DNA of 51,454 nt, from contig CALBVY010000021.1 in NCBI GenBank assembly GCA_937969495.1, positions 1 to 51,454 of the forward strand, given 5' to 3'. A program made the position numbers and the translations under genes. Positions 1 to 51,454 of the stretch are shown in pieces. The DNA comes from an uncultured Verrucomicrobiales bacterium. Lineage in GTDB: Bacteria; Verrucomicrobiota; Verrucomicrobiia; Verrucomicrobiales; Akkermansiaceae. Below the pieces are notes generated by a model, which saw nothing but the letters and a program-made list of their open reading frames with translations, was not told the DNA's origin and did not search any database. The first letter of the stretch is position 1, and each line of letters starts with the position of its first letter.

Positions 1-161
1 GTGAACAGTGTAGCGAGCGTATCGCCGCCGCCACCCGCCAGTATGCCAAACGTCAACGGACGTGGTTTAGTAAAGAGCCATGGCTCACCTCCTGTGATAT
101 TACTGAAAAAACCGATATCCAGAAGCTCAGCACAGAGCTTACATCAGTATTCACTGTTTAA
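1..161 (+). CDS. miaA: tRNA dimethylallyltransferase, C-terminal end (partial)
   Basis: Only the last 52 codons are inside the window, read in the frame beginning at base 3 and ending at TAA 159-161. The translation carries the stretch ATRQYAKRQRTWF, which matches the conserved C-terminal end of MiaA, where Arg/Lys-rich residues precede the Trp-Phe. MiaA transfers a dimethylallyl group to A37 of tRNAs reading UNN codons, so its substrate comes from the isoprenoid pathway. The stop codon overlaps that of the convergent transporter/acyltransferase gene by two bases. The call rests on a short C-terminal motif only. Confidence 0.75.
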   Translation, partial: EQCSERIAAATRQYAKRQRTWFSKEPWLTSCDITEKTDIQKLSTELTSVFTV

Positions 162-2767
162 CCCTGCTCAATGAAGCCCTGTAGATCCACTTGAACATCG
201 TCTATTTTTAATCCTTCATCTTCTTCTAAACTCACGCCAGAGACGATGATACTGTTTTCTGCTGACCTCACCTGATAGCCTGGTAGTAGTCTGCCCCAGG
301 TGCCTTCTCGGTAGCCCTCTTGATGTTGATTCGTGGCAGTCTGCGCATCTGGATGAGGCATGGACATCGAGATCACACGCCCATCAACGACCAAACATGG
401 CAGTGTATCACTTTTACCCACAGCCTGCTCAGAAACATCATAACAAACCCTACTCATACCAGCTTTCACGCAGGCATCTGCTAGAGCGCTTCCACCTATG
501 TATTCATCCACTTCATACTGCTGAGTTAACTGCATTACCTCATCACTACTAATACTAGAATCCACAAGAATGAGCTTCAGCTGAAAATACTGCGCAAAGG
601 CAATAGCTATGACATCTCGGCATGATGCTAGACCTGTCCATTCCATGAGCACTGTTTTTCCACGCCCGACCCCATTTACATCTCCTATCTGAAGGGCATT
701 GGCGACAAGGCGTTTTTGTAAACAGGCATCTGCCTCCCTTAAGGCTATTACGCGCTCCTGATAGCTATCCGTGATGCAAGGCTCTGCCGCTAGCACCATC
801 GGCTCTTTACCGAGAATGGACATAGGATTTTCAAGCACTCTTCGCTGCGCAAAAGCATCAGCACGTAGTTCACTAACGGCAGCTCTCACTCTATCCGCTT
901 TAATTTTCTCTGGAGGGATAATCTCACCGAAATTAACGGTAACTCCGTAGCGCACGCGATAAGGTAGCTTGTAAATAAACTTACCACGTTCAAAGGAAAA
1001 GATAGAGCCCCAGAGACCATCCATAGCGGCAGGAAGCACCGGACATTTTGCTTTTTTAGCAATCATCTCGAAACCTCGTTTAAACTCATTCATCCCCCCA
1101 CTTCTGGTTAGCTGACCTTCAGGGAAAATACAGACCAAGTAACCTTGCTCCAGAGCCTCCGCAGCTACTTTGAGAGCTTCTTTTGCCCGAGTTTGTGAAA
1201 TAGGCACCGTATCAAACAATTTAACAAATTTCCCAATCCATGGACGCTTGAAGTAACCATCGAACATCAGAAAGCGCACCTTACGAGGGCTGGCCGTCGA
1301 TAGAATAAACGCATCCATGTAGCTCACATGGTTCGGAGTCATCAACACTCCACCTTCGCTAGGTATACGGTCTACATTCATCGCGCGGACACGATAAAAC
1401 ATCTTAAATATCCCCAACACCAGAAGCCTCACCACATGCTGGGGTAATAACTTCGCTGAATATTGGGTAGCAAAAAAGCAGACTACGGCAAGTCCTGCAA
1501 ATTGCCAAGAAAACGGCACATCCAGCCACACTAGAACGAGCTGAATAATCACAGCGATAAGACCGAATAAACAGTCCAACAAACCAAGCCCAGCTAGGAT
1601 GCGGCCGCGCTTTTCTGGAGCACATAAGTCTTGGATATTAGCATTTAATGGTACCAGTAAAAGGGCACCTCCTGCACCTGCGATCACAAGCCAGAATTTT
1701 AACCAATGAGAATGCTCTGGAGTTACCGCAAGCGCCAGTGATCCAATCACCATCACGAGTCCCCCCAAAGGTACGAGTCCTAGCTCGATGCCTTTCCGGC
1801 AGATTAAAGATGCAATAATCCCTCCCACAATCACACCAAGGCTAGCTGCAAACATCAGCATGGCCGAATCCAAGGCAAAGTTATCTCCTCCTCCAGTAAG
1901 GTTTTTCGCAATCCCTATCGCTGCTAGGTTAAGGTAGCCGGCATATCCCCAGAAAAACGCAGCCCCCATGGCAGAAAGCCGCATTGAACGCTCTTCGAGC
2001 AGTTCTTTGAGCTGACCAAAGTGCTCGGTCAGAATGCCGAGGTGAAATTTCCGCTGTCCTTGAGCTGGTACTTTTTCAATGGTAAAGGCCACACACAAAG
2101 CCAGCACCGATGCTCCGGTGAGGACCAGCAAGGGGAAAAATCCTGCCTCCCAGCCATTACCACTCTCATTGAGGCGCGCCGAAAACCATACCCCCGTCAC
2201 AATCTGCCCAGCGCAAATGGCGAGAATCACTGAGATTTCCAGCAAGCCACTCGCCATACCAAGCTTCTCATGGCCTACAAGCTCTTTAACCAAGCCTCTT
2301 TTTGCTGGGCTCAGCAGCACAGATTGCATGGACAGTACGAAAAAACCTAACACCGCAGCCCATAGCAAGTGGTAATAAATACACCCAGCTATCCAGACGA
2401 GCACGATCAGCTGTAGAATAGATGCGGCTCTGACAATCTTGGTTTTGCTGAATCGATCCGAGAACCACCCTGAGAGAGGTGAAAATAGAATAAAAGGCAA
2501 CACAATCACAGCCGCTAGAATATACTCAATCTTACCCGTGCCTGGAACATCCGCATTGATAAACACTAGCCAAGCACCAATAGGGATAAGTAAAAACTGT
2601 GCCGCTTTATCGTTAAACGCATTTTGCGTCTGCAATACGAGCAAGCTCCAGAACGACAGCCAATTTCTCCGTGTCGGTTCGTCACCAGTCTCTGGAGTAA
2701 CATCGTTCGTTCCGCTTGTCATAGTTTGCATGCTGGACAGAACAACAGAAAATAGCGATTCGATCAA
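158..2767 (-). CDS. MFS lysophospholipid transporter-acyltransferase fusion with vestigial AMP-ligase tail
   Basis: About 869 residues in three parts. Residues 1-440 are a 12-helix MFS transporter of the LplT type. Residues 455-640 are a PlsC acyltransferase with the catalytic NHVSYMD (HX4D) near residue 475 and FPEGQLTRSG near 551. The last ~230 residues keep pieces of an acyl-AMP ligase, notably GTWGRLLPGYQV, but are far shorter than the ~500-residue ligase domain of Aas. The family imports lysophospholipids across the inner membrane and re-acylates them. Here acyl activation by the same chain looks lost. The longest frame opens with TTG at 2767. ATG codons at 2731 and 2722 are equally plausible starts, and no clear ribosome site separates them. 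The gene is convergent with miaA. Confidence 0.85.
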   Translation of the reverse strand: MIESLFSVVLSSMQTMTSGTNDVTPETGDEPTRRNWLSFWSLLVLQTQNAFNDKAAQFLLIPIGAWLVFINADVPGTGKIEYILAAVIVLPFILFSPLSGWFSDRFSKTKIVRAASILQLIVLVWIAGCIYYHLLWAAVLGFFVLSMQSVLLSPAKRGLVKELVGHEKLGMASGLLEISVILAICAGQIVTGVWFSARLNESGNGWEAGFFPLLVLTGASVLALCVAFTIEKVPAQGQRKFHLGILTEHFGQLKELLEERSMRLSAMGAAFFWGYAGYLNLAAIGIAKNLTGGGDNFALDSAMLMFAASLGVIVGGIIASLICRKGIELGLVPLGGLVMVIGSLALAVTPEHSHWLKFWLVIAGAGGALLLVPLNANIQDLCAPEKRGRILAGLGLLDCLFGLIAVIIQLVLVWLDVPFSWQFAGLAVVCFFATQYSAKLLPQHVVRLLVLGIFKMFYRVRAMNVDRIPSEGGVLMTPNHVSYMDAFILSTASPRKVRFLMFDGYFKRPWIGKFVKLFDTVPISQTRAKEALKVAAEALEQGYLVCIFPEGQLTRSGGMNEFKRGFEMIAKKAKCPVLPAAMDGLWGSIFSFERGKFIYKLPYRVRYGVTVNFGEIIPPEKIKADRVRAAVSELRADAFAQRRVLENPMSILGKEPMVLAAEPCITDSYQERVIALREADACLQKRLVANALQIGDVNGVGRGKTVLMEWTGLASCRDVIAIAFAQYFQLKLILVDSSISSDEVMQLTQQYEVDEYIGGSALADACVKAGMSRVCYDVSEQAVGKSDTLPCLVVDGRVISMSMPHPDAQTATNQHQEGYREGTWGRLLPGYQVRSAENSIIVSGVSLEEDEGLKIDDVQVDLQGFIEQG

Positions 2768-2987
2768 ATCGACTTTATCGTATGAATCATCGATTTAAAT
2801 GATGTATTGTCATTTATCTCATTTGTAAAAATATTCTACCGATGAACCATGCTGCGGCTTTAGGAAAAAGCACAAATAGGCTTCAAGAATCCTGTATGAT
2901 GGCTGACACTGTGAATGATCTTGCATGACGGTCTCAGTCCATGGAGAATTCTTGCAACTTTGGTGTAATTGATGAGTTCTATCACTC

Positions 2988-3641
2988 ATGTCACCGCTCA
3001 GTTCTTCTGACCAGCAGCTGCATTCCATCGCCCTTATGCCAAACTTAAGCGAAGCCAACACTGATCAACTTTCGGCTAACGATATCGATGTGGCTCTTAT
3101 GTTACGCGTAGGAGAAGGTGATGAGCAGGCATTTGAAGAATTAATCTCTCGGCATCAGCAAGCAGTGATCGGCACGGTTGCTAAAATGCTGGGAAACACC
3201 TCTGAGGCCGAAGATATCGCTCAGCAGGTCTTTATTCGTATTTGGAAAAGTGCTCCCCGCTACCAGCCCAAGGCAAAGTTCACCACCTTCCTGTTTACCA
3301 TCACTCGAAACTTGGTATTTAATGAAAGCCGCCGCCGTAGCAGAAAAAAAGAATACTCCATGGAAGAGCGCGAGGATGACTTCCACTTGCAGAGTCCAGA
3401 CTCTGAAACAGCTTCACCAGATGAAGCCCTCCTCCACGGTGAACTTCAAAAAGCGGTTGATAAAGCTATTAACGATCTACCAGAAAAACAGCGTATGGCT
3501 GTGATTCTACGTCGTTATGAAAATATGCCCTATGATGAAATTGGTAAAGTCCTTGAGCTTTCCATCTCAGCGGTGAAGAGCCAGCTGTTCCGAGCGCGTC
3601 ACGCTCTGAGGGATTCATTACAGCAATACCTCGATGCTTAG
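2988..3641 (+). CDS. ECF-type RNA polymerase sigma factor
   Basis: 217 residues with region 2 (FEELISRHQQAVIGTVAKML, then AEDIAQQVFIRIWK) and region 4 (INDLPEKQRMAVILRRYENM followed by the helix-turn-helix ISAVKSQLFRARHALR). It should direct RNA polymerase to a small regulon, and the substrate is core polymerase. The first ~35 residues are not conserved, so ATG 3036 is a possible alternative start. No anti-sigma factor or zinc-finger partner gene follows; the next gene is a PQQ-type dehydrogenase 55 bases downstream. That is unusual for ECF sigma factors, which usually sit beside their inhibitor. The subfamily cannot be assigned from sequence alone. A 220-base gap upstream has no recognisable gene. 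Confidence 0.88.
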   Translation: MSPLSSSDQQLHSIALMPNLSEANTDQLSANDIDVALMLRVGEGDEQAFEELISRHQQAVIGTVAKMLGNTSEAEDIAQQVFIRIWKSAPRYQPKAKFTTFLFTITRNLVFNESRRRSRKKEYSMEEREDDFHLQSPDSETASPDEALLHGELQKAVDKAINDLPEKQRMAVILRRYENMPYDEIGKVLELSISAVKSQLFRARHALRDSLQQYLDA

Positions 3642-3696
3642 CAAATACCGAGATTTCCCACATTGCATGATTTTGAGATGGGGGTAGTTTTCTCTC

Positions 3697-4860
3697 ATGT
3701 TCCGAGCACTTATTTTATTCATTACCGGATTAGCCTGTCTCAGCTGTCATGCTGAGCAAGAAAAAATCGGAGTCAAACTCATCGGAGAAGGCTTTAACCG
3801 ACCCGTTTGGGCGGAATCTCCCAATGGAGTTCAAGACTACCTTTGGGTGTTAGAGAAAACTGGAAAAATCAAAATCTTAGATGTAAAAAGTGGTCAATCT
3901 TCCCTTTTCCTCGATGTCACTGATCAGATTACCAGTCAATCTAACGAACAAGGTTTATTGGGTCTCGCCTTCTCAGACGACTACATGCTCACTGGCCGAT
4001 TCTACCTCTATTACACCAACCGCAAGGGAGACACAGAAATATGCCGCTACCTATCTCATGGTGATGATAAGAGAAGCTGCAAGGCATCTAGCCGTGAGCT
4101 CCTACTTACATTTAAACAGGACTACAGAAACCACAACGGAGGGTGGATTGGATTCGGCCCTGATGGATACCTCTACATTGCCACAGGCGATGGTGGTGCG
4201 GCCAATGACCCCAAAAAAAGAGCACAAGATCTCAGCTCCTACCTCGGTAAATTACTCCGCATCGATGTGTCCACAGAGAAAGGCTATCAAGTCCCTCAAG
4301 ATAATCCATTTCTCAATAACCCCATGGCTAAGCCTGAGATCTACGCATATGGCTTAAGAAACCCATGGCGATGTTCATGGGATCGGAAAACTGGCGATTT
4401 CTATATTGCCGATGTAGGACAGAATAAATGGGAAGAAATTAACTACACGCCTGCTGGTAAGGGCCGTGGCGCAAACTACGGCTGGCGACTTCGCGAAGGC
4501 AACATCGCCACACCCAAAAAAGGTGTTGGCGGTGATAAGCCTGATGGCGTCACTGATCCCATCTACGTTTACCCACATGATAACAGCAGCCGTGGAGGCG
4601 TTTCTGTTACTGGAGGTTACGTCTACCGAGGCCCCATCGCTTCCCTACAAGGTCAATACTTCTTCGCAGATTACGCCAAGCCTCATCTGTGGTCTTTTAA
4701 GGTAAAAAATGGGAAGATAGCTGATTTTCAAGATTGGTCTAAACAGTTAAGCCCAGCAAAAGGAAAAATCACCGCAATTACATCCTTTGGTGAAGATGCA
4801 GAGGGAAATCTTCTTATCATAAGCGATGGTGGAAAAATCTATCAGGTAGTAGAAAAGTAA
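3697..4860 (+). CDS. Secreted PQQ-dependent sugar dehydrogenase (glucose/sorbosone dehydrogenase fold)
   Basis: 387 residues starting with a signal peptide (hydrophobic residues 3-18, then CHAEQ). The body is the six-bladed propeller of the GSDH family. Markers are EQGLLGLAFSDDY, HNGGWIGFGPDGYLYIATGDGG, GLRNPWRCSWDRKTGDFYIADVGQ and NYGW. Homologues oxidise aldose sugars with PQQ and calcium on the outside of the cytoplasmic membrane. Close relatives in this phylum are often annotated only as PQQ-dependent sugar dehydrogenase, and the actual substrate is unknown. The Cys residues at 14 and 17 do not form a standard lipobox, so a soluble secreted form is favoured. It follows the ECF sigma gene by 55 bases and may be co-transcribed with it. 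Confidence 0.85.
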   Translation: MFRALILFITGLACLSCHAEQEKIGVKLIGEGFNRPVWAESPNGVQDYLWVLEKTGKIKILDVKSGQSSLFLDVTDQITSQSNEQGLLGLAFSDDYMLTGRFYLYYTNRKGDTEICRYLSHGDDKRSCKASSRELLLTFKQDYRNHNGGWIGFGPDGYLYIATGDGGAANDPKKRAQDLSSYLGKLLRIDVSTEKGYQVPQDNPFLNNPMAKPEIYAYGLRNPWRCSWDRKTGDFYIADVGQNKWEEINYTPAGKGRGANYGWRLREGNIATPKKGVGGDKPDGVTDPIYVYPHDNSSRGGVSVTGGYVYRGPIASLQGQYFFADYAKPHLWSFKVKNGKIADFQDWSKQLSPAKGKITAITSFGEDAEGNLLIISDGGKIYQVVEK

Positions 4861-4873
4861 CGAAACTACGTCA

Positions 4874-6091
4874 CTAGGTGCGCTCATAACGCGTGTAAAA
4901 ATACACTCCACAAGCGAAAACCATCATCGCTAGTCCACTCCAGAAAAATACCCAGCCACTGACGAGACCTATCGTCTTCTGATAATACAAACCACAGAAC
5001 AAGCTCCCCGTTAGACCACCAATCCCATTAGACAACGTTCCCAGCAAAGCCTGCGCCTGATTTCTTAATCCAGGTGTAACTCTTCGGTTAACCAAGATCT
5101 GCCCTGTTACACTGTAAAATGTATAACAAGGCCCGTGCATAGCGATCCCCAACCACATCCATGGCAAACTCTCAGTCCATCCAGCCAGCGCAAATAACAA
5201 GTAGCGGACAAGCGCAAAGCCAATCGCAGCAATCAACACCCAGCGTAACCTCCCCTTAGCCATCAAGCCACTGAGCATCAGCATGGCAATGATTTCAGTG
5301 AACTGACCGATCGTCATCGATGCCACCGGGTGCCCGTCTCCCATTTCCTTCAGCTGAATGGGCGCATACATATAAAAAGCTGCTAGAGGGACAGCAAAGA
5401 GAACTGAGGTGATTAAAAATACTCGTAACGAGGGATCTTTGAAGAGCACTAAGGCATCAAGACCACAGTATGAACGCCAGTTACCAAGCCATGATTTACT
5501 CTGCGCCCTCTCACCCATTGGCAAGGTGGCTGGCATCATCAAACACGCCAAGCCTGCCAGCACTCTGACGCCTGCCGCTGCCATTCCCGCCAATGGAGAG
5601 CTGTCTAAGGTAAAAAGGCTCACCATCAGACCAGCCACAATCCACCCAATCGTTCCCCATAGTCGGTAAAGCGGAAACATCTTCTCTGGTTGCTCCAGAT
5701 TTGCCAGTGCCACCGTACTTAGCAAAGCCCACATAGGTGCTGAAATAAGAGCATTCATCAACTGAAATGCCAAATAAGCCCATGGCCCCCAACCAGCGTA
5801 AAGAGCGTAAAATGCCAACCCTAAAAACACCGCACCAGCCAGAGAAAGAACACCTAACAATTTCTGTGCAGAAAATCGATAGTCCGCCATGGAGCCAAAA
5901 ATTAAAGGCGAAATCAAAGCTGCTATCGGTGATGCGGCGAAAGCAAAAGGCAACACCCACTCCGCACCCTGAGCCTTCAGCGTATTTGGCAGCGATGTCA
6001 TCCATAGACCAGGTGCTACAGAAATTAGAAAAAACCCCACAGCAATCCACCATGAACCACCTTTGGAAAATTTTGTAACAAACACTGACAC
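4874..6091 (-). CDS. MFS permease, nucleoside:H+ symporter type
   Basis: 405 residues with 12 predicted membrane helices. The segment PLYRLWGTIGWIVAG near residues 145-160 and the overall spacing match the NHS family (NupG/XapB), which imports nucleosides with protons. Many Verrucomicrobia and Planctomycetes encode several NupG-like permeases of unproven substrate, so nucleoside uptake is an inference. The frame starts with GTG at 6091. The gene is convergent with the sugar dehydrogenase, with 13 bases between the stops and no evident terminator. Upstream it diverges from rpoN across about 190 bases. Confidence 0.8.
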   Translation of the reverse strand: MSVFVTKFSKGGSWWIAVGFFLISVAPGLWMTSLPNTLKAQGAEWVLPFAFAASPIAALISPLIFGSMADYRFSAQKLLGVLSLAGAVFLGLAFYALYAGWGPWAYLAFQLMNALISAPMWALLSTVALANLEQPEKMFPLYRLWGTIGWIVAGLMVSLFTLDSSPLAGMAAAGVRVLAGLACLMMPATLPMGERAQSKSWLGNWRSYCGLDALVLFKDPSLRVFLITSVLFAVPLAAFYMYAPIQLKEMGDGHPVASMTIGQFTEIIAMLMLSGLMAKGRLRWVLIAAIGFALVRYLLFALAGWTESLPWMWLGIAMHGPCYTFYSVTGQILVNRRVTPGLRNQAQALLGTLSNGIGGLTGSLFCGLYYQKTIGLVSGWVFFWSGLAMMVFACGVYFYTRYERT

Positions 6092-6199
6092 GCGCTCTGT
6101 CTAAAAGCGCATAAGCACAATGGCCAACATCAAATTAAGCTAAGCTTCATCCCATCACCCTTAACAACAATCTCCGCAGAGACGCATATTTGACAAAAA

Positions 6200-6215
6200 T
6201 GGCATAAAAATTGCT
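6200..6215 (+). promoter_or_regulatory. Predicted sigma-54 (-24/-12) promoter upstream of rpoN
   Basis: The sequence TGGCATAAAAATTGCT matches the sigma-54 consensus TGGCAYR-N4-TTGCW. The GG (6201-6202) and GC (6213-6214) doublets lie exactly 12 bases apart, as the family requires. Transcription would begin near 6226, which fits the ATG at 6285 and excludes the TTG at 6222 as start. A TTGACA at 6190-6195 has no matching -10 element at 16-18 bases. Because the downstream gene encodes sigma-54 itself, this implies autoregulation. Confidence 0.65.
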
Positions 6216-6284
6216 GTTTTCTTGCGTGAAATATTCCTAACTCAGGCCTATATTTCGGTGCGACGATTGATTCGCGCCAGCCCT

Positions 6285-7697
6285 ATGCCGCCATCAGGAC
6301 CACAGCAGGGATTGAGTCAAACTCAATCACAGCAACAAACTCTCTCGCCTCAAATGAGGCAGAGCTTGGAGATATTACAGGCCAGCACCATGGAGCTCTC
6401 CCAGCTCATCAATCAAGTGGCTGAGCTGAATCCCACTTTAGAAATAGGTGAAGAAATTGAACGCCTAGACGATACCTTGGAGCCAGATGCCGAGCATGAT
6501 TTGGAAAATCTATCTGAGTTTGATGATACTTGGCGTGAAGACCACATCCTCATGCATGGGAGTAATCAACCCTCTGGCATGAATGACGAACTACGTGATT
6601 TCCTCTATAACTCCATCGTTGCACCACGAACACTGCAACAACACCTCGTCGATCAATTAAACCAATCAGCTGTCGATGATGATAAACACGCAGCAGCTGA
6701 GTACCTCATTGGCTGTATCAATGATCAAGGATTTCTCGATGATCACCTAGAGAGTCTAGTCACAGCATCCCCTTTTAGCCTGAAAGAGCTCCTCTCAGCT
6801 CAGACACTTATTCAGGGCTTTGATCCTGCCGGCGTAGCGGTGGAAGATCTTAGTGAATCACTCTTGCTACAACTTCAGGTCAGTGGCAGAGGTAACTCTC
6901 TAGAATCACGGATTATTGATCTACATTTAGACGATCTTGCTCGGCATAAGTTCGCAGATATCGCCAGAGCGCTGGGAGTGACTCAAGAGGCCGTTGTAGA
7001 AGCCGCTGATAACATCAGCGAGCTAAATCCCGATCCAGGTGCCGCATTTGACTCAACATCTAATCCCCACGTATTACCTGATCTAGAAATACGGCAGAAC
7101 CTCAATGGCGAATACTACGCACATCTCACCAACGAATATATCCCCACTCTCCGTATCGATAATCATTACAAAGATCTTCTCGCTAAGCTCAGTGAAAACC
7201 CAAAGGCACGGAAGTATGTTCGCGAAAATATCAACGAAGGAAGACAGATCATACATGCGCTAAGTCAGCGGCAACAGACTTTATTGAAAATCGGCACGGA
7301 AATCATTGCAGCTCAGCCAGACTTTCTGCAATACGGCCGCGGCAAACTACGGCCTATGACCATGCATGAAATTGCAGGAATAATCGGTGTGCACGCTGCT
7401 ACCATTTCTCGTGCCGTCTCAAGTAAATATATCATGACTCCTCACGGACTCATGGAGCTGCGCGCCTTTTTCTCCTCCGGCTACACCACCCAACAAGGAA
7501 CAACAATCGCAAATACCGGTGTCCGTGATGCTATCCAACATCTCGTCTATGATGAAGACCCCAGTAAACCTCTTTCCGACACCGCGATCGAGAAGAAACT
7601 CAAGGAAAAGGGCATCAAAATAGCACGGAGAACTATCGCAAAGTACCGAGATCAGTTAGACATTTTACCATCGCACCTTCGTAAGCGTCATCAATAG
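6285..7697 (+). CDS. rpoN: RNA polymerase sigma-54 factor
   Basis: 470 residues from ATG 6285. Region I is the Gln-rich QTQSQQQTLSPQMRQSLEIL followed by LINQVAELNPTLE, which contacts activators. An acidic linker follows (residues ~60-100), then the core-binding domain. The DNA-binding part has the helix-turn-helix around TMHEIAGIIGVHAATISRAV, and the C-terminal RpoN box ARRTIAKYR reads the -24 element. The frame is open back to a TTG at 6222, but that codon precedes the predicted transcription start and adds residues unlike region I. Sigma-54 needs AAA+ enhancer-binding proteins to open promoters; none is adjacent, and the AAA+ protein at 7705-9357 is not of that class. Confidence 0.95.
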   Translation: MPPSGPQQGLSQTQSQQQTLSPQMRQSLEILQASTMELSQLINQVAELNPTLEIGEEIERLDDTLEPDAEHDLENLSEFDDTWREDHILMHGSNQPSGMNDELRDFLYNSIVAPRTLQQHLVDQLNQSAVDDDKHAAAEYLIGCINDQGFLDDHLESLVTASPFSLKELLSAQTLIQGFDPAGVAVEDLSESLLLQLQVSGRGNSLESRIIDLHLDDLARHKFADIARALGVTQEAVVEAADNISELNPDPGAAFDSTSNPHVLPDLEIRQNLNGEYYAHLTNEYIPTLRIDNHYKDLLAKLSENPKARKYVRENINEGRQIIHALSQRQQTLLKIGTEIIAAQPDFLQYGRGKLRPMTMHEIAGIIGVHAATISRAVSSKYIMTPHGLMELRAFFSSGYTTQQGTTIANTGVRDAIQHLVYDEDPSKPLSDTAIEKKLKEKGIKIARRTIAKYRDQLDILPSHLRKRHQ

Positions 7698-7704
7698 CCA
7701 TGTT

Positions 7705-9357
7705 CTAACGCTGGAATGCGGCAGGAATAAATGATGCATCAGAGGCTTCCTCAATAGCCAGTTGGATCTGCGATTGAATAACAGCCGGTGAAATAGGAGG
7801 TAAATAGCCAGAAAGACACTGCTCAAGAGCCTCAAGTGGGCTGCATTTTTCCGTAATCATTTTCCGCCTCGCTTTCACCGCAATCGCCTCGGCTGAGCCA
7901 GGAGTAAGCAGCTCTGGAATCTGTGTTAAAAGCCGCTCTTCTTGATCAGCCTCCAGCTTCACGCCACTCCGCTTACATAAAGCACGCAGCAGCGCCCATC
8001 CCTCTTGCGGCGTGGCACAGGGGAAAAGTGGAACTTTAACATCAATGCGCCCCGGCCTCTTTAAATCCACTTCAATAAGATCGGGTCGGCTTGATGCCAG
8101 CACCCAGAGAATTTTTCCACGGTTGCGTGTATCTGACATCTCCTTGGCCATCATGGAATAAACACGGCTGGAAACTCCAGAATCACCTGAACCAGAAGCC
8201 CTACGCCCAAGAGCTTGATCAGCTTCATCAATAAATACGATGCAGCGCCCCAGAGCATGTAATAATGAAAAGATTTTTTCCAAATTCTCCTCCGTGCTAC
8301 CCACCCAACGATCACGGAAGTTCTTTAAAGTAACCACCGGCACCCCTGCTTCACCCGCTAGACATTCCACCAAATAGGTCTTCCCTGTCCCCACAGGCCC
8401 ACAGAACAGGTAGCCCATGGGCATAGACTCAAGATCATCATTCCGCCAGAGAGCAATATCCTGCCGTAACCACTCTTTCACTCCATCCAGGCCCACCACA
8501 CCCTCAAAGTTTCGATCAGGCTCTACGAAGTCAATAAGCCCTCCACAGTCCCTTTCCACAAGGGCGCGCTTGAGATCAGAGAGGTCTTTTTCCTCCAGTG
8601 GCTTCTTCGCATGATTCCTCCGTAACAGAAGAATCTCTACGGAGCTTAGTGTTGAACCTGTTAGGCGCTGTGCAGGTTTGCTGAAATCATCCCTAAAGTT
8701 CACTAATGCAGCGGCACAACGATCGTATAGAACCTCTAACGACTTCTGCATATCATCCCCCGATGGTAACGGCACTTCCACAGCACTAACACGTGGACTC
8801 CGCGCTACCAGCGGATGCAGCCCATTCAGATTCTCAGAGATCAAAAATGCAGCCTGACCATGCTCCTGGAGACGCATATCAGCAGCCCAGCCTCTAAGGA
8901 TAGATGCCATAGCATTCAGCTCATGGTTATGCGCATTCGGCAGAGCTGGACAGATCAAATGTGCTTGCTGAATGAGCACTGCCACCTTAGGACTCTCCGC
9001 TCCCACAGCCTGAAGGTTTTTACAATATTTGAGATAGTGGGTCAGTGTGCGCACAGCGGGCAGTGGTGCATCTGGCAAATTCACTCCATCTTTCACCGTA
9101 GGCCATTGTGAGAATATCTCTCCCCCTCGTTCCACTCTGAGTCCCTGACCAGGATCATAGCTCAGCACAACATCAAAGCGCGGCAAGAGTGCTTCCATGA
9201 TAAATTCCTGTAATGAACCTAGTCTTACTGTCTTTTTCTCTGGCACCAAAAGCCTATCGTTCACATTACCATAAAGAACAAAGCAACCAGAGGCGCCGCT
9301 CCCATAACTACCGATAATTTCCGCTGCCCAATCAGGAATATTCATATGCACAGACAT
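7705..9357 (-). CDS. AAA+ ATPase with a divergent N-terminal half
   Basis: About 550 residues from ATG 9357 (ATG 9345 also possible). The C-terminal half is a classical AAA module: Walker A GPVGTGKT near residue 319, pore-like loop VTLKNFRDRWVG, Walker B CIVFIDEADQ near 365 and the arginine-finger region DLKRPGRIDVKVP. The N-terminal half (FVLYGNVNDRL... AVLIQQAHLICP... AAFLISENLNGLHPLVARSP) looks like a P-loop fold without an intact Walker A. The target is unknown; AAA modules of this type unfold proteins or remodel complexes. It is divergent from the first carotenoid oxidoreductase, sharing a 124-base control region. Seven bases separate its stop from that of rpoN. The in-frame extension to 9504 would overlap the neighbouring gene and is not used. 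Confidence 0.82.
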   Translation of the reverse strand: MSVHMNIPDWAAEIIGSYGSGASGCFVLYGNVNDRLLVPEKKTVRLGSLQEFIMEALLPRFDVVLSYDPGQGLRVERGGEIFSQWPTVKDGVNLPDAPLPAVRTLTHYLKYCKNLQAVGAESPKVAVLIQQAHLICPALPNAHNHELNAMASILRGWAADMRLQEHGQAAFLISENLNGLHPLVARSPRVSAVEVPLPSGDDMQKSLEVLYDRCAAALVNFRDDFSKPAQRLTGSTLSSVEILLLRRNHAKKPLEEKDLSDLKRALVERDCGGLIDFVEPDRNFEGVVGLDGVKEWLRQDIALWRNDDLESMPMGYLFCGPVGTGKTYLVECLAGEAGVPVVTLKNFRDRWVGSTEENLEKIFSLLHALGRCIVFIDEADQALGRRASGSGDSGVSSRVYSMMAKEMSDTRNRGKILWVLASSRPDLIEVDLKRPGRIDVKVPLFPCATPQEGWALLRALCKRSGVKLEADQEERLLTQIPELLTPGSAEAIAVKARRKMITEKCSPLEALEQCLSGYLPPISPAVIQSQIQLAIEEASDASFIPAAFQR

Positions 9358-9481
9358 CCAACACCAGCGACCTCTTCTTGTCAGCCATAAAGCCCGTATC
9401 TGAGTAATTGGTTTTTTCGTGTTGAGGCATAGGATTGCTGTGTCATGTTGCGCACGCAGAACTGAGAGTTCGCATTCAAAT

Positions 9482-11005
9482 ATGAGTAAAAAAATTCTTA
9501 TCATCGGCGCTGGCCCAGGCGGATTAACCAGTGGAATGATCCTCGCACACCGTGGCTATGATGTAACTATTTTAGAAAAAGCCTCCGTGGTGGGAGGTAG
9601 AAATGCTCCCATTCATGCTGGAGATTACACCTTTGATACAGGCCCCACCTTCCTTCATCAGAAATTTACTCTTGATGAGGTGTTTGCTGAAGCCGGTAGG
9701 AAATCTGAGGACTACATGGACTTTGTAAAACTTGATCCTATGACCACGCTTAGCTGGGGTGACACTTCACTGGAAACGAGCTTTGATGAAGAAACGATGA
9801 AACGTAATATTGAGCGGGCCTTCCCTGGTGAATCCGCGAACTATGATCGCTTCATGAGCGATCATGCTGAGAAGTTACGCAAGATTTTCCCCTGCCTACT
9901 CAGCCCTTACGATAAATTAAGCAGCTACATTCGAGCTGACCTCCTCAAGGCTTTACCCTACGTTGCTACCACTAAGTCCGTCATGGATGTGCTTGATGAG
10001 TACTTCACCAATGATGATCTCAAGCTCGCCTTCACCTTCCAGGCCAAATACCTCGGTATGTCCCCCTGGACTTGCCCTGCCCTTTTCAGCATTCTTGCCT
10101 ATATCGAATACGCTCACGGCATTTATCACGTACAAGGCGGCCTATCTAACATATCAGAAGGCATGGCAAAGGTCTTCCAAGAAGAAGGTGGTAAGCTGAT
10201 GCTTGATACTGAGGTAAGTAAAATCACCTACAGTGGCGATCGCGCAGCTACGGTAGAACTTACTAATGGCGAGACGATGCATTGTGATGACTTAGTCATC
10301 AACGCTGACTACGCCCACGCACGCCATATGATCTTTGGTGAGCGTAATGAAACTGAGGAAAAGCTACGGAAGAAAAAATTCTCCTGCTCTACCTACATGC
10401 TCTACTTAGGCTTGGATAAAATCTATCAGGATGAACCACATCATCACGTCATCTTTGCCGATAATTACCACCAAAATCTAAGAGACATCCAAGACGAGGT
10501 AAAAGTCTCAGAGGACATGTCCATCTACGTGCGTAACTCCAGCGTAACAGACCCCACCGTAGCTCCTCCCGGGCATTCACAGATTTACATCCTCGTGCCC
10601 ACCATTAATACCCGAAATGGGCACACATGGGAGGAAACTCAGGCTGAATACAGAGAAAAAATCTTGGATAAAATCATCGAGCGCACTGGCATGAAAGATC
10701 TCAGAGAGCACATCGTGGAGGAGCGCTGCATCACACCACAGGGGTGGCAGGATGCAGATATCTTCCTCGGTGCTACCTTTAATCTCGCGCACACAATGGA
10801 TCAGATGCTTTACCTTCGCCCTCAAAACCGAATGAAGGGCTTTGAAAATATCTATCTGGTCGGTGGTGGAACTCACCCTGGTAGCGGACTACCCACGATC
10901 TATGAGAGCGCACGTATTTCATCTAATATGATTTGTGAATCGCATGGTCAGAGTCCAGACCGCGTTGACTTCGCAACATCCATATTAGACAACGCACTTA
11001 CCTAG
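9482..11005 (+). CDS. crtN: CrtI/CrtN-family carotenoid desaturase
   Basis: 507 residues from ATG 9482, preceded by no strong ribosome site. The N-terminal FAD-binding fold reads KKILIIGAGPGGLTSGMILA, with EKASVVGGRNAP next. The C-terminal signature is NIYLVGGGTHPGSGLPTIYESA. This is the phytoene/diapophytoene desaturase family, membrane-associated FAD enzymes that insert conjugated double bases into C30 or C40 polyenes. Together with the CrtP-, CrtQ- and CrtO-like genes downstream, a C30 substrate (4,4'-diapophytoene) is more likely than C40. It is the first gene of a plus-strand unit with the SRPBCC gene 13 bases after. A desaturase role rather than an oxygenase role is an inference from order and resemblance. 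Confidence 0.82.
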   Translation: MSKKILIIGAGPGGLTSGMILAHRGYDVTILEKASVVGGRNAPIHAGDYTFDTGPTFLHQKFTLDEVFAEAGRKSEDYMDFVKLDPMTTLSWGDTSLETSFDEETMKRNIERAFPGESANYDRFMSDHAEKLRKIFPCLLSPYDKLSSYIRADLLKALPYVATTKSVMDVLDEYFTNDDLKLAFTFQAKYLGMSPWTCPALFSILAYIEYAHGIYHVQGGLSNISEGMAKVFQEEGGKLMLDTEVSKITYSGDRAATVELTNGETMHCDDLVINADYAHARHMIFGERNETEEKLRKKKFSCSTYMLYLGLDKIYQDEPHHHVIFADNYHQNLRDIQDEVKVSEDMSIYVRNSSVTDPTVAPPGHSQIYILVPTINTRNGHTWEETQAEYREKILDKIIERTGMKDLREHIVEERCITPQGWQDADIFLGATFNLAHTMDQMLYLRPQNRMKGFENIYLVGGGTHPGSGLPTIYESARISSNMICESHGQSPDRVDFATSILDNALT

Positions 11006-11018
11006 CAAAAAATAACGG

Positions 11019-11477
11019 ATGTCTATCTATCACCTACACAGAGAACAGCAATTAGACTGCTCCATGGACCAGGCCTGGGAGTTCTTCTCTACTCCTAAAA
11101 ACCTTGATAAATTAACACCCAAGTCCGTAGGCTTTAAAATCACCCACTGTGCTTCGGAAACCATGCACAAAGGGCAAATCATCTCTTATAAAATCAAGGT
11201 CGCCCCCATGATCTGGGTGAGCTGGCTTACGGAGATTAGCCATGTGGAAGATCGCCGTATGTTTGTCGATAACCAGCTATCCGGCCCGTATAAGGTCTGG
11301 CACCATACCCACCGATTCGTGGAAAATGATCATGGCGTTTTAATGTCTGATGATGTCGCTTACGTGATGCCCTTCGGAGTGATTGGAACGATCGGCAATG
11401 CTTTTTTTGTTAGGAAAAAACTTAATCATATCTTCGATGAACGCAGACGCTTAGTGGCAGAAATGCTCAACGCATAA
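11019..11477 (+). CDS. SRPBCC-fold ligand-binding protein (COG4276-like)
   Basis: 152 residues. The N-terminus YHLHREQQLDCSMDQAWEFF starts a START/SRPBCC hydrophobic-cavity fold, and ISYKIKVAPMIWVSWLTEI and HTHRFVEN follow. Proteins of this type are often placed beside carotenoid or photolyase genes in Bacteroidetes and relatives, but no activity is established. In this locus it could bind or deliver a polyene intermediate or an aldehyde to membrane enzymes; this is speculation. It starts 13 bases after the desaturase and its last 11 bases overlap the end of the convergent aldehyde dehydrogenase gene. No signal peptide is present. Confidence 0.75.
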   Translation: MSIYHLHREQQLDCSMDQAWEFFSTPKNLDKLTPKSVGFKITHCASETMHKGQIISYKIKVAPMIWVSWLTEISHVEDRRMFVDNQLSGPYKVWHHTHRFVENDHGVLMSDDVAYVMPFGVIGTIGNAFFVRKKLNHIFDERRRLVAEMLNA

Positions 11478-12846
11478 AGCGTTTCATCCATTTGATTTTA
11501 TCACCATACGGTGGGCGTGGATCAAACCAATCAGGACTCCACGTTGGCTTCTTCACCACGGCGCGCTCATAGCTAAAGCTGAGCAACCCTGACTTCCCAC
11601 GGTAGCGGCCGTGACCACTTTCTCCCACTCCACCAAAGGGAAGCTTAAGGTGTGCGCCTTGTTTCATGGTGTCGTTAATACAGACACCGCCAGAACGTAT
11701 AGCAGCCAAGATTTTCTCAATAAATCTATGGTTATTAGAAAAAAGATAGAGCGCAAGTGGTGAGCCGTATGCCCGAAGTCGCTCAATAAGTTCATCATCA
11801 CTACCAAACTGCACAATCGGCAAGATAGGGCCAAAAATTTCTTCCTTCATCACTTCATCATCCCAGTCCACCTCTGTCATGATTCGTGGCGCCATCTGTA
11901 ACGCTTCAGCATGGTCTTCACCCTGCTGAATCATCGGCCGCTCTGTCTGCAAAAGTTGCTCTAGACGAGTATAGTGACGCTGATTAATCACATGTGCCAT
12001 CTCACCGTGCCACATAACCTCTGCGAGCACATTTTTAATTTCCGTAATAAGACTGTCATACACAGAGCTGTGCACAGCAATAAAGTCAGGGGCAAAACAA
12101 GTCTGCCCGCCATTGAAGAACTTACCTGTTAGGATGCGCATCGCAGCCATCTTAAGCTCTGAGGTATGATCAATCACGGCTGGGCATTTACCACCAAGCT
12201 CAAGCACACAAGGGGCTAGATGTTTGGCTGCCTTTTGCGCTACAATTTTTCCGATAGCAGTACTGCCAGTAAAAAACACAAAATCAAACTTCCGCTCAAG
12301 CAAAGCCGTAGCACACTCAGCATCCCCCGTTATCACCGAGACATGCTCTGGAGGGAAAACCTCCTGAACAATCTGAGCAATAAGAGCCTCAGAAGCACTA
12401 CTCATCTCTGAGGGTTTTAAAATCACTGTATTTCCAGCCGCTACCGCAGCAATTAATGGGCTAAATGCTAGCTGAATAGGATAATTCCAAGGCGCCATGA
12501 TCAAAGTCACACCAAATGGCTCCCTCCGCAGCTCAGAGCGACACGGCTGGAGGTAAAATGCACTACTAACACGCCTCGGCTTAAGCCATTTCTTAAGTGA
12601 CTTCTTAATCATACGTAACTCCTCTAGGAGAAAATGATATTCCGCCACATAGGCCTCCACATTGGGCTTTCCTAAGTCGGCAGTGAGTGCCTCTAGCACA
12701 TCGTCACAATGGCTTACAAGACTCTCTTCTAGACGCTGAAGAGCATCTAAACGGAACTTGTAGGTCTGAGTATGACCAGCTGCAAAGTATTGCAATTGTC
12801 CGTCATGTGTCTCACTGATTAGCTGTTGAATTTGCGAATTAACCAC
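11467..12846 (-). CDS. aldH: Aldehyde dehydrogenase, class 3 type, of the carotenoid locus
   Basis: About 459 residues when started at GTG 12846. Active-site elements are complete: VLELGGKCPAV with the general-base Glu, and FFNGGQTCFAPD with the nucleophilic Cys. The N-terminus (DALQRLEESLVSHCDDVLEA, then ADLGKP) matches the ALDH3 family, whose members run 450-490 residues. In staphyloxanthin synthesis an AldH oxidises 4,4'-diaponeurosporenal to the acid, which is then glycosylated. The setting between CrtN- and CrtP-like genes supports that role. It is on the opposite strand to every other carotenoid gene here. The frame is open to 12942 but that extension would run into the next gene and lacks family similarity. 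Confidence 0.8.
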   Translation of the reverse strand: MVNSQIQQLISETHDGQLQYFAAGHTQTYKFRLDALQRLEESLVSHCDDVLEALTADLGKPNVEAYVAEYHFLLEELRMIKKSLKKWLKPRRVSSAFYLQPCRSELRREPFGVTLIMAPWNYPIQLAFSPLIAAVAAGNTVILKPSEMSSASEALIAQIVQEVFPPEHVSVITGDAECATALLERKFDFVFFTGSTAIGKIVAQKAAKHLAPCVLELGGKCPAVIDHTSELKMAAMRILTGKFFNGGQTCFAPDFIAVHSSVYDSLITEIKNVLAEVMWHGEMAHVINQRHYTRLEQLLQTERPMIQQGEDHAEALQMAPRIMTEVDWDDEVMKEEIFGPILPIVQFGSDDELIERLRAYGSPLALYLFSNNHRFIEKILAAIRSGGVCINDTMKQGAHLKLPFGGVGESGHGRYRGKSGLLSFSYERAVVKKPTWSPDWFDPRPPYGDKIKWMKRFMR

Positions 12847-12920
12847 GATGGAGGGAGTATAACCTGAAATCAAGCTGCTGCAATCGTTGACAAGGGACTT
12901 TTCGGTGGAAAGATAGCAGC

Positions 12921-14420
12921 ATGCAGACACCAAGCGTCTCAATCATCGGTGCAGGGCTAGGCGGACTTTCCGCAGCTATCTCTCTCAGAGCAGCAGGCTA
13001 CCAAGTTCAGGTCTTTGAAAAAAATGACCGGATCGGTGGCAAACTCAATGTCATGGAATTGGATGGCTTTACCTTCGATCTAGGGCCTTCCATTTTTACT
13101 CTCCCTCAGTTTTTTGAAGACCTCTTTCAACGTGCTGGCAAAAAAATGGCAGACTATGTGTTACTTGATCCTGTTATTCCTCATTGGCGTAATTTCTTTG
13201 AGCAACATGCATCCATTGATCTCTACGAAGAGCCTGATCTGATGCGCAAAGAGCTGGAAAAACTCGGAGGTAATACAGAGCAACACTGGCAAGAACTTCA
13301 GGCATTTCTCGATTACGGCCGGAAGCAGTACGATATCGTTGATAATGGCTATTTCAAAGAAGGTCTCGATAATCTATGGGAATTCATTCGCCACTATAAA
13401 TTTAAATTGTTAGGTGGTGAGATTGATTATCGTAATACCATGGCACAGTCCATCGAAGAGCGTTTTACTGATCCTAAGATGCGGCAAATTTTTGAATACT
13501 TCATCAAGTATGTAGGCTCATCTGCCCTTGATGCCCCTGGTTATATGAATCTCATGCCTATCATTCAGTTTGATCATGGCCTCTGGTATGTGCGAGGTGG
13601 CATGTATAAGCTCGCCGAGGGCCTAGGGAAACTGATGGAGGAAATGGATATCAAGGTGCATCTTAATGCCGATGTCTCAGCCATTGAAAAAGAAGGGAAA
13701 CAAGTCACCGGCATAAGGCTTGCTGATGGCACTCTACACGCAGCTGACATTGTGGTCAGTAACATGGAGGTAATCCCATGTTATGAAAAACTTCTCCATG
13801 AGCCAGCGAAGTTCACTAAAAAGTTAGAAAAATTCGCTCCAGCTTGCTCTGGTATCGTTCTTCATCTCGGCACCAATAAGGTCTTCCCTCAGCTCGCACA
13901 TCATAACTTTTTCTACTCCGAGAATCAGCATAAACACTTCCAGACAGTCTTTGAAAAACAACAGTTACCAGATGATCCTACCATCTACGTAGTCGCCCCC
14001 ACACGCACAGATCCCACCAAAGCACCAGATGGCTGTGATAACATTAAAATCCTTCCCCACATTCCCCCACTTGAGGAGGGATCAGGCATTACTCACGATG
14101 ACTATGTAGCACTTAAAGATCGATGCATTGATAAAATGGAACGCTGCGGCCTCACAGGTCTACGCGAAAGCATCGTCACTGAAGACCTCTTAACACCTGT
14201 AGACATCGAAAGGATGTATCGATCTAACAAAGGATCAATCTACGGAGTGGTCACCGATTGGAAAAAGAACTATGGATTTAAAGCACCTAAAACTAGCAGT
14301 AAATACAGCAACCTCTACTTCACTGGTGGCAGCACGAATCCAGGTGGCGGCATGCCCATGGTGATTCTCTCAGGGCAAAATTGTGCAGACCGCGTGATGA
14401 AAAGACACCCGATCAGCTAG
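12921..14420 (+). CDS. crtP: CrtP-like carotenoid oxygenase/desaturase
   Basis: 499 residues with N-terminal FAD fold SVSIIGAGLGGLSAAISLRA, EKNDRIGGKLN, and C-terminal YFTGGSTNPGGGMPMVILSG. The middle section (HNFFYSENQHKHFQ, IYVVAPTRTDPTKAP) resembles CrtP/CrtNb, the 4,4'-diaponeurosporene oxygenase that converts terminal methyl groups to aldehydes. It shares family but limited identity with the first oxidoreductase of the locus. The aldehyde dehydrogenase gene diverges upstream with 74 bases between the proposed starts. A TTGACA lies at 12887 without a good -10 partner. The glycosyltransferase starts 12 bases downstream. Which of the two oxidoreductases desaturates and which oxidises needs biochemical proof. 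Confidence 0.8.
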   Translation: MQTPSVSIIGAGLGGLSAAISLRAAGYQVQVFEKNDRIGGKLNVMELDGFTFDLGPSIFTLPQFFEDLFQRAGKKMADYVLLDPVIPHWRNFFEQHASIDLYEEPDLMRKELEKLGGNTEQHWQELQAFLDYGRKQYDIVDNGYFKEGLDNLWEFIRHYKFKLLGGEIDYRNTMAQSIEERFTDPKMRQIFEYFIKYVGSSALDAPGYMNLMPIIQFDHGLWYVRGGMYKLAEGLGKLMEEMDIKVHLNADVSAIEKEGKQVTGIRLADGTLHAADIVVSNMEVIPCYEKLLHEPAKFTKKLEKFAPACSGIVLHLGTNKVFPQLAHHNFFYSENQHKHFQTVFEKQQLPDDPTIYVVAPTRTDPTKAPDGCDNIKILPHIPPLEEGSGITHDDYVALKDRCIDKMERCGLTGLRESIVTEDLLTPVDIERMYRSNKGSIYGVVTDWKKNYGFKAPKTSSKYSNLYFTGGSTNPGGGMPMVILSGQNCADRVMKRHPIS

Positions 14421-14432
14421 CTCACCTTCATC

Positions 14433-15533
14433 GTGATGTTTATTGTTCCTATTCTGGCCATTCTCTGTGCTCCCGCGCTATGGGTCATTTTTGGAAGGCC
14501 TCGGTTTTTACCAAGGTATGAAGAGAAAACATCAGCGCGAATCTCGATCATCATCCCTGCACGCAATGAAGAAGATAATATTCGAAAATTGTTAGCATCG
14601 ATTACCCAGCAAGAGCAACAGGCCTACGAAGTTCTCGTCGTCAATGATGGCTCCACAGATAACACAGCAAACATCGCCCGTGATAATGGAGCTACAGTCA
14701 TTGAAGCCCAGCCACTAGCAGCTGGCTGGAAAGGGAAACCGTGGGCATGCCAACAGGGAGCAGACTACGCAACCGGTGAGTGGCTCTTGTTTCTTGATGC
14801 TGATACCTGCATGACTTCGCAAAGCTTCTTGGCCACACTCGGTCATCTCACTTTTTCTGAAAATCATGTGTTTTCCATCTGCCCATGGCACCATGTAAAG
14901 CTTCCTTACGAACAGCTTTCCGTATTTTTCAACCTTCTTATGGTGATTGGTATGGATGCCTTTGGCACAGACCAGTCTTCTAGTAGCGACACCCGGCTAG
15001 TCGGGCAGTGTATGTTCATCCCTAAGAAAATTTATCAGCAATGCGGAGGCCATCAAGCTGTTCGGTCCGAGATATTAGAAAACTATCAGTTTTCCAAAAT
15101 CTTGCGAAAAAAAGGCGTTAAGCGTTCCTGCTATCTAGGAAAGAATAATCTCAGTATGCGTATGTTCCCTAGTGGTTTTAAAGAACTATGGAATAGTTGG
15201 AAAAAGGGGTTTGCCTCAGGAGCCGCTGACGTTTCCAGCAAGGTTATGGTATGGACCTCGGTATGGATCACAGGCATGATCACCGCTGCCATCTCACTGC
15301 TTGTTGCTACCTTGTTAGGATGCCCCCCTCTTTTCTTTGGTATCGCATGCTGTGCCTACCTCACCTACTCGGTTATCTGCTATTTTACCTTTAGGCACGT
15401 TGGGGCATTTTCTTGGCTCAACTCTTTATTTTTTCCTATCAGCCTGATTTTTTACCATGTGTTATTTTTCTCCGCTGTGATCGGAGCAAAGCGTGGACAG
15501 AAAGTAACATGGAAAGGACGTGATGTTAGTTGA
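14433..15533 (+). CDS. crtQ: Membrane glycosyltransferase family 2, CrtQ-like
   Basis: 366 residues. A hydrophobic N-terminal helix is followed by the GT2 fold: ISIIIPARNEEDNIRKLL, VVNDGSTDNT, and the metal-binding LLFLDADTCM. Three or four helices close the chain (residues ~270-350). The nearest characterised role is CrtQ, which attaches a sugar to the carotenoid carboxylate in staphyloxanthin synthesis. Known Rubritalea pigments are xylosyl esters of diapolycopenedioic acid, so the donor could be a pentose; that is not visible in the sequence. GTG 14433 and ATG 14436 are adjacent possible starts. The 3' end overlaps the acyltransferase gene by 14 bases, which suggests coupled translation. 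Confidence 0.8.
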   Translation: MMFIVPILAILCAPALWVIFGRPRFLPRYEEKTSARISIIIPARNEEDNIRKLLASITQQEQQAYEVLVVNDGSTDNTANIARDNGATVIEAQPLAAGWKGKPWACQQGADYATGEWLLFLDADTCMTSQSFLATLGHLTFSENHVFSICPWHHVKLPYEQLSVFFNLLMVIGMDAFGTDQSSSSDTRLVGQCMFIPKKIYQQCGGHQAVRSEILENYQFSKILRKKGVKRSCYLGKNNLSMRMFPSGFKELWNSWKKGFASGAADVSSKVMVWTSVWITGMITAAISLLVATLLGCPPLFFGIACCAYLTYSVICYFTFRHVGAFSWLNSLFFPISLIFYHVLFFSAVIGAKRGQKVTWKGRDVS

Positions 15534-16002
15534 ACTCCCATTAGCCTGGATCGCAGTCATTAATACTTTAGGTATCCCGCTCACCCATCTGATCATTGCA
15601 TGGGGTAGCACGCAGCTACCTCAAACATGGTTTCGTCTACCATTCAGCGTAAATAAAGTGGCTAAAAAAAGACCCACAGCGATTTACGAAAAAATCTTTT
15701 TGGTTCGTAGTTGGAAACACTTACTCCCAGATGCCGCTCCTTGGTTTAATGGTTTCCCCAAAGGCTCCCTCGAGTCCACTGAACCTAGCTACCTCAAGAC
15801 ATTTATCGCCGAAACAAGGCGTGGCGAACTTTCTCACTGGGTGCAGATTCTAGCTATTTCAAGCTTTATAGTGATTAATCCATGGCAGGCTAAGATCATC
15901 ATCGTGTGCTACGCAATCCTTTCTAACACACCTTGTATCATTAATCTCCGTTACACACGTATTCGCATGCTCAGGGTCTTATCCACAGAATTAAAGAAGT
16001 AG
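15520..16002 (+). CDS. crtO: CrtO-like glycosyl-carotenoid acyltransferase
   Basis: 160 residues with membrane helices at the N-terminus and at about 108-135. The conserved blocks RSWKHLLPDAAPWFNGFPKG and FIAETRRGELSHW are those of the CrtO family, the integral-membrane enzymes that esterify the sugar of a glycosyl carotenoid with a fatty acid. This is the last step of staphyloxanthin synthesis and its presence argues strongly for a glycosyl-ester C30 pigment. Starts GTG 15520 or ATG 15523 lie inside the end of the glycosyltransferase gene. The stop is four bases from the stop of the convergent photolyase gene. Confidence 0.82.
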   Translation: MMLVELPLAWIAVINTLGIPLTHLIIAWGSTQLPQTWFRLPFSVNKVAKKRPTAIYEKIFLVRSWKHLLPDAAPWFNGFPKGSLESTEPSYLKTFIAETRRGELSHWVQILAISSFIVINPWQAKIIIVCYAILSNTPCIINLRYTRIRMLRVLSTELKK

Positions 16003-16005
16003 ATA

Positions 16006-17427
16006 CTACTTATTTAGCTCCTTAAATTCTTTATAAGCCTCAAGTGCTCTGTCACGCCCTTCATACAGATCAATCATACGCGCTGGGTAGGTTTCACCTA
16101 ATTTCACGCCATATGCTAACAGTTCAATTTCTGATAGCTCCCACGGCTCATGGATGGCACTCCCCGGGATATTAGCAAGCTCGGGCAGGTATTTCCTAAC
16201 ATACTCACCTTCTTGATCAAATTTCTTGGCCTGTAGGAGAGGGTTAAAAACTCTGAAGTAAGGTGCCGCATCAGCGCCACATCCGGCTACCCATTGCCAG
16301 CCCATGGTATTATTGGGTAAATCAGCATCCACAAGGGTATCCCAAAACCAATCTGCACCAGATTGCCAGTCTTGGAGGAGATGTTTCACAAGAAAAGACC
16401 CTACTACCATCCGGGCACGATTATGCATCCATCCTGTTTGCCAGAGCTGACGCATGGCCGCATCAATAACCGGGTAGCCAGTCTGCCCCTTTCTCCACCG
16501 CTGCACCATCTCCTCAGAATGACTCCATGGAAATTGTTCATACTCTGGTCGCAGGCTTTTTTCTACCGAGTGCGGAAAATGATAGATCAGGTGATGGGCA
16601 AAGTCTCTCCAATAGAGTTGGCGGATATAGCCATGCATCACTTCATCACCTGCATTTCTAAGATGGTGGTAAATTTCTCTTACTCCAATTTGCCCAAAGT
16701 GGAGGTAGGGAGACATTTTTGAGGTGCCATCATCTGCCATCATGTCACGCTCATCATTGTATTCACTAACTGATTGTTTTGAAAATTCTTTGAGCCTCTT
16801 CACTGCTCCCTCTCGAGTAGGTTCCCAGTTATCATAAAAAGCTTTATCCCAATCAATTTCAGGTAGCAGGCCAAGGTCTTTTAGCGCAATCCCTTCAGCT
16901 TTAGCCCACTGTGCCGATGAAAGATTAATCTCAACAGGTGCGGGCACTTCAGTTTCGCGGCTACATTTCCAATATGGCGTAAATACCTGATAGGGTTTGC
17001 CCGATTTATTGCTGATAGTGTGAGGCTCATTAAGAACGCTTGCATTAAAACTCTTTACCTTGATCCCCTCATCGACGAGTTGTTTTTTAATCTCTTGATC
17101 CAGCTCAATCGCGGCAGGCTGGTAACGCCGATTCCAAAGTACGGTGTCGATGTTTAACTCCTGCACGAGGGCAAAAAGTGCCTTATCGATGGCACTGGTT
17201 TTGATCAGGTGCAGATTTGCTCCTAGTTCGTTAAGTTGGCTGTCTAAATCAGATAAAGCATGGTGCAGCCACCACTTTGATGCTCCTCCTTCACTGAGTT
17301 GCGCTACTTGATTTTCTCCGTGAATGTAGACAGGGAGAATTTCTGCTCCTGCACCTAACGCAGCAGCGAGTGCAGGATTATCCTGAAGTCGGAGATCTCT
17401 GCGGAACCAAATAAGACAACGTTTCAT
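16006..17427 (-). CDS. phrB: Deoxyribodipyrimidine photolyase
   Basis: 473 residues from ATG 17427. The N-terminal antenna domain opens KRCLIWFRRDLRLQDNPAL. The FAD domain contains MSPYLHFGQIGVREI, WQTGWMHNRARMVVGSFLVK, and WQWVAGCGADAAPYFRVFNP. These are the class I CPD photolyase/cryptochrome signatures, and the length is typical of bacterial PhrB (about 470). The enzyme splits cyclobutane pyrimidine dimers using blue light. Its place beside the carotenoid genes links two forms of light protection, a pairing known from other pigmented bacteria. The frame extends to a TTG at 17463 but the ATG gives the usual family start. Confidence 0.93.
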   Translation of the reverse strand: MKRCLIWFRRDLRLQDNPALAAALGAGAEILPVYIHGENQVAQLSEGGASKWWLHHALSDLDSQLNELGANLHLIKTSAIDKALFALVQELNIDTVLWNRRYQPAAIELDQEIKKQLVDEGIKVKSFNASVLNEPHTISNKSGKPYQVFTPYWKCSRETEVPAPVEINLSSAQWAKAEGIALKDLGLLPEIDWDKAFYDNWEPTREGAVKRLKEFSKQSVSEYNDERDMMADDGTSKMSPYLHFGQIGVREIYHHLRNAGDEVMHGYIRQLYWRDFAHHLIYHFPHSVEKSLRPEYEQFPWSHSEEMVQRWRKGQTGYPVIDAAMRQLWQTGWMHNRARMVVGSFLVKHLLQDWQSGADWFWDTLVDADLPNNTMGWQWVAGCGADAAPYFRVFNPLLQAKKFDQEGEYVRKYLPELANIPGSAIHEPWELSEIELLAYGVKLGETYPARMIDLYEGRDRALEAYKEFKELNK

Positions 17428-17564
17428 AGAAGAAGAATGTGGCTGAGTAAGCGCAAAAATCAATCACGGTCTAAATCCATCTTCACTTATCTCACAAACA
17501 TCATGTAGCTCACTTCGAGCATGGCACCGGAAAAACCCCAGCTCCTTAGACATTAGTTGATAAG

Positions 17565-19070
17565 CTAAGTTAATGCCTCCACAATCGTCTTCACTAGACC
17601 CTCTATATTATGGTCTTCAGCTTCAAGAATATCGTTTTTACCTAGTTCTTGAAGCTTAGCGGTGGTGATAGGGCCAATACTAGCAGCTTTACAGCCACTT
17701 GGCCATGGTAGCTCTAAGTCATGGAAATACTGCGCGGTAGAAGAGCTAGTAAAGGTCACAAGATCTGCGCCATCACGCTTGAAACGCTCAGCTGCACCTG
17801 TGGGATCTGATGTTTCAGCTTCGATACTGTAGGCAATACACTCATCCACAATAGCACGTTGCTCTTGCAGTCCTTCCGTGAGAACAGAACGCGCATTTTT
17901 AGGGCGAACCCAGAGAATGGTCTGGTTTTCAATATCGTGATCATTCCTGAAAGCATCTAATAAACCCTCTGCAATATGGTTATCTGGAACAAGATCGGCA
18001 GAAAATCGATAGCTCTCAACTGCTTGCTGAGTCCCCGGTCCAACAACGGCAATTTTCACACCACCGATACTTCGTGCATCCTTGTAGACGGAGAAAAAGG
18101 CATCAAAAAAACGACGCACTCCATTCGTACTGCTAAATACTAACCAATCATAGCTATGTGCAGTGGTTACCAGTTCAGCAAATTCACGTTTATCCGCTGG
18201 ATCGACAATGCGGAGCACAGGTAACTCTAACACATCAGCACCAAGAGCAGTGAGTTCATTGACGAGACCACCTGCTTGCGCTTGACTACGGGTGACTACG
18301 ATACGTTTACCCTGCAGCGGGCGGTCTTCATGCCATTTAATTTTGTCCATTTCGTTGATTATATTGCCGATAACACCCACGGCGGGGGCGGTGAATTTTT
18401 CTTTTTTTGCAATGTCTGCAATGGTCGCCAATGTGCCAGTGATGGTTTTCTGCCGACCAGTGGTAGCCCAGCGTGTTAGAGCAATTGGTGTCTCAGGGGC
18501 CATGCCATAGCTGGTGAGTCGCTGGCTAATGATGGCTAGACGAGCTACTCCCATGAGGAAAATCTTTGTCCCTGGAGTTTTTGCCAGTGCCTCGTAGTCT
18601 ACATCTCCTTTTTCTTTCCCTTCCGCCTCATGGCCTGAGAAAAGTGTTAGTTGTGCCCCGTAGTCACGGTGTGTAAGTGGAATACCCGCGTAAGTAGGCC
18701 CGGCAAAGGCGGAGGAAATACCAGGAATAATTTCGTATTTCAGACCAGCCTCGGCAAGTACTGCTGCCTCTTCACCACCACGACCAAATATCATAGGGTC
18801 CCCCCCTTTTAGCCTAACAACAATATTACCCTCTCGAACCTTATCCACAAGGAGCTGATTAATCTCTTCCTGCCGCATCTTGTGGCAGGCGGCGCGCTTA
18901 CCGACGTCGATATGCTCACAGTCTTGCTTCGTCCAGCTAAGAAGCTCAGCACTACTCAAGGCATCATAGACAAGCACATCGGCAATGCTGATACACTGCT
19001 GTGCTTTTAAAGTAACCAAGCCAGGATCGCCCGGGCCGGCACCAGTGAGATAGCAAATTCCTGATTTCAT
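17565..19070 (-). CDS. cobA-hemD: Fused uroporphyrinogen-III methyltransferase / uroporphyrinogen-III synthase
   Basis: 501 residues in two domains. Residues 1-245 are SUMT: YLTGAGPGDPGLVTLKA, VVRLKGGDPMIFGRGGEEA and GISSAFAGPTYAGIPLTHR. Residues 255-501 are HemD: GKRIVVTRSQAQAGGL, WLVFSSTNGVRRFFDAF and LVTFTSSSTAQYFHDL. HemD closes hydroxymethylbilane to uroporphyrinogen III, and the SUMT domain methylates that product to precorrin-2 for siroheme or cobalamin. Fusion of the two occurs in several phyla. The start overlaps the stop of hemC as ATGA, so translation is coupled. It is the last gene of the tetrapyrrole operon. Confidence 0.93.
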   Translation of the reverse strand: MKSGICYLTGAGPGDPGLVTLKAQQCISIADVLVYDALSSAELLSWTKQDCEHIDVGKRAACHKMRQEEINQLLVDKVREGNIVVRLKGGDPMIFGRGGEEAAVLAEAGLKYEIIPGISSAFAGPTYAGIPLTHRDYGAQLTLFSGHEAEGKEKGDVDYEALAKTPGTKIFLMGVARLAIISQRLTSYGMAPETPIALTRWATTGRQKTITGTLATIADIAKKEKFTAPAVGVIGNIINEMDKIKWHEDRPLQGKRIVVTRSQAQAGGLVNELTALGADVLELPVLRIVDPADKREFAELVTTAHSYDWLVFSSTNGVRRFFDAFFSVYKDARSIGGVKIAVVGPGTQQAVESYRFSADLVPDNHIAEGLLDAFRNDHDIENQTILWVRPKNARSVLTEGLQEQRAIVDECIAYSIEAETSDPTGAAERFKRDGADLVTFTSSSTAQYFHDLELPWPSGCKAASIGPITTAKLQELGKNDILEAEDHNIEGLVKTIVEALT

Positions 19071-19990
19071 GTGAGATTAACAAAAAGCTTCGCTGCAACA
19101 GCCTCTGGACAATCAATAACGCCAAAAGCAGTGGATTCAGCAGGTGGGGAATCACCATTCTCAGCAAAGACCCGCCCAGCCATATGCAAGGTGTTTCCAT
19201 CTATCCATGATCTGACTCCTACAGGGGTGTGACAGCCCGCATCCAACAAACGAAGAAATTCACGCTCTGCACGACAGAGCGTCATCGATGGCTGATGGGT
19301 AATCGCCTCTGCACAAGCGCGAGCATCTGTATCCTCTGCACGTATTTCAAAACCTACAATTCCCTGCCCTGCTGCGGGATAAAAAGTAGCTGGATCTAAT
19401 GCTTCGGCAAACAAGCCATCCATCTCTTCCCCAAGGTCATACCCTAGCCTAACAAGGCCAGCCTCCGCCAGCATGATAGCGTCTAACTCCTCGTTATCAC
19501 GTAGCTTCTGAAGACGTGTAGGTACATTACCACGGATATCGGCAAGTTGCAGATCTGCGCGTAGCCACTGCAGCTGATGCTGACGCCGCACACTACTCGT
19601 AGCCACTTTAGCATGCTGAGGTAATGCCTCTAGACCACCGGGCTGACAGCAAACAAGCACATCACTTACAGGAGCACGTTCTAGCGCACCCACAATCTCA
19701 AAGTGCGGAGCAAGCACGGTGGGCACATCCTTCATACTGTGCACAGCAAGATCAATATCGCCATTTTCTAAAGCCACTTCTAGCTCCTTGGTGAAGACCC
19801 CCTTATCGAGCACGCCCTCGGACTTAGCTACCTGGGAGAGTGGCACATCCGTGCGCCGATCTCCCGTAGTGGTGATGACTTTCCTTACGATCTCACGATC
19901 TGGAAATACGCAGCGTAATGCAGCCTCTGTCATCTCTGCCTGAGCAAGGGCCAAGGCGCTTCCGCGTGTGCCTACAATGAGTGGTTTCAT
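19067..19990 (-). CDS. hemC: Porphobilinogen deaminase (hydroxymethylbilane synthase)
   Basis: 307 residues, the usual length. Signatures are VGTRGSALALAQAEM, the substrate-binding GDRRTDVPLSQVAKSEGVLDKG region, HSMKDVPTVL, and the dipyrromethane cofactor site LLDAGCHTPVGV with its essential Cys. It polymerises four porphobilinogens to hydroxymethylbilane in the cytoplasm. The gene starts six bases after hemA and overlaps cobA-hemD by four. The unbroken order hemX-hemA-hemC-hemD is shared with Bacillus-type hem operons. No hemB or hemL gene follows in this window. Confidence 0.95.
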   Translation of the reverse strand: MKPLIVGTRGSALALAQAEMTEAALRCVFPDREIVRKVITTTGDRRTDVPLSQVAKSEGVLDKGVFTKELEVALENGDIDLAVHSMKDVPTVLAPHFEIVGALERAPVSDVLVCCQPGGLEALPQHAKVATSSVRRQHQLQWLRADLQLADIRGNVPTRLQKLRDNEELDAIMLAEAGLVRLGYDLGEEMDGLFAEALDPATFYPAAGQGIVGFEIRAEDTDARACAEAITHQPSMTLCRAEREFLRLLDAGCHTPVGVRSWIDGNTLHMAGRVFAENGDSPPAESTAFGVIDCPEAVAAKLFVNLT

Positions 19991-19996
19991 ATTTTT

Positions 19997-20977
19997 TTAT
20001 AACTCCTCTTGGATCATCTGTTCACAGATCCTTAACTGCTCCGCACGTGAATTTTTAGCCTCGTTGGCAAGCTGCTGTAATTTATCAATATCGTAAAGGT
20101 AAACCTCTTCAATTTCCCCTGCCGCTGGTTCGATATCACGCGGCACGGCAATATCGATCAGGAAAAGTGGGCGGAACTTTCTCTTTCTGCGCACTTGTTC
20201 AATCTGGGCAGCTTTAAGAACTGGATCGGTGGCTCCTGTGGAGGAGACTACGATATCTGCGGAGACAAGAGTCTTCTCCCAGCTATCAAAGGGCACCGAA
20301 GCACCTCCAAGTGCCTCTGCAAGGTCCACGGCACGTTCGTGAGTGCGGTTGGTCACCGTTACCTCACTGGCACCGCGCGAGAGCATGCTCTGAGCCACCT
20401 GCCTGCTGACCTCACCAGCTCCAATCACCATGACGTGACTGCCCTTTAGTTTACCAAAGATTTTCTCAGCGAGATCTACCGCCACACTACCTACAGACGT
20501 CTGTCCCATCTGAATCCGGGTATTCGTGCGGATACGCTTGCCTACCGTAAAAGACTTCTGAAAGAGCTTATTGAGAATACCCTTTGTAGCACCTGATTCC
20601 AGTGCTTGACGGTAAGCTTGCTTCACCTGCCCAAAAATTTCTGTCTCACCGATCACCATGGAATTTAAACCACTAACTAGACGGAACAGGTGTGCCCTGG
20701 CATCAGTCCCTACTTTTTGATAGATATGTTCCATTTCCACCGCATTATGATCACATGCTAGGTAGTCATGTAGGATTTTTGCTCCTTGTTCTGCCTGTTC
20801 TGCGGCGATGTAGATCTCAGTGCGGTTACAAGTAGAGAGCACCACACTCTCGGCGATGCTATTAAGCTCCGTGAGCTCTCGTGCCTTCGCACCTTGCTGC
20901 TCGGCAGCCACGGCAAACTGCTCCCGTACCTCAACAGGTGCGGTTTCATGATTCAGTCCTAGGCAAACAAGTTCCAT
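19997..20977 (-). CDS. hemA: Glutamyl-tRNA reductase, short form
   Basis: 326 residues. The catalytic domain has the active-site Cys in SVVLSTCNRTEIYI (residue ~50) and the substrate loop HLFRLVSGLNSMVIGETEIFGQVK begins near 97. The NADPH domain has VMVIGAGEVSRQVAQSML and ends in PRDIEPAAGEIEEVYLYDID. The protein stops soon after, so the ~90-residue C-terminal dimerisation domain of the 420-residue enzyme is missing. The stop is a genuine TAA followed at once by hemC, so this is not a window artefact. The enzyme reduces glutamyl-tRNA to glutamate semialdehyde, the first step to haem by the C5 route. Short HemA forms are known in other bacteria, for example Chlamydia. Confidence 0.93.
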   Translation of the reverse strand: MELVCLGLNHETAPVEVREQFAVAAEQQGAKARELTELNSIAESVVLSTCNRTEIYIAAEQAEQGAKILHDYLACDHNAVEMEHIYQKVGTDARAHLFRLVSGLNSMVIGETEIFGQVKQAYRQALESGATKGILNKLFQKSFTVGKRIRTNTRIQMGQTSVGSVAVDLAEKIFGKLKGSHVMVIGAGEVSRQVAQSMLSRGASEVTVTNRTHERAVDLAEALGGASVPFDSWEKTLVSADIVVSSTGATDPVLKAAQIEQVRRKRKFRPLFLIDIAVPRDIEPAAGEIEEVYLYDIDKLQQLANEAKNSRAEQLRICEQMIQEEL

Positions 20978-20991
20978 CTAAAAAAATCCAC

Positions 20992-21774
20992 CTAGAGAAG
21001 TGGGAAAATCGATAATGAAAGAATAAATAAGATCACTGCTGCCAGTGCCAACTTTCTGGGCGGCATCCCCCGCCGCCATTCTAAGGTTAATAATGTAGCG
21101 TAGGCTCCCCACTGACAGAGCGCTACGATCAGATGCCTCGTTACGTCTCCGCTTTTTTCCATCACCAATCCACAGACCAACCCCAAGGTTAAAATAGTAA
21201 AACCAAGAACAAGTAATCTCATCACCACTCGGCTCAGTTCACGCACAGGTGGGAGGTTTTTAAAAAGCACGTTGTTAAGCTCCCCATCTTTAAGCCGTTG
21301 ATTCAGCAGTAAAAACATCACCCCTGCAACAGCGGCTAGCCCAAGGGCACCATACGCCAGCACTGATAGAGCAGCGTGCGCTTCCCCCCAGGCATCGGCA
21401 TGATCGATATGCACAGGGTTAGAATCTAACATGCCAGGGATCAATGCCAGTGCCAGTAGAAAAGCCACCAGCGGTGAGGTAAAGACACCGAGCAATGAGA
21501 GCCTATACACAGATCCCTCAAGCAGATAACACATGGTCAATGCCCAAGCCGCAAAAATAAGAACCTCACCAGTATCCCCCAGTGGGCAGGCACCACGCAT
21601 CTCTCCTCGCATTCCGAGTAAGACCATCTGCGCAATAAATGACAACAGCAGCCAAGCCATCGTCCACGGTGAGCGCACACCACGCCGCACGTAGCTAGCT
21701 CCCTGTATAGCAGCCGCGGCAGCAAGTAGGGTGGCGATGAGCAGTGTCCACTTATCCATGACGAAGATGTCCAT
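20992..21774 (-). CDS. hemX: HemX/CcsA-type cytochrome c assembly membrane protein
   Basis: 260 residues with about eight hydrophobic helices. The motif ADAWGEAHAALSVLAYGALG near residues 126-145 corresponds to the conserved haem-handling segment of the CcsA/HemX family. HemX lowers glutamyl-tRNA reductase levels in Bacillus, while CcsA delivers haem for cytochrome c biogenesis. The position 14 bases before hemA favours the HemX role. The start may be ATG 21774 or ATG 21759. It is the first recognised gene of the tetrapyrrole operon, and the secreted protein gene 49 bases upstream may share the transcript. Confidence 0.78.
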   Translation of the reverse strand: MDIFVMDKWTLLIATLLAAAAAIQGASYVRRGVRSPWTMAWLLLSFIAQMVLLGMRGEMRGACPLGDTGEVLIFAAWALTMCYLLEGSVYRLSLLGVFTSPLVAFLLALALIPGMLDSNPVHIDHADAWGEAHAALSVLAYGALGLAAVAGVMFLLLNQRLKDGELNNVLFKNLPPVRELSRVVMRLLVLGFTILTLGLVCGLVMEKSGDVTRHLIVALCQWGAYATLLTLEWRRGMPPRKLALAAVILFILSLSIFPLL

Positions 21775-21823
21775 GCACCTGCATTACACTGATATCAAGC
21801 CGATAAAGGCAAAACCCTCGTCA

Positions 21824-22744
21824 TTACCTCCCGAGAATTTTGGCCGCTGTAGTGGCATCAATCATAAATTTCTCGCTACTGCTGAACTTAGGTTTCTCAC
21901 CCTTTTTAGTTTGATAGCGAAATACCATCACTGGTTTGACACCGGGTATCTGAGAGAAAACATAAACTCGCACAGTAAGGGGTTCATCTCCCTTGTAGTC
22001 AGGTAAATCTTTGATCGAAAACCAGATGCTATTCACCCCATCACGGCCACCTCCGATGATCACTTCAGCGCGCTCGGCATTTTGAAAACGGTGTTTACTC
22101 AGACTGTTAATAGACACCTGCACCTCACGCCCTGGGCAGTAAGCGTAAACCTTGGCGATGTACTTCGCCTTACCCACTACGATAGGTTTCTTGGGCTTTT
22201 TCCCATCAGGAATAAATGCCGCACCGTCCACGTAGTCTAATTTTCCAGCGAGGAGCTGACTCCGAACATCCTTAAGCGCACTAAGGTTAATAAATTCTGC
22301 GTTATCATATTTCCATCTCCCTCCCTCATGGAGATAATTTAATACGAGAAGATTATCGGACGGCTGACCTCCTACGCCGAAGTCTACCTTCCCAAAACAC
22401 ACCAACTTCGCAGTCACCCCCTTGCTGCGAACACGCAATAGCTTTAATCCATTTAAAGTAGGTGGAGGCACGGGAGTTTTAAAAATATCTGCTGGGAACT
22501 GACCTTTTTCTGAGAGAATACGGTTCTGAATGGTGATCTTCCGGTGAGATGCCGTGATCTGGTTCCATTGATTATAGTTTTTACCCACCATAGCGCCACG
22601 CCAATAGAGATAGGCTCTTTGTAAGTCATTACTCAATGCCGCAGTTTGCTGTGCAGTCTGAGCAGATACTTGAGGAGATCCTCCTAGGTTAAAAAGCATG
22701 CTGGAGGTCAAGAGAATTAATTGCAGTCGTTTCACGCTTTCCAT
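21824..22744 (-). CDS. Secreted protein of unknown function
   Basis: 306 residues. A signal peptide spans residues 1-29 (MESVKRLQLILLTSSMLFNL, then SPQVSAQ). The rest is soluble, with no family I recognise. Visible segments are a helical LSNDLQRAYLYWRGAMVGKN, an early SHRKITIQNRI, a central VCFGKVDFGVGGQPSDNLLV and a late, beta-rich half. The late half contains VIIGGGRDGVNSIWFSIKDL. The architecture suggests a periplasmic or outer-surface protein, perhaps phylum-specific. It lies 49 bases before hemX on the same strand and diverges from the esterase-fold gene at 22816. No function is proposed. Confidence 0.6.
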   Translation of the reverse strand: MESVKRLQLILLTSSMLFNLGGSPQVSAQTAQQTAALSNDLQRAYLYWRGAMVGKNYNQWNQITASHRKITIQNRILSEKGQFPADIFKTPVPPPTLNGLKLLRVRSKGVTAKLVCFGKVDFGVGGQPSDNLLVLNYLHEGGRWKYDNAEFINLSALKDVRSQLLAGKLDYVDGAAFIPDGKKPKKPIVVGKAKYIAKVYAYCPGREVQVSINSLSKHRFQNAERAEVIIGGGRDGVNSIWFSIKDLPDYKGDEPLTVRVYVFSQIPGVKPVMVFRYQTKKGEKPKFSSSEKFMIDATTAAKILGR

Positions 22745-22815
22745 TGGACAATAAATTCAGACAAGGGCAAACCATTTCTTAGCAACAGCCCATAAGTGTT
22801 GCACCTTATCAGCCC

Positions 22816-23661
22816 ATGAATTCTCTGCCTCAGCCCGGCTCAGCCACCGCCCCACTCAGCGAAGAACGTGAACGTGAGCTCCTCAAGGAGGCCGTCTCCC
22901 ATGTTTATCAGGTGGAAAGTGATCACGAGCTCACTGCTTACTGCTTTAATCCGCCCAACCATAATCACGCTGAGCTCAAGCCAGCGATTATCTTTTTTCA
23001 CGGCGGACTGTGGGATGTTAGTATGCCTACTCAATTCGCCCCACACTGCCTGCACTTCGCCAGCCGGGGTATGGTAGCAATCACGGTGGAATATCGTATT
23101 ACCCCCAAACATGCTACATCACCGATCGATGCCTTTGAAGATGCACAAATGGCGATGCTATGGATGAAACATAACCACGCCAGTCTCGGTATTGATCCAG
23201 AAAGGATCGTAGTTGCTGGTGCTGCCTCTGGTGCACATATGGCTCTCTCATTGGCGATGCAGCCTGAGATCATGGAAATTGATGGTCATCATGCCCGGCC
23301 ACAGGGTGTCATTGCTCTTAGTGCACTGGTGAATACCACCCGCAAAGGGATGGCAAGTGAGCGCTTTGGAGATGTCAAAACAGCGGCAAAATACAGCCCA
23401 TCCAGTCACGTGCGTAAAGGACTACCACCCAGTCTTTTCCTCCATGGAAAAGCCGATACCATTGTGCCCCATGATCACGTGGTGAAACTCACTAAGATAC
23501 TGAAACGAAAAAAGAACTCATGTGAATTGATCGATTTCGAAGCCGCCAACCATAGTTTTTTTAACTTCAACGTCAGCGCCACTCACTTCGAAATCGTGCT
23601 GAACTCGATGGACGCTTTTGTTACTAATCTCGGTTATATTGAGCCAATGGAATATGTGTAA
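22816..23661 (+). CDS. Alpha/beta-hydrolase-fold protein lacking the usual nucleophile
   Basis: 281 residues with the BD-FAE/esterase layout: oxyanion motif IIFFHGGLWDVS near 58-69, nucleophile-elbow region VVAGAASGAHMA near 132-143, Asp in LFLHGKADTIVP and His in FEAANHSFFNF. Its paralogue at 40826 has VASGGSAGGH in the elbow. Aligned on Gly and His, the nucleophile Ser of that protein corresponds to Ala137 here, with Ser shifted to 138. The protein may be inactive or use an unusual elbow. It has no signal peptide, unlike the paralogue, and so should be cytoplasmic. It diverges from the secreted protein gene and precedes the HtrA pair by 111 bases. Confidence 0.8.
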   Translation: MNSLPQPGSATAPLSEERERELLKEAVSHVYQVESDHELTAYCFNPPNHNHAELKPAIIFFHGGLWDVSMPTQFAPHCLHFASRGMVAITVEYRITPKHATSPIDAFEDAQMAMLWMKHNHASLGIDPERIVVAGAASGAHMALSLAMQPEIMEIDGHHARPQGVIALSALVNTTRKGMASERFGDVKTAAKYSPSSHVRKGLPPSLFLHGKADTIVPHDHVVKLTKILKRKKNSCELIDFEAANHSFFNFNVSATHFEIVLNSMDAFVTNLGYIEPMEYV

Positions 23662-23772
23662 CCATCGAGTAGGCAGCATCAAGGATAGTCTGATTAGAAA
23701 TAACATCATCCGATTTCATAAATTCTCTATTTTCCAGCTTTCCTTGAGGCCAAATGGCTTTAGCTTCTCGGC

Positions 23773-25272
23773 ATGATAAAATTGTCATCGGCTATTAGCA
23801 TTACGCTTTGTATCCTATCCACCCTAACACCCTCTCTGGCAGAGCAGAAGGAACCTCTGGCTCCAGCCGCTAACGCAACAGCAGCCACCAATGGCATCTA
23901 TAGTTCTATCGTGCGTATCGAAGCTGCCACTCAGGTGCCCAACTACCGCGAACCTTGGAAGGCTGGTAACTTCAGCGGCGGCATCGGCACAGGATTTCTC
24001 ATTGGACCTAATAAATTCCTCACCAATGCCCACGTTGTCTCCAATGCACGCCGACTTTTAATCACGGTGCATGGATCACCACAGAAGCACCCTGCACGTA
24101 TCCTCCACATTGCACATGATTGTGATCTTGCGTTACTAGAGGTGGAAGATTTTACCCCATTTGAGGGGCTTGAGCATTTAGAGATTGGTCTCGTGCCCAA
24201 GCTTGAGAGTCAAGTCAGAGTGATTGGCTACCCAGTGGGTGGGAATCGTATCTCAGTAACTCGCGGTGTGGTATCCCGTATTGATTTTAGCACCTACAGT
24301 CATTCCCGTGCTGATCAACACCTCGTTGTGCAGATTGATGCGGCTATCAACCCCGGCAACTCTGGCGGCCCAGTCCTTCAGGACGGCCGTGTAGTAGGCG
24401 TTGCCTTCCAAGGTCTACGTTCTGCGGATAACACTGGCTACATGATCCCCCCACCAGTGGTAAAACGCTTCCTCAAAGACATCGAAGATGGCCGCTATGA
24501 TCAATATGTCGACCTAGGTATCTCCGAGTTCACTTTATTTAATCCCGCTATGCGGAAAAAGTTTGGCCTCGAGGCAAATGCCCCAGGTGTCCTTGTGGCA
24601 TCCGTCATGCCAGATGGCCCCTGTGATGGCGTACTCGAAGACAACGACATCCTAACGGAGCTCAATGGCAACGCCGTGGATGCCGCTGGCAACGTCCTCA
24701 TTGATGGTGAAAAAGTAAACATGAATGAAATCGTAGAGCGCAAGTTCGCCGGTGATGAAATCAAACTACGCTTTATCCGCAACGGCAAGACCATGGAAAA
24801 GACCGCTACATTAAAACCATTTCCACCAGCTAAAATGTATTCCGTTCAGTATGGTGTAGCACCCCGCTTTACCACCTTTGCTGGGCTTGTATTCCAGCCC
24901 CTTGATCGTAACCTCTACGCAGCCCATAGCTTTAAAAACACCCGCGTGCGCAGACTCTTCGTTCACTACATTGATGAAGCTATTTTTAAAGAGCGGAAGG
25001 ACATTGTGATACTCACGCGTATCCTCAGTGATCCCATCAATACACATATCAGTAATCACACAGGTAAAGCCATCGAGTCCATCAATGGAGAGAAAGTCAC
25101 AAGTCTCGATCAAGTCCACGCTCTACTAAACCCTGAGGAAACTCCTGAGTTCTTTGTAATCAAATGTGAGGGTCTCGCACGCCCCATCGTCATCCCCAGT
25201 AACAAAGCTAAGGAAGCCAGTGAACGAACCATGAGGAATTACGGCATCAGCACTCCTTACCGCCTCAAGTAA
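23773..25272 (+). CDS. HtrA/DegP-like serine protease with PDZ region
   Basis: 499 residues. A signal peptide covers residues 1-23 (ending SLAEQ). The trypsin-like domain has a full triad: His87 in FLTNAHVVS, Asp118 in DCDLALLEV, and Ser197 in NPGNSGGPVLQDG. A PDZ domain follows near residues 245-345 (LGISEFTLF... GVLVASVMPDGPCDGVLEDND), and a second, weaker C-terminal region repeats this pattern (KAIESINGEKVTSLDQVHAL). HtrA proteases degrade or refold damaged envelope proteins. The gene is 31 bases before a homologue without catalytic residues, so the two are probably made together. Confidence 0.88.
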   Translation: MIKLSSAISITLCILSTLTPSLAEQKEPLAPAANATAATNGIYSSIVRIEAATQVPNYREPWKAGNFSGGIGTGFLIGPNKFLTNAHVVSNARRLLITVHGSPQKHPARILHIAHDCDLALLEVEDFTPFEGLEHLEIGLVPKLESQVRVIGYPVGGNRISVTRGVVSRIDFSTYSHSRADQHLVVQIDAAINPGNSGGPVLQDGRVVGVAFQGLRSADNTGYMIPPPVVKRFLKDIEDGRYDQYVDLGISEFTLFNPAMRKKFGLEANAPGVLVASVMPDGPCDGVLEDNDILTELNGNAVDAAGNVLIDGEKVNMNEIVERKFAGDEIKLRFIRNGKTMEKTATLKPFPPAKMYSVQYGVAPRFTTFAGLVFQPLDRNLYAAHSFKNTRVRRLFVHYIDEAIFKERKDIVILTRILSDPINTHISNHTGKAIESINGEKVTSLDQVHALLNPEETPEFFVIKCEGLARPIVIPSNKAKEASERTMRNYGISTPYRLK

Positions 25273-25303
25273 AGTATCCACAGCACTTCCCTATTTACTC
25301 TCA

Positions 25304-26779
25304 TTGATCATGAAACCTTTCCTAACAATCATCACCACTCTCACTCTAGCCATCACTGCGCAAGTCATGGCTAATCCCAACATCAAAGACTCACTGGTGC
25401 GTGTAAACTCTACACAACAGCGCTGGAATACATCTCAACCATGGGATAAGTTAGCCCCCTCCTCACGTGGTGCTCTCGGCGTCCTACTGGAAAACAAACA
25501 CATTCTCACCACAGCGGAGATGGCCGCTAACAGCACCTATATCGAGCTGGAAAATGCTGATAGCACCCGCACGCTACCGGCCACAGTGGTAGCCATCGAC
25601 TACGAATCCAATCTCGCCCTTCTGGCTCCCGGTAATGGTAATGCAGAAAGTTTCTTCAGTGCACTTCAGCCTCTGGCTCTCGGGAAGCCAGCTAAGATAG
25701 GTGACCAAGTCGATGTCTGGCAGTTGGAAGACAACGGCATGCCACTTATTACCAAAGCCACTATCCAAGGGGCAGACATTGTCTCCAGTTTTACCCGTGG
25801 CCACTACTTTCTAACTTACGAAGCAAAGGGATCTATGCAAAGTGCCACAAGTAGCTTTGCGCTTCCTGTTATCCAAGATGGTAAATTGTTAGGTATGCTT
25901 TCTAGTTATAATTCTAAAGATCAAATTATTGACATCATAGCACCTGAAATCATCGCTGCCTTCCTCGCTGATGCTGCGGATGATGACTACCAGGGGTTCC
26001 CCTCATTGGGGATTGGTATCACCAACACTGTAGATCCTAATTTCCGTCTCTGGCTCAAGCTACCCGAAGATATGGGAGGCCTCTACATCACCAGTGTGCG
26101 TAAAAGAAGTGCTGCCGAGAAAGCAGGTATCCTCAAAGGCGATGTGCTGCTTGCCATCGAAGATAAAGTGATTGGTCGCCGTGGATATTACGACAATGAA
26201 AAATACGGACGTCTTTTCTGGAGTCACCTCATCCGAGGCGGCCACCAAGTGGGCGATGAAATTAAAATCACCTTACTTCGGGACGGGGAGAAAAAGGAAA
26301 TCACAGCAGAGCTCACACGCTCTGGTAAAAAACTGATTCCTAATCATATGCATGATCAAGCGCCAAACTACCTCGTCAAAGGTGGTTTTATCTTTCAAGA
26401 GCTATCCGCTACTTACCTCGAAGCGTTTGGTTCAGACTGGAGGAGCAAAGCCCCCCTGAATTTATTGGACGCATTTATCAATCCAGAGGATTATGAAGAA
26501 GGACGTAACAAACTCGTATTCCTCAGCGCCACTATCCCCACCCCCGCCACCACTGGCTATGAGAGAATCCGAAATTTCATCATCGCTAAGGTCAATGGAC
26601 AAGAAATCGCCGATATTGCCTCACTTATCAAAGCATTTGAAACACCTGACGCTGACGGCCTTCACACCATCGAATTTACCGATGGCCAGCCTAAGATCGT
26701 CTATCTTGATGCCAACACCTCAGACACCATTGATGCCAAGTTACTCCAGCGCGGTATCCCAGCCTTATCACGCCAGTAG
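25304..26779 (+). CDS. Catalytically inactive HtrA-like protein with PDZ region (pseudoprotease)
   Basis: 491 residues with a signal peptide (residues 1-23, ending QVMAN). It follows the domain order of the upstream protease. All three catalytic positions differ when the anchors are aligned: His becomes Glu72 (ILTTAEMAA), Asp becomes Asn103 (YESNLALLA) and Ser becomes Phe185 (ATSSFALPVIQDG). The surrounding anchors PVIQDGK and LALL confirm the register. The PDZ segment (GLYITSVRKRSAAEKAGILK, then GDVLLAIEDKVIG) is intact. A scaffold, substrate-presenting or inhibitory partner of the active enzyme is likely but unproven. The reading frame shows no decay, so selection has kept it. Confidence 0.82.
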   Translation: MIMKPFLTIITTLTLAITAQVMANPNIKDSLVRVNSTQQRWNTSQPWDKLAPSSRGALGVLLENKHILTTAEMAANSTYIELENADSTRTLPATVVAIDYESNLALLAPGNGNAESFFSALQPLALGKPAKIGDQVDVWQLEDNGMPLITKATIQGADIVSSFTRGHYFLTYEAKGSMQSATSSFALPVIQDGKLLGMLSSYNSKDQIIDIIAPEIIAAFLADAADDDYQGFPSLGIGITNTVDPNFRLWLKLPEDMGGLYITSVRKRSAAEKAGILKGDVLLAIEDKVIGRRGYYDNEKYGRLFWSHLIRGGHQVGDEIKITLLRDGEKKEITAELTRSGKKLIPNHMHDQAPNYLVKGGFIFQELSATYLEAFGSDWRSKAPLNLLDAFINPEDYEEGRNKLVFLSATIPTPATTGYERIRNFIIAKVNGQEIADIASLIKAFETPDADGLHTIEFTDGQPKIVYLDANTSDTIDAKLLQRGIPALSRQ

Positions 26780-26788
26780 CTACGCATC

Positions 26789-29700
26789 TCAGGGCAACGC
26801 CACCATTTCCTTAAGGTAGGTGGAGAGTAAGTAGCAGCTAATAGCATCAGCAGGCAGTCCAGTGATCCTCGCCATCGCCTGACGGTAAACATCTAACTGA
26901 CCAGTGTAAGCTTCAGTGAGTTCTGCCGCAGTCTTCTGATCTGTTTTAAAATCAATGATACAAACGTGCTGCGGAACCCCATTTTCAAGGGTAATTACAG
27001 CGCGATCAATCACACCACTCAGCCACGCACCATCGATCTGTGTTTCAAAAGGCTGCTCGCGAAGTAATTGGTATTCACCAGTTGGCCGTTCGAAAAAGCG
27101 ACCAATCCCTGGCATTTGAAGACATTTACGCACGACACTAGCAGCTGGTCTCTCATCAAGCTCAGGGAGTGCGTCAAGCCAAGTGATATTCTCAAAGTGC
27201 TGATGCACCAAGCTGCCAAAGGCCACCCCTTTACCACTCTCCAGTAAACTCATGCCGGCAGATTCTTTTTGTGCACTGGCGATTTTGCGTGAGACCCGTG
27301 GCTTTGCTTTTTTGAGCACCACTGGTAATTCAAGAGCTTGGGCTGTGACCTCCTCGATCTGCACAGGATCTAACCATGATCCTGACTCAAAGAGGACAGG
27401 GTAACTCTCATCTCCCACAGACCAGTTATCCGCATCGTGCCCAGCAGTAGCTTCACGGATCCAATCATCAAACTTATCTGCTGGGTGCCAGCTCTCCTTA
27501 ACTGGGTCTAAAATACAGTAAGTAGCGTGCTTAGCACGGGTAAGAGCCACATAAAGATTACAGAACCTTTCATAGCACTGCTCTGCCTCCCAGTCATCTA
27601 ACATTAACTGAAGAGCTGTATCTGCCGCACAAATTTCCTTAGCAGGCTTCCGGATAATAAACTCTGTACTGCCGAGCACACCCTTGCTTTCTAACATTTC
27701 AAGACGATTACTAGGTGCAAAGCCCTGTCCACCCAGCTCTGGTAAAATAACTACATCAAAGCCTAAGCCTTTTGCTTTGTGCACTGTCATCACCTGCACC
27801 ATACCCTCTCGACTACTCTCTCGAATTTTCCGCCCTTCTAACAAATTAACCCAATCTGTAAGACTGCCGCCACGATGGTTAAAATCAACGGCAGCAGTGA
27901 GGATTTCATTAAATCGACTATGACCATAATCTGAAATCTCCACATTATGACGTAGCATACCGATGAGGTCTCTCACCAGACTCGCTACACCACTTCTTGC
28001 TATTTCTTGAGTGAGCCACCGCCATTGCTGACCTACTACGGCGGTATCGGTCAGCTCCTGGACCACAGCTGCCATCGGTGAATAACTAACATGGAGATAG
28101 GCAAATGTATCTGAGGGGTTACTTAACCAGCGAAACAAATCCAGTATCACAGCACCCTCTGGTCCATCGGCAGCAAAACTCTCTGACTCAGGCGCAACTG
28201 GTAGCTCTGGAAGTTCACGGCGTAGATACTCTACCATCGCGCTGACTTGATTGTTTTTCGTCACCAATATTGCGCAAGTTTGCCCACTATTTAATGGGTC
28301 TGTTTTTTCTAATATTTTGTGCACAGCCCGATAGCGAGCGGATGTTTTTTCAGCTCCTTGAGCTCGGGGGTCAATGTCCGTTTCCATCACTAGCGCATGG
28401 CCAACTTTATCACCAGAAGGATGGTGCGGCTGAAAAGTCCACCGTGCCACCGCGGCAGCGGGAAAAACCTCCCGCCACTTTGGATCAGTTAAATCACAAA
28501 CTTTATTAACGAGATCCAAGACGTGCTGCGATGAGCGGAATGACTTATCCATTTCCCACTCTGCTAGACGATCTCCATAAAAGCTCTGAAGTTCATCAAA
28601 TAGCCGAGGCTCTCCACCGCGCCACCCATAGATACTCTGTTTCCCATCACCGACGATAAATACGGAGCGTTCTCCGCTATCATCCTGTAAGATTTCATCC
28701 ACCAAACCTCCCACTGCTTTCCACTGTGGCTGACTGGTGTCTTGAAACTCATCAAGTAGCCAATGATCATAACGGGCATCCAAACGATAATCGATCAAAT
28801 GACGTGCCTCTGTGTCCCAGATAGCCATCGCACCCTGACCTGCTAACAAAAGAGTGAGATCAGAAAAACATAACCTCCCCCTGCTTCGAACTCTTTGCTG
28901 ATATTCCTGTTCATAAGCAGTCATGACAGCGTAAAGCCCCTGAGTCCGTTTCATCCTAACTTCTATCTCATCGCGGACAAGCGCACCGATCATGAGGTAG
29001 ATGGCCTCCGCCAGCTCGCCTTCGATCACCTGCTCTCGCTTAGAGAACTCCTTGACCCATCGCCCAGCTTTAAGCTCTGGCAGTACGCTCATTGCATCAG
29101 TTATTCTAGCCGGCGGCTTGCCTAATGAAGTGCCTGGGATACGCTGTTCCATCCACTCACAGGCTGTTACCCAAGATTTTTTATAACTCCCGTGAACATT
29201 CTCAATATTTCCTAATAAGCTTACTACATACCTTGCTTTTGCGGCGTAATCGCCCCCTTCAGGTAACGGGCAGCCACCGTTCTCTTGCGGCCAGAGTATA
29301 TCTGAGCCACCCCATTTTTCACCCTCAGGTGTAGCCAGCCAGCGGTTCTGATGGTTTTTTACAAATTCCTCCAGAGTCTGGGTTAAACGATTCTCTTGTT
29401 CCCCCCAGGTGGCTTGTTTAAAAGACTGCAAGAACACCTCGCGCTCTTGCTCTGTTGTCCCCTGACGAGAAAAAATATTGGTCATCACCGCTAACCGTTC
29501 CGCAGCCACCGCTGAATCTTCCATAAGATCAAAACCACTTAATCCCAATTCCAGAGAGCAGTTTCTTACAATTCTAACAAAATAACTATCCAGAGTAGAT
29601 AGCGCAAGCCGATCTAAGACCGCAACTAACTCCTCCAGCTTTTTTTGAAAATAAGCAGCATCCATACGAGGCAGAACTACCTTCCCTCCATCAGAGCGAG

Positions 29701-29977
29701 CTGTCACAAGCGCGGGAATGGTATCACTACCGAGAATAACAAGCCTCAGCTCCTGCGCTAGCTGATCGGCAGATGCATCATTGCTCGCACCTGCAGCTAG
29801 CCGCATCATAATTCTACTGGTAAACTCCCCTGCTGCTTTGCGCGTAAATGTTAGCGCGATGATTTTTTCTGGCGCAGCTCCAAGCACCATTAGGCTGAGG
29901 TAGCGATTCGCCAGCTGCCAAGTCTTTCCACTACCTGCAGAGGCGCGAATCATAGTACTCTGGAGCATTGCAGGCAT
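26789..29977 (-). CDS. UvrD/RecB-like helicase-nuclease (AddA-like)
   Basis: About 1062 residues from ATG 29977 (TTG 29986 and ATG 29953 also possible). Helicase motifs present are IRASAGSGKTWQLANRYL (Walker A), IALTFTRKAAGEF (Ia), HWLLDEFQDTSQPQW (Walker B), VFIVGDGKQSIYGWRGGEP, VMTVHKAKGLGFDVVILPEL and LYVALTRAKHATYCIL. The C-terminus has a PD-(D/E)XK nuclease: LVHQHFENI, GVIDRAVI and the IIDFKTDQKT catalytic core with YTGQLDVYRQ. AddA/RecB enzymes resect double-strand ends with a partner subunit. No AddB or RecC gene is adjacent. The gene is convergent with the pseudoprotease, only nine bases apart. Confidence 0.88.
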   Translation of the reverse strand: MPAMLQSTMIRASAGSGKTWQLANRYLSLMVLGAAPEKIIALTFTRKAAGEFTSRIMMRLAAGASNDASADQLAQELRLVILGSDTIPALVTARSDGGKVVLPRMDAAYFQKKLEELVAVLDRLALSTLDSYFVRIVRNCSLELGLSGFDLMEDSAVAAERLAVMTNIFSRQGTTEQEREVFLQSFKQATWGEQENRLTQTLEEFVKNHQNRWLATPEGEKWGGSDILWPQENGGCPLPEGGDYAAKARYVVSLLGNIENVHGSYKKSWVTACEWMEQRIPGTSLGKPPARITDAMSVLPELKAGRWVKEFSKREQVIEGELAEAIYLMIGALVRDEIEVRMKRTQGLYAVMTAYEQEYQQRVRSRGRLCFSDLTLLLAGQGAMAIWDTEARHLIDYRLDARYDHWLLDEFQDTSQPQWKAVGGLVDEILQDDSGERSVFIVGDGKQSIYGWRGGEPRLFDELQSFYGDRLAEWEMDKSFRSSQHVLDLVNKVCDLTDPKWREVFPAAAVARWTFQPHHPSGDKVGHALVMETDIDPRAQGAEKTSARYRAVHKILEKTDPLNSGQTCAILVTKNNQVSAMVEYLRRELPELPVAPESESFAADGPEGAVILDLFRWLSNPSDTFAYLHVSYSPMAAVVQELTDTAVVGQQWRWLTQEIARSGVASLVRDLIGMLRHNVEISDYGHSRFNEILTAAVDFNHRGGSLTDWVNLLEGRKIRESSREGMVQVMTVHKAKGLGFDVVILPELGGQGFAPSNRLEMLESKGVLGSTEFIIRKPAKEICAADTALQLMLDDWEAEQCYERFCNLYVALTRAKHATYCILDPVKESWHPADKFDDWIREATAGHDADNWSVGDESYPVLFESGSWLDPVQIEEVTAQALELPVVLKKAKPRVSRKIASAQKESAGMSLLESGKGVAFGSLVHQHFENITWLDALPELDERPAASVVRKCLQMPGIGRFFERPTGEYQLLREQPFETQIDGAWLSGVIDRAVITLENGVPQHVCIIDFKTDQKTAAELTEAYTGQLDVYRQAMARITGLPADAISCYLLSTYLKEMVALP

Positions 29978-30060
29978 GGATGCCAAGTAGTGAAGCGTGT
30001 GCTGGAGGAGGTTACAAGTTTTCAGTTTGCGAAGCCTTTAATTTCACTTAAAGGTAACAC

Positions 30061-30774
30061 ATGTTTGCCACCTTTTTGCACTTTGGATTGAGCCACATCA
30101 CCGTGCTTACTACCATTGCGCTAAGTAGTGTGCTGATAATTAGGCTATGCAGAAAAAAGGCACACAGTCATAGCTATCGCATTACACTCTCGGTGCTCGC
30201 TTTTTTGTGTTTTGCCATCTACCCGATTTACCAAATTTTTCATACCCTCAATGGTGGGGCGTCTAAGCTTGATATGCTTCTCCCATTCCATCTCTGCGAT
30301 ATTGCTGCAATCATCTGTGGATTTGCGCTCATCACAAGAAAACCTATACTCTGTGAGCTCGCTTATTTCTGGGGGCTTGCAGGCACTCTGCAAGGACTAC
30401 TGACTCCCGATATAAATCACGATTTTCCTAACCCTGTTTTTATCATCTTTTTCCTCCACCATGGTATCATTGTCATCACCGCCTTGTTACTACCGCTGGG
30501 TCTTGGTTGGAGACCGAGGCCTAGAGCGTCTCTGCGCGTTTTCCTCTGGGTTCTTATTTACGCAGTGGCCGCTCTTATTATCAACTTTTTACTAGGGACA
30601 AACTTTGGCTTCCTCATGCACAAGCCTGAACAAGGAAGCCTACTCAATATCATGGGGCCATGGCCTTGGTATATATTGGTGTTGATTGCCATGGCTGGTT
30701 TGATGTTTTATTTGTTGGAACTTCCCTTCAAAAAGTTCAACAGCACTTCAACTAAGACCAGTGAGTCAAATTAG
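30061..30774 (+). CDS. YwaF-like (TIGR02206) integral membrane protein
   Basis: 237 residues with about seven hydrophobic helices. The combination FHTLNGGASKLDMLLPFHLCDIAAI, GLAGTLQGLLTPDI, and FLHHGIIVITAL is that of the YwaF family. The function of this family is unknown. The conserved His residues in the LPFHLCD and FFLHHG segments line up in adjacent helices and could bind metal or a cofactor; that is inference. It diverges from the helicase-nuclease and is followed by a hairpin and ispH. There is no signal peptide beyond the first helix. Confidence 0.75.
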   Translation: MFATFLHFGLSHITVLTTIALSSVLIIRLCRKKAHSHSYRITLSVLAFLCFAIYPIYQIFHTLNGGASKLDMLLPFHLCDIAAIICGFALITRKPILCELAYFWGLAGTLQGLLTPDINHDFPNPVFIIFFLHHGIIVITALLLPLGLGWRPRPRASLRVFLWVLIYAVAALIINFLLGTNFGFLMHKPEQGSLLNIMGPWPWYILVLIAMAGLMFYLLELPFKKFNSTSTKTSESN

Positions 30775-30782
30775 CGCGTGCC

Positions 30783-30805
30783 ATTAAGTCCGTTTTGGAC
30801 TTAAT
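30783..30805 (+). terminator. Nine-base-pair perfect hairpin between the YwaF-like gene and ispH
   Basis: ATTAAGTCC and GGACTTAAT pair perfectly around a GTTTT loop. No U-tract follows (the next bases are TCACTCAG), so a classical intrinsic terminator is not shown. It could be a weak or factor-assisted terminator, an mRNA-end stabiliser, or a 5' structure of the ispH message, which starts 47 bases downstream. Confidence 0.4.
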
Positions 30806-30852
30806 TCACTCAGAGCCTACTCAAAGGTAAAAAAACTCACCTATTTTTCATT

Positions 30853-32106
30853 ATGAGCGATTCATCACCAAAGCCAGCAACACAAAAACGCAAACGAGTC
30901 AACGTGCGCCGGCCCGATGTCATGGCACTTGTCCAAGCTGAAGTGGAGCAACACTACCGATCTTCTATTGTAGAAAAAATCCGCACTCATGGAGGTGAAC
31001 TCACCATTGGAAACACCACCGTGCGTTTGGCTAAGAAGTTTGGCTTCTGCTACGGTGTTGAGCGAGCAATCGATCTCGCCTATGCTACCCGTAAAGTTTT
31101 TCAAGAACAGCGGATCTTTCTCATCGGAGAAATTATCCATAACCCCGAGGTAAACCTCCAACTTCGTGAGATGGGTATCGTTTCCCTTCCCTGGCGTGAT
31201 ATGGGTAAGGATTACGATGACTTAAACGCAGAGGACGTCGTTATCGTGCCCGCCTTTGGTGCTCCTACGAGCTTTATGGATAAACTTGGTGAAGTAGGTT
31301 GTCATGTGATCGATACCACCTGTGGTGATGTCATGAAAGTTTGGCGGCGCGTTCGAGACTACGCCAAAAAGGAAGTCACTTCCATTATCCACGGTAAAGC
31401 TGACCATGAAGAAACACGCGCCACCGCATCACGCGCTTTAGGCACAGAGAAAAACGGCCATTACCTCGTTATTCTTACCCTCAAGGATGCGGATTATGTT
31501 TGTGATTACATTTTAGGAAATGGTGACCGTGAGGACTTCATGGCAAAATTCGGTAAAGCCTGCTCGGAGGGCTTTGATCCTGAACTGCACCTTGAACGCG
31601 TAGGTGTAGCAAACCAAACGACGATGCTTCAAAGCGAGACTGAGGAATTACAAAACCGTATTCGCAAAGCTGTTGTCACCCGCGATGGCAGTGATGAAGC
31701 ATACCATGTCTTTGATACCATCTGTGGTGCCACGCAAGAACGCCAAGGGGCGCTATTTGAAATGCTCGATAATAGCCAGAAAAAGCCCATGGATATCCTT
31801 CTCGTTGTGGGTGGTTATAATAGCTCTAACACAACACACCTCGCAGAGATCGGACAGGAAAACCTCCCTACATTCTTTATCCGCAATGCCAAGTGTATGG
31901 AATCCCTTGAGAATATCATCCACTATGATCTTGAGCAGAAAAAAGAAATTCAAAGTGCCTACACCGGTATGCTGCTGAAAGATCAACCCATCATCATTGG
32001 CGTTACCGCCGGTGCTTCTTGTCCCAATAATCTGATCGAATCCACCATCATCCGCGCCCTTGAGCTACGTGGCATTTCGCATGAGCAGCTGATGGAGATT
32101 GCTTAG
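30853..32106 (+). CDS. ispH: 4-hydroxy-3-methylbut-2-enyl diphosphate reductase, long form
   Basis: 417 residues. The three Fe-S cysteines are visible: Cys66 in FGFCYGVERAID, Cys157 in VIDTTCGDVMK, and the C-terminal one in AGASCPNNLIE. IspH makes IPP and DMAPP in the last step of the MEP pathway. The protein is about 100 residues longer than E. coli IspH (316). It carries inserts such as VGGYNSSNTTHLAEI and a basic N-terminal extension (QKRKRVNVRR), as in cyanobacterial and plant enzymes. IPP and DMAPP feed both the carotenoids of this window and MiaA. It starts at ATG 30853 after a hairpin, and is convergent with the TPR protein gene. Confidence 0.94.
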   Translation: MSDSSPKPATQKRKRVNVRRPDVMALVQAEVEQHYRSSIVEKIRTHGGELTIGNTTVRLAKKFGFCYGVERAIDLAYATRKVFQEQRIFLIGEIIHNPEVNLQLREMGIVSLPWRDMGKDYDDLNAEDVVIVPAFGAPTSFMDKLGEVGCHVIDTTCGDVMKVWRRVRDYAKKEVTSIIHGKADHEETRATASRALGTEKNGHYLVILTLKDADYVCDYILGNGDREDFMAKFGKACSEGFDPELHLERVGVANQTTMLQSETEELQNRIRKAVVTRDGSDEAYHVFDTICGATQERQGALFEMLDNSQKKPMDILLVVGGYNSSNTTHLAEIGQENLPTFFIRNAKCMESLENIIHYDLEQKKEIQSAYTGMLLKDQPIIIGVTAGASCPNNLIESTIIRALELRGISHEQLMEIA

Positions 32107-32128
32107 AGTTAACACGCAGAAAAGAGCT

Positions 32129-33916
32129 CTAACGCTTCGGCTTTACCAGATCAATGTGCTGCTGAATCATCGTAGCCTCATCTTTTTTACCTAAAAGGCT
32201 TAGACTACGCTTCATACCCAAAAGCGATCCCATGTTATTAGGGAAATATTGATGCCCTTGGGTAAAGGCATGGTATGCCTCATCGTTTTTCTCCATGTGT
32301 AGGTAATATTCCCCAATCCGATTCTGCATCGGAGTAAGCACCATGGGTGGCATCATCAGGGTAGGAACAGTCTGAAGATCACGGGCAGAATAAAATGAGC
32401 CAATAGCACCTACACGGAGGGCTCGCTCACCATGCATACGGATCATACCTGTTAGCTCTTTATCATAAATGGCAAGACACCTCCCAGCATGGGAATAATG
32501 ACTGGCATCACTAGCTCGCTGAGCGCCATCAAACACTTGCACCAGTGCCATGATGTATTTACTGAATGTCTTCCGGCGCAATGACATAGCTGCGGTGATC
32601 GCCCGATCATCTATCGCCTTCCGACACCCCATATAAACGCGTAACGCATTGATATATGTGCCAGCTAGAGTTGGGAACTTAGCATGCTCTGCAAAGGGCT
32701 TTAACTCCTCCGCAGAAGGCAGGCTCTTAAGCCCCCGGTTCATATCACCCTCTGCACCTTGCGCTATGTAGAGACGCGCCGGGAGACTGTAACCTCTCCA
32801 GAGTAAAATATGATTTCCCGCTGATCTAGGCCGTTTGATATCTACTTTAAAGGCTCTCACTTCCTCAGCGATCTTCATCGCTCCAGTAAAGTCTCCACGA
32901 TGGTAAAGTGTGTTTGCTAAATAACATTTCGCCTTAATCAATCCAGGACAGTCGTTGATACTCACACCGGATTCCTCCATCCAGGCTGCGTATAGGTCTG
33001 CTGATTTGGCAAAGGCGCGTTCAGCAAGGAGGTAGTTACCCGCACGCCATTCCAGATGCCCCACTGCGTGCCACCATGACGGCATGTCAGGTGACATTTT
33101 AACCAATTTCCGAGCAGCTGGGAGAAGTTCTTTTTTAAAATCAACAGTCGTCTTTGGAGCTTCCGCACAGAGTGATACCCAGAAACTTAACGCCAATGGA
33201 TTTTCAGGGTATTCACTCACTATTTTCTTAGTTCTTTCAATAGCATTGAGCTGCCCAGGAGTGGGTATTCCAGAAACATCATAGCCGCCACGCGTTAGGA
33301 AAACACCCAGTAATTTTGCTTGCAGTAAATTAGGGAATTTCTCTCCGAGAGCTATAAAAAGTGCTCCTGCCGCCACAGGGCTTTCCGATACCATTGTCGC
33401 AGTAGCAGCACTGAATTGTTTTTCTATTTTAGGGTAGCGTTCAGGTTTTCCAGACTTCATCGCAGCAGTATCTGACTCCATTAGATCAAGCATGCGGTCT
33501 ACCGCAGCACGCCTGTATTCCGAGTATTCATTAAACGGCTGGGCCAAGGCGAGAGTGACCCCACAGTAGGCTAAGAGACATTCCTTATCTTCTTTGATCG
33601 CCGCACAGAAATGACGATAGGCTTCAAAGTCCCACTGCGCGTGAATAAGGGCAAACCCCTGCTTCACGTGCTCACGGGCTTTTTCCGAAGGAGACGAAAT
33701 ATCCATCTGGATCCCCACACTACCGGGGCGCATTTTCGGCTCGCCCAGTGCTTCCACAGCAGGATCTATCACCGAGTGAATCCGAAAGACCTTTACCTCT
33801 GTAGTAGCTTCTTGTTTCGGCGGAGTTACTTCCACCTCCCCAAAAATTGCCGAGGCATTGAGCAGTAATAGGCTAGTCAGTAACGTGAGATACTTAGGTT
33901 GAAAGCGTCTGAGCAT
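32129..33916 (-). CDS. Secreted TPR-repeat protein
   Basis: About 595 residues from ATG 33916. A signal peptide spans the first ~26 residues ([18 protein letters not shown]). The rest is alpha-helical with TPR-like units such as [60 protein letters not shown] and [20 protein letters not shown]. It should act outside the cytoplasm as a scaffold, but its partner is unknown. Families of long TPR proteins of this sort are common in Planctomycetes-Verrucomicrobia. The gene diverges from the RNA helicase gene. The extended frame to 33940 has no better start. Confidence 0.78.
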
Positions 33917-34055
33917 GGTAGGACTATCCATAATAAACATTCACCCCGCCAGAGTAAAAACATCTGAAAAAAATCGCCCCCAATATTCTCCTGTTCATTT
34001 CTCTACAATCTGCATAGCTTCGAATCTGGTGAGATATTACTTCTCCCCCCTTATT

Positions 34056-35396
34056 ATGAAAACTTTCGCCGACATCGGCTTATCAGAAGACCTTCTACGT
34101 GCTGTTGCCGATAAAGGTTACACGACTCCCTCTCCTATTCAGGAGCAAGCTATTCCTAACGTGCTTGCACGTAAAGACCTCATCGCTGCTGCGCAGACCG
34201 GCACTGGGAAAACCGCTGGCTTCACGCTGCCTATGATGCAGATTCTCCATGACTCCAGCCAGTCCAGACCTTCTCGCGGCAGACCTATCCGCGCCCTTGT
34301 ACTCACCCCCACTCGCGAACTCGCCGCACAGGTAGAGCAGAGTATTATTGACTATGGAAAATACTTGCAGCTCAGAAGTATGGTTGTTTATGGCGGGGTA
34401 AAAATTGGCCCTCAGATCCGTAAACTCAAAGATGGTATCGATATCCTCGTGGCGACACCTGGCAGACTACTTGACCTCTGCCAACAAGGTGCCTGCAAGC
34501 TCGATCAGGTCAATATGCTTGTCCTCGATGAAGCTGATCGAATGTTAGATATGGGCTTTATCAATGATATCCGAAAAGTCATCAAGCTACTCCCCAAAAA
34601 ACGCCAGAACCTACTCTTCTCTGCCACTTTTTCCAAAGAGATTAAGCAGATGACACGTGAGCTCCTAGTCAACCCTATCACCGTAGAGGTCAGCCCGGAA
34701 AACACCACTGCAGAAACAGTGGCGCAACATGCTTACCGCTGCGATAATACCAAAAAATCTGATATTTGCCTCAAACTCATCCAAGAAGGTGGCTGGAAGC
34801 AGGTGCTCATATTTACCCGCACTAAGCATGGTGCTAACCGACTTAGCCAAAAGTTAGATAAAGCCGGCATCAACTCCAGTGCTATCCATGGCAATAAAGG
34901 TCAAGGCGCACGCACCAAAGCTCTGGAAGGCTTCAAACAGGGAAAAGTCCGCGTCTTAGTCGCCACTGATATTGCTGCCCGAGGGCTCGATATCGCTCAG
35001 CTTCCGCATGTCATTAATTTTGAATTACCCAACGTAGCAGAAGACTACGTGCACCGGATCGGCAGAACTGGCCGTGCTGGCAAGGAAGGTGAAGCCATCT
35101 CTCTAGTGTGTAACGATGAACGCCCATTTCTCACAGGTATTGAAAAACTCATCAAACAGCGTATACCCCTCACGGATATTGAGGGCTTTGCACCAGAGCT
35201 CTGGCCAAAGCGTGCACCTACCGCTAGTGAGGTGATGAAAGCTGCTAATGCCCGCAAACAACAGGCACGCCAAGCACAAGGACCACGTAAACAAGGCGGT
35301 GGTAGACGCCATTCCGCACAGGGAGGAAACTCAGGAGAGAAGAAATCATCCGCTCCAGCTAGCCGAAACAGACGTAGTCGCCGCCGTTCAAGGTAG
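34056..35396 (+). CDS. rhlE: DEAD-box RNA helicase, RhlE type
   Basis: 446 residues from ATG 34056. The Q motif [20 protein letters not shown] and PIQEQAIP are followed by [68 protein letters not shown] and [15 protein letters not shown]. The basic tail (residues ~385-446, rich in Arg, Lys, Gln and Gly) probably binds RNA. The RhlE group works in ribosome assembly and mRNA turnover. The in-frame extension upstream to 33915 overlaps the TPR gene start and has no family similarity. The helicase converges with the E2 gene, with eight bases between stops. Confidence 0.93.
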
Positions 35397-35404
35397 TTAC
35401 TGGC

Positions 35405-36655
35405 TTACAGCTGCTCAGGTGACTGTAGTAGCTCAGAAATACGGTTCAGTAACATACCGGCACCACCACCATCGACAACACGGTGGTCAAAGGTAAGATC
35501 AATCTCCGCTTCGGTCACAGGAATAAATGTTCCCGTCTCATTACTCCAGACAGGCTTTTTCACTCCTGCACTCAGGCCCAGAATCAGAGTTTCATTAGGC
35601 AAAGGAATGGGGGTCCCCCAGGTCAGACCAAAGGTGCCAAAATTAGTAACCGTAGCAATACCGTGCTGGGTAGCACCACTAGGCAGTTTACGTGAGCGAG
35701 CCATATCGACCAGTTCATTGTAATCTGCTACCAGCTCACTAAGAGTTTTTGTGTCTGCATTGCGAATGATTGGCACTAGCACGCCATCATCTACTTGCAC
35801 GGCTACACCAATATCAAATGCACGTGGATGCACCACGTTTTCACCGATGAGGTAACCTGCCGTTGTTGGATTTTCTGCAAGAGAAATAGCAAGAGCCCTG
35901 AGGAGGTACAGTGCAGGGCCTGGCTTTGGATCTTGGCCTCGGCGATGATCAAGAATTCTATCCATCACCAATGGTCTCGCTACAGTAGCTAGTGGACGCG
36001 TCCAGCTGCGCCGCATAGCATCTGCCACGGCTAAACGCATAGGTGAGGCCTTAGTGCGGGGCCAAGTATCAATATGCTGAAGAAATGACTCCAGATCTTC
36101 CACGGTAACACGCCCACCTGCCCCACTCCCCGTAATCGCAGAAATATCAGCAGCCCGAAGGCCTAGCTCAGCCATCCTAGCACGCATCCTTGGGGAAATA
36201 TAGTGCGCCCCCCCCTTACCTGCGGGCACTGGTAAGCCTTGTACATTAGGCTCTACCAGCTTAGGCTCATGGTAGCCTCCGTCTTCTGTTTTAAAATGCA
36301 GATTTGCCTCTGAATCTTGATCAACCGAGCTGGTGGACTCTTGAGAGGACTCTGTATTTCCCCCTGTAGAAGTTTCCCCCATCGCCTCTTCCCCAGTGCG
36401 GTCAAGCTCCTCCTGAGTCACCTCTAAGACGCCAAGCACAGAACCCACGGCATAACTCACCCCCTCTTCAGCCACGATGTTGATAACCTCACCAGCACAG
36501 AGTGCGGTCACGCCCATAGTTGCTTTGTTGGTTTCCACTTCGATCACTTCCTGATCTGGCACAACGGTGTCACCAATCGTTATATTGAGACGAATAATCG
36601 TAGCCTCGGCGATGGATTCACCAAGTTGAGGCATAAGGATAGGAACTTTAGGCAT
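35405..36655 (-). CDS. 2-oxo acid dehydrogenase E2 (dihydrolipoyl acyltransferase)
   Basis: 416 residues in the usual order. A lipoyl domain carries the modified Lys44 in EVETNKATMGV. A flexible Ser/Thr/Glu-rich linker follows (residues 95-125). The E1-binding domain is YISPRMRARMAELGLRAADI, then GRVTVEDLESFL. The catalytic domain ends in FDHRVVDGGGAGMLL, which holds the active-site His and Asp. E2 passes the acyl group from the lipoyl arm to CoA. Whether the complex uses pyruvate or branched-chain 2-oxo acids cannot be settled from these motifs. It follows E1beta by 31 bases. No E3 gene is next to it, so the complex probably borrows a dihydrolipoamide dehydrogenase from elsewhere. Confidence 0.9.
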   Translation of the reverse strand: MPKVPILMPQLGESIAEATIIRLNITIGDTVVPDQEVIEVETNKATMGVTALCAGEVINIVAEEGVSYAVGSVLGVLEVTQEELDRTGEEAMGETSTGGNTESSQESTSSVDQDSEANLHFKTEDGGYHEPKLVEPNVQGLPVPAGKGGAHYISPRMRARMAELGLRAADISAITGSGAGGRVTVEDLESFLQHIDTWPRTKASPMRLAVADAMRRSWTRPLATVARPLVMDRILDHRRGQDPKPGPALYLLRALAISLAENPTTAGYLIGENVVHPRAFDIGVAVQVDDGVLVPIIRNADTKTLSELVADYNELVDMARSRKLPSGATQHGIATVTNFGTFGLTWGTPIPLPNETLILGLSAGVKKPVWSNETGTFIPVTEAEIDLTFDHRVVDGGGAGMLLNRISELLQSPEQL

Positions 36656-36686
36656 AATATTTAAAGTGTAAAAATAATCGTATCTA

Positions 36687-37658
36687 TCAGTAATTCAATA
36701 ACTTACGTAATTCCTGAGCGATAGCCTCTGGTGTTGGACGGTGAGCAGCCCAGAGTTTTGGATGATAGGGAATAGGAGTATCACGAGCGTTGAACCTAGC
36801 CGGTGGCGCATCGAGTAAATGGAATCCATCTGCACTCACACGTGCAATGACTTCTGCGGTGACTCCCCCCCATGGGAAAGCTTCTCCCACGGCCAGTAAT
36901 CTCCCAGTGCGCGCCACGGAAGCAATGATGGTATCAGTATCCATCGGCTTCACAGAACGCAAATCTACGACTTCGATTTCCCATCCTCCTTCAGCCTGTA
37001 ACATCTCTGCGGCACGCACAGCCTCATGCACCATCGCACTGTAAGTCACTACCGTAGCGTGTTTCCCAGCGCGAGTAATACGTGCTTTACCGATAGGTAG
37101 CCCGTCTCCTTGATAATCTTTGGATTTCAGCCAACGATAGAGAAACTTATGCTCACAGTAGATCACGGGATCATCCATCTTAATGGAATCTAAAAGCATC
37201 GAGTATGCATCCGCCACGGTGGCAGGAGTTACCACCACCAGACCTGGGTAATGGGCGTAAAGTGACTCCATACTCTGACTGTGAAATGGCCCAGATCCAG
37301 GAGTCCCTCCAGAGGGTAAGCGCACCGTCATCGGCACAGGCACTCCAGTGCGGTAAAAATGGGTAGCCGCTTGGTTGACAATTTGATTAAAAGCAACGGA
37401 AGAGAAATCTGCAAACTGCATTTCGAGCACCGGCCGCGCACCTTCGATGGCCGCTCCGATCGCTACCCCTGCCATAGCATCCTCACTAATGGGGGCGTCC
37501 AGAACCCTATCCGGATATTTCTCCTGAAGCCCTTTGGTTGCCTTAAAAGCACCACCAAATTTACCAATATCTTGCCCATAGAGAAAGACTTCAGGGTTTT
37601 GCTCCATCGCATCGCTAAGTGCCGCGTGAATGGCATCAATGTAAGTCATATCACTCAT
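36687..37658 (-). CDS. 2-oxo acid dehydrogenase E1 component, beta subunit
   Basis: 323 residues, the normal size. The beginning MTYIDAIHAALSDAMEQNP and the block VFLYGQDIGKFGGAFKATKG are typical of E1beta. Later come PISEDAMAGVAIGAAIEGARPV, EMQFADFSSVAFNQIVNQAA and VVVTPATVADAYSMLLDSI. With E1alpha it forms the thiamine-diphosphate enzyme that decarboxylates a 2-oxo acid. The start overlaps the E1alpha stop by one base (TAATG), a mark of coupled translation. The transcript then continues to E2. Pyruvate, acetoin and branched-chain homologues are close, so no gene symbol is given. Confidence 0.92.
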   Translation of the reverse strand: MSDMTYIDAIHAALSDAMEQNPEVFLYGQDIGKFGGAFKATKGLQEKYPDRVLDAPISEDAMAGVAIGAAIEGARPVLEMQFADFSSVAFNQIVNQAATHFYRTGVPVPMTVRLPSGGTPGSGPFHSQSMESLYAHYPGLVVVTPATVADAYSMLLDSIKMDDPVIYCEHKFLYRWLKSKDYQGDGLPIGKARITRAGKHATVVTYSAMVHEAVRAAEMLQAEGGWEIEVVDLRSVKPMDTDTIIASVARTGRLLAVGEAFPWGGVTAEVIARVSADGFHLLDAPPARFNARDTPIPYHPKLWAAHRPTPEAIAQELRKLLNY

Positions 37659-38689
37659 TAACTATGAAAATCTATATTGGCAGGATTAGAAAATGCAGCC
37701 CAATCATCCTGATATGGGTCTGGCGCAGACTCTTTCTGCGCTATCGCCACAGCCTCTTGCACAACCTCCGCAGCCTCTACTGCCCAAGCTTCAATCTCCT
37801 CTGCTGAGGCAAACCCATGCTCAATGAGCTGGGAACTACCCACTTCGATACTATCACGGCCAAGTCCCGAGCTCCGTAAATCAGGGTCTACGTAGGAACC
37901 ATCATCATGCTCACCATGACCCGTCAAACGGAGCATGGAAGCAACAACGAGCTGTGGTCCACCTCCTGCCCGCGCCTTCGCCGTGGCTTCCTCCATCACC
38001 TTGATACAAGCAAGCATATCCGTGCCATCCACGCTATAGCCAGGCACACCGTAGCCAATGGCTTTGTCCACCAAATCCTGACAGACAAACTGCCGGTCAT
38101 TAGGAGTAGAATAGGCATATTGATTATTAGCAATGGTCAGCACCAATGGCAGCTTTTCCACGGCAGCTGTATTTAATCCTTCATGAAACGCTCCCGTGGA
38201 GGTGCAACCATCCCCCACACAAGTGGCGCCTACAACTCCTGCTAACTCACCTTTAATACGCTTCGCGAGCAGCATTCCACTCACCAGAGAGATAGCCGCG
38301 CCAAGATGGGAAATCATCGCAGGCATACCCTCTGCTGGGCGGCCACGGTGAATATTCCCGTCACGCCCACGCATGGGCCCTTTTACAGATCCTAAATAAG
38401 TCCGCGTGCAATCTATCAGCTCTTCGCCAAAAGCAGTTCTCCCAGCTTGATCCCTAATCAAAGGGGCAAATATATCTCGCCCCTTCGTCAAGCAGGAAGC
38501 CAGAGACGCACTCACCGCCTCTTGACCTTTACCTAAATAAACACCCCCTACAATTTTCCCTGCCTTATAGAGACTCCCCAGTTTATTCTCAAGGATACGA
38601 GAGGTCTGCATCGATCTGAATACTTTCCGCACATGATCGCGATCGTGCTCATAAGCATTCACTTGACTAGCCTCAGTGGTGATTTCCAT
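37658..38689 (-). CDS. 2-oxo acid dehydrogenase E1 component, alpha subunit
   Basis: 343 residues from ATG 38689. The thiamine-diphosphate motif is GDGCTSTGAFHEGLNTAAVE and continues to LPLVLTIANNQYA. GKGQEAVSASLASCL and RDIFAPLIRDQAG are family blocks. The frame is open upstream to 38845 but that part would overlap the divergent nucleotidyltransferase region and is Cys- and Trp-rich, unlike E1alpha. The three genes E1alpha-E1beta-E2 read as one operon on the minus strand. The enzyme acts in the cytoplasm on a 2-oxo acid of uncertain identity. The divergent gap to the nucleotidyltransferase (38690-38880, 191 bases) should hold both promoters. Confidence 0.9.
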   Translation of the reverse strand: MEITTEASQVNAYEHDRDHVRKVFRSMQTSRILENKLGSLYKAGKIVGGVYLGKGQEAVSASLASCLTKGRDIFAPLIRDQAGRTAFGEELIDCTRTYLGSVKGPMRGRDGNIHRGRPAEGMPAMISHLGAAISLVSGMLLAKRIKGELAGVVGATCVGDGCTSTGAFHEGLNTAAVEKLPLVLTIANNQYAYSTPNDRQFVCQDLVDKAIGYGVPGYSVDGTDMLACIKVMEEATAKARAGGGPQLVVASMLRLTGHGEHDDGSYVDPDLRSSGLGRDSIEVGSSQLIEHGFASAEEIEAWAVEAAEVVQEAVAIAQKESAPDPYQDDWAAFSNPANIDFHS

Positions 38690-38880
38690 GCGTTTAATTA
38701 GGTTTTCTTCACATGCACTACCGGCATCGCCACGTAGTGCAAACTTGCTACCACGCCAATAAAACCGCGTCAGGTAAAACTGGCAATAGCATTCTTTGCC
38801 AAAGAAAAAATGCCACCACAAAGAAACCTTTGCCAAACACATCACTTCTCGCCATAAATTCTCTTTTCAACAACATCTAC

Positions 38881-39798
38881 ATGATAAACAGACCTACACT
38901 TCTCATCCTAGCCGCCGGAATGGGGAGCCGCTATGGCGGCCTGAAGCAAATGGATCCAATGGGACCAAATGGAGAAACCGTACTGGACTACGCGGTCTTC
39001 GACGCCATTCGTGCTGGATTCACCCGTGTGGTCTTCATCATTAGAGAAGAGTTTGCCGATACTTTCCAAGAGCAAATTGGCAGCCGCTTTACGGGGAAAA
39101 TTCAAGTCGATTATGTTTTTCAAAAAATCGATGACCTTCCAGATGGGTTTTCCGTTCCTGAGGGGCGCACAAAACCATGGGGCACCACCCACGCCATCCG
39201 CGCTGCACGACATATCATTGACGGTTCATTCGCCGTAATCAATGCAGACGATTTCTATGGAGCAGATGCATACCAACAGCTTGCTAACTACTTTCAAAAC
39301 TCTTTAACCAGCTCTGATGGCATATCGCACTACGCATTGGTAGGCTACCAGCTCAACAACACTCTTTCAGAACATGGAAACGTAAACCGAGGAATATGCT
39401 CAGCTGAAAACGGCTACCTCAAGGAAGTGGAAGAAGTCACGGAGATTGCACGTGACAAGTCAGGGCACATTCAAGGAGATTGGTTAGATGGTAAACGTCG
39501 CGAAATCAGCGAGAACGCTATCGCGTCCATGAACTTCTGGGGCTTTACCCAAGACCTCTTTGAGCACCTTGAAGTTCACTTTATCGAGTTCCTCAAAGCT
39601 CACGCAGCAGAAATGACATCAGAGAGCTACATCCCCACCCTCATCGATGAACTGATCCACTCTGGGAAAGCTGACTGCAGGGTCTTGGAAACTAGCAGCT
39701 CATGGTTCGGCGTCACCTACCCTGACGATAAGCCTCATGTTGTAAGTAATATTAAGAAACTAATCACTGCTGGAGCTTACCCTAACAAATTAGATTAA
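38881..39798 (+). CDS. Sugar-phosphate nucleotidyltransferase
   Basis: 305 residues from ATG 38881. The N-terminal signature LLILAAGMGSRYGGLKQMDP is the nucleotide-binding GxGxRxxxxxK loop in a variant form. AVINADDFYGADAYQQL carries the metal-binding Asp. ENAIASMNFWGFTQDLFEHL marks the sugar-phosphate region. Such enzymes activate a sugar 1-phosphate as UDP-, dTDP- or GDP-sugar; the base and sugar are not readable here. The epimerase gene begins 16 bases later, so a supply of an NDP-sugar for surface glycan or for carotenoid glycosylation is plausible. The upstream in-frame part (38713-38880) has no similarity to the family. Confidence 0.84.
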   Translation: MINRPTLLILAAGMGSRYGGLKQMDPMGPNGETVLDYAVFDAIRAGFTRVVFIIREEFADTFQEQIGSRFTGKIQVDYVFQKIDDLPDGFSVPEGRTKPWGTTHAIRAARHIIDGSFAVINADDFYGADAYQQLANYFQNSLTSSDGISHYALVGYQLNNTLSEHGNVNRGICSAENGYLKEVEEVTEIARDKSGHIQGDWLDGKRREISENAIASMNFWGFTQDLFEHLEVHFIEFLKAHAAEMTSESYIPTLIDELIHSGKADCRVLETSSSWFGVTYPDDKPHVVSNIKKLITAGAYPNKLD

Positions 39799-39814
39799 TT
39801 CACCGATCCCCATC

Positions 39815-40774
39815 ATGCATTCACCTCGAATACTCATCACTGGCGGAGCGGGCTTCATCGGCTCTCACATTGCTGAGCACTTCCAAGGTAAGGCAACGGA
39901 AATCCGAGTCCTAGACAACCTCCGCACAGGCTACTTGGACAACTTAGAGGGACTCGAACACACCTTCATGGAAGGCTCGATCACCGATCGGTCCTTGGTG
40001 AAAAAGGCTGTGCAAGGAATCGACTATATTTTCCACATGGCGGCCATGGTCTCCGTGCCTGAATCAATGGCCAAAGTCTCCGAGTGTGTAGACATCAATG
40101 TCCAGGGACTCCTAAACGTTTTAGAAGAAGCTTCCGCATGTGGGGTAAAAAAAATCGTCCTCGCATCTTCAGCAGCGCTCTACGGAGATAATCCCTCCGT
40201 GCCAAAACTGGAGACAATGACGCCAGAACCGAAAAGCCCCTACGCAATTAGCAAACTAGATGGTGAACTTTATCTCGAAATGTTTCGCCGAGAAGGGAAG
40301 ATCGATACCGCATCGATCCGGTTTTTCAACGTCTTTGGCCCTCGGCAAGATCCCAACGGTGCCTATGCTGCGGCAGTCCCCATTTTTATTGAAAAAGCAA
40401 TCCAAGGAGAACCCATCACCATTTATGGCGATGGCGAGCAAACTCGTGACTTCATCTACATCAAAGACATTGTAGCCGCACTCGTCTACGCCGCCACTCA
40501 TGAGGATATTCACGGCACTTACAACGCTGGTTACGGTGAACAAATGACCATCAACCACCTCGCAGATCAAATTCTCAAAATAGCTGCAAGTAACTCCCCA
40601 ATCGTCCACGCAGAGCAACGTCCAGGCGATGTCCGCCACTCACGCGCATCCTCAGATAAATTACGCTCAGCAGGCTGGACACCACAGCATACTCTTTCAG
40701 AAGGTATTGCTGCTACGTTTACCTTCTTTCAGGATCAATTAGAAAAAGCCCCTCATTCGACAAACAGCCATTAA
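39815..40774 (+). CDS. NAD-dependent sugar epimerase (extended SDR)
   Basis: 319 residues. The Rossmann motif is ILITGGAGFIGSHIAEHF. The catalytic Tyr and Lys stand in YAISKLDGE, and the Ser lies in LASSAALYGDNPS. RFFNVFGPRQDPNGAYAAAV and DGEQTRDFIYIKDIVAAL are typical of UDP-hexose or UDP-HexNAc 4-epimerases of the GalE/WbpP group. The exact sugar is unknown. It comes 16 bases after the nucleotidyltransferase and 51 before the secreted esterase. The two sugar-nucleotide genes probably form one functional unit. No transmembrane segment is present. Confidence 0.88.
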   Translation: MHSPRILITGGAGFIGSHIAEHFQGKATEIRVLDNLRTGYLDNLEGLEHTFMEGSITDRSLVKKAVQGIDYIFHMAAMVSVPESMAKVSECVDINVQGLLNVLEEASACGVKKIVLASSAALYGDNPSVPKLETMTPEPKSPYAISKLDGELYLEMFRREGKIDTASIRFFNVFGPRQDPNGAYAAAVPIFIEKAIQGEPITIYGDGEQTRDFIYIKDIVAALVYAATHEDIHGTYNAGYGEQMTINHLADQILKIAASNSPIVHAEQRPGDVRHSRASSDKLRSAGWTPQHTLSEGIAATFTFFQDQLEKAPHSTNSH

Positions 40775-40825
40775 GCAACCATTCTTGAAATATCTACTCC
40801 ATCACCACGTAAGATAAATAAATCT

Positions 40826-41671
40826 ATGAAATTGATTATTGTCCTCACCCTAGTTGCCACACTGAATCTATCGGCCAAAATCACCCCTTCTCACAAAGTC
40901 ACCTATAAAACCATTGGTGATACGGAATTAAAATTACACGCATTCGAGCCCAAAAATCATCAGAAAACAGACAGAAAACCTGCCATTGTCTTTTTCTTTG
41001 GCGGTGGATGGCAAACTGGAACTCCCAGACAGTTCTACGCACAATCTGATCTCTTGGCCAAAAAAGGCATGGTCGCTTTTTCAGCTGAATATCGCGTCAA
41101 AAGTAAACACAAGACCAGTCCATTTGATGCCGTAGAAGATGCAAAATCTGCCATACGCTGGATACGCCAAAATGCCGCTGAGCTAGGTATAGACCCAGAC
41201 CGCATCGTAGCCTCTGGAGGCTCTGCTGGAGGTCATATCGCTGCATGTGCAGGCATTATCAATGGACTCGAAGCTGAAAATGAAGATCTCAAAATCAGCT
41301 CATTGCCCAATGCCATGGTTCTCTACAACCCCGTGTTAGACACTACAAAAGAAGGTTACGGAAGCAAACTAGTGGGCAAAAACAGACAAACTGAAATCTC
41401 GCCAAACCACCACATCCGTAAAGGCATCACCCCTACTCTGCTATTGCATGGCACTGCCGATACCACCGTGCCGTTCACAAATGCCGAAAGTTTTGCCAAG
41501 TTGATGAAAGCAATGGAGAATCATTGTGAACTCAAGGCCTTTGAGGGTAAAGGGCATGGCTTTTTCAATAGTCAATTCTTCCGCCCTAAAACCACAGACA
41601 CAAGTGATTACGAAAAATCAATGGCTTACACCGTGCAGTTCCTGACATCACTCAATTACCTCACCAAATAA
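40826..41671 (+). CDS. Secreted esterase/lipase-like alpha/beta hydrolase
   Basis: 281 residues with a short signal peptide (residues 1-17, ending LNLSA). IVFFFGGGWQTGTP is the oxyanion region, VASGGSAGGHIAA carries the nucleophile Ser133, HGTADTTVPF the Asp, and FEGKGHGFFN the His. The set resembles BD-FAE and acetyl-xylan-type esterases, which remove acyl groups from polysaccharides. Its neighbour is a secreted sulfatase, so both may strip substituents from the same algal glycan. The cytoplasmic paralogue at 22816 lacks the nucleophile. Gene spacing is 51 bases before and 56 after. Confidence 0.87.
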   Translation: MKLIIVLTLVATLNLSAKITPSHKVTYKTIGDTELKLHAFEPKNHQKTDRKPAIVFFFGGGWQTGTPRQFYAQSDLLAKKGMVAFSAEYRVKSKHKTSPFDAVEDAKSAIRWIRQNAAELGIDPDRIVASGGSAGGHIAACAGIINGLEAENEDLKISSLPNAMVLYNPVLDTTKEGYGSKLVGKNRQTEISPNHHIRKGITPTLLLHGTADTTVPFTNAESFAKLMKAMENHCELKAFEGKGHGFFNSQFFRPKTTDTSDYEKSMAYTVQFLTSLNYLTK

Positions 41672-41727
41672 TTGATTGATCAAGCATGTCTCCTCTTAAC
41701 GATCACAAAGATTAAAGATACAGCCGT

Positions 41728-43305
41728 ATGAATATAAAACGTCTCATATCCACATCAATAACCAGCGCTAGCTTAAGCCTATCGCTTTTCAGCTCTCTAC
41801 ACGCCAATGAGAAACCTAACATCATCCTTATTTACACAGACGATCAAGGCTACGGTGATGTCAGCGCCCTCAATCCCGAGGCTAAGTTCAAAACCCCTCA
41901 TTTGGATCGACTCGTTAACGAAGGCATCGCTTTTACCAATGGTCATAGCTCAGACTCTATTTGCACCCCATCACGCTACGGACTCCTAACAGGACGTTAT
42001 GCTTGGCGCACCAAAATGAAAAGAGGCGTTCTAGGTGCAGAGGCAAAATGTCTCATTCCCGATGGCCGTATGACCATTCCTTCCATGCTCAAAGAGCAAG
42101 GCTACCAAACCGCTATGGTGGGAAAATGGCACCTCGGTATGGACTTCCCAGGCACCAGCCACCAAGACCGAGATTGGTCAAAGCCAGTCAAGGATATGCC
42201 GCTAGATAAAGGTTTTGATTACTTCTACGGCATTCCAGCTTCACTGAACTTTGGGGTATTGGCATGGTTCGATGGCAGATACGCCAAAGTGCCTCCTGTT
42301 CTTTTTTCCGGTAAAAAAGAAAACCCTCGTTATGTGGATTATAGAATCATGCCGCCCTATGAAAAGACGGCAGAACCATCCAAAGACCCCACACGCACAA
42401 TCAAGAAAAACTTCGAGATCGCAGAAGACTTTATCGATAACCAATGCCTCACACGCTTTACCGATAAAGCCATCGAGTGGATGACTTCAAAAACAGCGGA
42501 TGCCAAAAATGGTAAACCATTTTTCCTCTACCTCCCCTACACTTCTCCTCATTACCCAGTCTGTCCATTACCAGAATTCCACGGTCAGGGAGAAGCTGGA
42601 CCTTATGGTGAGTTTGTCATAGAGACCGATTACCACGTAGGCCGCATTCTTCAATTTTTGAAGGACTCAGGCATCGATGACAACACACTAGTGATTTACA
42701 GCAGTGATAATGGCCCTGAACAATCATGGAGATCTCGGATCAAAGAAACTGGCCATGATAGCCGGGGAGGATTCCGCGAAGGTAAACGCTCCGTTTACGA
42801 AGGCGGACACCGTGTCCCCTTTCTCATCCGCTGGCCTAAGGGTATTCCAAAGGCAGGCCGCACCTGGGATGGACTCGTTGGGCAAGTCGATATCCTAGCA
42901 ACACTCGCAGAGCTCACAGGCCACAAGCTCCCTGACAACGCAGGCGAAGATAGCCAGAGCTTTGCATCCATTCTCACAGATCCCACAGCAGAGCACCAAC
43001 GCCTTCCTCTCATCAATCACGGTAACCCCACTGCTGATTACGCCATCACTGATGGTGATTGGAAATTGGTCATACGTAGTAAAAAAGCTTCCACACCTGA
43101 ACTTTACCATCTAACCAAAGACCAAACTGAGGCAAATGATATCGCCAAAGAAAACCCAGAAAAAGTCAATGAACTCATCAAGGCGATCAACACCATCATC
43201 ACCCAAGGACGCACGACCCCCGGTGCTGCCCAGCCCAATGATACCGGCTATTGGAAGCAGCTTTCATGGTTGACCAAAGAAGAATATGACAAGCTGACAC
43301 CTTGA
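41728..43305 (+). CDS. Secreted sulfatase (type I, formylglycine-dependent)
   Basis: 525 residues with a signal peptide (residues 1-26, ending SSLHA). The formylglycine motif is CTPSR with Cys79, preceded by the metal-binding Asp pair in IYTDDQGYGDV. GKWHLG follows near residue 133. YSSDNGPE near residue 325 provides further metal ligands. Arylsulfatase-A-type enzymes hydrolyse sulfate esters; in marine Verrucomicrobia they act on sulfated algal glycans. Maturation needs a formylglycine-generating enzyme or anaerobic maturase, which is not in this window. The esterase gene lies 56 bases upstream. The end of the chain (EEYDKLTP) is typical of full-length family members. Confidence 0.93.
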   Translation: MNIKRLISTSITSASLSLSLFSSLHANEKPNIILIYTDDQGYGDVSALNPEAKFKTPHLDRLVNEGIAFTNGHSSDSICTPSRYGLLTGRYAWRTKMKRGVLGAEAKCLIPDGRMTIPSMLKEQGYQTAMVGKWHLGMDFPGTSHQDRDWSKPVKDMPLDKGFDYFYGIPASLNFGVLAWFDGRYAKVPPVLFSGKKENPRYVDYRIMPPYEKTAEPSKDPTRTIKKNFEIAEDFIDNQCLTRFTDKAIEWMTSKTADAKNGKPFFLYLPYTSPHYPVCPLPEFHGQGEAGPYGEFVIETDYHVGRILQFLKDSGIDDNTLVIYSSDNGPEQSWRSRIKETGHDSRGGFREGKRSVYEGGHRVPFLIRWPKGIPKAGRTWDGLVGQVDILATLAELTGHKLPDNAGEDSQSFASILTDPTAEHQRLPLINHGNPTADYAITDGDWKLVIRSKKASTPELYHLTKDQTEANDIAKENPEKVNELIKAINTIITQGRTTPGAAQPNDTGYWKQLSWLTKEEYDKLTP

Positions 43306-43377
43306 AAAAAATCAGCTTTTTGGCCACTTCTACGATTTCAGCATTCCTCTGCACCCACTCACCAGCTAGATACATAC

Positions 43378-43608
43378 GTGAACAATGATCCCCTCCATGG
43401 CATTACTCTAGAGCGTATGCTTAGAGAATTGGTGGCTCACTACGGCTGGGAAGATCTCGCATTCCGAATCAGGATCAATTGCTTTAAAAAAGACCCCAGC
43501 ATCAAATCTAGCCTTAAGTTTTTAAGAAAAACAGACTGGGCAAGAAACAAAGTGGAGATTCTCTACAAACAGTTCTTAGGGCTGAAGGATCCAGAGCGGA
43601 GGATCTAA
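43378..43608 (+). CDS. VF530-type small protein (DUF2132)
   Basis: 76 residues starting at GTG 43378. The family core is visible: [20 protein letters not shown], then [20 protein letters not shown] and [18 protein letters not shown]530 proteins are short helical proteins proposed to bind DNA; no role is proven. A decayed second copy of its first third is at 48997-49188 in this window. The gene is 72 bases after the sulfatase and is closed by a strong terminator at 43639. Confidence 0.85.
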
Positions 43609-43638
43609 CAATTTTACTCTATCGATGGCTTTGATCAG

Positions 43639-43668
43639 TCTACCTTTCCAGGAAAGGTAGATTTTTTT
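43639..43668 (+). terminator. Intrinsic terminator after the VF530 gene
   Basis: TCTACCTTTCC (43639-43649) and GGAAAGGTAGA (43651-43661) form an 11-base perfect inverted repeat, followed by seven T. It ends the plus-strand run that began at 38881. Confidence 0.88.
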
Positions 43669-43711
43669 ATTTTTGCATTTCTTTGACAAAAAGAGCCCAA
43701 GAATCAGCTAG

Positions 43712-43726
43712 CATAACCATGTTATG
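43712..43726. promoter_or_regulatory. Inverted repeat over the start of the secreted protein gene
   Basis: CATAAC-CAT-GTTATG is a perfect 6-base inverted repeat with a 3-base spacer. Its right arm ends in the ATG of the gene at 43724. TTGACA at 43683 precedes a TAGCAT at 43709, with 20 bases between. The repeat could be an operator for the downstream response regulator, but that is only a guess, and a repeat this short may arise by chance. Confidence 0.3.
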
Positions 43727-44557
43727 AAAAAAATAATACTTATCACCACCTACATCATGACGCTATTCGTCTACCCCTTACTTGCTAACAATAGCGCCCA
43801 ACGAGCTGGAAATGACCCATATAGTAGAAAAGGATTAACTCCTCTGGAATTTCAAGGTAAAGACCCAAGCTTGGCTCATGCTTCATTATCAATATGTTAT
43901 GAAGTTTTCTCCCTCCCTCTCGCAGAAGCCGCTGAATTGCGCCGTCAAAGAATTTCTGATCCAGAACTCTATCAGAGAATGGTAGACGGCCTCAAAAACA
44001 AGACCATTACCCAAGAAACCTTTACCGTGCTACGCTCACGGTCTGGAGAAAATACAGCATCTAGGGCAATCTCTGAATACCTCTACCCCACTGAGTTTGA
44101 ATCCGCAGCAATACCTAACAGCGTAAGCGTATCCTTTGCTTCTCCACAGGTCGAAGGTAAACCCGCTCCTTTAGTCGACACAGAAAAACTTAAAGATGCT
44201 GCTCCTCTAAATTCCGTCACGGGTCTACATACTTCGGCTAATCCAGCTAATTTCGAGACCAGGCACACAGGAGCTACCACCCAATGCGAAGCTACGATTT
44301 TAAATAAACTAATGGTTAATCTTAGCATGAGTAATGAACACGTCGAACTAGCAGGATATACTAAATGGGGACAAGGGGCATCACTGGTGAAAAAACCTCT
44401 ATTTGAAACCCAAAAGGCCCACCTTCACACGACTGTGCGTGTAGACAAGCCCTTCCTAATTGGTACAATGAATCGCACCCCTAATTCAACCCTTCATCCT
44501 GACTCGGCAAACAAAGTTTTATATGCTTTTGTAACTATCTCATTGGCCAAACCTTAA
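43724..44557 (+). CDS. Secreted protein of unknown function preceding a two-component system
   Basis: 277 residues with a signal peptide (residues 1-21, ending PLLAN). The mature part has a helical segment (EAAELRRQRISDPELYQRMV) and a Ser/Thr- and Pro-rich stretch. A C-terminal half rich in beta-type segments follows (CEATILNKLMVNLSMS, then PFLIGTMNRTPN and VLYAFVTISLAK). I do not recognise the family. It is seven bases before the histidine kinase gene, so the two are almost certainly co-transcribed. It may present the signal sensed by the kinase or act as its target; this is inferred from position only. Confidence 0.6.
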   Translation: MKKIILITTYIMTLFVYPLLANNSAQRAGNDPYSRKGLTPLEFQGKDPSLAHASLSICYEVFSLPLAEAAELRRQRISDPELYQRMVDGLKNKTITQETFTVLRSRSGENTASRAISEYLYPTEFESAAIPNSVSVSFASPQVEGKPAPLVDTEKLKDAAPLNSVTGLHTSANPANFETRHTGATTQCEATILNKLMVNLSMSNEHVELAGYTKWGQGASLVKKPLFETQKAHLHTTVRVDKPFLIGTMNRTPNSTLHPDSANKVLYAFVTISLAKP

Positions 44558-44564
44558 TGATCTA

Positions 44565-46148
44565 GTGAAAATCCTCCTCTACACACTCCTTCCTATGGCG
44601 CTCGCCGCCACCCTCATTCTCATGGGTGGCATACGCCTAGCGAGGGAGGTGCAAGAGAAGCGCACCCCTATTAACTCAGAGCGTTTTGCTGATTTCGCAA
44701 ATGCTTTTCAACAGGAAACACAACGTTTAGAAACACTCTACCAGCAACATTTGGAGAATCTCATACCCCTCGCTATGTCACGAAGACAAGATAAGGTGCT
44801 CACCGCGATGGATGAAGTAGCAGGAGTCAAACTCATCCGGGTTTTCTCCCCTCAAGGTCGAGACATCTCCATCAAACAAAGCCTAAGCACTCAAATTCCG
44901 GATGTAGAAATAGAAGGACGCAAGCTCCCACTCTTACCTAAGAAAGCGTTCATACTACCTAAAAAAATCTTCCAAGAAACTAACAGTAAATCCGGATGGT
45001 GGTTCTCCGAAATCAAGAATGATTACCGAATTTATATCCAGCACTCTACTCCATCCGGCTATCCAGGAAGCGGCTTACTCGTTGCTATCTTGGTAAATAC
45101 CGCGGAAATAAGTCAAAGTGAAAAAGACCATCTCAAAAAATGGACTGAACAACTTTTCCTTCCCATCCGGGGCAATAACGAGCTGCTCTCTATCACCCAC
45201 ACTGATGGCACCATCATCAGATCGTCAGGTGATCTTCCTAACGCACCACCTTCTGCATTCATCCCTGTTCGTACTGCCCTGAGCCAGTGGAACCTACAAA
45301 CATGGGATCGTATTTCAACCACCACACACTATGATACCGGCATTCTCACTGCCGCAAGCCTCTCCGCCGTTATTTTATTTGGCATGGGGATCCTTCTCTT
45401 TACTCAACAAAAACGCGCTCTCCGCCTTGCAGCCAAACGCGTTTCCTTTGTTAACCGCGTATCCCACGAGCTCGGGACTCCTCTCACAAGTATTCGGCTT
45501 AATCTCGATCTCACGCAAGACGCTCTTCCTGATCAATCACACATTGCACGCAAACGCCTCAAGCTTGTTAGTGAAGAGGTAGATCGCCTCTCGCGCCTCG
45601 TCATTAATGTTCTAACATTTTCTCAGTGTGAGCGTAAAACACTGGAGATCAAACCATCTATCTGCTCACCTGGAGAAATTATTACCCAGACGCTTAAAAC
45701 TTTTCAACCTGCGCTCAAACGGCGAGGTTTTGAAATTCAATCATCTATCGCAGAGTTCCCACCTTCATTGATCGATGGTGATGCTCTTACTCAAATCATT
45801 GGCAATCTCATTTCCAATGTAGAAAAATACGCTAGCTCCGGCGCTTGGCTCCAGCTTACATGCCACGCAAGTAAGGAGATACTTACACTTGAAATTCAAG
45901 ATTGCGGCCCTGGTATTCCACCCGATAAAGAAGATCAAATTTTCCTCCCCTTCGAGCGAATACGCGAGGACACAAGCGAGGGGGCTAGCGGTAATGGCCT
46001 TGGCCTTTCTATTGCTCGTGATCTCGCTGAAGGCATGGGTGGCTGCCTCACGCTGATGCCTTCTCAAGATGGCGCACATTTCCGACTTCAAATCCCCTGC
46101 CCCAAAGCACCTCTTCCCATCGTTCAAAAAGAAGAACCAGCAATATGA
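44565..46148 (+). CDS. Sensor histidine kinase
   Basis: 527 residues starting at GTG 44565. One helix is near residues 3-23, followed by a ~235-residue outer sensor domain, then a second helix near 260-280. The kinase core has the H-box FVNRVSHELGTPLTSIR with His301, the N-box LIGNLISNVEKYA-type segment, the G1 box DCGPGIPPDKEDQIF and the G2 box GNGLGLSIARDLAEGMGG. It should autophosphorylate His301 and transfer the phosphate to the regulator encoded next, whose start overlaps its stop as ATGA. No HAMP or PAS domain is obvious. The signal is unknown. Confidence 0.9.
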   Translation: MKILLYTLLPMALAATLILMGGIRLAREVQEKRTPINSERFADFANAFQQETQRLETLYQQHLENLIPLAMSRRQDKVLTAMDEVAGVKLIRVFSPQGRDISIKQSLSTQIPDVEIEGRKLPLLPKKAFILPKKIFQETNSKSGWWFSEIKNDYRIYIQHSTPSGYPGSGLLVAILVNTAEISQSEKDHLKKWTEQLFLPIRGNNELLSITHTDGTIIRSSGDLPNAPPSAFIPVRTALSQWNLQTWDRISTTTHYDTGILTAASLSAVILFGMGILLFTQQKRALRLAAKRVSFVNRVSHELGTPLTSIRLNLDLTQDALPDQSHIARKRLKLVSEEVDRLSRLVINVLTFSQCERKTLEIKPSICSPGEIITQTLKTFQPALKRRGFEIQSSIAEFPPSLIDGDALTQIIGNLISNVEKYASSGAWLQLTCHASKEILTLEIQDCGPGIPPDKEDQIFLPFERIREDTSEGASGNGLGLSIARDLAEGMGGCLTLMPSQDGAHFRLQIPCPKAPLPIVQKEEPAI

Positions 46149-46831
46149 AAATCTTAATCGCTGAAGATGATCCCCTCACACTCGATGCTCTTGCTAGCTG
46201 CATCGAGGCTGAGGGCTTCACCACTTTACAAGCTCAAGATGGCCGCCAAGCTATCGAACTCTGGCGTAGCGAAACACCAGATCTCGTCTGTCTCGATATT
46301 ATGATGCCTGAGATCAACGGCTACGACGTATGTAAACGAATCCGCGCGACTGACTCCACACTCCCCATCCTATTTCTCTCCGCAAAAAGCGAGGAAGCCG
46401 ATGTCGTCTCAGGTCTCAGTCTAGGCGCTGATGATTTTATCCGTAAGCCTTTTACGCGGCTTGAGGTGATCGCCCGTATCCGAGCAGCGCTCAGACGCAT
46501 CGCCAAACAATCTCCCGATGATGTCTTTACCTTCGGAGACCTCAGCATACATCCCTCAGCGCTTCTAGCCCGCCGTGATGAAACGACCATCGATCTCACC
46601 CCCAGAGAAACCTCCATTCTCCACTTACTCCATCAACATCGGGGTAAACCAGTTTCCCGCGATACCCTCCTCGATGCCTGCTGGGGCATGGACTACTTCC
46701 CCAGCTCCCGCACCCTTGATCAACATATCCTTCTTCTAAGAAAAAAGATCGAGCGGAATCCAGCCACTCCAGTCCTCATTCAAACTGTCCGCGCTGTAGG
46801 CTATCGTTATCCTGAATCACTTGAAATGTAG
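46145..46831 (+). CDS. OmpR-family response regulator
   Basis: 228 residues. The receiver domain carries the acidic pair in LIAEDDPLTL, the phosphoacceptor Asp51 in LVCLDIMMPEINGYD, and Lys in GADDFIRKPFTRLEV. The DNA-binding winged helix is in the second half (LTPRETSILHLLHQHRGKPV, then SSRTLDQHILLLRKKIERNP, with TVRAVGYRY at the end). It is co-translated with the kinase. A partial duplicate of this gene lies at 49640-49917. It probably controls the local operon, perhaps through the inverted repeat at 43712. Confidence 0.93.
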   Translation: MKILIAEDDPLTLDALASCIEAEGFTTLQAQDGRQAIELWRSETPDLVCLDIMMPEINGYDVCKRIRATDSTLPILFLSAKSEEADVVSGLSLGADDFIRKPFTRLEVIARIRAALRRIAKQSPDDVFTFGDLSIHPSALLARRDETTIDLTPRETSILHLLHQHRGKPVSRDTLLDACWGMDYFPSSRTLDQHILLLRKKIERNPATPVLIQTVRAVGYRYPESLEM

Positions 46832-46848
46832 ATTCACTCAGCCTCAAC

Positions 46849-46992
46849 ATGAGGAAATGGGCTGCTCACTTCGTTAGGCAAAAATTCATCACCGATAACC
46901 CCATGATCATCGATATCTTCTTGGGCAACCTTGAGGCCGGTAAAAACAACGCCACGCTCTACATCTTGTTCGGATTAAAAATACCCGCTTGA
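46849..46992 (+). other. Short open frame of doubtful coding status
   Basis: A 47-codon frame in the gap after the response regulator. It has no family I recognise. Part of it (46901-46937) is repeated exactly at 49881-49917. It may be the remnant of a gene. The rest of the gap to 47048 shows nothing. Confidence 0.2.
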
Positions 46993-47048
46993 AACAACTA
47001 CTCATCTTTAAAATTGATCTGGCGCTATTAATGGCAGATTTATTTCAT

Positions 47049-47894
47049 CTACCCTCGGCTTACAGCTCGTGGAGTTTTACCGAATTTACGTGAGAAGGCA
47101 CGGATGAAGCTTGAAACATCTCGATAGCCGATGGATTCACAAATTTCTTGGACACTTAATTCATTTTTTTCTGCTAGTCTATACGCGTAATCTAGTCTTT
47201 TGCAACGAAGCCATTCCCTCGGTGATGTATCATATTTTTTATTAAAATAGCGTTTAAAAGACGAGAGACTCATCCCGCAGAGTGCTGCTAGATCAGAAAC
47301 TCGAAGAGGGCTGAGATAATGAGCCTTCAAGATTGAAGAAATTCGATACTCTATCGATGTTCCCCAATCACGGATTTCATTGTAAAACATATTACGAACG
47401 ATCGGGTTTTCCATTGCTTGAAGGATAAATTTTCGGAGTCGGAACTCTTTCTCTGTTTCGGAATTAAGTGTCTTGATTACCGAAGGAGTCTGGAGAAGTT
47501 GTTCCCACTCCTCGTTGCTCAGGTTGTCCACGACCACAGATTTTGAAGTATTAGCCGCCAAGTCGGAGGGGACACCAATTGCTTGCTTCAAAAAATCTCG
47601 TTCAAAGCTAACGACAAAACTTTGATAAGCATCTTCTTCTGCACAAAACTCTGACATTAAATGTACTCCAGAGCGAAAAGCAATCATACTACCAGACGGT
47701 GCTAAATGCTCGAAGTTGCTTTCAGATTTGAATTTTTTGATTCCAGACCGGACAAGAACAATGGTTGGAAGAGATATAAGGACATGCTGTGCAGCCATGT
47801 CTTCTTCACTCTTATAATCAATGATTGTCCCCTGCCGAAGCACAATATTTGAGTGGAGATTGTTACTAATGAAGTTGTCTGGAATCGTAACCAT
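47049..47894 (-). CDS. AraC-family transcriptional regulator
   Basis: 281 residues. The N-terminal ~160 residues form a cupin-like sensor (HVLISLPTIVLVRSGIKKFK, then SGSMIAFRSGVHLMSEF). The C-terminal has two helix-turn-helices: VSDLAALCGMSLSSFKRYFN and VQEICESIGYRDVSSFIRAF, with KFGKTP after. This resembles ExsA-type regulators. The gene follows a YbhB-like gene by 14 bases on the same strand. Its bases look richer in A and T than the surrounding housekeeping genes, which suggests gain by transfer. The target is probably its own operon. Confidence 0.88.
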   Translation of the reverse strand: MVTIPDNFISNNLHSNIVLRQGTIIDYKSEEDMAAQHVLISLPTIVLVRSGIKKFKSESNFEHLAPSGSMIAFRSGVHLMSEFCAEEDAYQSFVVSFERDFLKQAIGVPSDLAANTSKSVVVDNLSNEEWEQLLQTPSVIKTLNSETEKEFRLRKFILQAMENPIVRNMFYNEIRDWGTSIEYRISSILKAHYLSPLRVSDLAALCGMSLSSFKRYFNKKYDTSPREWLRCKRLDYAYRLAEKNELSVQEICESIGYRDVSSFIRAFSRKFGKTPRAVSRG

Positions 47895-47908
47895 AAGCTT
47901 AACTCGAT

Positions 47909-48538
47909 TTAACCAGCTTTTACTTTTGGATTCATTGAATATTGGCCTGAGTATGATGCCTTTGCTAATACATGCCCCTCCAGAGCGGCAAGAGCTTCAG
48001 GACCTGTAAATTCGCCTGAGAGACCAAGAGTTGGGATATCGAGAGCGTAGAGACTAAAGATATAGTTGTGAACTATGCTATCATTCCAAGGCGGGCAAGG
48101 ACCATCGTATCCTCCATAAACTCCCTCCATGTCAGAGTCTCCTGAAAACCAGTCAGTATAGTTATTTTGCCCCGTGATTCCAACTGGGGTTGATCCTACA
48201 GGTTTTCCACGAGCAACAAGTGCCTCAGAACCTGCTCCTTGTGCTATCTCACTGAGTTCAGCAGGGATATCAACCAGAACCCAATGATAGAATTCGCAAC
48301 GAGCAAGGCTAGCTGGTACTTCGCGGTCTGCTTGATTCACGTCATCTGGCTTAGATGGCACATCCGGATCATGCACAATAAGGGCAAATGATTTTGTACC
48401 TTCAGGTGTATCAGACCAATATACAGCAGGACTTACGTTGTCACTAGGAGCAAACGGTTCATCAGTGCCAGGTTTTCCAAAGGCAAACTGTGCTGGGATT
48501 GCCCCCTTATTATTCCATTCATCAATTTTTAGTTTCAT
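47909..48538 (-). CDS. YbhB/YbcL-type phosphatidylethanolamine-binding-like protein
   Basis: 209 residues without a signal peptide. Family markers are PAVYWSDTPEGTKSFALIVH, CEFYHWVLVDIP, and YGGYDGPCPPWNDSIVHNYI with YALD after. The DPD and GPCPP residues line the conserved anion pocket. Roles of bacterial PEBP-like proteins are poorly known, though inhibition of proteases or kinases has been proposed. It is upstream of the AraC regulator on one transcript, a pairing seen elsewhere. Confidence 0.87.
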   Translation of the reverse strand: MKLKIDEWNNKGAIPAQFAFGKPGTDEPFAPSDNVSPAVYWSDTPEGTKSFALIVHDPDVPSKPDDVNQADREVPASLARCEFYHWVLVDIPAELSEIAQGAGSEALVARGKPVGSTPVGITGQNNYTDWFSGDSDMEGVYGGYDGPCPPWNDSIVHNYIFSLYALDIPTLGLSGEFTGPEALAALEGHVLAKASYSGQYSMNPKVKAG

Positions 48539-48770
48539 AATTTTTTAATTTAATACGGCTCTAGCCGATAGATACATAATTGCATAAGCTGAAAAATTTC
48601 GCAATTGCTCAACAGTTCAAACAATGTGCACAACGGGTCATTTGCAAGAATTACGTAAAGGCGTCAATAATATTTTAAAATACAATTTCAACGAACGAAT
48701 ATCGAATTTCCGAACAAGACATCGTTCCCAATCCATGACCCGCGCTTGAGTTTGTCGGAGCTTTTTGTAG
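48539..48770. other. Non-coding gap upstream of the YbhB-AraC pair
   Basis: No convincing gene. It must carry the promoter of the YbhB-AraC operon on the minus strand, but no clear -35/-10 pair was found. A CCCAATCCATGACCC at 48727 is nearly the reverse complement of GTCATGGATGGG at 48813. This may be an inverted repeat, possibly part of a mobile-element remnant. Confidence 0.35.
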
Positions 48771-48977
48771 TTTGGTGGTGATTTCCCATTTCAACACGAT
48801 CAGGTGGTTCTGGTCATGGATGGGAAGATTTTGACGATAGAGAACAGCAAAGCAGAAGATCTTAATCCAAGGGAATACCCAGAATATGTTCTAGCACATC
48901 TCGGCAGCTCCACCACCACCGGCCTAACACCCGGAAAAGCAGCCCAAACCTTGAGGGAATCCAAGCAAGCAACCTAG
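48771..48977 (+). pseudogene. Possible IS66-type transposase C-terminal remnant
   Basis: A 68-codon open frame after a TAG and ending in TAG 48975-48977. The stretch ENSKAEDLNPREYPEYVLAH with its L-x-P-x-x-Y-x-x-Y-V-L pattern is like the C-terminal domain of IS66 transposases. No other part of the transposase is near, and there is no obvious ATG at the head, though an ATG lies at 48816. It is best read as a fragment left by an old insertion. The match is by eye and may be wrong. Confidence 0.4.
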
Positions 48978-48996
48978 GCCAATTTTAAGACGTTTA

Positions 48997-49188
48997 CTGA
49001 GCAACGATCTCCTCCATGGAATTACTCTAAAGCGTATGCTTAGAGAATTGGTGGCTCACTACGGCTGGGAAGATCTCGCATTCCAAATCAGGATCAACAT
49101 CCTTAATGATAAGGACAGCATTCCAAAAAAACGCTTCGAGGCGTTGATGAATATCACCTACCGCGGAAAGCTACTTCACCTAACTTGA
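48997..49188 (+). pseudogene. Chimeric remnant: head of the VF530 gene joined to an unrelated tail
   Basis: Bases 48997-49097 match 43378-43478 with about seven differences. The copied part reads [20 protein letters not shown], then GWEDLAFQIRIN. After that the frame continues with a different sequence (KDSIPKKRFEALMNITYRGK) to TGA 49188. The original GTG start is CTG here, so translation is doubtful, unless CTG or the internal ATG 49036 is used. The tail has no family I recognise. Its end overlaps that of the convergent membrane protein gene by 13 bases. Confidence 0.6.
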
Positions 49189-49565
49189 TCCGCCTGTATC
49201 TTAGCTTTAAATAAATAGATGGACAAAAATGGTATCAGTGAACTCATCGTAATTATATCGATCACAATATGCAGATTGGAAAAAAGTGCACTTAAGCCAA
49301 ATAACATCATTAATAATAAACCCGTTCCAACTCCAAGAGGAATGGCTATCTTTTTAGTCCACAAAACAGAACTTGTAGGAACCCATAAGTAAATCGGCCA
49401 GATAATCATCAACCAAACGCTAAAAATAATTACCCCTGACCAAATCGGGATTAACAAATATTCACTTTCACTAGGCAACATCAGCGTCAAGATACTCCAG
49501 TGTAATATGGAAAATATCCATGTAATAAAACACGAAAGAAAACTGTAAATGAACAAGCGAAACAT
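49176..49565 (-). CDS. Small integral membrane protein of unknown function
   Basis: 129 residues with four hydrophobic helices (about 4-24, 38-62, 74-95 and 97-120) and a short charged C-terminus. The composition is rich in Ile, Leu, Phe, Ser and Trp, and the DNA is AT-rich compared with the housekeeping genes nearby. No motif or family recognised. It lies between two decayed gene copies, so it may be an insertion in the duplicated segment. It starts at ATG 49565. Confidence 0.5.
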   Translation of the reverse strand: MFRLFIYSFLSCFITWIFSILHWSILTLMLPSESEYLLIPIWSGVIIFSVWLMIIWPIYLWVPTSSVLWTKKIAIPLGVGTGLLLMMLFGLSALFSNLHIVIDIITMSSLIPFLSIYLFKAKIQADQVR

Positions 49566-49639
49566 TATCTGGATTTAAAATATTGTAATGAAGTAGCATC
49601 GATATTATAGCAAGTATTTTGTTAGTTTTATTAATAGTT

Positions 49640-49917
49640 CCAGCAACATGAAAATCTTAATCGCTGAAGATGATCCCCTCACACTCGATGCTCTTGCTAG
49701 CTGTATCGAGGCTGAGGGCTTCACCACTTTACAAGCTCAAGATGGCCGCCAAGCCATCGAACTCACCCCTAGAGAAACCTCCATTCTCCACTTACTCCAT
49801 CAACATCAGGGTAAACCAGTTTCTCGTGATACCCTCCTCGATGCCTGCTGGGGCATGGCCTACTTCCCCAGCTCCTGCACCCATGATCATCGATATCTTC
49901 TTGGGCAACCTTGAGGC
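49640..49917 (+). pseudogene. Doubly deleted copy of the response-regulator gene
   Basis: Three blocks match the 46.1-46.9 kb region in order. Bases 49640-49764 match 46137-46261, 49756-49880 match 46589-46713, and 49881-49917 match 46901-46937 exactly. This implies losses of 336 and 187 bases, each between short near-repeats (ATCGAACTC/ATCGATCTC and CACCC-TGATCA). The first loss is in frame, so an 88-codon frame 49648-49914 remains. It lacks the phosphoacceptor Asp and most of the receiver. The second removes the recognition helix and leaves a foreign tail (CTHDHRYLLGQP). Confidence 0.85.
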
Positions 49918-49936
49918 ACTTTATCCATTACATAAT

Positions 49937-49971
49937 GAAAAAGCCCCCGCTGCAGTTCGGCAACGAGGGCT
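49937..49971 (-). terminator. Intrinsic terminator of ahcY
   Basis: On the minus strand AGCCCTCGTTGC and GCAGCGGGGGCT form a 12-base stem (two G-U pairs) followed by five U. It stands about 30 bases after the ahcY stop. Confidence 0.8.
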
Positions 49972-50001
49972 TGAGATATTAACTTTGTTAACTAACAAAA
50001 A

Positions 50002-51441
50002 CTAGTAACGATAGTGTTCTGGCTTGTATGGACCTTCCGGCTTCACACCGATGTAAGAGGCCTGATCATCACTGAGAACGGTGAGCTTACAGCCGATTTT
50101 CTCAAGGTGAAGTCTGGCGACTTCTTCATCGAGATGCTTCGGCAGCACTTTTACCTCGCCAGCCTTATACGTGTCTTTGTTTTTCCAAAGGTCGATCTGG
50201 GCAAGAGTCTGGTTAGCGAAGCTATTAGACATCACAAAGCTTGGGTGACCAGTGGCACAACCGAGGTTTACAAGACGGCCTTCAGCCAGCATGTAGAGGC
50301 TATTTCCGTCAGGGAATGTGTACTTGTCTACCTGTGGCTTAATATTAAGACGCTCGACTCCTTCGGCTTTATTAAGCTTATCCATCTGGATCTCATTATC
50401 GAAGTGACCAATGTTACAGACGATCGCCTGATCCTTCATCTTCTCCATATGCTCGAAGCGGATGATGTCATAGTTACCTGTGGTGGTAACATAAATGTCT
50501 GCCCAGCCAAGAGTATCTTCAACAGTGAGCACGCGATAGCCTTCCATAGCAGCCTGAAGGGCGCAAATAGGATCAACTTCGGTAACAACCACTTGAGCAC
50601 CCTGACCACGAAGGGCTTGGGCACAGCCTTTGCCGACATCACCGTATCCACAAACGACGGCCACTTTACCAGAGATCATCACATCAGTAGCACGTTTGAT
50701 ACCATCGACAAGTGACTCGCGGCAGCCGTAGAGGTTATCGAACTTAGACTTGGTAACGGAATCATTGACATTGATAGCAGGCACGAGGAGGGTGCCGCTA
50801 TTCGCCATCTCGTAGAGGCGGTGCACACCAGTCGTGGTCTCCTCAGAAACGCCCTTCCAGTCCTTCACGATCTTGGCGAAAACACCAGGCTGCTCAGCAC
50901 CGATTTTTTTCAAGAGATTCTTGATGACTTGCTCTTCCTCAGATCCTGCAGGCTGATTCACCCAGTCTGATCCGTTTTCCATCTCATATCCTTTGTGGAT
51001 AAGAAGTGTAGCATCTCCACCATCATCAACGATCAACTCAGGACCGAGATCACCGGGGAACTGCAGTGCCTGCCATGTGCACCACCAGTATTCTTCCAGG
51101 GTCTCACCTTTCCATGCAAAGACAGGAATACCAGCTACAGCCATTGCAGCGGCAGCGTGATCTTGGGTGGAGAAAATATTACAGGAAACCCAGCGCACAT
51201 CAGCTCCTAGATCAACAAGTGTCTCAATGAGAACCGCAGTCTGGATGGTCATGTGTAGAGAGCCCATAATACGCACTCCTTGGAGTGGCTTTTCGGCTCC
51301 GTATTTGGCGCGTGTGGCCATGAGACCTGGCATCTCATGCTCGGCGATATCGATTTCCTTACGACCGAAGTCAGCAAGTGTGATGTCAGCGACTTTGTAG
51401 TCGGTAACAGTTGTTTGTGGTTTTTCTAGTGTAGTTGGCAT
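50002..51441 (-). CDS. ahcY: Adenosylhomocysteinase
   Basis: 479 residues, complete within the window, starting at ATG 51441. Signatures are [12 protein letters not shown]-like [37 protein letters not shown], the NAD-binding [19 protein letters not shown] and the C-terminal [13 protein letters not shown], whose Lys and Tyr reach the cofactor of the neighbouring subunit. The enzyme splits S-adenosylhomocysteine to adenosine and homocysteine, which keeps methyltransferases, including the SUMT domain in this window, from product inhibition. Only 13 bases lie upstream in the window, so any SAH riboswitch or promoter cannot be judged. Confidence 0.97.
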
Positions 51442-51454
51442 ATTGGTAGTTGTT

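Follow-up and report, generated by a model that had tools for sequence, protein, structure and literature searches.

Why should a bacterium keep, directly behind a working envelope protease, a second copy of it in which the catalytic triad has been lost? This question is raised by two adjacent genes, here called A and B, in a window of 51,454 nucleotides (the whole stretch of DNA that was analysed) from a verrucomicrobial assembly of 2.47 Mb. The original prediction, made from the sequence of the window, had read them as a retained protease-pseudoprotease pair in the envelope, and this reading is now backed by conservation, operon structure and selection.

Architecture of the two genes and the triad sites of B

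The features of the locus are as follows.

23773..25272, + strand: gene A, an active DEG2/DEG9-type HtrA (S1C) protease of 499 aa with an ATG start (from ORF, domains and alignment); trypsin domain at about 45-240, PDZ_2 at 266-343, PDZ_3 at 359-494; triad H87-D118-S197
23773..23841, + strand: signal peptide of gene A, MIKLSSAISITLCILSTLTPSLA before EQ (...TPSLA/EQ), read by eye
25273..25303, + strand: gap between A and B in a two-gene operon, 31 bases to the TTG and 37 to the ATG start of B
25304..26779, + strand: gene B, the catalytically dead paralogue, of 491 aa from the TTG at 25304 or 489 aa from the ATG at 25310; degenerate trypsin domain at about 28-228, PDZ_2 at 233-337, PDZ_3 at 345-483; triad sites E72/N103/F185 (TTG numbering)
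25310..25372, + strand: signal peptide of gene B from the ATG, MKPFLTIITTLTLAITAQVMA before NP (...AQVMA/NP), read by eye

Both open reading frames are clean at these coordinates, and a signal peptide can be read by eye in each protein, as had been predicted. The proposed spacing of 31 bases holds for the TTG start of B, but the in-frame ATG at 25310, two codons past the TTG, is the likelier start, and with it the gap is 37 bases. No terminator-like site was found in the gap at 25273-25303. The domains of A all score above the cut-offs (Trypsin_2 94.5 bits, PDZ_2 32.4, PDZ_3/PF17815 76), and the trypsin-like domain of B reaches 23.9 bits, which is under the Pfam cut-off of 27.6. A layout of trypsin-like domain, PDZ_2 and PDZ_3/PF17815 is common to the two proteins, which can be aligned over their full length with 25% identity. 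B had been described as keeping the layout and a PDZ segment; the layout stands, while the PDZ part consists of two PDZ-type domains, as in A. For both proteins, the closest solved structures are plant DEG2/DEG9 (PDB 4fln, 5il9), with E values of 1e-70 for A and 1e-32 for B.

In addition, a structure model of B has DEG9 (5il9) as its best PDB match in Foldseek (E 1.6e-31), followed by DEG2 and DegP. As the models of A and B were built on 12 sequences, their confidence is moderate: the pLDDT of B is 67, and TM is about 0.5 over the whole chain, with uncertain orientation of the domains. According to the model, the HtrA/Deg fold is kept in B.

The triad of A, predicted as His87-Asp118-Ser197, is confirmed. 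For B, a MAFFT alignment of 128 proteins places E72/N103/F185 opposite H87/D118/S197, and the same register, which is the one originally proposed, is obtained by profile-profile alignment with hhalign (52-row B profile against 46-row A profile: probability 100, E 3e-89, 468 columns). The B profile also aligns to the solved DEG9 structure (5il9) with an E value of 2e-95. The assignment of Phe185 to the Ser site depends on the placement of a two-residue gap. Another placement, allowed by plain phmmer against DEG9, would retain a catalytic Ser; it was rejected since the profile alignments put Phe185 there. In the clade of the window, a two-residue insertion directly before the Ser site of B gives a neighbouring Ser (S183/S184), but such a Ser exists in no more than 54% of B proteins, without a His or Asp partner. 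Moreover, the protease-like region contains no conserved His among the 85 B proteins (best column 29%), so that a substitute triad elsewhere in B is excluded as a family trait.

To see the sites across the family, we have taken about 100 regions, called their ORFs again, and aligned 84 A proteins, 85 B proteins and 42 solo relatives. The H/D/S triad is intact in all the A proteins (84/84) and all the solo relatives (42/42), and in none of the B proteins (0/85). All three residues are gone in 79 of the latter, five keep one and a single protein keeps two. Active members conserve a Gly two residues past the catalytic Ser, and this too is present in 0/85. Instead, B has a signature of its own: 74/85 proteins have Asn where the Asp would be, 62/85 have F, Y or W in place of the Ser, and 68/85 have an acid or amide in place of the His, a position at which E, D, Q, S, A and N all occur. 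The signature is blurred in some lineages (L069-L072). Asp99 and Asn103 are conserved in 99% and 87% of B proteins, respectively; in the active A these positions are held by Ala and by the catalytic Asp. Pro61-Trp62 ahead of the barrel and Gly272, Asp292 and Arg336 in the PDZ part (A numbering) are invariant in 85/85 B proteins and in A. That is, the residues invariant in both families are structural, and the active-site loops are gone from B.

Since the solo members are intact, loss of the triad goes with the second position in the pair, and among the family members found here the dead state is confined to the gene in that position. A separate, well-supported clade of solo proteins (L198-L209, families f17, f11, f31 and f61), with intact triads, occurs in lineages of the same class without the pair; these may be A proteins minus B.

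Distribution, selection and history of the pair

The pair had been treated as a local curiosity, but it is phylum-wide and occurs in a spirochaete too. The suggested search for the same adjacent genes in Verrucomicrobiota genomes has given 80 linked loci in more than 40 family-level groups, together with Leptospira interrogans. In each of the 80 linked pairs the genes share a strand and A precedes B, mostly with gaps of -4 to +85 bases, the large apparent overlaps being an artefact of the mechanical choice of the most upstream start. Within the order of the window, 283 of 289 genomes have B, as do 225 of the 226 good ones (the search also picks up A, and the best matches listed are B). It is present at full length through the class and also in other lineages of the phylum; the second gene is thus neither absent nor degraded in relatives. 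A PF17815 search over 289 genomes across Verrucomicrobiota matched 112 of them, some lineages having two copies and others one.

Among the genomes examined, no B was found without A. The genes lie on different contigs in G161, G153 and G337, where both are kept, and in some genomes of genus g4 they are far apart yet both retained (L219 = G161:C11 and L063 = G161:C1; G104). Such separated genomes provide a natural test of how important the linkage is. Every other neighbouring family is present in at most 12 of the 80 loci, so the pair itself is the unit, and a larger conserved operon around it was rejected on the same count. Flagellar or other machine genes are not conserved beside the pair. 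In other lineages of the phylum (L181, L184, L186, L187, L193), a conserved set of same-strand genes, among them those for an ABC-2-like permease and a secreted protein, lies downstream of B, unlike in the class of the window.

We have also calculated dN/dS, the comparison proposed for the second gene. Synonymous sites are saturated at genus level with the window, and closer pairs were used for this reason. In the closest pair (L035/L037), which belongs to the window's own genus group and has unsaturated synonymous sites, the protease-domain dN/dS is 0.019 for B and 0.018 for A, which indicates purifying selection on the dead domain. Two other pairs give 0.066 and 0.107 for the dead domain against 0.017 and 0.021 for A, the synonymous rate being already high in the first of them. 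For whole B proteins, the values range from 0.065 to 0.156 in three pairs. In addition, the mean identity over 3160 comparisons is 31.5% for B and 42.6% for A, so B diverges faster. Overall, selection constrains B, in most cases less tightly than A. The distances of A and B correlate (r 0.92), which shared vertical descent alone would also give. In one member of the closest pair (L037:3390-4910), B is without nine residues of the PDZ_3 region that near relatives have, possibly by an assembly error.

Taken together, the alignments and substitution rates define B as an HtrA/Deg-fold pseudoprotease in which the fold is kept and the triad lost, with the loss conserved in orthologues and under purifying selection.

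In the tree, B forms one side of a single branch with an SH-aLRT support of 100, so that duplication and inactivation appear to be a single event that predates the class. Catalysis would have been lost once, in an ancestor common to most, at least, of the Verrucomicrobiota sampled, after what looks like a single ancient duplication, and B has since stayed beside A under strong purifying selection that extends to the dead domain. Outside this phylum our view is a plasmid collection, which leaves out Leptospira chromosome I. It contains the same tandem order in L. interrogans with 14 bases between the genes (L238:3271-6383 = NZ_CP043881.1 213135-216247), and the triad sites are H-D-S in the first gene and S-N-F in the second. 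The two proteins take matching places inside the A and B clades, beside the same relatives (support 81-83, with a long branch for the Leptospira B), which suggests that the pair was probably inherited or transferred jointly.

The Leptospira genes correspond to LIC20143-LIC20144 (PMC7709667), as His93 matches the first gene of L238 and an adenine phosphoribosyltransferase lies just upstream in both. A triad of His93, Asp124 and Ser203 has been reported for LIC20143, LIC20144 has been described as a PDZ domain only, and their co-expression has been suggested to be possibly regulatory (PMC7709667). This is the same pair as ours, with LIC20144 adjoining LIC20143 and falling in the B clade; neither its dead protease domain nor the link to Verrucomicrobiota was recognised in that study. 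A second Leptospira operon, LIC11112-LIC11111, has likewise been described as a serine protease and, overlapping it by 4 bases, a PDZ-only protein (PMC7709667) and may be another case of a protease with a dead protease.

The placement of B in the cell is variable. Among the 85 B proteins, 18 have a lipobox-like Cys motif (e.g., LSSC in L035 and LSAC in L067) ahead of the mature part, and many of these belong to the family of the window. In lineages with the motif, B may be a lipoprotein, judging from its N-terminus. Similar matches exist in 9 of 84 A proteins, several of them within over-long mechanical N-termini. Within Akkermansiaceae, lipobox-type N-termini of B were observed at L035:5848-7395 and in L034, L037, L032, L062, L067, L068, L069, L070 and L073. 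The B of the window has no lipoprotein signal and carries the ordinary signal peptide noted above. As close relatives, like the window, have an ordinary signal peptide, B seems to change between membrane-anchored and unanchored forms inside a single genus.

The role of the dead copy and the competing explanations

Since most of the sampled Verrucomicrobiota, and Leptospira as well, have retained a live and a dead copy next to each other, it is almost certain that B has a function of its own, most likely the control of the live A. We consider it probable that the operon encodes a DEG2/DEG9-type envelope quality-control protease together with a dedicated non-catalytic partner, either a regulator or an assembly subunit.

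Several known systems combine active and inactive HtrA units. Plant DEG2/DEG9 have the architecture of A and B (trypsin, PDZ, PDZ_3), and DEG9 is the best fold match of B. However, the plant proteins are intact and singly encoded, whereas here one tandem copy is dead and both are exported bacterial proteins. MamO activates MamE non-catalytically, although no physical contact between them was detectable, and its authors infer a selective advantage in combining an active with an inactive copy (PMC4794232). In MamO, W222, a bulky aromatic residue in the L1 loop, blocks the cleft (PMC4794232), as the aromatic residue at the Ser site of B may do. Like our pair, MamE-MamO joins an active HtrA with a degenerate trypsin-like partner, but MamO has a TauE-like transporter domain and a di-His metal site and lies in a magnetosome island. 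None of these applies to B, whose C-terminus is PDZ_2 plus PDZ_3 and in which no MamO-type di-His site was found among 85 proteins. Besides, MamO of alpha-Proteobacteria is related to MamE only distantly, while A and B are sister families that form a much more widely distributed pair. In AtDeg7, an inactive domain is involved in trimerisation (PMC3473262). DEG7 likewise keeps active and dead Deg units together, but in one fused chain, whereas A and B are two secreted proteins from adjacent ORFs separated by a stop codon and a gap. In Deg proteases, protease-domain trimers join into larger assemblies (PMC4877387). Precedents thus exist in MamE-MamO, DEG7 and PflC (see below), and we infer that A and B may associate physically.

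In the most parsimonious interpretation, B would join A in the periplasm as a non-catalytic subunit that influences its assembly or activity, and the contacts would be those that build Deg oligomers, namely the trypsin-domain trimer and PDZ_3. The two PDZ domains of B would bind and present substrates, or else hold A in its resting state or release A from it. With its aromatic side chain, the former Ser site would block the catalytic pocket; where B is a lipoprotein, B would additionally tether the protease to a membrane. Whether B is supposed to activate or to restrain A, the sequence would fit either direction.

The main rival to this non-catalytic subunit is a standalone periplasmic chaperone or structural scaffold, built from PDZ domains plus an inactive trypsin fold, which shares stress, compartment and expression with A but does not bind it. 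We regard it as rather unlikely, but worth serious attention. HtrA pseudoproteases can turn into pure scaffolds: PflC of Campylobacter jejuni, derived from HtrA, has no triad, carries an Asp to Asn change and is a structural part of the flagellar motor (PMC12222027). The variable N-termini of B, lipoprotein-like in some lineages and apparently soluble in others, suggest a placement of its own, and A and B can become unlinked. Nevertheless, over two phyla B has been kept beside an active sister of the same architecture, and never without it in the genomes examined, which exceeds what co-regulation needs. Unlike PflC, which is a flagellar disk component, the pair also lacks conserved flagellar or other machine genes as neighbours.

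An improbable alternative is that the old cleft of B has been converted to another binding or catalytic use, such as a metal or small-ligand site formed by Asp99, Asn103 and the Glu or Asp at the His site. The conservation of the first two residues would agree with it, and the protease domain of MamO has indeed become a metal binder (PMC4794232), but B conserves no pair of His or Cys residues that could hold a metal, and its His-site residue is variable. Far less probable still is a B protein that remains a protease with a relocated or non-classical centre: the Ser one or two residues off the old site in the window's clade would be its candidate, against which stand the poor conservation of this Ser, the lack of a conserved His and the missing Gly. 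Finally, a decaying duplicate invisible to selection, which the loss of all three catalytic residues and the faster evolution might suggest, can practically be dismissed, as the ORFs are open throughout a very old clade, the dead domain is under purifying selection and B has its own conserved signature.

Meaning of the pair for envelope proteolysis

Bacterial HtrA/Deg proteases have been studied as homo-oligomers, and we know of no general bacterial hetero-oligomeric HtrA that has been described. The pairing of active and inactive HtrA copies is itself already known in magnetosome islands and, in fused form, in plants, and the Leptospira operon had been noted before, with its second gene read as PDZ only. 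New, as far as the literature searched shows, is a tandem of the DEG2/9 type that is retained in Leptospira and most of a phylum, that carries a conserved signature at the dead site, and whose solo relatives are intact. We have found no earlier description of such a tandem in the open-licence literature, which is weak evidence of absence.

In a tentative extension, to which we give somewhat less than even credence, much of Verrucomicrobiota and Leptospira would possess an obligate two-subunit envelope Deg machine, half of whose subunits are dead by design. In it, B would determine how A assembles, which substrates it takes or where at the membrane it is placed, a part comparable to that of inactive ClpR or alpha-proteasome subunits for their proteases.

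For Leptospira, the annotation is reinterpreted: the second gene, taken for a PDZ-only protein, is a dead protease paralogue. The pair also offers a clean natural system for the effect of a pseudoprotease on its sister, where the unpaired solo relatives serve as built-in controls. The adjacency of a live and a dead copy over two phyla would imply that envelope quality control in these bacteria needs a dedicated non-catalytic HtrA subunit.
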